A stretch of DNA of 32,938 nucleotides from Pedobacter sp. (GTDB taxonomy: Bacteria > Bacteroidota > Bacteroidia > Sphingobacteriales > Sphingobacteriaceae), in contig SEDB01000025.1 in NCBI GenBank assembly GCA_004210715.1, positions 1-32,938 of the forward strand, read 5' to 3'. Shown here in pieces: positions 1 to 32,938 of the stretch. Numbering within the stretch: the first letter of the stretch is position 1; every line of letters starts with the position of its first letter. The position numbers and the translations under genes were made by a program. A model generated the notes under the pieces. That model had not been told where the DNA came from. It ran no database searches and saw only the letters and a list, made by a program, of their open reading frames with translations.

Positions 1-588
1 CAAATGGTTATCCCTCCAGGAGAAAAGCCGGATGAGTATGAAATCATGTATCACCTTGTGAATAAGAAAACGAAGGAAGAGAAAGACATGAGCGACAAAG
101 CTTATCTGAAAACAGAAATCTGGAAAGACAATAATTGGGAGATTGTTGGCGAACCAGTACAACGTTTGGTTAAAAAAGGCTATGAACCAAAAATTAAGGA
201 TTTAAAAATTACGGATGCTTCTGGAACGGATTATACTAAAGAGTTAATTGAAAATCCATATTATAGTTTGGTTTTTGTAGCATACGATTTGAACAATACT
301 AATGAAGATGCGGTTGGAAAATTGAATGCTTTAGCCATTAATGTTACACAACAATTCAATATTCGTACCGTTTTGTTAACCTCCAATTCTGCTCAAGATG
401 CAGAAGCTTTTGTCAAAAAAAATAATCTTTTTTCAGAAGTATTTTATGCCGATGCGGTTCCGTTAAAAAGTATGGTAAGGGCTAATCCAGGTATCATGTT
501 GTTGAAAAATGGTGTGGTTGTTAATAAATGGCACTTTCACAATGTGCCTACTTTTGATCAGCTCAGCAGAAAATATTTTGATAAATAA
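1..588 (+). CDS. C-terminal part of a DoxX/BT_3928-type protein with a thioredoxin-like tail
   Basis: This gene is cut by the left edge of the window. The codon before the first visible ATG is in frame and open (CAA, ATG, GTT), so the ATG at position 4 is probably internal. About 195 residues are visible. The last ~120 (from about residue 65) have the alternating hydrophobic strands and helices of a thioredoxin fold, ending in a segment like the cis-Pro region followed by a strand (PGIMLLKNGVVVNKW). There is no CxxC pair, so a classical redox role is unlikely. From memory, Bacteroidetes proteins of the BT_3928 type have an N-terminal DoxX-like membrane domain and such a tail; the membrane part would lie upstream and is not seen. 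The stop overlaps the next start by one base (TAATG), which implies co-transcription with the permease. Function unknown. Confidence 0.6.
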   Translation, partial: QMVIPPGEKPDEYEIMYHLVNKKTKEEKDMSDKAYLKTEIWKDNNWEIVGEPVQRLVKKGYEPKIKDLKITDASGTDYTKELIENPYYSLVFVAYDLNNTNEDAVGKLNALAINVTQQFNIRTVLLTSNSAQDAEAFVKKNNLFSEVFYADAVPLKSMVRANPGIMLLKNGVVVNKWHFHNVPTFDQLSRKYFDK

Positions 589-1643
589 TGATTGGATACG
601 CCATAAAAAAACTCTTTTACGGTATGCTGGTAATGGCTGGCGTAGTATTAGTTGTTTTTGTGTTATTCAATATTTTGCCTGGAGATCCGGCCAGAATGAC
701 CATGGGGCAAAGAGCTGATGTTCAATCGCTGGATGCAGTTCGGAAAGAATTTGGACTAGATAGATCTAAACCAATGCAGTTTGTACTTTATGTAAATGAT
801 CTATCGCCGGTTAGCATTTTAGAGCGAGATAGCGCAACACAAGCCAAATACCACTATTTTAAATTGATCAATTTTGATCAAAAAGCACTGGTTTTAAAAT
901 GGCCTTATTTACGTAGTTCTTACCAAACTAAGCGTGATGTAACGGCCATTCTTTCTGAAACAGTTCCGAATACATTTATTTTAGCGCTTACCGCAATGAT
1001 ATTCGCCACAATCATTGGTGTATTTTTAGGCGTACTCTCTGCTGTTTATAAAGATTCATGGATTGATAAAGCTGCAAATGCGTTTGCCATTTTAGGTATA
1101 TCTGCACCTTCATTTTTTGCGGGTATTGTTATTGCCTGGTTGTTTGGCTTTTTGTGGAGTGATGTCACTGGTTTGAAAATGAGTGGAAGTTTGTATTCTT
1201 ACGATCCCTTTAATGGAGAGATTTTAACTTTAAGGAACCTCTGGTTACCGATGATTACTTTAGGATTAAGGCCATTGGCGATCATTGTTCAACTAACCAG
1301 GAGTGCAATGCTTGATGTGTTGGCTCAAGATTATATCCGTACCGCAAGGGCAAAAGGCCTAAGCCGAAATGCGATCATTTACAAGCATGCTTTAAAAAAT
1401 GCAATGAACCCGGTAATCACGGCAATTTCTGGCTGGTTTGCATCATTATTAGCAGGTTCATTTTTTGTAGAATATATCTTTGGCTATAATGGTTTAGGAA
1501 GAACAACAGTTACCGCCTTGGAGATGTCTGACTTTCCAGTGGTAATGGGGTCTATACTTTTTATTGCTTTTGTTTTCGTCGTGATTAATATCCTTGTTGA
1601 TATTCTTTATGCTTACGTTGATCCCAGAGTGAAATTGGCATAA
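588..1643 (+). CDS. ABC transporter permease, DppB/OppB family
   Basis: This is an inner-membrane permease of the binding-protein-dependent (peptide/nickel type) family. The N-terminal helix (about residues 9-30) ends in the family signature LPGDPAR, and the EAA loop RTARAKGL begins near residue 251, followed by KHALKNAMNPV. Five or six hydrophobic segments follow the first helix. The protein is 351 residues, slightly longer than E. coli DppB, because of a roughly 60-residue extracytoplasmic insert after residue 65. The start overlaps the previous stop (TAATG), and the gene lies 26 bases ahead of shikimate kinase. No partner permease, ATPase or solute-binding protein is in the window, so the substrate cannot be inferred. 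Orphan DppB-like permeases of this kind occur in Bacteroidetes. The family call is firm; the transport role is open. Confidence 0.9.
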   Translation: MIGYAIKKLFYGMLVMAGVVLVVFVLFNILPGDPARMTMGQRADVQSLDAVRKEFGLDRSKPMQFVLYVNDLSPVSILERDSATQAKYHYFKLINFDQKALVLKWPYLRSSYQTKRDVTAILSETVPNTFILALTAMIFATIIGVFLGVLSAVYKDSWIDKAANAFAILGISAPSFFAGIVIAWLFGFLWSDVTGLKMSGSLYSYDPFNGEILTLRNLWLPMITLGLRPLAIIVQLTRSAMLDVLAQDYIRTARAKGLSRNAIIYKHALKNAMNPVITAISGWFASLLAGSFFVEYIFGYNGLGRTTVTALEMSDFPVVMGSILFIAFVFVVINILVDILYAYVDPRVKLA

Positions 1644-1669
1644 ATATAAAAAGAGATTAAATTTAAACT

Positions 1670-2167
1670 ATGAAGGTTTTTCTTATTGGATACATGGGCT
1701 GCGGCAAGAGTACAAAAGCAAAGCAATTGGCACATCGCTTGGAGTGTCCGGTGATAGATTTGGATTCAGAAATTGTAAATAAATCAGGTAAAACAATAGC
1801 TGATTTTTTTGAAGCTTATGGAGAAGATGGTTTTAGAAATTACGAAAGTGAAATGCTTAAAACCTTCGATTATCCGTCAACTTGTGTAGTGGCTACTGGT
1901 GGTGGTTTGCCTTGCTTTTTCGATAATATGGATTGGATGAATGAAAATGGACAAACCGTTTATCTTCAAATGGAGCCTGCTGCATTAGTTTCAAGATTGC
2001 ACAACCGCCAAAAACGTCCCTTGATTAAGGATTTGGATGATGAACAATTATTAGAATTTATCAAGGTTAAATTAGAAGAACGAAATCCTTTTTATACCAA
2101 GGCAAAAGTAATTGTTGATGCATTTGATTTAGATGCTGAGAAACTGGAAGAAGCAATAAAGCGATAA
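1670..2167 (+). CDS. aroK: Shikimate kinase
   Basis: Phosphorylates the 3-hydroxyl of shikimate with ATP, the fifth step of the shikimate pathway to chorismate and the aromatic amino acids; cytoplasmic. The P-loop is at residues 7-15 (GYMGCGKST). The conserved Asp-containing segment VIDLDSEI follows near residue 30, the FRNYES segment carries a shikimate-contacting Arg, the substrate glycines are in ATGGGLPCF, and the lid Arg region is RQKRPLI. The length of 165 residues is normal for a single-domain AroK. It follows the permease by 26 bases and is convergent with crtD, with only 10 bases between the two stops and no hairpin there. Confidence 0.95.
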   Translation: MKVFLIGYMGCGKSTKAKQLAHRLECPVIDLDSEIVNKSGKTIADFFEAYGEDGFRNYESEMLKTFDYPSTCVVATGGGLPCFFDNMDWMNENGQTVYLQMEPAALVSRLHNRQKRPLIKDLDDEQLLEFIKVKLEERNPFYTKAKVIVDAFDLDAEKLEEAIKR

Positions 2168-2177
2168 AATATTTGAA

Positions 2178-3656
2178 TTAGCTTAGGTCTTGGTCTATTA
2201 TTTTTGCTGAAAGTAATGCCAAGGGAATTCCGCCGCCCGGATGAACACTTCCTCCACAAAAATATAGTCCGTTGATTTTAGAACTGAAATTTGCGTGCCT
2301 TAAAAAGGCAGCGAACTGATTATTTGAACTATTTCCATAAAGTGATCCTTGAAAAGATCCTGTTTTCAATTCAATGCTGCGTGGATCAAGAATTTCTTCA
2401 CAGACGATATTTTCTGTAATGTCCACTTCTAATATTCTACTCAGTTTCTTGATGATATTTTGTTTAACAGTATTAATCAATATATCCCAATCCTGGCCAT
2501 TATTAGCTGGTACATTAATCATTACAAACCAGTTTTCACAATCTGTTGGTGCATCAGTTTTAATGTGTTTTGAAGTAATATTAACATAAACCGTAGGATC
2601 TTGATAAATGGTTTTATCTTTCCAAATGGCATCAAACTCTGCTTTGTAATCTTCCGAGAAAAAAATATTGTGCAAGCCCAATTCAGGGTTGATCCCTTTA
2701 ATTCCCCAATAAAAAATTAACGCTGAACTGCTTCTTTCTTGACTTAGCAGTTTCTCTGGCGCCTTAAAGTCTTTCAAAAGGTTTCGGTAAGTAAACCAAA
2801 TATCCAAATTGGAAATTACAACATTTGCTTTGCGAACCTGGTTCTTAAATTTAATACCTTCTACGTTTTTCTGGCTCCCTTCAACCTTATAAATGATTTC
2901 TTCTACCTTAGAATTGAAGTGAAATTTAACACCTAAATCTTCTGCCAGTTCTACCAATGATGTTGTAATGCTATACATACCTTTTTTTGGTAAAAAAGCA
3001 CCAAAATGATATTCAAAATGTGGGATTACATTTAAGGTTGCAGGTGCCTGATATGGATTGGAACCATTGTAGGTGGCATATCGGTTAAACAGCTGAACAA
3101 TTCTTTCATCCTTGAAATAGGTCGTATTGGCTTTTGCCTGCGATCTAAAAGCATCAATTTGGGCGAAGCGAAAAACAGATTTAACGGTGTCCCAATGTAA
3201 GTAACTTTTAATTTTATGAAGTGATCTTTGCAGAAAGACTTTATTTGTTACCTCGTAAATTGTCTCGCTTTTTTTAAGAAACTGATGCACTTCTTTTGCG
3301 CTCGAATTCGTTTTTTGTTCAATATCTTTTGCAAATTGATCAACGTCACTATGAGCTGTTAGCTTCAATCCGTCTTCATAAAAATACCTGCAAACCTCAT
3401 CCAGCTTTTCATATTCAAAATAATCTTTTGGATTTTTATTGGCCAATTGAAAGAGCTCATCAATATAGTGAGGCATGGTAAATAAGCTTGGGCCAGCATC
3501 AAACCTGAAGCCCTGCAGATTTATTTCAGCAAGTTTACCACCAGCATAAGTATTTGCTTCGAAAATTTCTACATCAAAACCTTTCACAGCAAATCTAATT
3601 GCGGCAGAAATTCCAGCAATTCCAGCACCGATAATTATGGCTTTTTGTTTAGGCAT
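2178..3656 (-). CDS. crtD: 1-hydroxycarotenoid 3,4-desaturase (CrtD-type, CrtI superfamily)
   Basis: An FAD-dependent carotenoid desaturase. It has the N-terminal dinucleotide-binding motif GAGIAG (about residues 10-15) and a C-terminal FAD/substrate region with GLYFCGGSVHPGGGIP. The central segment RYATYNGSNPYQAPATLN is the pattern I associate with CrtD (3',4'-desaturation of 1'-hydroxycarotenoids) rather than phytoene desaturase CrtI; this assignment is from family memory. CrtD also fits the CruF, glycosyltransferase and CrtW genes at 9.8-13.8 kb. The start is taken at the ATG at 3656; a TTG one codon upstream also fits. The start lies 4 bases after the stop of the M28 peptidase, so the two are probably co-transcribed. 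At 492 residues the length is normal. The alternative is another CrtI-family desaturase or saturase. Confidence 0.8.
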   Translation of the reverse strand: MPKQKAIIIGAGIAGISAAIRFAVKGFDVEIFEANTYAGGKLAEINLQGFRFDAGPSLFTMPHYIDELFQLANKNPKDYFEYEKLDEVCRYFYEDGLKLTAHSDVDQFAKDIEQKTNSSAKEVHQFLKKSETIYEVTNKVFLQRSLHKIKSYLHWDTVKSVFRFAQIDAFRSQAKANTTYFKDERIVQLFNRYATYNGSNPYQAPATLNVIPHFEYHFGAFLPKKGMYSITTSLVELAEDLGVKFHFNSKVEEIIYKVEGSQKNVEGIKFKNQVRKANVVISNLDIWFTYRNLLKDFKAPEKLLSQERSSSALIFYWGIKGINPELGLHNIFFSEDYKAEFDAIWKDKTIYQDPTVYVNITSKHIKTDAPTDCENWFVMINVPANNGQDWDILINTVKQNIIKKLSRILEVDITENIVCEEILDPRSIELKTGSFQGSLYGNSSNNQFAAFLRHANFSSKINGLYFCGGSVHPGGGIPLALLSAKIIDQDLS

Positions 3657-3660
3657 CAAT

Positions 3661-5364
3661 TTACTTCAACGCCTCCAAATACAATTTTGTTTGTTTCTCA
3701 ATTTCATTGGTAGCAAACTTTATTGCAGAACCTACACGAGTAGTTTCCGCTTTAACTGGCATTTTGTTAATTGTTGCCAATGCATCGATATACCATTTAC
3801 TCCAAACTTCCAGAATGTGTTTTTCTTCAGCTGCTGATTTACCTGCTGCAATTGCTTTTTTGCTCAATTCAAACTCGGTTTTTAGGCGAGTCAAGCCATC
3901 TGTTTTAACTTGAGAAATGGTTGTTGTCGCCGTATTTTCATTTGCGGAAATTAATGTATAGGCGGCAGTTAACCCACTAATTCCTACATTTTTCATTTCT
4001 GTTGGAGATACTTTATCAATTCGGTCATTATCCGTGTGATAAAATACATCAGTAAAATGCCACATCAGTAAGCCAGGAATTTTGTTTTGCAAAAAGGGTG
4101 TATGGTCACTGCCCCCTTCGAACGGATTAAAGTTAACCGTCCAATTGGCAAACTTGCCCTGTGCTTTGCAGATATCAAAAATAAAATCATTAAAATAATG
4201 AGGAAAGAGATCCTTTTCGCTCACATTTCCAGCACCCCATTCTGTATGTTTATCACTGCCTCTAGTCCAGATGGCAGATGGATCGGGCATTTTTTCAATC
4301 AAAAATGAGCCGCCGGTTTTCTCAGTATCTTCTCCCACCATATCTAAACTCATTCCCCACAAAATGCCTTTAGCACGTAGCGTATCTTCAACAATATACC
4401 TTCGCGTCGATACTATTTCGTCGCCCCATAAAAAAGTAAGCGTACGTTGAGGAGCGATCTTCTTTGCTTTATAAAGTTCTGCGGTAAGCCTAGCCATTTC
4501 CGCTAACGTACCCACACCACTGGCATTATCATTAGTGCCGGGCTCTTGTATGTGGGCGCTGAAAACAAAACGTTCATCGGGTTTTACACTGCCCTTAACG
4601 TTGGCTACAATGGTTAGTTCTTCCGAGGGATAAATTTTGGTTTGAATATTAACTTTCAATTTGGTTGAGCCTTTTAAGCAAGCGGATTTAAGTTTTTCTT
4701 TAGCCGCATAAGATAAAAGTAATGTCCAAACCTCGCTATTGGCTTTCATGCTTCCAAATTGAATCGAAGTTTGATGAACTTCTGGCTGGGTATATTTTGG
4801 CATGGAGTAACCCAAAACACCAACGGCACCTGCTTTTACTGCAGCGGCTAATAACCTGGCAGGATGGTTTTCTGAAAAGATAATTTTGCCTTTTAAGTCT
4901 TGCTTTTCCAACTCCTCGGCACTTGTTTTGGCTAAGAAAACAACTTCAGCAGTAATTCCATCAATCGGTGTAGAACCACAGTTGATCGGAATCATGTTTC
5001 GATTGGTTTTATAAGTTATTAAAGGGCTTGCTTCGCCAACGATATCAATATTCGCATCAACAGGTTCCCAAGTGTCGCTTTTCATCGGTCGCTTTTCAAT
5101 ACGATAAGTTAAAGGCGACTCCAATTCATTTTGTTTCTGCTCAACAAACCCCGCCTTTTTCAAAATACTTTCTACATAATGAATGCTTGCATTGAAACCT
5201 GTATTTCCTGGAACACGAAAATACTTTTCTACAAATGCAGTAGTTTCATAAGCATTTTTTGCGTTGAAACCATTTCGCGTTAGTTTAAAATATTCATCAG
5301 TAGTGGTTTGAGCGTAACTGCCCAATGCCGCAAAAAGCAGTGTAAAAAGTATTCTCGTTTTCAT
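3661..5364 (-). CDS. M28-family zinc metallopeptidase (secreted or periplasmic)
   Basis: Likely an exported aminopeptidase or carboxypeptidase of the M28/PA-domain type. A signal peptide covers about residues 1-18 and ends in SYAQ. A PA-like insert lies around residues 130-220, followed by the metallopeptidase domain. Candidate metal ligands are visible: His271 (SAHIQEPG), Asp279 (NDNASG), Glu316 (WGDE), Asp341 (SLDMVGED) and His443 (YHTDND). Two positions are unusual. The Asp two residues after the first His in most M28 enzymes is Gln here (H-I-Q), and the usual Glu-Glu pair is Asp-Glu (315-316). The C-terminal ~90 residues are helical. It is followed by crtD after 4 bases. Substrate unknown. 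Confidence 0.88.
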   Translation of the reverse strand: MKTRILFTLLFAALGSYAQTTTDEYFKLTRNGFNAKNAYETTAFVEKYFRVPGNTGFNASIHYVESILKKAGFVEQKQNELESPLTYRIEKRPMKSDTWEPVDANIDIVGEASPLITYKTNRNMIPINCGSTPIDGITAEVVFLAKTSAEELEKQDLKGKIIFSENHPARLLAAAVKAGAVGVLGYSMPKYTQPEVHQTSIQFGSMKANSEVWTLLLSYAAKEKLKSACLKGSTKLKVNIQTKIYPSEELTIVANVKGSVKPDERFVFSAHIQEPGTNDNASGVGTLAEMARLTAELYKAKKIAPQRTLTFLWGDEIVSTRRYIVEDTLRAKGILWGMSLDMVGEDTEKTGGSFLIEKMPDPSAIWTRGSDKHTEWGAGNVSEKDLFPHYFNDFIFDICKAQGKFANWTVNFNPFEGGSDHTPFLQNKIPGLLMWHFTDVFYHTDNDRIDKVSPTEMKNVGISGLTAAYTLISANENTATTTISQVKTDGLTRLKTEFELSKKAIAAGKSAAEEKHILEVWSKWYIDALATINKMPVKAETTRVGSAIKFATNEIEKQTKLYLEALK

Positions 5365-5406
5365 TTTGAATTAAAAGCGAAAGATACTAAGAAAATTCAA
5401 TCTTGT

Positions 5407-5865
5407 TTAAGCGTAGCGTTTACCCGTTTTATGCTTCAAACCCTCATCAACAGAAAGTGGACCTGAGCCAACCACCCAAAACATGATGAGCAGGAAAAGT
5501 ACTAAAACTGATAACCACAACTCGGAATTTGGTGCCGAAAACCCAGATGTGAGGTTAACGAAAAATACAGCAAATAACAGAATGGGAATTTGAATCACAG
5601 CTGCAAAGCGGGTAACCAAACCAAGTGTGATCAAAATACCACCCACCAGATGTGCAAACGCAACTACATGGATTCCGACACTAATCATCATGCCCGAAAA
5701 GCCAAATACATTGTTTTGAGTGATTAAATTTTGCAGGACAGATGTGTCACTAATGAATGAAATACCTTTGCCAAAAATAATTAGCCCAAGTACAATGCGT
5801 AAGTAATCGAGCCATTTTGCATGATGAACATCTCCCCAATGTTCAATTTTACGGATAACGTTCAT
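5407..5865 (-). CDS. DoxX family membrane protein
   Basis: A 152-residue integral membrane protein with four predicted transmembrane helices: about 22-40, 58-80 (including the VAFAHLVGGILITLGL signature typical of DoxX), 85-105 and 115-135. Physiological roles of DoxX proteins are poorly defined; some are linked to respiration or to quinone- or thiol-linked redox chemistry. Nothing in the sequence identifies a substrate. On the minus strand the start is preceded by a GGAGG block 6 bases before the ATG, a Shine-Dalgarno sequence stronger than is usual in Bacteroidetes, which supports this start. The M28 gene follows 42 bases downstream on the same strand, with no terminator between, so one transcript could cover DoxX, M28 and crtD. 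Confidence 0.88.
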   Translation of the reverse strand: MNVIRKIEHWGDVHHAKWLDYLRIVLGLIIFGKGISFISDTSVLQNLITQNNVFGFSGMMISVGIHVVAFAHLVGGILITLGLVTRFAAVIQIPILLFAVFFVNLTSGFSAPNSELWLSVLVLFLLIMFWVVGSGPLSVDEGLKHKTGKRYA

Positions 5866-6078
5866 GATGAACCTCCATTTTTATGTGAATGATATATTAA
5901 GTTACGAAATAATCGCGAGAATCAATATGGCATTGTGAATCAATATATCGAATGATAAACCATAGGAAATAAATTAAGTTTTAAATAATTGATGTAAAAT
6001 TAACTTAAAAATAACTTGAACCGTTTTGGTTTTCGGTATGAATTTTGTATTATTGTTAAAATAGATAGGTTTTTTATC

Positions 6079-6189
6079 ATGAGCAAAGAAATATTAGAAT
6101 TTTCTGTACAGGTAGATGAAAAATTTGACCTAAAATTTGAATGGTTAGATGGCTTTTGGGGCACTGCATTTAAATTTTTCGGAAAATAA
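6079..6189 (+). CDS. Possible 36-residue aromatic-rich small protein
   Basis: ATG to TAA encodes 36 residues. The N-terminal half is acidic (EILEFSVQVDEKFDLKFE) and the C-terminal half is rich in Phe and Trp with many glycines (WLDGFWGTAFKFFGK), so the end could associate with a membrane. There is no family I recognise and no clear Shine-Dalgarno sequence. A TTTTGG and a TTTTG about 15-20 bases apart lie upstream of the ATG (6022-6050), weakly resembling a Bacteroidetes promoter. The reading frame fills an otherwise empty gap and has clean codons, but a 36-codon ORF is expected by chance in a gap of this size. It may be a real small gene, a leader, or nothing. Confidence 0.3.
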   Translation: MSKEILEFSVQVDEKFDLKFEWLDGFWGTAFKFFGK

Positions 6190-6334
6190 GTTCTGTTATC
6201 TGATTTTTTTATCGACTAATTGTGTTCGAATAAAATTGTAATGCCTAATCTTTTCGGTTGCGTTGATCTCGAATGCAATTATTTGTATTCATTCTGACAT
6301 TAGCTTTCCACTTTAGTCTTTCAGCTTTTACCCT

Positions 6335-6342
6335 TATCTTTG
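6335..6342 (+). promoter_or_regulatory. Bacteroidetes -7 promoter box for rlmD
   Basis: TATCTTTG matches the TAnnTTTG consensus of the primary Bacteroidetes sigma factor. A TTTA at 6312-6315, 19 bases upstream, can serve as the -33 element (consensus TTTG). The box ends 7 bases before the ATG of rlmD, so transcription should begin almost at the start codon. Confidence 0.6.
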
Positions 6343-6349
6343 CAAAATA

Positions 6350-7759
6350 ATGAGTAGAAGAAAACCAGGTACGGTTACGATTATTCCGAACGTACAGATA
6401 ATTGATATTGCTGAAGAAGGAAAAGGTGTTGGAAAGGCTGATGAATTGGTAATTTTTGTCGACAAAGCCGTTCCAGGTGATGTTGCTGATGTTCGGTTAA
6501 CCAAAAAGAAAAAGAATTTCGCAGAGGCGATTATTGATCAGCTGCATGAAAAATCTGATTTGCGCACTGATCCTTTCTGTTCTCATTTCGGAACTTGTGG
6601 AGGTTGTAAATGGCAGCACATGGGCTATGATTCTCAATTAAAATTTAAGCAAAAAAACGTGGAGGCAGCTTTACAGCGCCTTGGTAAAGTTGATACAAGC
6701 AACACCGAGCCAATTTTAGGCTCCGTAAAAGATAGGTATTACAGAAATAAATTAGAATTTACTTTTTCCAACAAACGCTGGTTAGATAGAACAGATATAG
6801 AACGCGATGAGGATTTTGATATGAATGCATTAGGCTTTCACGTTCCGTTGCGTTTCGATAAGATTCTTGATATCGAGCATTGTTATTTGCAAGCTGAACC
6901 TTCTAATTCCATCAGAAATGCGGTACGAAAGTATGCTATAGAAAATGATTTGTCGTTTTACGATTTGCGTAATCACGAAGGTGTTTTGCGTAACCTGATT
7001 ATCCGCACTTCAAGTACTGGAGAGGTAATGGTAGCAGTGGTTTTTGCCTATCCTGAACAACATCAGATTGATGGTTTGATGAATTTCTTGAAGTCTGAAT
7101 TTCCGCAGATTACCTCACTGCTGTATATCGTTAACCAAAAGAAAAACGATACTATTTTTGATCAGGAAGTAAATGTATTTGCGGGTCGCGATCATATTTT
7201 TGAAGAAATGGATGGCATCAAGTTTAAAATTGGGGTAAAATCTTTTTACCAGACCAATTCTGAACAAGCTTTCGAATTGTATAAAATTACACGAGATTTT
7301 GCTGATTTTAAAGGAGATGAACTGGTTTATGATTTATACACCGGAGCAGGCACCATTGCAAATTTCGTGGCCAAAAATGTAAAACAAGTGGTGGGTGTAG
7401 AATATGTTCCAACAGCCATTGAAGATGCAAAATTCAATTCCGAGTTAAATGGAATTGACAATACCATTTTCTATGCAGGCGATATGAAAGATATTCTAAC
7501 AGCAGAATTTATTTTAGCTCATGGTAAGCCTGATGTTGTGATTACAGATCCGCCAAGAGCAGGAATGCATGCTGATGTTGTTCAGCGTTTGCTGGAAATG
7601 GAGGCAGAAAAAATTGTTTACGTAAGCTGTAATGCAGCAACGCAGGCAAGAGATTTAGAAATGTTGGCTGCAAAATATGATGTTGCCCGCATTAAACCAG
7701 TTGATATGTTTCCGCATACGCAGCATGTAGAAAACGTGGTTTTGTTAAGATTGAAATAA
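6350..7759 (+). CDS. rlmD: 23S rRNA (uracil-C5)-methyltransferase, RlmD/RumA type
   Basis: SAM-dependent methylation of a uracil in 23S rRNA (U1939 for E. coli RlmD). Domain order: an N-terminal TRAM/OB RNA-binding domain (about residues 8-65), a 4Fe-4S cluster region with Cys77, Cys83 and Cys86 (CSHFGTCGGC; the fourth ligand, expected further along, is probably the Cys in IEHCYL), then a Rossmann methyltransferase domain with the SAM motif DLYTGAGT, the DPPRAGM motif and the catalytic Cys in VSCNAATQARD. At 469 residues it is full length. RlmC/RlmD/TrmA-family paralogues share this architecture, so the exact uracil is inferred. A strong promoter box lies just before the start. Confidence 0.9.
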   Translation: MSRRKPGTVTIIPNVQIIDIAEEGKGVGKADELVIFVDKAVPGDVADVRLTKKKKNFAEAIIDQLHEKSDLRTDPFCSHFGTCGGCKWQHMGYDSQLKFKQKNVEAALQRLGKVDTSNTEPILGSVKDRYYRNKLEFTFSNKRWLDRTDIERDEDFDMNALGFHVPLRFDKILDIEHCYLQAEPSNSIRNAVRKYAIENDLSFYDLRNHEGVLRNLIIRTSSTGEVMVAVVFAYPEQHQIDGLMNFLKSEFPQITSLLYIVNQKKNDTIFDQEVNVFAGRDHIFEEMDGIKFKIGVKSFYQTNSEQAFELYKITRDFADFKGDELVYDLYTGAGTIANFVAKNVKQVVGVEYVPTAIEDAKFNSELNGIDNTIFYAGDMKDILTAEFILAHGKPDVVITDPPRAGMHADVVQRLLEMEAEKIVYVSCNAATQARDLEMLAAKYDVARIKPVDMFPHTQHVENVVLLRLK

Positions 7760-7766
7760 TACAATG

Positions 7767-7845
7767 ATTGAATTTTGAATAAGTGAATGATAGATTATGG
7801 CAAACGCCTGTAAACATTCATTCACTCAATCACTCAAAATTCAAT
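7767..7845. repeat. Compound inverted repeat downstream of rlmD
   Basis: Two nested perfect arms are visible: a 12-base outer pair (ATTGAATTTTGA at 7767-7778 with its complement at 7834-7845) and a 9-base inner pair (AGTGAATGA at 7782-7790 with its complement at 7818-7826). The inner loop is 27 bases, and the spacers between the arms are unequal (3 and 7 bases). It is immediately followed by a CAATAATTCAATAAT direct repeat before the next ATG. There is no T-tract, so a classical terminator is unlikely; it resembles an AT-rich intergenic repeat family. Confidence 0.6.
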
Positions 7846-7856
7846 AATTCAATAAT

Positions 7857-8267
7857 ATGGATAGAGAAGAATTATTAGGCGCTACGCCAGAAGATAGCGG
7901 ACAACCGCAAAAAAAACAAGAAAGTCCTTTAGTGAGTTTAGAAAAGGATTTAGCATTTTATGCTGATGCAATAAAAGAAGTGGCGATTGAAATTATGGTG
8001 GAGGGAATATCCGCTCATCCTATTTTTATTGCGCACCAGCATACTGTAAATATTGGAGAATTAATTCTCAATAAAGAAGAACTAAATACCGACTGGACGA
8101 TTCAGGCCTCCACATTGGAAGAGTTTGTGGAGAAGGGAATTATAAACAAAGAGAAAAAGGAACCCTTTTTAAAAGCTTATAAAAGGCCGGAAGATTTTAT
8201 GTGTGTATTTGTCGTTGTTCCTGAAGGCGCTAATTTTATCTATTATCCTTATAAAGCTAAAAGCTAA
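7857..8267 (+). CDS. Hypothetical protein (136 aa), soluble
   Basis: I do not recognise this family. It is 136 residues, acidic and cytoplasmic, with no signal peptide or membrane segment. Residues 1-25 are a low-complexity, probably disordered head (TPEDSGQPQKKQESP). From about residue 30 there is an alpha/beta pattern (DLAFYADAIKEVAIEIMVEGIS, then IGELILNKEEL), ending in a hydrophobic strand pair (CVFVVVPEGANFIYYPY). It lies 97 bases after rlmD and ends about 40 bases before a terminator that serves the opposite strand. The frame and codon use look like a real gene. Confidence 0.7.
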   Translation: MDREELLGATPEDSGQPQKKQESPLVSLEKDLAFYADAIKEVAIEIMVEGISAHPIFIAHQHTVNIGELILNKEELNTDWTIQASTLEEFVEKGIINKEKKEPFLKAYKRPEDFMCVFVVVPEGANFIYYPYKAKS

Positions 8268-8306
8268 AGGCCAAAGCTGGGTGATATCATATCAGTGGAA
8301 TCCCAT

Positions 8307-8340
8307 AAAAAAAAAGCTGCTTTGCATCCACAAAGCAGCT
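8307..8340 (-). terminator. Rho-independent terminator for the GIN-domain gene
   Basis: A perfect 10-base stem (AGCTGCTTTG / CAAAGCAGCT, 8315-8324 and 8331-8340) with a 6-base loop. On the minus strand the stem is followed by nine T residues (the A-run at 8307-8315). On the plus strand only GATTTT follows, so it mainly terminates the minus-strand gene ending at 8369. Confidence 0.85.
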
Positions 8341-8368
8341 GATTTTATCATTAACTAAACTAAAGTTC

Positions 8369-9073
8369 TTAATTTACGTGGTGTACATCGCCACTTTTTG
8401 AGGTAGATGTTTTCTTAAGCGAAGCATTTCCTTTATAACTCACATCTCCACCGCCACTTGCTGAGGCTTCCAAGCCTTTATTCACGTAAATGCTCACGTC
8501 AGATCCACCTGAAGCTTGCACCTTCGCATAATCGGTAACAAATTCATAAGCATCAATATCACTTCCGCCACTTGATTGAATGGTCATATTTTCTGCTTTG
8601 CCTTTTAAATCAATATCACTTCCACCGCTCGATTGGATGGTAATGTCATTACAAACTACATTTAGCTTTAAGTCTGATCCTCCTGAAGAACGGATGGCCA
8701 GTTTATCTGTTTTTAGTTGATTCTGAGTAAAAACATCAGAACCTCCGGAAGCCGCTAATGCAGTAAGTGTTTTGTAATTTACATAAGCTTTAATGCTTCG
8801 GTTTTTCAACATGCCGCTCCAGCTAATGCCATCTTTAAATTTTATATTGATGTTGCTGCCTTTTTGCTCAACAACAATATCTTCAAGCGTTTTTTCATCT
8901 GATTTTATCGTTACCGCTTCACTACCTCCTTGAGTTAAATACAAATCTATTCCGCTACTTACCCCAATACTATTGAAGTTTTTTACAGCATAATTTTTCG
9001 ATTCCTGAGCTTTCGCGATATAACAACCTGCAACTATGAATAAGAAGGCGGTTGATTTGATGAATAATTTCAT
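8369..9073 (-). CDS. GIN (DUF2807) domain protein, exported
   Basis: A 234-residue exported protein with an N-terminal signal peptide (about residues 1-22). The rest is a head-GIN/putative autotransporter adhesin-like beta-solenoid. Six or seven short repeats with the core SGGSD (ASGGSDV, SSGGSDL, SSGGSDI twice, ASGGSDV, ASGGGDV) recur about every 20 residues from residue 110, as expected for stacked beta-helix rungs, and they are visible in the DNA as repeated TCC/GGA blocks. The family is common on Bacteroidetes cell surfaces or in the periplasm; its molecular function is not established. The gene is monocistronic, with a 128-base gap to the divergent phosphoribosyltransferase and its own terminator. 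Confidence 0.88.
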   Translation of the reverse strand: MKLFIKSTAFLFIVAGCYIAKAQESKNYAVKNFNSIGVSSGIDLYLTQGGSEAVTIKSDEKTLEDIVVEQKGSNINIKFKDGISWSGMLKNRSIKAYVNYKTLTALAASGGSDVFTQNQLKTDKLAIRSSGGSDLKLNVVCNDITIQSSGGSDIDLKGKAENMTIQSSGGSDIDAYEFVTDYAKVQASGGSDVSIYVNKGLEASASGGGDVSYKGNASLKKTSTSKSGDVHHVN

Positions 9074-9201
9074 GGTTTTTGTTTTTGGTTATTGATTAGA
9101 CGCAGCACAAGTCAAAACGTTGCAAGTAATCGAAATTATTTTTCAAATAGTTTGAATTTCATCCTTAAAATCGTTCTTTTTGTATTCAACCTTTTTATAC
9201 A

Positions 9202-9708
9202 ATGGCATCACAACTCCTTATTCTTAATAAGAAACAAATTCAGCAGAAAATAGATCGTATTGCGTATCAAATTTTGGAAGATAATTTGAACGAGAAAGAA
9301 ATTGTACTTGCCGGAATTTGGGATCGTGGTTATAAATTAGCAGTTCGTTTAGAAAAGGTATTGAAAAAAATATCTGATTTTAAACTCACGCTTTTACGCA
9401 TCGATCTTCAGAAGGAGAGTAGCAAGCTCGTAGCCAAGACAGATTTAGATGAAAGCCACTGGAAAAATAAAGTGATTATCATTGTTGATGATGTGCTTAA
9501 TAGCGGAAAAACACTTGCTTATGGCCTGGGTGTTTTCTTAAATACACCACATAAAAAAATCCGTACGGTTGTTTTGGTTGACAGAAGCCATAAAATTTTC
9601 CCTATTGCTACAGATTTTGTGGGGCTTGAATTGGCTACGATATTAAAAGAACATGTTGATGTGGTAATGGATGTAGAAGGAGAAGAAGATCGGGTCTATT
9701 TGAGTTAA
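9202..9708 (+). CDS. Phosphoribosyltransferase, PyrR-like
   Basis: A type-I phosphoribosyltransferase of 168 residues. The PRPP-binding loop VIIIVDDVLNSGKTL is centred near residue 98. The tail segment HKIFPIATDFVGLELAT resembles the PyrR region RLIPI..DYVG. In Bacillus, PyrR binds pyr mRNA and has weak uracil phosphoribosyltransferase activity. In Bacteroidetes such a stand-alone copy often sits near shikimate kinase (here 7 kb away), so pyr regulation is not established. No pyr genes are in the window. Substrate base not determined. Confidence 0.85.
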   Translation: MASQLLILNKKQIQQKIDRIAYQILEDNLNEKEIVLAGIWDRGYKLAVRLEKVLKKISDFKLTLLRIDLQKESSKLVAKTDLDESHWKNKVIIIVDDVLNSGKTLAYGLGVFLNTPHKKIRTVVLVDRSHKIFPIATDFVGLELATILKEHVDVVMDVEGEEDRVYLS

Positions 9709-9797
9709 AGCGTTATTAAATTATTATTTCTTGTTAAAAAGCAGTACTTCCACCATTTGAATTTGCAATTAAGCCCAATTTTTTGCAACTTTCATGC

Positions 9798-10421
9798 ATG
9801 TATCATCCCCGAAAAAATACTTTCATCTTTAATTTTTTTTCCTGGTACATTGAATTTATCATCAAAAAAGATTTTTCTGCTTTTAATTATGATCAGGCAG
9901 AACATAAAAATGATGCGTCGGTTTTGCTGTTGGCTAATCACTTCAGTTGGTGGGATGGTTTTTTTATTTTCTACATCAATAAAAAACTATTCAAAAAACA
10001 ATTTCACGTTTTAGTTAATTCAGATAATTACAAAAAAGTTGGGTTTTTGAAATATTTGGGCGCCTTTGCTCCAGAAAAAAAAGGCAAGGATGTGATGGAT
10101 ACCTTAAATTACGCCGGTGAACTATTGAATGACCCGAATAATTTGGTTTTGGTTTTCCCTCAGGGCAAATTGCACTCCAATCATACCAAATCTGTAGTTT
10201 TTGAAAAGGGAGTAATGCAGATGATTAATGCCAGTCAAAAAAAGATAAATATCATTTTTGCCGCAACCTTTGTTGATTACTTTGCAAAGCGTAAACCATC
10301 TGCCAACACCTATCTACAAAATTGGGAAAACGAAGAATATGTAAGTTTACAATTGTTAAAAAGTGCTTACAATAAACATTATGATCAGTCGCTTGTTAAA
10401 CAAACACAAATTACTGAATGA
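9798..10421 (+). CDS. Lysophospholipid-type acyltransferase (PlsC fold), carotenoid cluster
   Basis: An acyltransferase of the PlsC/LPLAT superfamily, 207 residues. Motif I NHFSWWDG (N47-G54, the NHxxxxD catalytic pair is H48 and D53) is intact. Motif III is FPQGK (F120-K124) in place of the usual FPEG, so Glu is replaced by Gln. The start is taken at the ATG at 9798; a TTG at 9783 would add five residues. The stop overlaps the next gene's start by 4 bases (ATGA). Because it is coupled to a glycosyltransferase and CruF, I infer that it acylates a carotenoid glycoside, comparable in role to CruD of green sulfur bacteria, rather than lysophosphatidate. That is inference from context only. Confidence 0.85.
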   Translation: MYHPRKNTFIFNFFSWYIEFIIKKDFSAFNYDQAEHKNDASVLLLANHFSWWDGFFIFYINKKLFKKQFHVLVNSDNYKKVGFLKYLGAFAPEKKGKDVMDTLNYAGELLNDPNNLVLVFPQGKLHSNHTKSVVFEKGVMQMINASQKKINIIFAATFVDYFAKRKPSANTYLQNWENEEYVSLQLLKSAYNKHYDQSLVKQTQITE

Positions 10422-11515
10422 CGATATTTATTTACGCGATTTTGATATTTCTGGTAATCAGGTTTTCAGTAACTGTATTTAACTTTCTTTCTAACCCGAA
10501 ACTCCCCAGAACGGTTAAGCATTATCAGGATAAAGTTTCCATTCTAATCCCCGCCCGAAACGAGGAAGAAAATATAATTTACTTGCTCGAATCTATTAAA
10601 AATCATGACTATTCCAACTATGAGGTTATTGTTCTGGATGATGACAGTACAGATAATACATATGATTTGGTTGCGCAGTTTTCTAAGGATAATCAAAAAT
10701 TCCGGGTTGTAAAAGGTAAACCACTTCCTGCAGATTGGCTTGGGAAAAACTATGCTTGTCATCAACTGGCTGCATTAGCCGACGGGAAATATTTTCTGTT
10801 TGTAGATGCTGATGAATCAATAAAAAAAGGATTGATTAATAGCTTGATTGATAGAACAGAAATAGGAGGTTTGGCTTTACTGAGCGTTTTTACCAATCAG
10901 GTAATGATTAGTATTGGAGAAAAGTTAACGGTTCCGCTGATGCATTTTATCTTATTGAATTTGCTCCCTTTACGATTGGTAAGATATGCTAAAAATCCGG
11001 CTTTCGCTGCGGCAAGTGGGCAGTGCATGTTCTTCAATGCAAAGAAATACCGTGAAAATCAATGGCATGAGCAGGTAAAATATCAAGTTGTAGAAGATGT
11101 TGAAATCATTAAATTGGTTAAACATAAAGAATATAATGCCGAAGCCCTTTTAGGCAATAGCCTGATTTATTGCAGGATGTATAAAAGTATGACTGAAAGC
11201 CTGAATGGCTTTAGTAAAAATTTACTTGCAGGTTTTGGTAATAACATTTTAATATTGCTATTTTACCTGCTTTTGGTAATTGTGGGGCCAGTAATTTTAA
11301 TCTTAAACTTTAATGCTGACTTACTTGTACTACCGATTACATTAATAGTGTTAAGCAGAATGATGATCTCTTATTTATCAGGACAAAATGTTTTAATAAA
11401 TTTGATTTTACATCCTTTACAGATGTTATTCTTCTTAGTTATTTCATTCATATCAATACAAAAACACATATTTAAAAAAGGTACATGGAAGGGCAGAACG
11501 ATCAAAGCGATTTAA
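10418..11515 (+). CDS. GT2-family membrane glycosyltransferase, likely carotenoid glycosyltransferase (CruG-like)
   Basis: A processive-type GT-A glycosyltransferase of 365 residues. One N-terminal transmembrane helix (residues 1-22) is followed by the GT2 domain: SILIPARNEEEN, DDDSTDNT (D74-T81) and the metal-binding DxD region VDADES (D130, D132). VVEDVEI is the putative catalytic-base motif. Two or three hydrophobic helices close the C-terminus (about 280-345). The start overlaps the acyltransferase by 4 bases and the end overlaps cruF by 31. CruG and CruC of carotenoid pathways belong to this family and add a sugar to the hydroxyl of the hydrated psi-end. The assignment rests on family plus tight coupling; the sugar donor is unknown. 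Confidence 0.85.
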   Translation: MTIFIYAILIFLVIRFSVTVFNFLSNPKLPRTVKHYQDKVSILIPARNEEENIIYLLESIKNHDYSNYEVIVLDDDSTDNTYDLVAQFSKDNQKFRVVKGKPLPADWLGKNYACHQLAALADGKYFLFVDADESIKKGLINSLIDRTEIGGLALLSVFTNQVMISIGEKLTVPLMHFILLNLLPLRLVRYAKNPAFAAASGQCMFFNAKKYRENQWHEQVKYQVVEDVEIIKLVKHKEYNAEALLGNSLIYCRMYKSMTESLNGFSKNLLAGFGNNILILLFYLLLVIVGPVILILNFNADLLVLPITLIVLSRMMISYLSGQNVLINLILHPLQMLFFLVISFISIQKHIFKKGTWKGRTIKAI

Positions 11516-12159
11516 AAGTTAAAAAAATTGCAGTTGCTGTAATCATCATTTTCCATTTAGTTGGTTTAATGGGTTTCCTAATTCCGGTTTCGCAACCTTA
11601 TTTTATCAAGTTAGTTCCTTTTCATTTATTATTGATGTTTGCCATCATTGTTTTCTCTTACAATGCAAATGTTAAGCGTTTATTGCTTTTTGTTTCTGGG
11701 GTTTTTCTTTGTGGCTATCTGGTAGAGGTGCTAGGCGTTCATACCGGGAAAATATTTGGCAGCTATTATTATGGGGATACATTGGGCTACAAAATTGCTG
11801 CCGTTCCTTTACTAATGGGTGTTAACTGGGTAATTCTTATTTTTAGTGTGGGCCAGATGATGAAAAGTTTTAAAATTAGAAACAGCATAGTTGCCTCGTT
11901 GTTGGGTGCAATAGCATTGATTATTTTCGATTACTTTTTAGAACCAGTTGCCATGAAGTTTGACTACTGGCAATGGGATTGGCACGAAGTACCTGGGCAA
12001 AATTTTGTAGCCTGGTTTATTGTCTCCGTAATTTTGTTAAAATTTTACTATGCATTGGGTTTAAAGCAGCAGAAATATATAGGTGTTGCCATGTTTGCCT
12101 CACAGTTAATCTTTTTTGTTGTCTTGTACATGACAACAGGAACAAATATTTTTGCTTAA
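11485..12159 (+). CDS. cruF: Carotenoid 1',2'-hydratase, CruF family
   Basis: A polytopic membrane protein of 224 residues with about seven transmembrane helices, matching the carotenoid biosynthesis family that includes CruF (Caroten_synth). Conserved-looking segments are YLVEVLGVHTGKIFGSYYYGD and the neighbouring VPLLMGVNWVILIF, then FDYFLEPVAMKFDYW. CruF hydrates the psi-end of gamma-carotene (C1',2') without a cofactor, giving the 1'-hydroxyl that CrtD needs. The ATG at 11485 lies inside the glycosyltransferase gene in another frame, a 31-base overlap, and no other ATG suits. The gene ends 12 bases before ispH. The family call is strong; the exact substrate is inferred. Confidence 0.88.
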   Translation: MEGQNDQSDLKVKKIAVAVIIIFHLVGLMGFLIPVSQPYFIKLVPFHLLLMFAIIVFSYNANVKRLLLFVSGVFLCGYLVEVLGVHTGKIFGSYYYGDTLGYKIAAVPLLMGVNWVILIFSVGQMMKSFKIRNSIVASLLGAIALIIFDYFLEPVAMKFDYWQWDWHEVPGQNFVAWFIVSVILLKFYYALGLKQQKYIGVAMFASQLIFFVVLYMTTGTNIFA

Positions 12160-12164
12160 TTTTG
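12157..12164 (+). promoter_or_regulatory. -7 promoter box for ispH
   Basis: TAATTTTG matches TAnnTTTG and ends 7 bases before the ATG of ispH, overlapping the cruF stop codon. A second match (TATTTTTG, 12147-12154) precedes it. No convincing -33 TTTG was found. It suggests ispH can be transcribed on its own with almost no leader. Confidence 0.4.
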
Positions 12165-12171
12165 CAAAGCA

Positions 12172-13020
12172 ATGAGTTATAACTTACAAGTCAACATCGA
12201 TAAATCATCGGGCTTTTGCTTCGGCGTTGTCTACGCGATTGAGATGGCAGAAGATATTCTAGATAACGAGGGTTATTTATACTGTCTTGGCGATATTGTT
12301 CATAACGACGAAGAAGTTCAACGTTTAACCAATCGTGGTTTAAAAATCATCGATCATGATGTGTTGAAAGATCTGAAAAACGAAAAGGTTTTAATCAGGG
12401 CGCACGGTGAGGCACCATCAACCTATAAATTGGCGTTGGAAAATAATCTTACCCTTATTGATGCCTCTTGCCCGGTTGTGCTGAAACTCCAAAACAGAAT
12501 AAAAAATTCTCATGATGATGAGGAGCAAATTTTAATTTTTGGTAAACATGGCCACGCAGAAGTGATTGGTTTACAAGGTCAAACGGATGGAAAAGCAATA
12601 GTTTTCCAGGATTTGGCTGAGCTGGATGGTGTTGAATTACCTTCAAAATTTACCCTATACAGCCAAACCACTAAAAGTGTAGATAAATTTTATCACATAA
12701 AAGATCAACTGCTATCTCGTGGCTATGAAGTGAAGGCCAATGATACCATTTGCAGGCAGGTTTCAAATCGTTACGAAGAGCTGGAAAACTTTGTAAGTCA
12801 TTACGATAAAATTATTTTTGTTTCCGGTAAGAAATCATCCAACGGAAAGGTGCTTTATGATGTGTGCAAAAAGTACAATGATCATTCTTACTTCATTTCT
12901 AATGTGGAAGAGTTGAATCAGAACTGGTTTCAAGAAAATGACAAAGTGGGTATTTGTGGCGCTACCTCGACACCAATGTGGTTGATGGAAAAGGTTAAGG
13001 CCGAACTGGAGAAATACTAA
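12172..13020 (+). CDS. ispH: 4-hydroxy-3-methylbut-2-enyl diphosphate reductase
   Basis: Catalyses the last step of the MEP isoprenoid pathway (HMBPP to IPP and DMAPP); a cytoplasmic 4Fe-4S enzyme. The three cluster cysteines are visible: Cys16 (SSGFCFGV), Cys100 (DASCPVV) and Cys194 (NDTICRQ). Other conserved motifs are RAHGE, GKHGHAEVIGLQGQ with the active-site histidine, TTKS, and SGKKSSNGKVLYDVC near the substrate-binding Ser/Asn. At 282 residues it is full length. It sits between cruF and crtW, so isoprenoid precursor supply is physically linked to carotenoid tailoring. The start at 12172 is set by the motif distance and the upstream promoter box. Confidence 0.95.
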   Translation: MSYNLQVNIDKSSGFCFGVVYAIEMAEDILDNEGYLYCLGDIVHNDEEVQRLTNRGLKIIDHDVLKDLKNEKVLIRAHGEAPSTYKLALENNLTLIDASCPVVLKLQNRIKNSHDDEEQILIFGKHGHAEVIGLQGQTDGKAIVFQDLAELDGVELPSKFTLYSQTTKSVDKFYHIKDQLLSRGYEVKANDTICRQVSNRYEELENFVSHYDKIIFVSGKKSSNGKVLYDVCKKYNDHSYFISNVEELNQNWFQENDKVGICGATSTPMWLMEKVKAELEKY

Positions 13021-13090
13021 ATACATTTTCTTAAATCAATTTTCGGTTTAAGCTGTTTAATCGAATACTTAAAAAAGATTAATACGTAAA

Positions 13091-13774
13091 TTGAAAAATG
13101 TCAACTCATTTTCCGGAGTTTTGGTTGCTATAAGCGTAATAGTTTGCTGGTTTGTTTCCTTGTTTTTCTTGTTAAGATGGGATTTTGAATGGGCTAATCC
13201 ACTGGTTTACCTGATGATTTTGGTACAGATGCATCTATTCACAGGGCTGTTTATTACTGCACATGATGCCATGCATGGAACAATTTCCCCAAATAAAAAC
13301 ATCAATAATTTTTTCGGTTACCTTGCTGTTTTTCTTTACGCAGGTTTCTTTTACAATCGCTTATACACTAAACATCATCAACACCACAGCCATGTGCATA
13401 CAGAGGAAGATCCTGATTTTGCACCACACGGCTTTTGGAAATGGTATTTCCGTTTTATGATGAATTACGTAACCATTATCCAGCTGGTGATTATGGCCAT
13501 CGCTTATAATGTACTTAACATTTGGGTTGATGAAGAAAATCTTTTGCTTTTCTGGGTATTGCCATCGCTGCTAAGTACTTTTCAGCTTTTCTATTTTGGA
13601 ACATATTTGCCGCATAAGGGTGAGCATAATAACGAATATCATGCCTCAACCTTAAAGAAAAATCATTTTGTAGCTTTCATTACCTGCTATTTTTTTGGCT
13701 ATCATTTAGAACATCACCAAAAACCAGGCATGCCTTGGTGGCAACTGTATAAAACAAAATCTAATCATGGTTAA
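13091..13774 (+). CDS. crtW: Beta-carotene ketolase, CrtW type
   Basis: A membrane di-iron oxygenase that adds a 4-keto group to the beta-ring. Histidine clusters are visible: HDAMH (H58, H62), HHQHH (H95-H99, with H101) and the C-terminal GYHLEHH (H205, H208, H209) followed by PGMPWWQL. The segments LFTGLFITAHDAMHG and FYFGTYLPHK are CrtW-like and differ from fatty-acid desaturases. The start appears to be a TTG at 13091; no in-frame ATG lies between it and the stop 19 bases upstream, and the next Met (residue 42) is too late because it would remove the first helix. A 70-base gap separates it from ispH. The alternative is a hydroxylase of the same superfamily. Confidence 0.85.
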   Translation: MKNVNSFSGVLVAISVIVCWFVSLFFLLRWDFEWANPLVYLMILVQMHLFTGLFITAHDAMHGTISPNKNINNFFGYLAVFLYAGFFYNRLYTKHHQHHSHVHTEEDPDFAPHGFWKWYFRFMMNYVTIIQLVIMAIAYNVLNIWVDEENLLLFWVLPSLLSTFQLFYFGTYLPHKGEHNNEYHASTLKKNHFVAFITCYFFGYHLEHHQKPGMPWWQLYKTKSNHG

Positions 13775-13888
13775 TTAAATAAAACTGATTAGAATTTGAC
13801 TAAAAAATGTCTGCGATCATATTTTTGAGATAGGTAAAAAACAATAAAAACGCGATATTTGCGGCACAAAACATATTCTTATATTCAA

Positions 13889-14899
13889 ATGAGCAAGAAG
13901 GGAATTTTACTGGTTAATTTAGGAACTCCTGATAGTCCGCAAACTGCAGATGTTAGAAAATATCTCGATCAATTTTTGATGGATGAAAGGGTAATTGATA
14001 TTCCTAAACTAAACAGGACCTTATTGGTAAAAGGAATTATTGTTCCGTTCCGAAGCCCAAAAACCGCCAAACTATATAAAGAAATATGGAATGAGAACGG
14101 TTCCCCACTTTTGTACTATAGCCGTTTGCAAGCTAAAATGCTGCAAGAAAGGTTAGGAGATGACTATCATGTGGAATTGGCCATGCGCTATCAAAGTCCA
14201 TCGATTGCTTCAGCTTTAGCAAACTTAAAAGCTGGTTTAGTAGAAAGCATTCAGGTAATCCCGATGTTTCCGCAATATGCATCAGCCAGTTCCGGATCTG
14301 TAATGCAATTAGTGATGGAATTAGTAAGTAAATGGCAAACTGTTCCGCCAATATCATTCGTTAATTCGTTTCACGATAATGAATTAATGATCAAAGTTTT
14401 TGCTGAAAATGCTCGTAAGCATCAGGTGGAAAGTTATGATCATGTATTGTTCAGTTTTCATGGTTTGCCAGAAAGACAGTTGCTAAAATGCGATCATACG
14501 GGCAGTTATTGTTTAAAAAATGCCGACTGTTGCCAAACCTTGAATGATACCAATAAATTTTGCTATTCTGCCCAAGGACATGATACCGCAAGATTAATCG
14601 CAGCCGAATTAAATCTTGCCAAAGATAAATATACAGTTTGTTTTCAGTCTCGCTTAGGAAAAGAACCTTGGGTTCAGCCATACACTACAGATGTTTTAAA
14701 GAAACTGGCAGCAGAAGGGAAAAAACGACTATTGGTTTTTAGTCCTGCCTTTGTAGCCGATTGCTTGGAAACACTTTATGAGATCACGGTTGAATATCAC
14801 GAAGAATTTAGAGCATTGGGTGGCGAGCATGTTCAGCTGGTGGAGAGTTTGAATGATAGTCCTGTATTTATCGAGGCTTTGGCTGGAATGATTAAATAA
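13889..14899 (+). CDS. hemH: Ferrochelatase
   Basis: Inserts ferrous iron into protoporphyrin IX (or coproporphyrin III in some bacteria), the terminal heme step. N-terminal GILLVNLGTPDSP, the FSFHGLPER motif with the catalytic histidine, and the C-terminal FSPAFVADCLET region identify the family. The start is taken at the ATG at 13889, giving 336 residues; a TTG at 13859 would add ten residues with no homology. A GATATTTGCGG box just upstream resembles the promoter consensus. A central cysteine-rich stretch (C201, C208, C214, C215, C225) follows the HGLPER motif and may bind an Fe-S cluster. gntK follows 8 bases after the stop. Confidence 0.93.
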   Translation: MSKKGILLVNLGTPDSPQTADVRKYLDQFLMDERVIDIPKLNRTLLVKGIIVPFRSPKTAKLYKEIWNENGSPLLYYSRLQAKMLQERLGDDYHVELAMRYQSPSIASALANLKAGLVESIQVIPMFPQYASASSGSVMQLVMELVSKWQTVPPISFVNSFHDNELMIKVFAENARKHQVESYDHVLFSFHGLPERQLLKCDHTGSYCLKNADCCQTLNDTNKFCYSAQGHDTARLIAAELNLAKDKYTVCFQSRLGKEPWVQPYTTDVLKKLAAEGKKRLLVFSPAFVADCLETLYEITVEYHEEFRALGGEHVQLVESLNDSPVFIEALAGMIK

Positions 14900-14907
14900 T
14901 TTTCGAT

Positions 14908-15414
14908 ATGGCTAGATTTATCGTTTTAATGGGTGTTTCAGGAAGTGGCAAAACGGTTATTGGTAAAGCCCTGGCTCCAAAGCTCAATGCCGAATTTATT
15001 GATGGGGATAACCTGCATGCTCAACGAAATGTAGATAAAATGGCTGCTGGTATTCCGCTTACCGATGAAGATCGATCGGATTGGCTAAACCTAATCGCCA
15101 AAGTTGGCCACGATCATGCTGCACACGGAACCACTTGCATTATTGCTTGTTCTGCACTCAAGAAAAAATATCGTGATATTCTTAGAACTGAGAATCCTTC
15201 CATGAGATTTATTTACCTGAAAGGAAGTTATGACCTGATCTATAGCCGTATTTCAAAAAGGTCACATCAATACATGCCAACGAGTTTACTGGAAAGCCAG
15301 TTTAATACTTTGGAAGAACCGCAAGCTGATGAAGATGATGTTTTTACCGTTTCTATTGATCAGGAAATTTCGGGTGTTGTTGATGATGTGGTTAAAGCTG
15401 ATTTGATTTTGTAA
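14908..15414 (+). CDS. gntK: Gluconokinase
   Basis: Phosphorylates D-gluconate to 6-phosphogluconate with ATP, feeding the Entner-Doudoroff or pentose phosphate pathway; cytoplasmic. The P-loop GVSGSGKT is at residues 9-16. The gluconate-binding region FIDGDNLHAQRNVDKMAAGIPLTDEDR and the ACSALKKKYRD segment are typical of the shikimate/gluconate kinase family, and 168 residues is the normal length. No gluconate transporter or dehydratase is nearby. The last 23 bases overlap the end of the convergent waaA remnant. Confidence 0.93.
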   Translation: MARFIVLMGVSGSGKTVIGKALAPKLNAEFIDGDNLHAQRNVDKMAAGIPLTDEDRSDWLNLIAKVGHDHAAHGTTCIIACSALKKKYRDILRTENPSMRFIYLKGSYDLIYSRISKRSHQYMPTSLLESQFNTLEEPQADEDDVFTVSIDQEISGVVDDVVKADLIL

Positions 15415-16560
15415 TTATTGCAATAATCTGATCTGTAGCACCTTTTTTATCCTCCACATATTGTTTTGCTGCAGCTGATGCTTTTTCATTTTCAGATAAA
15501 ACCTGAAAGGCATTAATTAATTCGACTGCTGAAGAAATACTTTTCGCAGCACCTATGGCAATCAAATCTTTTGCTTCCTGAAATTTATCATATTTTGGGC
15601 CAAAAATTACTGGCAGACCAAAAGCTGCAGCTTCTAAGGTGTTGTGTATTCCAGCACCAAAGCCACCTCCAATATAAGCTACTTTTCCATATTGATATAG
15701 TGAAGAAAGCATGCCGATATTATCTATAATTAAGATTTGAGAATTGCCAGTTGTTAATTGTGATTTGAAAGCGGAAAGCCGCAAACTAACTGGAAATTCT
15801 TTTTCGATATTTTCGATATGGCTTTCGTGGATTTCATGAGGCGCAATGATAAATTTCCAATTTGGATATTTTTAACGGGAGAATCACCAATAAAACATTT
15901 AATTTCTTTCAAACTTCGTGGAGATTGCGCATTTTCATAAACCCGGTCAAAACGGGTATCTCCACTAATTATCACATTGTTTAATCCGATAGCATTCAAA
16001 AAAGCTTTGCTTTCCTCATTCTGAACGAAAAAGTGAGAAACCGATTTCAGAATGTTACGGTAAAAACCACCATACCATTTGAAGAAAGCCTGACTTGGTC
16101 TGAAAATGCCGGAGATAACATATAAAGGGATTTTACGTGATTTCAACTCCCAGAAATAAAAATGCCAGAATTCATATTTCGTAAAAATGGCCATTTCCGG
16201 GTTAATAAGCTCCACAAATTGCTTTGCATTTTTTGCGCTGTCGATGGGAAGATAAAAAACATCAGCTAAAGCATAATTTTTTCTGATTTCGTATCCCGAA
16301 GGAGAAAAAAAAGTGACAACAATTTTCTTAGTTGGATAAAGTGTTTTTATTTTCTCTAATACAGGTCGGCCCTGTTCAAATTCTCCAAGAGAAGCAAAGT
16401 GAAACCAAATGTGTTTTTCTCTGGAGTTAATCTGATTTTTGATGTTATTGAATAGGTTTTTTCGGCCATTAACAAATAATTTCGCCTTGTTATTAAATAG
16501 CGAAAAAATTAAAATAATTAAATTGTAAATCCTAATTCCTAATATGTAAAGCAAAAGCAT
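15392..16560 (-). pseudogene. waaA: Kdo transferase gene broken by an internal deletion and frameshift
   Basis: Two out-of-frame pieces together make one WaaA/KdtA (GT30 lipid IVA Kdo transferase). The N-terminal piece (16560 to about 15872) has the membrane anchor, WFHFASLGEFEQGRP and VIISGDTRFDRVYENA. After codon SPV (~230) the frame becomes non-homologous and stops. The C-terminal piece resumes in the -1 frame (YPNWKFIIAPHEIHESHIENI, then IDNIGMLSSLYQYGKVAYIGGGFGAGIHN). Its frame is open back to a TAA at 15872-15874, exactly at the junction. The segment expected between them (V-A-G-S-T plus about 15 residues of nucleotide-sugar binding region) is absent. So this is a deletion of roughly 45-60 bases, not a simple one-base slip. 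Either a pseudogene or an assembly error. Confidence 0.85.
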
Positions 16561-16623
16561 TGTTGTAAATTCCTATCTTCGTGCCCAAGATAAAACGAAT
16601 ATATTTAAAAAGCTTAAAAATAT

Positions 16624-17910
16624 ATGAAGATAGCCGTTATTGGTACCGGATATGTAGGATTAGTGACCGGGACATGTTTAGCAGAAACAGGAAACGATGT
16701 AATATGTGTAGACATTGATGAGCGTAAGGTACAGAAAATGCAGAATGGCGAAGTGCCCATTTATGAGCCTGGACTAGATTTATTATTTCATAGAAACATT
16801 GAGCAGGGCCGGTTGACCTTTACCACAATCCTTGCTGATGCCATCAAAGACGCTCAAATCATTTTTATGGCTTTGCCAACGCCTCCAGGAGGAGACGGAG
16901 CGGCAGATTTATCTTACATTTTAGGCGCTGCTAAAGATGTATCAAAGTTAATTACCGAATATAAAGTGATTGTTAATAAATCTACAGTGCCGGTTGGTAC
17001 TGCAGACAAAGTGAAAGCGGTATTTACGGAAAACACATCAATTGAAGTAGATGTGGTTTCAAACCCGGAATTTTTAAGGGAGGGTGTGGCTGTTGATGAT
17101 TTCATGAAACCTGATCGGGTGGTTTTAGGCACAAAAAGTGAAAAAGCTAAAAAATTAATGGCCGAGCTTTACGGCCCATATGTTCGTCAGGGAAATCCAA
17201 TTTTGTTTATGGATGAGCGTTCTTCTGAACTGACAAAGTATGCTGCAAATTCTTTTCTGGCAACCAAAATCACTTTCATGAATGAAATTGCGAATCTTTG
17301 CGAACTGGTTGGTGCTGATGTTGATGCAGTTAGAAAGGGTATTGGTTCTGATGACCGTATTGGTAAACGTTTTCTTTTCCCTGGCGTAGGCTATGGTGGT
17401 TCATGTTTCCCAAAGGATGTTCAGGCGTTGGTCAGATCATCTGATGATTATGCCTATGATTTCCAGATTTTGAAATCGGTAATGGAAGTGAACGAACGTC
17501 AAAAAATAATTCTGGTCGACAAGTTATTGAAATATTATAAAAACGATATTAAGGGCAAACATTTCGCACTTTGGGGATTGGCTTTTAAACCGGAAACTGA
17601 TGATATTCGTGAGGCCCCGGCTTTATATATTATTGATGCTTTACTAAAGAATGGTGCTACGGTTACTGTTTTTGATCCTGAGGCAATGAATAATGTTAAA
17701 AACACCATTGGTGATAAAGTTAATTATGCCAAAAATCAATATGAAGCTTTAGAAAATGCTGATGCATTGCTTATTGCTACAGAATGGTCTGTGTTCAGAA
17801 ATCCTGATTTTGATAAAATTGAGGCTGCACTAAAAAATAAAGTGGTTTTTGACGGTCGTAATTTGTACGATTTACAAAAAATGATCGATCTTGGCTATTA
17901 TTACAATTGA
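16624..17910 (+). CDS. ugd: UDP-glucose 6-dehydrogenase
   Basis: Oxidises UDP-glucose to UDP-glucuronate with two NAD+; cytoplasmic, supplies glucuronate and xylose for polysaccharides. N-terminal NAD motif GTGYVG (residues 7-12), the active-site segment [12 protein letters not shown] with catalytic Cys261, and the central and C-terminal domains are all visible in 428 residues. The C-terminus stops abruptly at DLGYYYN, several residues earlier than I would expect (homologues I recall continue with SIGRK-like residues), because the following gene's body is spliced on here. The next ORF overlaps by 20 bases. The catalytic domains are complete, so the enzyme is probably active. A TATCTTCG box at 16574-16581 may be its promoter. 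Confidence 0.93.
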
Positions 17911-18766
17911 GCATCTTTTTAAATTGGAGACTTTTGAATTCTACAATCACGATGTTTCCAAATTCGTTCACATCCCAGGTAAGCTAGATTATATATTACA
18001 TTTTGCTTCACCTGCAAGCCCTATTGATTATCTAAAAATTCCTATCCAAACTTTGAAAGTGGGTTCATTGGGAACACACAACCTATTGGGTTTGGCCAGA
18101 AATAAAAGTGCGAGAATGCTTATTGCCTCCACCTCAGAAGTTTATGGCGATCCAAATGTTAATCCGCAACCCGAAGAGTATTGGGGCAATGTGAATCCAG
18201 TTGGCCCTCGTGGTGTTTACGATGAGGCGAAACGTTTCCAGGAAGCCATCACCATGGCTTACCATACTTTTCATGGTGTAGAAACCAGAATTGTGCGAAT
18301 TTTCAACACTTATGGGCCAAGAATGCGATTGAATGATGGACGTGTTTTGCCTGCTTTTATTGGTCAGGCCTTACGCGGTGAAGATTTAACAGTTTTTGGA
18401 GATGGAAGTCAAACCCGATCATTTTGTTATGTTGATGATTTAATCGAAGGAATTTACCGTTTGTTAATGAGCGATTATGCTCAACCGGTTAACATTGGTA
18501 ATCCTGATGAAATAACCATCAAGCAATTTTGTGAGGAAATTATCAAGCTAACAGGAACATCTCAAAAAATTGTTTATAAAGAATTGCCTCAGGATGATCC
18601 TAAACAGAGAAGACCTGATATTACCAAGGCAAGAGAGATTTTGGGGTGGGAACCAAAAGTGGGACGTGCAGAAGGGCTGAAAATTACATACGAGTATTTC
18701 AAATCGCTACCGCAAGAGGCTTTAGCGAAAATCGATCATAAGGATTTTACCACATTTAACCGTTAA
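17891..18766 (+). CDS. UDP-glucuronate decarboxylase (UDP-xylose synthase), N-terminally truncated
   Basis: An extended short-chain dehydrogenase that makes UDP-xylose from UDP-glucuronate. Homology begins at [20 protein letters not shown] and runs to the end, with ASPASPIDY, the catalytic Tyr110/Lys114 in GVYDEAKR, and [11 protein letters not shown]. The first ~40 residues of the family, carrying the GAAGFLGSH NAD-binding motif, are missing. What precedes is the last codons of ugd in another frame, and the only start is a TTG at 17891. Without the Rossmann glycine loop it should not bind NAD and is likely inactive or misassembled. galE follows one base after its stop. Confidence 0.85.
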
Positions 18767-18767
18767 G

Positions 18768-19790
18768 ATGTCAAAAATATTAGTTACCGGTGGAACTGGA
18801 TACATTGGTTCACATACCGTTGTTGAATTGCATAATGCAGGTTACGAAGTTATCATAGTCGATAATCTTTCGAATTCTCACATCAAAATTTTAACTCAAT
18901 TGCATGCCATTACTGGCAAGTGGTTTGATTTTGTTGAATTGGATCTTCAGGATGATAAATCAGTGCAGGAATTTGCCGAAAATAATACTGATATAACAGG
19001 GATTATTCATTTCGCAGCTTCAAAAGCAGTTGGCGAATCGGTTGAGAAACCTTTGAAATATTATAAAAACAACTTTTATGGGTTAATCAATCTATTAACT
19101 TCGTTTAACAAAAAGATTGATTTTGTATTCTCGTCTTCTTGTACAGTTTATGGTCAGCCAGATAGTTTGCCTGTAACAGAAGCTGCTCCAGTTAAAAAAG
19201 CAGAATCACCTTACGGAAATACTAAACAAATTGCTGAAGAAATTTTAGCCGAAACGGCTGCGGTTACACCAGATTTGAATGTTATCGCTTTGCGTTATTT
19301 CAACCCAGTTGGCGCACATGAAACTGCATTAATTGGAGAATTGCCAAATGGTGTGCCGGCAAATCTTGTTCCTTTCATTACTCAATCTGCAATTGGTAAA
19401 CGTGGTCCTATTACGGTTTATGGTAATGATTATGAAACACCTGATGGTTCGGCTATCCGCGATTATATTCATGTAGTAGATTTAGCCAAAGCACATGTTG
19501 CCGCTATCCAACGCCTCGAAGACGGGAAAGCAAGTTCAAATTATGAAGTTTTCAATATCGGGACAGGGAAAGGCTCTTCAGTGTTGGAAATTATTTCAGC
19601 ATTTGAAAACGTAACCGGAGAAAGGCTCGATTATAAAATTGGACCAAGGAGAACTGGCGATATTGTTCAAATTTTTGGGGATGTTCAGAAATCAAACACT
19701 GAATTGGGCTGGAAAGCAAATCTTGATATTAATGAAATGATGCGCTCGGCATGGGAGTGGGAAAAATACATCAAGGCTAACCCTTTCTAA
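18768..19790 (+). CDS. galE: UDP-glucose 4-epimerase
   Basis: Interconverts UDP-glucose and UDP-galactose through an NAD-bound 4-keto intermediate. NAD motif GGTGYIG (residues 8-14), the SSSCTVYG segment and the catalytic Tyr149/Lys153 in SPYGNTK are intact, as is LRYFNPVGAHE. At 340 residues it is full length. It starts one base after the truncated UXS gene and ends directly against the next ATG, so ugd, uxs, galE, 19791 and cpsB-like form one operon for nucleotide sugars and envelope polysaccharide. Confidence 0.95.
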   Translation: MSKILVTGGTGYIGSHTVVELHNAGYEVIIVDNLSNSHIKILTQLHAITGKWFDFVELDLQDDKSVQEFAENNTDITGIIHFAASKAVGESVEKPLKYYKNNFYGLINLLTSFNKKIDFVFSSSCTVYGQPDSLPVTEAAPVKKAESPYGNTKQIAEEILAETAAVTPDLNVIALRYFNPVGAHETALIGELPNGVPANLVPFITQSAIGKRGPITVYGNDYETPDGSAIRDYIHVVDLAKAHVAAIQRLEDGKASSNYEVFNIGTGKGSSVLEIISAFENVTGERLDYKIGPRRTGDIVQIFGDVQKSNTELGWKANLDINEMMRSAWEWEKYIKANPF

Positions 19791-20348
19791 ATGAAATTAT
19801 CGGAGCACAAAGATCTTAAAAGCGCCATTACCGATTTGCCTATCAAAGAAAAGGATAAGCTTTTGTTGCGTTTGATTGCCAAAGATAAAGTGCTTACAGA
19901 ACATCTTCATTACAAACTTTTAGAAAGTGAACTGGATCTGGAAGATCGGAAGGAAAAAATTAAAGCAGATGTGACTGAACAAATTGCCGAACTCAAAAAG
20001 CTAAATGCTAAAGAAGCTTTGGTAAAGGTGAGGAAGATGATCACATCGGTTAACCATTTTTATAAGGTTACTAAAGATCCTGTTGGGGAGGTAGAATTAA
20101 AGCTTTTTATATTAAATATTGTTCCTTTCGATTTTCGAAAATCTATTTTTGGTTATCGGGATTATATGATTTTGTTTTCGTCCTTTTACATCAAAACAGT
20201 TGCTGTTACCATCAATAAGTATAAAAAGTTGCACGAAGATTTGCAGTTTGATTTGGGCGAGGACCTAAATAATTTGCTCAATAAAATCTATTCTTCTAAA
20301 TTAGCTGCATCAGCTGAGGCATCAAATTTGCCTACAGCATTAAGTTAA
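19791..20348 (+). CDS. Hypothetical protein (185 aa), helical, with basic patches
   Basis: I do not recognise this family. It starts immediately at the galE stop (TAA then ATG) and ends 18 bases before the next gene, so it is operonic with galE. It is nearly all alpha-helical and highly charged. Residues 40-80 (KLLESELDLEDRKEKIKADV, then QIAELKKLNAKEAL) look like a coiled coil, followed by a conserved-looking centre (VRKMITSVNHFYKVTKDPVGEVELKLFIL) and a Ser/Ala-rich tail. No signal peptide and no catalytic motif. It may be a Sphingobacteriaceae-specific accessory protein; function unknown. Confidence 0.7.
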   Translation: MKLSEHKDLKSAITDLPIKEKDKLLLRLIAKDKVLTEHLHYKLLESELDLEDRKEKIKADVTEQIAELKKLNAKEALVKVRKMITSVNHFYKVTKDPVGEVELKLFILNIVPFDFRKSIFGYRDYMILFSSFYIKTVAVTINKYKKLHEDLQFDLGEDLNNLLNKIYSSKLAASAEASNLPTALS

Positions 20349-20366
20349 ATGCCATGACCCATCTTT

Positions 20367-21104
20367 ATGTTCGGATTATTTAGGAAGAAAAAAATAGTGC
20401 CCGAATTTAATTTCTCGAACATTGGAACAGATATGCACTCACATATCATTCCAGGGATTGATGATGGTGCACAAACTATAAATGATTCTATCGCCTTAGC
20501 CAAAAAATTTAAAGCCTTGGGTTTTAAAAAACTAATTGCCACACCGCACATCATGGCCGATTATTTTCGTAATACACCAGATACGATTAATCGTGGACTA
20601 GATGTGTTAAGGAAAGGTTTAGAAGAAATTCAATTGGATTTAGAGGTTGAGGCCTCAGCTGAATATTATCTTGATGAAACTTTAGAAAAAAAAGTCAGGC
20701 AAAAAGAGATACTTAGTTTCGGAAGCAATTATTTGCTTTTTGAGTTATCGTATATCAATGCCCCTCAAAACCTTTACGATATTATTAAATTGATGCAGGA
20801 TGCAGGTTATAAGCCTGTTTTGGCTCACCCTGAGCGATACCCTTATTATTACGGAAGCTTTGAAAGTTACCATCAAATTAGAGAAACGGGTTGCTTATTG
20901 CAGATGAATTCCATCGCTTTGACAGGTTATTACGGCTCAGGAGCTAAGAAAGTTGCAGAAGAAATGGTCGAAAATCATTTAGTTGATTTCATTGGAAGCG
21001 ACATGCATCACCTTAAACATGCAGCAGCGCTCGAGGATAGCTTAACAACGCCTTTAATGCAACGTTTACTTAGTCAGCATCAGTTGAATAATGTGTTAAT
21101 TTAA
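20367..21104 (+). CDS. PHP-family protein-tyrosine phosphatase, CpsB/YwqE type
   Basis: A metal-dependent PHP-domain phosphatase of 245 residues. CpsB-type enzymes dephosphorylate the tyrosine kinase that controls capsule or exopolysaccharide export. The first metal motif DMHSHIIPGIDDGA is at about residues 22-35 (H24, H26); TPHIMADY, LAHPERYPYY and GSDMHH supply further ligands. No tyrosine kinase, Wza or Wzx is in the window, but the gene closes the ugd-galE operon, which fits an exopolysaccharide role. The ATG at 20367 follows the 19791 gene by 18 bases. Confidence 0.88.
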   Translation: MFGLFRKKKIVPEFNFSNIGTDMHSHIIPGIDDGAQTINDSIALAKKFKALGFKKLIATPHIMADYFRNTPDTINRGLDVLRKGLEEIQLDLEVEASAEYYLDETLEKKVRQKEILSFGSNYLLFELSYINAPQNLYDIIKLMQDAGYKPVLAHPERYPYYYGSFESYHQIRETGCLLQMNSIALTGYYGSGAKKVAEEMVENHLVDFIGSDMHHLKHAAALEDSLTTPLMQRLLSQHQLNNVLI

Positions 21105-21145
21105 CATCCAATCCTTAAAGTGGAGCCGTAAGGGTGATGAAATCG

Positions 21146-21171
21146 AATTCAATTTAAGAAATTGAATTTTT
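21146..21171 (+). terminator. AT-rich hairpin after the cpsB-like gene
   Basis: A perfect 10-base AT-rich inverted repeat (AATTCAATTT / AAATTGAATT, loop AAG) is followed by TTT on the plus strand. It lies between the convergent cpsB-like gene and the permease gene. The stem is weak but well placed. Confidence 0.4.
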
Positions 21172-21206
21172 AATAAACAAGTAGTTGCCCCTTTGAAACT
21201 TGGTGG

Positions 21207-22436
21207 CTACTCGTACCTCAATGCTTCAACAGGATCTAACTTCGATGCTTTCTTAGCAGGATAATACCCAGAAATAATACCTACCAAAACACACAAAGCG
21301 AAACCACCAATAATAAAAAACCATGGAATAATGAATGCTCCACCCATAGCGAGCGAAATGATATTGCCAAGTACAATTCCTAAAAATATTCCTAAAACAC
21401 CACCCATCAAACAAATTACCACCGCTTCAATTAAGAATTGACGGCGAATAACTTGTGGATTAGCCCCAATAGCTTTCCTTATTCCTATTTCTCTGGTACG
21501 CTCAGTTACACTTACCAGCATGATATTCATTAATCCGATCGATGCACCAAGCAAAGTAATAATCCCAATAGATACACCACCAATTGCTACGAATGCCAGA
21601 TTTTCAAATAATGTTTGTGCAATAGCATCACTTTTGGTGATTTCAAAATTATTTCCTTCTCCAATCTTAACCTTACGGATATTTCTGAAAAGTGCAGTAG
21701 ATTCTCCAATCACATTTTCTTGGTCATTATTATCGGGTACCATAACCGTAATGGTATAGGAAGGGTTCGCGTTGGCATTAATTTGTTTAGCTTTTAACAA
21801 GGGCACATACACCGCTCTATCACCACTGAAGCCCATGCTTGACCCTTTTTTTGCTAAAACACCAACAATTTTAAAACGATTGTTCCCTACGTTAATTAAC
21901 TTATCCATAGGATCAGAATCCTTAAAAAGTCTTTCTACCACCTCTCCTCCAACAATACAAACATTACTTCCCATAGAAACCTCTGAAAGGCCAAAATTTC
22001 TCCCCTCTGATAGACTTAAGCCTTGAGAAGCCAATCCGTTTTCATCAATTCCCTGTACGTTTATATTAGGATTGGTTTTTAACGTGCCATATTTTACAGT
22101 AGAACCACCGCTGGCAAAAACACTAACGGCAACTGTAGCTGGAGCATTTAAACTATCCTTGAATTTAACAGCGTCCTCGTAACGAATAGATTTGAAAGGT
22201 TTAGGCCTTTTTCCGTTACCGATTCTAATTCCGGTACCACGGTTTCTAATCGTAAAAGAGTTAGCGCCCATACTGCTAAAGGCATCGGTCATACTTTTCT
22301 TTACGGCATCAAGCGTGGTTAAAATACCAACCAAAGCCATTAAGCCTATTGCAATAATCAATGCGGTAAGCATGGTGCGCAAGCGATTGCCCTTGATGGA
22401 TTCTAATGCCAGTCTGATGTTTTCTCTGTAATTCAT
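21207..22436 (-). CDS. ABC transporter permease, MacB/FtsX type
   Basis: A lipoprotein-release/MacB-type permease with an N-terminal helix (ALESIKGNRLRTMLTALIIA), a large periplasmic MacB-PCD domain (about residues 45-265), three more transmembrane helices at about 290-310, 340-360 and 375-400, and the family signature VTERTREIGIRKAIGA before the second helix. It is 409 residues from the ATG at 22436. The longer reading frame begins with a TTG 30 bases upstream, but MNYRENIRLALES fits the family start. No ATPase (MacB-ABC, LolD-like) or membrane-fusion protein is adjacent, so it probably partners with genes elsewhere. Exported substrate unknown. Confidence 0.9.
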   Translation of the reverse strand: MNYRENIRLALESIKGNRLRTMLTALIIAIGLMALVGILTTLDAVKKSMTDAFSSMGANSFTIRNRGTGIRIGNGKRPKPFKSIRYEDAVKFKDSLNAPATVAVSVFASGGSTVKYGTLKTNPNINVQGIDENGLASQGLSLSEGRNFGLSEVSMGSNVCIVGGEVVERLFKDSDPMDKLINVGNNRFKIVGVLAKKGSSMGFSGDRAVYVPLLKAKQINANANPSYTITVMVPDNNDQENVIGESTALFRNIRKVKIGEGNNFEITKSDAIAQTLFENLAFVAIGGVSIGIITLLGASIGLMNIMLVSVTERTREIGIRKAIGANPQVIRRQFLIEAVVICLMGGVLGIFLGIVLGNIISLAMGGAFIIPWFFIIGGFALCVLVGIISGYYPAKKASKLDPVEALRYE

Positions 22437-22473
22437 TTGGTATTGCGCTAAGCGTTTGGCTGACAAAGCCTGT

Positions 22474-22510
22474 AAAAATAAAAAAAGTCCCGACGTTTAG
22501 ACATCGAGAC
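22474..22510 (-). terminator. Rho-independent terminator of the IscA-like gene
   Basis: A 10-base stem (22487-22496 with 22501-22510, two or three G-U pairs) has a 4-base loop. On the minus strand it is followed by an AT-rich, T-dominated tract (the A-run at 22474-22486). It ends the HesB/IscA transcript just before the permease start. Confidence 0.7.
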
Positions 22511-22538
22511 TGTACTTTATGTTACAATTATATTTTAA

Positions 22539-22892
22539 TTATGCTGAGAAACTCGTTCCACAGCCACAAGTGCTGGTTGCATTTGGATTAACAAAAGTAA
22601 AACCACGAGAGTTTAAGCCATCTTGCCAATCGATCATCATGCCCATTAAATACATTTGATGCGCTTTGTTCATGAAAACTTTAATTCCCTCGATAAAGAA
22701 TTCCTGATCACCTTCTTTCTTCTGGTCGAAGCCTAAAACGTAATTCATGCCAGCACATCCGCCGCCTTCAACGCCAACACGTAAACCGTAATCCTCGCTA
22801 ATCTCCTGCTGATCCTTTAATTTATATAACTCTTTTGCTGCGCCTTCTGAAAAAGTAACTGGTGCAAATGATGTGTCAACTGTTGTGCTCAT
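22539..22892 (-). CDS. Iron-sulfur cluster assembly protein, HesB/IscA family
   Basis: A small A-type Fe-S carrier of 117 residues. The three canonical cysteines are visible: Cys46 in GGGCAGMNY, and Cys109 and Cys111 in the C-terminal CGCGTSFS. A-type carriers receive clusters from the scaffold and pass them to 4Fe-4S apo-enzymes; RlmD and IspH in this window are potential clients. It is divergent from 22984 and has its own terminator. Whether it is the IscA or ErpA orthologue cannot be decided from sequence alone. Confidence 0.9.
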   Translation of the reverse strand: MSTTVDTSFAPVTFSEGAAKELYKLKDQQEISEDYGLRVGVEGGGCAGMNYVLGFDQKKEGDQEFFIEGIKVFMNKAHQMYLMGMMIDWQDGLNSRGFTFVNPNATSTCGCGTSFSA

Positions 22893-22983
22893 GTTATTTA
22901 AATTTTATCTGTTACAAATATAAATAATAATGCACATTTTTGCTTTTATCAGGTAGTTAATATTACCGTAATTAAACAATACC

Positions 22984-23514
22984 ATGAATATTCAACAAGT
23001 TTTAACAGATGTAGTTATCTTATTTGCCGGCATTTTTTTAGCACTATTGGCCCTTTATCATGTAATGAAAAGTGATATTCAGCACTTTTTTAATTTGAAA
23101 AACATCGAATTGAATAAAGAAAGCAGAGCGCATATTTTGCCTTTGCGTTTACAGGCGCATGAGCGCTTAATCATTTTTACAGATAGAATCAATCCCGCAA
23201 ATTTACTGGTTCGCTTGCATCAGCAAGGGATTGGCATTGGAACCTTACAGGCTGGAATTTTAAACGAGGTACGTTCGGAATATCAACACAATATTACCCA
23301 GCAGCTTTATATAGACAGTATTACCTGGAATGTGGTTCGTAAACTTAAAGATGATACCATCGCTATGATTAATAATGCTGTGCAAGGCTTGCCTGCTGAT
23401 GCAAATGGAATTGAATTAAGCAAAGCGATTTTACAGCACATGGCCAGCATTGATGAAAATCCTTACGATTTGACTATTGAGTTGATCAAAAAAGATATGC
23501 AGAAGCTATTTTAA
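22984..23514 (+). CDS. Membrane-anchored hypothetical protein upstream of the mutase
   Basis: I do not recognise the family by name. It is 176 residues, with one N-terminal transmembrane helix (about residues 8-28, VVILFAGIFLALLALYHVM) and the rest cytoplasmic. Segments that look conserved are LPLRLQAHERLIIFTDRINPANLLVRLHQ and the C-terminal DENPYDLTIELIKKDMQ. It lies 62 bases ahead of the methylmalonyl-CoA mutase subunit, and I recall this pair as a common neighbourhood in Bacteroidetes, although no functional link is known. The start is close to the divergent IscA-like gene (91 bases). Confidence 0.75.
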   Translation: MNIQQVLTDVVILFAGIFLALLALYHVMKSDIQHFFNLKNIELNKESRAHILPLRLQAHERLIIFTDRINPANLLVRLHQQGIGIGTLQAGILNEVRSEYQHNITQQLYIDSITWNVVRKLKDDTIAMINNAVQGLPADANGIELSKAILQHMASIDENPYDLTIELIKKDMQKLF

Positions 23515-23576
23515 ATCTGAAATTTTGGTTAATTGTTAAATTGGTTAACTGAAAAGCATTCATTGAACTAACCATT

Positions 23577-25124
23577 ATGAGCAATAAAAAACACACCACA
23601 ACTTCTGGAATTGAGATTAAAGAGATTTATACCTCTGTTAAACCGATAGAAGAAAAAGCTGGAGAATTTCCTTTTACCAGAGGCATTCAAAAGGATATGT
23701 ATCGTGGTAGGCTCTGGACGATGAGGCAGTATGCCGGTTTTTCAACTGCTGAAGAATCAAATAAACGTTACCATTATTTATTAGCACAAGGAACTACGGG
23801 TTTGTCTGTAGCCTTTGATTTACCAACCCAGATTGGCTACGATTCTGATCATGAAATGGCAGACGGAGAAGTGGGGAAGGTGGGCGTTGCAATTGATTCA
23901 TTAAAAGATATCGAAATTCTTTTTGATGGCATTGAGCTAAAAAACATTACCACCTCAATGACCATTAATGCAACAGCATCCATTTTATTAGCCATGTACA
24001 TTGCGTTGGCTAAAAAACAGGGAGCAGATTTGAAGCAGATTTCAGGTACGATTCAAAACGACATATTAAAAGAATATGCTGCGAGGGGAACTTATATTTA
24101 TCCTCCAAAACCATCTATGCGGTTAATTACCGATATTTTTGAATATTGCAGCCGTGAAGTTCCTAAATGGAACACCATTTCTATTTCTGGTTATCACATT
24201 CGTGAAGCGGGATCCTCTGCCGTGCAGGAGCTTGCATTTACACTTGCCAATGGTAAAACCTACCTAAAAGCAGCTATCGAAAAAGGTTTAGACATCAACA
24301 TATTTGCCAAACGGTTATCGTTTTTTTTCAATTGCCACAATAATTTCTTTGAGGAGATTGCCAAGTTTAGGGCAGCAAGAAGGATGTGGGCGAAAATCAC
24401 AAAAGACCTGGGTGCAACTGATGAAAAAGCACAAATGCTACGCTTTCATACCCAAACGGGTGGTTCCACGCTTACTGCTCAACAACCATTGAACAATGTG
24501 ATTAGGGTAACCAACCAAGCCCTTGCTGCTGTACTTGGTGGAACACAATCGCTGCATACCAATGGTTATGATGAAGCATTATCGCTTCCAACTGAAGCTG
24601 CAGCAAAAATCGCTTTACGTACGCAACAAATCATTGCCTTTGAAAGTGGAGTGGCTGATACAGTAGATCCGCTGGCAGGATCGTTTTTCATCGAAAGTTT
24701 AACCGATGAAGTGGAAGCTGCGGCTTGGGCTTATGTAGATAAGATTGATGCGATGGGTGGCTCGGTAAATGCCATTGAAAGTGATTATATGCAAAACGAG
24801 ATTGCAAATTCGGCTTATCAATATCAAAAAGAAATTGAAACTGGAGAGCGAATCTCTGTTGGGGTGAATAAATTTACACAGGCTGAGGAAGGTTTAACAG
24901 AGGTTTTTAACATTGATGATTCTATTCGTATACTTCAAACGGACAAGCTTATTAAGCTAAAATCTGAAAGGAATAATAAGCAAGTAAGTGAATCTTTAAA
25001 AGCTTTAGAGCAGGCAGCTAAAGGAAATGAAAACCTAATGGCTTTTATTATTGATGCCGTAGAAAAATATGCTACGCTGGGAGAAATTTCAGATGTAATG
25101 CGTAAGGTTTTTGGAGAATACTAA
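23577..25124 (+). CDS. Methylmalonyl-CoA mutase, catalytic (alpha) subunit without B12 domain
   Basis: The TIM-barrel catalytic part of an acyl-CoA mutase, 515 residues, which ends where the B12-binding domain would begin in full-length MutB. Motifs: [24 protein letters not shown] at the substrate channel, [21 protein letters not shown], and [13 protein letters not shown] with the active-site His207. The Tyr of RQYAGF and the Arg of [10 protein letters not shown] correspond to residues that contact the succinyl/methylmalonyl carboxylate in methylmalonyl-CoA mutase, while isobutyryl-type mutases have others. A separate cobalamin-binding subunit is needed and is not in the window. The gene follows the membrane-anchored protein by 62 bases. 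Confidence 0.88.
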
Positions 25125-25632
25125 ATCGAAAATATTTTGGTTATTAATATGGAACTTTAATTTTCTAGTATCTGCAAACGATTCATGTTAATTCTATAGG
25201 TATTGCTAATGACAAAGGGGAAATAGTGCCACGGTTTTTGCCACATAAGCGGGATGGCATTGGTCGCTTTTTATTGGGCTTAAAACAATTGCTTTGATAA
25301 TCAGCTTTTTGAGATTTTGACAGATAAAAACATAGCGAACAGTTCAGCTAATATCTTTAATGGCTTAGAATTTGCTTTTCTGACATCGAATTGAAATGAA
25401 GTTCGAATATTGGCGTTAAATAAGTGTAAATGTGGATAACTGGTGTTAATAAATAGTTATTAACATAAAAAATTGAGGTTAAGCTACCTACTATATTCCT
25501 TATCAGTACGTTACGATTTATTTGAGATTTTTGTTTAAAATGTTGATAATTTTCTCAATATTCGTAGTCCCGAAACGGACCATCCTTTTATTTCGAATCG
25601 GCACTGAAAACCAATAAATTATAGAAATCGCA
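25125..25632. other. 508-base intergenic region upstream of dnaA
   Basis: AT-rich spacer between the mutase and dnaA. The right half holds a cluster of DnaA-box-like sequences (25431-25549). The left half contains only an unstarted 42-codon open stretch (25169-25297) that may be a gene remnant. No tRNA or clear terminator is seen. Confidence 0.6.
25431..25549. promoter_or_regulatory. DnaA-box cluster: candidate origin or dnaA autoregulation region
   Basis: Four 9-mers resembling the DnaA box TTATCCACA are present. TGTGGATAA at 25431-25439 is an exact match on the minus strand. TGTTAATAA (25444-25452) and TTATTAACA (25457-25465) form a perfect palindrome, and TGTTGATAA (25541-25549) differs from the consensus by one base. 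The first three start exactly 13 bases apart. AT-rich DNA suitable for unwinding surrounds them, and dnaA begins 84 bases downstream. Confidence 0.6.
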
Positions 25633-27063
25633 ATGGAAAAAACTTGTACAGAAGTGTGGAAGAACTGTCTTCAAATTATTAAGGATAACATCCCGAATCA
25701 AAGTTTCAAAACTTGGTTCGAGCCTATCACAGCCCTTAAATTGGAAGGTAAGGTTTTAACCATACAAGTGCCAAGTTTGTTCTTTTACGAATGGCTTGAA
25801 GAACACTACGTAGGTTTACTACGTAAAACAGTAAAAAAGCAACTTGGAGAGGACGGCAGGTTGGAATACAACATCGTTGTTGATAAATCATCAAACAGCG
25901 GTAATCCTTATACTACTAACATGCCATCAAATGGGAACGGGGCAGAGGCAAAAGTTCAATCTATGCCAATTCCTGTTTCAATCAATAAGGATATTAAAAA
26001 TCCATTCATCATCCCTGGATTAAAAAAATTAAATGTTGATCCGCAGTTAAATGCCAACTACACTTTTGAAAATTATATTGAGGGAGATTGTAACCGTTTA
26101 GCCCGTTCTGCAGGTTATGCTGTAGCCGCTAAACCAGGTGGTACTTCATTTAATCCACTAATGATTTACGGCGGTGTGGGTTTAGGAAAAACACACTTAG
26201 CGCAAGCTATTGGAAACGAAATTAAACGCAGTATGCCAGATAAACTGGTTATTTATGTGAGCTGCGAGAAGTTTTGCCAACAGTTTGTAGATTCATTAAA
26301 GAACAATACCATTAACGACTTCGTTAATTTTTATCAGGCAATGGATGTAATCATCATGGATGACGTACATAACTTTGCCGGCAAGGAAAAAACTCAGGAT
26401 ATTTTCTTCCATATTTTTAATCACTTACACCAATCTGGCAAGCAGGTAATCTTAACATCAGATAAAGCGCCTAAAGATTTAGCTGGTTTAGAAGAGCGTT
26501 TGTTAAGCCGTTTCAAATGGGGTCTTTCTGCTGATTTGCAGATTCCAGATTTAGAAACGCGTATAGCTATTTTAAGAAAGAAAATGTATGCAGACGGTAT
26601 TGAGTTGCCAGGTGAAGTTGTAGAATATGTTGCCCATAACATAGACAATAACGTTCGTGAATTAGAAGGTGCTATGGTTTCTTTGCTTGCTCAGGCAACT
26701 TTGAATAAGAAAGAGATCGATTTAGCGTTAGCTAAGCAGATGTTGAAGAATTTCATAAAGAACACTTCCAAAGAGATTTCAATGGAATATATCCAGAAAT
26801 TGGTGTGCGAGTATTTCGAAGTTCCTGTAGATATGGTTAAATCGCAAACGCGTAAACGTGAAATTGTTCAGGCCCGTCAAATTTCAATGTATCTTTCAAA
26901 AAGCCATACAAAATCATCATTAAAAACAATTGGTGCTTTCTTTGGTGGTCGCGATCACAGTACCGTGATTTATGCTTGCCAAACGGTTGAAGATTTGATA
27001 GACACGGATAAGAAATTTAAAGCTTATGTTCACGATATTCAAAAGAAGTTGAAAATGAGCTAA
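25633..27063 (+). CDS. dnaA: Chromosomal replication initiator protein DnaA
   Basis: Initiates chromosome replication by binding DnaA boxes and melting the origin. Domains: I (residues 1-75, VWKNCLQIIKDNIPNQSF), a short linker II, the AAA+ domain III with Walker A GGVGLGKT (180-187) and Walker B IIMDDVH (240-246), and DNA-binding domain IV with the signature GGRDHSTV (438-445). 476 residues, normal length. The upstream region contains DnaA-box-like 9-mers. A strong bidirectional hairpin follows the stop. dnaN and recF do not follow, which is common in Bacteroidetes, where dnaA is often separate. Confidence 0.97.
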   Translation: MEKTCTEVWKNCLQIIKDNIPNQSFKTWFEPITALKLEGKVLTIQVPSLFFYEWLEEHYVGLLRKTVKKQLGEDGRLEYNIVVDKSSNSGNPYTTNMPSNGNGAEAKVQSMPIPVSINKDIKNPFIIPGLKKLNVDPQLNANYTFENYIEGDCNRLARSAGYAVAAKPGGTSFNPLMIYGGVGLGKTHLAQAIGNEIKRSMPDKLVIYVSCEKFCQQFVDSLKNNTINDFVNFYQAMDVIIMDDVHNFAGKEKTQDIFFHIFNHLHQSGKQVILTSDKAPKDLAGLEERLLSRFKWGLSADLQIPDLETRIAILRKKMYADGIELPGEVVEYVAHNIDNNVRELEGAMVSLLAQATLNKKEIDLALAKQMLKNFIKNTSKEISMEYIQKLVCEYFEVPVDMVKSQTRKREIVQARQISMYLSKSHTKSSLKTIGAFFGGRDHSTVIYACQTVEDLIDTDKKFKAYVHDIQKKLKMS

Positions 27064-27107
27064 CTAAGGTTAAGGGAAATCCAATCTTCTATATCAATCC
27101 TTATAAA

Positions 27108-27146
27108 CAAAAAGTCCTGATTTGAATTTCAAATCAGGACTTTTTG
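27108..27146. terminator. Bidirectional terminator between dnaA and the NUDIX gene
   Basis: A near-perfect 39-base palindrome centred at 27127. The stem core is AAAAAGTCCTGATTTGAA pairing with its complement, and the A and T runs at either end give a T-tract in both directions. It serves the convergent genes on both sides. Confidence 0.9.
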
Positions 27147-27184
27147 TTTAAACATTAAACGAAGCCTTTAAAACATTTGATTAA

Positions 27185-27739
27185 TTACTGTGCATTTTGT
27201 TCCAATGCAGCCAGTCCATAATGTAGTGCGGCAACGTGTATACATTGGGCAATTTTGTTTTCTTTGAGCAACTGTTTCACTTCATCGATGGTATATTCTT
27301 CTACATTTAAAATTTCATGTTCGTCTAAGTGTTGTTCATGAGTTTTAATGCCGCCAGTTAACAGGTAAGTGTATGTTTTATTATTTGCCGTTGCAGGATT
27401 TGGATAAAGCTCAGCTATAAGTTTACACGTTTTAAAAGTATAACCTGTTTCTTCTTGCAGTTCTCGTTTTACGCCAGCTTCAGGTCCTTCATCTCCATCA
27501 ATCACGCCACCGGGAACTTCTAGTGAAACAATATCTGCAGCATGGCGATATTGACGTACCAGAATCATTTTGCCTTCTTCCGTTAATGCAATGGCAGTAG
27601 CCCAATTTGGATATTCCAAGACGAAATAGTCATCTTTGATAGTTCCGTTTGGTAGCTTCACTTCATCCACTCTTAAAGTAGCCCATCTCTCTTTTACTAA
27701 ATATTTAGAAGCAAGTCTTTGCCACTTTTCTATGATCAT
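27185..27739 (-). CDS. NUDIX hydrolase, ADP-ribose pyrophosphatase-like
   Basis: Hydrolyses nucleoside-diphosphate derivatives such as ADP-ribose or other sugar nucleotides. The NUDIX box GX5EX7REUXEEXGU is complete at about residues 78-100 (GVIDGDE then RELQEETGY), preceded by VSLEVPGG as in ADP-ribose pyrophosphatases (NudF/YjhB-like). Residues 50-75 contain VRQYRHAADIVSLE, the substrate-side strand of that group. 184 residues, soluble. It is separated from the next minus-strand gene by 25 bases. Confidence 0.9.
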   Translation of the reverse strand: MIIEKWQRLASKYLVKERWATLRVDEVKLPNGTIKDDYFVLEYPNWATAIALTEEGKMILVRQYRHAADIVSLEVPGGVIDGDEGPEAGVKRELQEETGYTFKTCKLIAELYPNPATANNKTYTYLLTGGIKTHEQHLDEHEILNVEEYTIDEVKQLLKENKIAQCIHVAALHYGLAALEQNAQ

Positions 27740-27764
27740 ATCTTTTTCAATTTACTTTTACGTT

Positions 27765-28151
27765 TTAAAGGTATTGTTGAATGGTTTCCTGACGATGAAA
27801 ATTCACCAAATGAACAATTTTATGTCTTTCAGAAAGGAATTGATAAATGGAATTTAGTTTGGGTGCTATCAGTTTATTTCTCTCTTCACTTAAACCTAAT
27901 TCGTAATATAAAAACTCGCTTAATGAATCTAATTTTTCTGGAGAAAGATTAGCAGAGTTAAGCCAGGTATCAAAGGCAGGTAAGTCACGACTTTCTAATA
28001 CATCAATTGGCAAATTAAAGCTTCTTGTCATGGTTTCATCAAACATAACTTGAGCATCCGTTAACTTGCCTTCCAACTTTAAGCCCATAATTCTGGCTAA
28101 AACTTCAGCAAGTTTCTGTATTTCAGCGGTAATTAAATCTTTCCTGTACAT
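27765..28151 (-). CDS. Hypothetical helical protein (128 aa)
   Basis: A soluble, almost all-helical protein of unknown function. The start is taken at the ATG at 28151 (MYRKDLITAEIQKLAEVL); the longer frame uses a TTG two codons earlier. A helix near residues 5-35 (EIQKLAEVLARIMGLKLEGK) is followed by segments that look like a tetratricopeptide or helical-bundle fold (LPAFDTWLNSANLSPEKLDSL). It resembles small 'IQKLAEVLARI' proteins that I have seen in Bacteroidetes and Firmicutes, but I cannot name the family with confidence. It lies 80 bases downstream of the TPM gene at 28232 and 25 bases before the NUDIX gene, on the same strand. Confidence 0.7.
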   Translation of the reverse strand: MYRKDLITAEIQKLAEVLARIMGLKLEGKLTDAQVMFDETMTRSFNLPIDVLESRDLPAFDTWLNSANLSPEKLDSLSEFLYYELGLSEERNKLIAPKLNSIYQFLSERHKIVHLVNFHRQETIQQYL

Positions 28152-28231
28152 TTTCAATTTGAGGTTAAGGTTAGCATTTTATTTATCAGGGCAGATTTCG
28201 TAAATCTTCAATCTAAAATCGTAAATCTAAA

Positions 28232-29023
28232 CTACCAACTTCCACTAGATCCGCCACCACCGAAGCTTCCACCGCCGAAACCACCAAATCCACCGCCGCC
28301 TCCAGAAGAACCTCCTCCAAAACTGCCGCTGCCCCAGCTATTTCCACCACGGCCACCGCCACTTCCAAATAGCATTGCCCAAAATAAAGCATTTGATGCG
28401 CCACGGCCACCAATTACTTCACTTCCGCCTCCACCTCCGCCTTTTCTCATGATGATGATGATGATTACAACGATGATAATAATCACTGCGATACTTCCAA
28501 TACCACCACTCTTAGCTGATGAAGATACTCTGGGTTTATCATTTTTATATTCGCCTTTGGTGTATTTAATTATTTCAGTCGTTGCATCATCCAGCCCCTT
28601 GTAATAATCTCCGTTTCTAAAGTTGGGTTTAATATCTTCATCAATAATCCGTTTTGCATATACATCTGGCAATGCACCTTCCACGCCATAGCCTGTTTGG
28701 ATAGAGATTTTTCTATCGCCAACAGCCACAACAATCATAATTCCATTGTTTTTGCCGCTTTGGCCAACGCCCCATTTTCTGCCGAGTTCAACAGCGTACT
28801 CATTAATATCGTAATCACCAACAGATTTTAGTACGGCAATCGAAATTTGGGTTGATGAAGAATCATCAAAGGCAACCAGTTTTTTTTCGAGTGCTGCTCT
28901 TTGTTCAATAGAAAGTGCGCCTGAATAATCGTTAACTAAAGTAGATGGCTTTTCAGGAAAATCCTGTGCAAATGCAAAAGAGAATATTAAGCTTAGGAAA
29001 GATAAAAGGAATAATTTTTTCAT
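28232..29023 (-). CDS. TPM-domain membrane protein (YgcG-like)
   Basis: A membrane protein of the Psb32/TPM (YgcG) family. Signal peptide (residues 1-19), a TPM domain (about 25-160, VNDYSGALSIEQRAALEKKL and GRKWGVGQSGKNNGIMIVV), a transmembrane helix (about 175-192, very rich in Ile and Val), and a cytoplasmic tail that is extremely Gly/Ser-rich, ending in GGGSFGGGGSSGSW. The low-complexity tail gives a shadow reading frame in another frame (28213-28413), which I reject. It starts 3 bases after the stop of the second TPM gene, so the two are one operon downstream of lemA. LemA plus TPM proteins is a recurring pair; the role is uncertain. Confidence 0.88.
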   Translation of the reverse strand: MKKLFLLSFLSLIFSFAFAQDFPEKPSTLVNDYSGALSIEQRAALEKKLVAFDDSSSTQISIAVLKSVGDYDINEYAVELGRKWGVGQSGKNNGIMIVVAVGDRKISIQTGYGVEGALPDVYAKRIIDEDIKPNFRNGDYYKGLDDATTEIIKYTKGEYKNDKPRVSSSAKSGGIGSIAVIIIIVVIIIIIMRKGGGGGGSEVIGGRGASNALFWAMLFGSGGGRGGNSWGSGSFGGGSSGGGGGFGGFGGGSFGGGGSSGSW

Positions 29024-29026
29024 TGC

Positions 29027-29470
29027 TTATTTTTTTTCTTGATTATCCATGTATACAATGTCATTTGGTAATTCATTAATGTCTCCTTTTTGTGGCGGAA
29101 AATAAGAAGCTAGCTTTTCACCAGCGAGGGCAACACCTGCAATAATACCTTCAGCTAAATCACCTTTCGCAAAATGTGCAATCATAGCAATTTTAGTAGT
29201 TTCCCAAAAATCTTCTGGCACCAGTCTGTTAATTCCCAAGTCCCCAATAATCGCAAATTTATGATCCACATGGGCAAGGTAAATTAAAACACCATTTCTT
29301 TGCGATGTTTTATCCATATCTAATTCGGCGAAATATTCGGTTGCTCTTTCAAATGGATCAATAGCACAATGTTTATCTATTGCTATTCTAATTTCACCAG
29401 ATGTGGCTTTTTCAGCATTGGCAATTGCTGCAGCTATTTTATCTTGTTCTAAATCTGAAAATAACGACAT
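29027..29470 (-). CDS. TPM-domain protein, soluble
   Basis: A 147-residue protein consisting of a TPM domain alone, without a signal peptide or membrane helix. Recognisable segments are EKATSGEIRIAIDKHC near residue 20, RNGVLIYLAHVDHKFAIIGDLGIN (about 58-81), and FWETTKIAMIAHFAKGDLAEGIIAGV. It begins 84 bases after lemA (a terminator lies between them) and ends 3 bases before the YgcG-like gene. Paired single-domain and membrane TPM proteins next to LemA are common in Bacteroidetes. Biochemical role unknown. Confidence 0.85.
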   Translation of the reverse strand: MSLFSDLEQDKIAAAIANAEKATSGEIRIAIDKHCAIDPFERATEYFAELDMDKTSQRNGVLIYLAHVDHKFAIIGDLGINRLVPEDFWETTKIAMIAHFAKGDLAEGIIAGVALAGEKLASYFPPQKGDINELPNDIVYMDNQEKK

Positions 29471-29490
29471 GTCTTTATTTTATAATAAGT

Positions 29491-29532
29491 AAAAAGGGTA
29501 ATGCCCGTTTAATGATCAAACAAGCATTACCC
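29491..29532 (-). terminator. Terminator/attenuator between lemA and the TPM genes
   Basis: A 9-base perfect stem (GGGTAATGC at 29496-29504 with GCATTACCC at 29524-29532), loop 19 bases, is followed on the minus strand by five T residues (A-run 29491-29495). It lies inside the lemA-TPM gap, so it may partly uncouple the downstream genes. Confidence 0.7.
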
Positions 29533-29553
29533 TCAAATGTTATAATACAATAA

Positions 29554-30135
29554 TTAGAATTCTACTTTTGGTGCATCTTTAGCTGTTGCATCAGCTTCAA
29601 AATAACCTTTGGTTTTAAAACCGAACATTCCGGCGGTTAAGTTATTTGGAAACGATCTGATTTTTCCATTGTATTGTTGTACGGCATCGTTAAAATCCTT
29701 ACGGGCAACAGTAATTCTGTTCTCTGTGCTTTCCAACTGGGCCGATAAATCACTAAACTGTTGTGTTGCCCTCAATTCAGGATAATTTTCTGTAATTGAT
29801 AATAACTTGCCTAGCGCCTGGCTCAATTGCCCTTGAGCCGCTTGATATTTTTGGATGTTTTCTGGTGTCAAATCATCAGCATTAACAGTCATTTGCGTAG
29901 CTTTTGCACGTGCTTCAGTTACCGCGGTTAAGGTTCCCTGCTCAAATTTAGCAGCGCCTTTTACCGTTGCTACTAAGTTTGGAATCAAATCTGCTCTTCT
30001 TTGATACTGGGTTTGTACGGTTCCCCATTTCGATTTTACATTTTCATCTAAGTTTACCATGCTGTTGTACCCGCATGAACTTAATGTGCTCACTGCAATT
30101 ACAGCAGCAATAATTCCAAATACTAATCTTTTCAT
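29554..30135 (-). CDS. lemA: LemA family lipoprotein
   Basis: An inner-membrane-anchored LemA protein, 193 residues from the ATG at 30135. The longer frame begins 14 codons upstream (MKKINLEQNTKTIKM), but that stretch precedes a typical lipoprotein signal: MKRLVFGIIAAVIAVSTLSS followed by Cys21 (lipobox LSSC). Conserved LemA segments follow: VKSKWGTVQTQYQRRADLIPNLV, ITENYPELRATQQF, and RSFPNNLTAGMFGF. LemA proteins are often next to TPM/YgcG genes, as here, and have been linked to envelope stress or peptidase systems, but the function is unsettled. Confidence 0.9.
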   Translation of the reverse strand: MKRLVFGIIAAVIAVSTLSSCGYNSMVNLDENVKSKWGTVQTQYQRRADLIPNLVATVKGAAKFEQGTLTAVTEARAKATQMTVNADDLTPENIQKYQAAQGQLSQALGKLLSITENYPELRATQQFSDLSAQLESTENRITVARKDFNDAVQQYNGKIRSFPNNLTAGMFGFKTKGYFEADATAKDAPKVEF

Positions 30136-30291
30136 TTTTATGGTTTTTGTGTTTTGTTCCAAGTTAATTTTCTTCAATTTACAAATTAGATATCAAATTG
30201 TATGCCTTTGTTACATTTCAATAAAATATCTGACAGATTGTGTGAAAATTAAATGTTTTAAACCCTAAATACTAATATCCCAATTCATTGT

Positions 30292-30299
30292 TATCTTTG
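30292..30299 (+). promoter_or_regulatory. -7 promoter box for the FAD-oxidoreductase gene
   Basis: TATCTTTG matches TAnnTTTG exactly and lies 32 bases before the ATG at 30332. No clear TTTG -33 element was seen at the right spacing. Confidence 0.45.
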
Positions 30300-30331
30300 T
30301 AGTCATTCAGGATAAAAACCTGACAAATTGT

Positions 30332-31873
30332 ATGCAGAAAGATATCGAAATTACGTTACTCCCTCATCAGGTTGAGCAATTAGAGGTCATCAAAACTAAA
30401 TTAGCCGAAGGATTAAATCTTTCAGAAAATCGTATTAAAAACTACGAAATCTTAAAAAGATCAATTGATGCCCGTTCAAGGAAAGTTATTTTCCGACTTC
30501 AAGTTAGGGTTTTTGTGGATGAAGAGCCTCTTGTTGATATTCATACGATAAACTATCAAAATATCAGTGACGCAAAACCCGTATTAATCATTGGCGCAGG
30601 CCCGGCAGGATTATTTGCTGCATTACAATGTATCGAAAATGGATTAAAACCCATTATTATTGAACGCGGTAAGGATGTAAAGCAACGTCGTCGCGATTTG
30701 GCAGCTATCAATAAGCAAGGGTTGGTAAACACTGAATCAAATTATTGCTATGGAGAAGGTGGCGCAGGCACTTATTCTGATGGAAAACTATACACCAGAT
30801 CTAATAAGCGTGGCGATATAAATAAGGTACTGCAAGTTTTTGTAGATCATGGAGCTGAAAAAGATATTATCATTGATGCCCGCCCGCATATCGGTACCAA
30901 TAAACTGCCTCATATCATAACTTCAATAAAAGAAACTATTCTTAATGCTGGCGGCGAAGTAATGTTCGATAGTCAAATGACAGATATCATTACTGAATTT
31001 GGGAAAGTAAAGGGTGTTGAGATAAATTTTGAAAATAAAATTTTTGCTGATCATATCATTCTTGCTACAGGTCATTCTGCAAGAGACGTATATGAGTTGC
31101 TACATAAAAAGAATATTTTAATCGAAGCAAAACCATTTGCGCTAGGTGTTCGTGTTGAACATCCTCAGGAAATAATTGATTCAGCACAATATCATTGTGA
31201 TATTCGGTCAGAATTTTTACCGCCAGCCTATTACAGTTTAGTAGAACAGGTTGGTGCCCGAGGTGTATTTTCTTTTTGCATGTGTCCGGGAGGTATTATC
31301 GCTCCATGTGCCACTGGCGAAAACGAAATTGTGGTAAATGGTTGGTCACCATCAAAACGTAACAACCCATTTGCAAATTCAGGCACTGTAGTCCAAGTTA
31401 CATTAGATGATGTTCAGGGTTATGATCCATTAAGAATGTTGAATTTTCAGTCAGAAATAGAGAAATTAGCTTTCGAGGCAGGAGGGGGTAATTTAGTTGC
31501 TCCTGCACAGCGGATGATGGATTTCGTTAATAACAAACTTTCAATAGATCTTCCCAAAAACTCATATCTCCCAGGAACTAAAAGTGTCATGCTAGATAAT
31601 ATTCTGCCAGAATTTGTTTCAAAAAGCCTGAAGGCAGCCTTGCCATTATTTGGCAAAAAAATAAAAGGTTATTATACTAATGAAGCAATTTTAGTAGGTG
31701 TAGAGAGCAGAACCTCCTCGCCAGTCCGCATTCCGCGAGATAAAGAAACGTTTCAGCACCCACAAATCAAGGGATTATACCCGTGTGCAGAAGGCGCTGG
31801 TTATGCTGGGGGAATTGTGTCCGCTGCAATTGATGGAATTAACTGTGCCAATGCAATCTTAAACGCTTCTTAG
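30332..31873 (+). CDS. FAD-dependent oxidoreductase (uncharacterised, COG2509-like)
   Basis: A 513-residue flavoprotein of a widespread family whose substrate is unknown. A small N-terminal domain (residues 1-85, with RIKNYEILKRSIDARSRK) precedes the dinucleotide-binding motif PVLIIGAGPAGLFAALQC (about 87-104). The family signature ESNYCYGEGGAGTYSDGKLYTR follows near 135-155. Two cysteines in SFCMCPGG (about 312-320) and the C-terminal FAD motif GLYPCAEGAGYAGGI complete it. Starts after a good promoter box; dinB-like 31907 is 33 bases after its stop. A Mn/thioredoxin-reductase-like role has been suggested for relatives, but I would not assign one. Confidence 0.88.
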   Translation: MQKDIEITLLPHQVEQLEVIKTKLAEGLNLSENRIKNYEILKRSIDARSRKVIFRLQVRVFVDEEPLVDIHTINYQNISDAKPVLIIGAGPAGLFAALQCIENGLKPIIIERGKDVKQRRRDLAAINKQGLVNTESNYCYGEGGAGTYSDGKLYTRSNKRGDINKVLQVFVDHGAEKDIIIDARPHIGTNKLPHIITSIKETILNAGGEVMFDSQMTDIITEFGKVKGVEINFENKIFADHIILATGHSARDVYELLHKKNILIEAKPFALGVRVEHPQEIIDSAQYHCDIRSEFLPPAYYSLVEQVGARGVFSFCMCPGGIIAPCATGENEIVVNGWSPSKRNNPFANSGTVVQVTLDDVQGYDPLRMLNFQSEIEKLAFEAGGGNLVAPAQRMMDFVNNKLSIDLPKNSYLPGTKSVMLDNILPEFVSKSLKAALPLFGKKIKGYYTNEAILVGVESRTSSPVRIPRDKETFQHPQIKGLYPCAEGAGYAGGIVSAAIDGINCANAILNAS

Positions 31874-31906
31874 AAAACTTTATAATCTTCGCTTTGTTGT
31901 TTAACT

Positions 31907-32374
31907 ATGCTTAATATCACAAACGAGATTAAAAAAGCCTTTAACGGCGATGCTTGGCATGGAAACCATGTGATGCAAACTTTAAATAACGTTAAAGCAG
32001 AAAATGCATTTGAGCATTTTATTCCCAATGCACATTCAATAGCCGAAATAGCCTTGCATCTAACTTCATGGACAGAAGAAGTGACTTCCAGATTAATGAG
32101 TAAGCCCGCATCAGAGCCTGCCAGGGGAGATTGGCCAATTCCCGAAAGCAAAAATCCACAAGCTTGGGAGAAAATCATTTTCGATTTCAAAGTTGCCAAT
32201 GAAGAATTGATCAGGCATTGTGAGGAGGTAAAAATTAATCAATGGGATGATGAAGTTGCAGGAGAGCGTGATCCAGTATTAGGAAATGGTGTTACAAATG
32301 TTGAATTATTGAGTGGTTTAGCGCAGCACCATGCCTATCATTCTGGTCAAATAGCGCTTCTATCAAAGTTTTAA
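31907..32374 (+). CDS. DinB-fold protein (DinB/YfiT superfamily)
   Basis: A 155-residue four-helix-bundle protein of the DinB/DfsB superfamily. The metal-site histidines typical of the fold are visible: AWHGNHV near residue 19-24 (the position of the first is atypical), IALHLTSWTEEV (about 45-57), and the C-terminal LAQHHAYHSGQIALL (H141, H142, H145). Members are metal-dependent thiol-S-transferases or DNA-damage-inducible proteins; nothing here separates these roles. The gene lies 12 bases upstream of the CoA-binding gene, so the two are probably co-transcribed. Confidence 0.85.
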   Translation: MLNITNEIKKAFNGDAWHGNHVMQTLNNVKAENAFEHFIPNAHSIAEIALHLTSWTEEVTSRLMSKPASEPARGDWPIPESKNPQAWEKIIFDFKVANEELIRHCEEVKINQWDDEVAGERDPVLGNGVTNVELLSGLAQHHAYHSGQIALLSKF

Positions 32375-32386
32375 ATATTCATTAAG

Positions 32387-32746
32387 ATGAAAAAGACATT
32401 AATTATCGGAGCATCTCCTGATCCTTCAAGATATGCATATAAAGCAGCGCATATGTTAAAACGCTTCAATCATGATATCGTTAATGTGGGAATCAAAAAG
32501 GGAGCGGTTGCCGATGTAGAAATCGAAAAACCCGGTCAAATCCATCAGGATATTGATACGATAACGCTCTACATAGGCCCGGCACTTCAGCCACAGTACC
32601 ATGATTATATTATAGATACAAAACCTAAAAGAGTCATCTTCAACCCAGGAACAGAAAACTATGAGCTTGAAAAATTGCTAGATCAGCATGATATTGAACC
32701 TGTCAGGGCGTGTACATTAGTAATGCTGAGTACTGGGCAATATTAA
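32387..32746 (+). CDS. CoA-binding domain protein
   Basis: A 119-residue single-domain Rossmann protein of the CoA-binding (succinyl-CoA synthetase alpha-like) family. The N-terminal motif LIIGASPDPSRYAYKAAHML, the middle VEIEKPGQIHQDIDTITLYI, and the end KRVIFNPGTENYELEKLLD are typical. These proteins bind a nucleotide or CoA; their cellular role is not known. It follows the DinB-like gene by 12 bases. A GC-rich non-coding element begins about 40 bases after its stop. Confidence 0.88.
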   Translation: MKKTLIIGASPDPSRYAYKAAHMLKRFNHDIVNVGIKKGAVADVEIEKPGQIHQDIDTITLYIGPALQPQYHDYIIDTKPKRVIFNPGTENYELEKLLDQHDIEPVRACTLVMLSTGQY

Positions 32747-32786
32747 AATTATTTGAAAAGCACTGTCATTACTATTATATAAGTAT

Positions 32787-32897
32787 CGTCCCGCCCTTTG
32801 TTCAAAATCCTCGCTCGTGCCTCGCTGCGGGTTTTCCACTATGGTCGGGTTTAGGTGGCACGGCCGTTGCAACAAACAAATGCCCAGGTGCAAACCT
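32787..32897. repeat. GC-rich non-coding element, probable interspersed repeat
   Basis: About 110 bases that are clearly GC-richer (well over half G+C by count) than the flanking AT-rich DNA, with no credible gene: the two short frames across it have no recognisable domain. It contains a 7-base stem (AAAATCC at 32804-32810 with GGGTTTT at 32829-32835, one G-U pair), a CTCGCTCGTGCCTCGCTGC core with internal direct repeats, and a CGGCCG palindrome. I think I have met a very similar sequence between Pedobacter/Mucilaginibacter genes, but cannot confirm it here. The element may continue to the window end. Confidence 0.5.
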
Positions 32898-32938
32898 ACA
32901 CTAGCTAAACGCAATCATACTGTACGCACTCGATGTTT

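Follow-up and report, generated by a model that had tools for sequence, protein, structure and literature searches.

The window (the whole stretch of 32,938 nucleotides of Pedobacter sp. DNA that was analysed, contig SEDB01000025.1) carries five successive forward-strand genes, annotated as a CruD-like acyltransferase (AT), a GT2 glycosyltransferase, a CruF-type hydratase, IspH and a CrtW-type ketolase, with crtD elsewhere on the reverse strand (Table 1), as an earlier note on this sequence had described. From the gene coordinates, AT and GT2 overlap by 4 nt and GT2 and CruF by 31 nt, and gaps of 12, 70 and 84 nt separate CruF from IspH, IspH from CrtW and CrtW from HemH, respectively.

Table 1. 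Genes of the block and its surroundings, with predicted functions and the basis of each assignment
Predicted function	Coordinates	Strand	Basis
CruD-like PlsC-superfamily acyltransferase (AT), 207 aa	9798..10421	+	PF01553, NHFSWWD/FPQGK motifs, fold model, crt clusters of relatives
GT2 glycosyltransferase, 365 aa	10418..11515	+	PF00535, DDD, DAD and VEDVE motifs
CruF-type carotenoid 1',2'-hydratase	11485..12159	+	PF04240; carotenoid clusters of other families contain relatives
IspH, last enzyme of the MEP isoprenoid pathway	12172..13020	+	NF002187
CrtW-type beta-ring 4-ketolase, three histidine boxes	13091..13774	+	PF00487, NF045690
CrtD 1-hydroxycarotenoid 3,4-desaturase	2178..3659	-	NF042421
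HemH ferrochelatase, conserved downstream neighbour, outside the pathway	13859..14899	+	TIGR00109 270 bits (cut-off 124.6), synteny
PyrR-like phosphoribosyltransferase, upstream neighbour in most Pedobacter loci	9202..9708	+	PF00156 75.6 bits, synteny

With Pfam models, AT matched Acyltransferase (PF01553) at 36.4 bits (cut-off 23), GT2 matched Glycos_transf_2 (PF00535) at 85.4 bits (cut-off 23.3), CruF the membrane protein family Caroten_synth (PF04240) at 95.4 bits (cut-off 25), IspH the LYTB family at 287.8 bits (cut-off 24.5) and CrtW FA_desaturase (PF00487) at 89.5 bits (cut-off 29.7). With NCBIfam models, IspH (NF002187, 377.5 bits; cut-off 276) and CrtD (NF042421, 619 bits; cut-off 500) passed, and GT2 was below the cut-offs for HpnB (122 bits) and CruG (108 bits; cut-off 600). 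The names CruF-type and CrtW-type are used because the curated models scored under their cut-offs, for CruF TIGR03460 (68 against 154.7 bits) and NF045693 (37 against 400 bits), and for CrtW NF045690 (228 against 350 bits), though this was its best NCBIfam match. The CrtW translation contains HDAMH, HHQHH and HLEHH, three histidine boxes of the membrane desaturase/CrtW type.

The order AT-GT2-CruF-IspH-CrtW-HemH was found in 51 of 80 named loci and AT-GT2-CruF-IspH in 4 more, so that AT-GT2-CruF adjoins IspH in 55 of the 80; L160, at a contig end, was assigned no gene order in this count. Because the order is kept in these loci, the block is neither a chance arrangement nor an assembly quirk. 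Neighbours were identified by BLAST comparison with the genes of the window, a method that would overlook crt genes of an unrelated type, and loci from the genome sample and named loci overlap (same contigs), so the counts are not additive. Judged by title and opening of the abstract, no paper on carotenoid biosynthesis genes in Pedobacter was among the literature matches listed, in a search covering few subscription journals.

The genome search for crtB, crtI and crtY proposed earlier located their counterparts outside the block: the source genome has CrtI (NF058655, 750 bits; cut-off 640), CrtYcd (TIGR03462, 99.7 bits; cut-off 39.4) and a CrtB-family gene (PF00494, 134 bits; cut-off 26; under the NCBIfam cut-off), together with an IDI gene. 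It also has a CrtZ-like protein, which matched the broad FA_hydroxylase family only (PF04116, 43.3 bits; no NCBIfam match) and whose gene shares a contig with those for CrtI and CrtYcd, 5.6 kb from CrtI and not adjoining it. For Algoriphagus a flexixanthin gene set has been proposed; as given in the available part of the source (PMC10784355), where protonated flexixanthin has m/z 583.41, it has seven counterparts here (crtZ by PF04116 only, crtB by PF00494), with crtE outside the comparison.

The conserved block of this soil Pedobacter very probably directs the synthesis of a red carotenoid to which a sugar and a fatty acid are attached. There is a good probability that it performs psi-end tailoring and ketolation of a monocyclic C40 carotenoid, leading to acyl-glycosyl flexixanthin or its deoxy form. 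In the predicted pathway, CrtB, CrtI and CrtYcd would give gamma-carotene, water addition by CruF would create the 1'-hydroxyl and CrtD would supply the 3',4' double bond; the ring would be finished by CrtW (4-keto) and the CrtZ-like enzyme (3-hydroxyl) to give flexixanthin, GT2 would glycosylate the 1'-hydroxyl, and AT, as a CruD-like enzyme, would move a fatty acid onto the attached sugar. The product would be acyl-glycosyl flexixanthin, or a deoxy, salinixanthin-like form if the CrtZ-like protein is inactive in the pathway. The pathway is based on the genes with their motifs and predicted folds, and on their conservation and linkage; every reaction in it and the step order are predictions, as are the identity and position of both the sugar and the acyl chain.

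Salinixanthin is not known to carry a 3-hydroxyl. An end product of this kind, a 4-keto acyl glycoside formed while the CrtZ-like protein is idle or has another role, seems unlikely: the genes needed for it are present, and the position of the CrtZ-like gene and its broad family match are in its favour, but related CrtZ-like genes lie within CrtI-CrtB-CrtZ-CrtYcd clusters of five relatives (L105-L108 and L112), pointing to ring hydroxylation. Acyl-glycosyl flexixanthin fits better than salinixanthin because the genome also has the CrtZ-like hydroxylase. The earlier reading of the genes as an acyl-glycosyl keto-carotenoid block is kept for the tailoring block, with glycoside acylation as the likely last step, and given up for salinixanthin itself.

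Across 300 genomes of the order, source genome included, a close AT (E<=1e-40) was found in 139 of the 141 that bear CruF. Of the 300, 28 had a close AT but no CruF (in two of them, G058 and G176, the locus bears the AT2 type), so the tie between AT and 1'-hydroxylated carotenoids is not exclusive; a strong GT2 match (E<=1e-100) was found in 17 genomes without CruF. Within the genus, 31 of 110 genomes had no close AT (110 less 78 and the source genome). It is quite improbable that GT2 and AT target the ring 3-hydroxyl or several carotenoids and not specifically the 1'-hydroxyl of CruF: an intact-motif GT2 adjoins IspH without CruF in L072, L073, L075 and L077, and AT persists in genomes whose five examined members have zeaxanthin-type clusters, but the co-occurrence of AT and CruF is near-complete, and GT2 and CruF are close together in most loci.

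AT loci outside the family were also placed (18 fetched, AT placed in 16, L225 and L227 left out). AT lay among crt genes in 9 of the 16, near GT2 alone in 3 and near neither in 4; in 8 of the 9 crt-linked loci GT2 was the next gene to AT and CruF was at most 2 genes from the pair, and L237 had the order CrtI-CrtB-CrtYcd-CrtD-AT-GT2-CruF-CrtW. Such placements, with AT inside carotenoid clusters and adjoining GT2 and CruF, occur in several further families of Bacteroidota.

The AT motif NHFSWWD is of the HX4D type and FPQGK of the FPxG type. The structure model (pLDDT 88) has a predicted fold resembling GPAT and PatA, and the AT profile gave no match at E<=1 against PDB sequences. Assignment of AT as the phospholipid enzyme 1-acylglycerol-3-phosphate acyltransferase (PlsC), the homology that the earlier note had seen as fatal to its reading, was rejected on the TIGR00530 score (20.6 bits; cut-off 102.95), the crt linkage and the patchy distribution. 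A lysophospholipid or other polar-lipid acyltransferase, adjoining ispH by chance and unrelated to carotenoids, is very improbable: PlsC-superfamily membership and fold would suit it, as would the persistence of AT, at a dN/dS of about 0.05, in a clade that has neither CruF nor a motif-bearing GT2, but the TIGR00530 score, the crt linkage at 9 of 16 loci and the co-occurrence with CruF are against it, and AT is not a housekeeping gene, since 109 of the 300 genomes had no match at E<=1e-5.

The AT family is also present in green sulfur bacteria: among 20 genomes chosen for already having an AT match, of which 15 belong to families f18 and f16, these 15 were FMO-positive and gave AT-profile E values of 6e-22 to 8e-28. 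Genome G402, which we take to be C. tepidum TLS, has a single AT-profile match, at 911,298, presumably where CT0967 (cruD) is expected. In the three Chlorobiaceae loci placed (L224, L226 and L228) AT adjoined neither recognised crt genes nor a recognised GT2; the AT of L225 was read separately from the neighbourhood placement. The last step, acylation of the carotenoid glycoside, is probably a known kind of chemistry, and AT a member of the known CruD-like family.

That step had been called poorly defined, which does not hold: in the available parts of the sources, CruD sits at the acylation step of the C. tepidum carotenoid pathway (PMC6166724), a 'carotenoid glycoside acyltransferase (cruD)' is described in Chloroflexus (PMC4155588), and the Thermomicrobium hydratase reportedly includes an acyltransferase domain proposed to add the acyl group to the glycoside, a role that cruF and cruD fill in Salinibacter (PMC2615216). 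The CrtC/CruC/CruD module of C. tepidum, as far as the available text describes it (PMC6166724), is alike in that a monocyclic carotenoid is hydroxylated, glycosylated and acylated, as predicted for Pedobacter, and differs in having CrtC where Pedobacter has CruF. AT is 207 aa long in Pedobacter, compared with 256-289 aa in green sulfur bacteria. To our knowledge, the C. tepidum pathway has no ketolase or 3-hydroxylase.

For the Algoriphagus flexixanthin pathway no glycosyltransferase or acyltransferase gene is named in the available part of the source (PMC10784355), whereas Pedobacter adds GT2 and AT and, unlike Algoriphagus, has its tailoring genes linked to ispH-hemH and separate from crtB, crtI and crtYcd. 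Salinixanthin, found in Salinibacter ruber and Rhodothermus marinus, is acyl-glycosyl, 4-keto and monocyclic, as is the predicted Pedobacter product; by the available text, however, R. marinus has a CrtO ketolase and cruC off the cluster, its authors found no CrtC or CruF homologues, and S. ruber has a xanthorhodopsin partner (PMC5822342, PMC2615216). Cultivable, non-phototrophic bacteria are gained for seeking acyl-glycosyl carotenoids, with their acyltransferase provisionally placed in a known CruD-like family.

Twenty-six sampled Pedobacter genomes, chosen because they keep AT, have no CruF genome-wide and no CrtW at the locus; CrtW and CrtD were not found in their fetched loci (4.8 to 20 kb). 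GT2 survives in 20 of the 26 as an uninterrupted frame that overlaps the AT gene but is devoid of glycosyltransferase motifs; this pseudo-GT keeps the first membrane helix, and the catalytic motifs are gone. GT2 was not found in the other 6, in 4 of which AT has lost the catalytic histidine and is still conserved; the AT of L062 and L064 was off the motif pattern and was counted as neither H nor R. Among type strains, P. terrae DSM 17933 and P. suwonensis DSM 18130 are CruF-positive, whereas P. steynii DSM 19110, with the pseudo-GT, and P. insulae DSM 18684, with a histidine-less AT, are CruF-negative. In the clade, dN/dS was about 0.12 for the pseudo-GT and about 0.05 for AT, from non-independent pairs with dS of 0.05-2 (pseudo-GT 25/190, AT 22/190, IspH 19/190).

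The 26 genomes form one clade on the five-gene tree (SH-aLRT 91, not starred) and on the AT tree (0.95); on the first FastTree, from IspH and HemH, CruF-positive Pedobacter are nested within CruF-negative ones. With the 26 united on two trees but not on the third, a single loss event is likely. Oddly, these close relatives retain copies of two block enzymes that look inactive but are under natural selection. GT2 may well have become a conserved pseudo-glycosyltransferase, with AT having lost the catalytic histidine in a sub-lineage that lacks it, the pair having a second, non-catalytic function that outlived acyl-glycoside synthesis, for instance as a membrane scaffold or regulator tied to isoprenoid or carotenoid metabolism. 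If true, this would be an instance, in named type strains, of two neighbouring pathway enzymes that became conserved pseudoenzymes. Judged again by title and opening of the abstract, no paper describing a pseudo-glycosyltransferase together with an acyltransferase was among the matches listed, few subscription journals being covered.

The genus Pedobacter is split, without explanation in the available part of the source, into chiefly pink or red and chiefly white or yellow clades (PMC7254926). Possession or lack of CruF and CrtW is a testable candidate cause of this split.

A rhodopsin partner, which the earlier note had suggested looking for, was not found: PF01036 was absent from the source genome (78% complete), in a search in which no control genome gave a match either, and from each of the 110 genomes sampled across the genus. 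The wider search works, since 13 of the 300 genomes of the order passed the cut-off. The rhodopsin of L082, the one sequence compared with PDB, was nearest to proteorhodopsins and has tyrosine where green proteorhodopsin has tryptophan, as do 10 proteorhodopsin-like sequences compared by eye. The tryptophan position is presumably the antenna-window site, at which the residue would decide antenna binding. CruF was present in 12 of the 13 rhodopsin-bearing genomes, a count that ignores common descent, and three rhodopsins were found among 38 AT-positive genomes of other families.

The block in the window is well supported as an acyl-glycosyl keto-carotenoid module of known kind, with a CruD-like acyltransferase (AT). 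Gene calls and Pfam and NCBIfam searches reproduced the gene coordinates and order of the earlier note (listed below), and a ferrochelatase gene directly followed CrtW on the + strand. The window also contains dnaA.

Coordinates of block genes, of carotenoid genes on other contigs of the same genome (loci L039, L040) and of example frames replacing GT2 in relatives (pseudo-GT)
Feature	Coordinates	Strand	Evidence
AT acyltransferase	9798-10421	+	Pfam over cut-off
GT2 glycosyltransferase	10418-11515	+	Pfam over cut-off; expected NCBIfam family, under cut-off
CruF	11485-12159	+	Pfam over cut-off; expected NCBIfam family, under cut-off
IspH	12172-13020	+	Pfam and NCBIfam both over cut-off
CrtW	13091-13774	+	Pfam over cut-off; expected NCBIfam family, under cut-off
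CrtD	2178-3659	-	NCBIfam over cut-off
dnaA	25633-27063		
CrtI	L039:6984-8468		NF058655, 750 bits (cut-off 640)
Fused CrtYcd cyclase	L039:10593-11285		
CrtZ-like protein, 147 aa	L039:886-1329		PF04116, 43.3 bits
CrtB-family gene, flanked by IPP isomerase and MerR regulator	L040:6734-8984 (contig C67)		NCBIfam CrtB models under cut-off
pseudo-GT (20 loci in all)	L049:10280-11242		
pseudo-GT (20 loci in all)	L060:9663-10580		

The predicted model of AT (pLDDT 88) matched GPAT and PatA in structure comparison; PatA is a mycobacterial acyltransferase that acylates mannose of a glycolipid. Of 395 genomes of the phylum, 194 held relatives detected with a profile built from 25 ATs. Eighteen loci outside the family were fetched (the best scores plus some genomes of families f18 and f24), and AT was placed in 16. 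Nine of these lay among crt genes (L232-L239, L241), with GT2 next to AT in eight and CruF at most two genes from the pair; L237 read CrtI-CrtB-CrtYcd-CrtD-AT-GT2-CruF-CrtW. GT2 alone was near AT in three (L230, L231, L242), and neither crt genes nor GT2 in four (L224, L226, L228, L240). A search of 20 AT-positive genomes for the FMO protein was positive for all 15 from f18 and f16, and these families were therefore assigned to green sulfur bacteria; the five from f24 were negative. As the genomes had been chosen for carrying AT, it need not occur in all green sulfur bacteria. G402, which we take to be C. tepidum TLS, gave one AT-profile match, at 911,298, presumably the expected place of CT0967, cruD. 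Published accounts place CruD in C. tepidum at the step that follows CrtC and CruC (PMC6166724), name the Chloroflexus CruD a carotenoid glycoside acyltransferase (PMC4155588), and describe an acyltransferase domain carried on the hydratase in T. roseum, S. ruber reportedly having separate cruF and cruD enzymes (PMC2615216). Because of homology and gene context, AT is best read as CruD-like, with a predicted activity in acylation of the carotenoid glycoside, the step for which the earlier note had named it a candidate.

Among the loci kept, a set that may omit the window's closest records, the best AT match was 84% identical (Pedobacter chinensis). The named loci, the best 80 of 442 confirmed AT loci, all came from Pedobacter, Daejeonella, Arcticibacter or MAGs named Sphingobacteriaceae or Sphingobacteriales; the order was AT-GT2-CruF-IspH-CrtW-HemH in 51, AT-GT2-CruF-IspH in 4, AT-pseudoGT-IspH-HemH in 17 and AT-IspH-HemH in 7, with 1 uninformative. 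In 18 relatives picked for spread, AT, GT2 and CruF adjoined IspH in 14 (13 also with CrtW, HemH or both); the exceptions were L043, L044, L049 and L055, the last having AT-GT2-IspH-CrtW at the locus and CruF elsewhere in the same genome. Across 300 genomes of the order, the window's own included, CruF was found in 141, AT in 191 (E<=1e-5) and GT2 in 186 (E<=1e-40). AT at E<=1e-40 accompanied CruF in 139 of the 141 (exceptions G268 and G243) and occurred without it in 28. Of these, 26 belong to the window's genus and two (G058, G176) had a second acyltransferase type, AT2, beside GT2. AT2 loci (L054, L056, L057, L058, L074, L076) come from one or more other genera; in them AT2 adjoins AT or lies immediately ahead of GT2, and tandem copies share ~31-34% identity with the window AT. 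L072, L073, L075 and L077 had a motif-intact GT2 beside IspH at a locus without AT and CruF.

The own genome, of which the window is contig C603, is a 4.19 Mb draft (756 contigs, 78% complete), and a search of it for crtB, crtI and crtY, as the earlier note had suggested, recovered CrtI and CrtYcd in L039 and a squalene/phytoene-synthase-family gene in L040, on another contig, whose relatives adjoin CrtI in five other genomes. The CrtZ-like protein had no NCBIfam match. The MerR regulator of L040 has a B12-binding domain and is CarH-like (84 bits of 400), by sequence a possible light-controlled carotenoid switch. All genes of a flexixanthin set proposed in Algoriphagus, with crtE set aside, were matched in the own genome (PMC10784355), and acyl-glycosyl flexixanthin, not salinixanthin, is therefore the predicted product; were CrtZ inactive, both readings would coincide. 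Gene set and context support an acyl-glycosyl keto-carotenoid block, with the flexixanthin type favoured over salinixanthin itself on account of the CrtZ-like gene. The proposed xanthorhodopsin antenna partner is not supported for this organism: PF01036 rhodopsin was found neither in the own genome (78% complete) nor in any of 110 sampled genomes of the genus. In the order, 13 of 300 genomes had a PF01036 hit over cut-off, none of them belonging to the window's genus; the L082 rhodopsin was proteorhodopsin-like by PDB comparison (one sequence). Rhodopsin genes occur in sister genera (L079-L092), and 12 of the 13 genomes over cut-off also have CruF.

In 26 of the sampled genomes of the genus, AT was kept although CruF had no match genome-wide, and their loci, in which a PyrR-like phosphoribosyltransferase gene precedes AT, IspH and HemH, had neither CrtW nor CrtD. 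CrtI, CrtB, CrtZ and CrtYcd, a zeaxanthin-type set, were clustered in all five examined (L105-L108, L112), and a CrtYcd-type match was present in 22 of the 26 and absent in 4. The AT tree (support 0.95) and a tree of five flanking genes (SH-aLRT 91) each grouped the 26 as a single clade; a first tree, built from two genes, did not. All six outgroup loci of the five-gene tree have CruF, so loss in the group is the simpler reading. A Pedobacter survey describes one large clade as chiefly pink or red and another as chiefly white or yellow, a split apparently not observed before (PMC7254926); loss of CruF and CrtW is a candidate cause that would explain it.

The surprising part of the findings is the pseudo-GT and a histidine-less AT in these relatives. 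An open frame of 294-326 aa occupied the GT2 position in 20 of the 26 genomes; none kept both DD-motif aspartates (L068 has Ala-Asp) or the ED motif, and two kept DAD. Two tested had no Pfam or NCBIfam match; the predicted fold (pLDDT 76) matched GT-A enzymes with modest TM-scores (~0.4-0.6 by query length). Identity to the window GT2 was 61% over the first 37 residues, mostly predicted helix (intact GT2s, 57%), 25% over residues 38-140 (62%) and 37% in the C-terminal part (53%). Median dN/dS was 0.12 (range 0.08-0.30; 25 of 190 pairs, with dS 0.05-2); AT and IspH of this clade gave 0.05 and 0.03, respectively. Under simulated random point change of one pseudo-GT gene, frames stayed open in 4 of 2000 runs at distance 0.2 and 0 of 2000 at 0.5. 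The retained frame and low dN/dS indicate, at the sequence level, purifying selection on a protein without glycosyltransferase motifs. A 4-nt overlap with AT was seen for pseudo-GT in 19 of the 20 loci (8 nt in L049) and in all 17 named loci that carry the frame (partly the same strains), and intact GT2 of five CruF-positive Pedobacter loci, window included, had the same overlap, so that coupling predates decay. Our guess is that AT and GT2 might be partners in a membrane complex with a structural role that would outlast its chemistry. Alternatively, the pair may be decaying slowly, with translational coupling towards ispH holding the process back.

The other six of the 26 loci had no GT2-like frame of at least 90 aa. 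Arg replaced the catalytic His of HX4D in AT of L043, L044, L059 and L102, and His was kept in L069 and L103; among AT-only named loci, five of seven had Arg (L155, L159, L162, L174, L190). Such a conserved histidine-less AT would not be expected of a simple relic: the Arg-type ATs of named loci were 67-93% identical among themselves, with dN/dS of 0.04-0.11 in six pairs with finite dS (three with dS < 2; four pairs were saturated).
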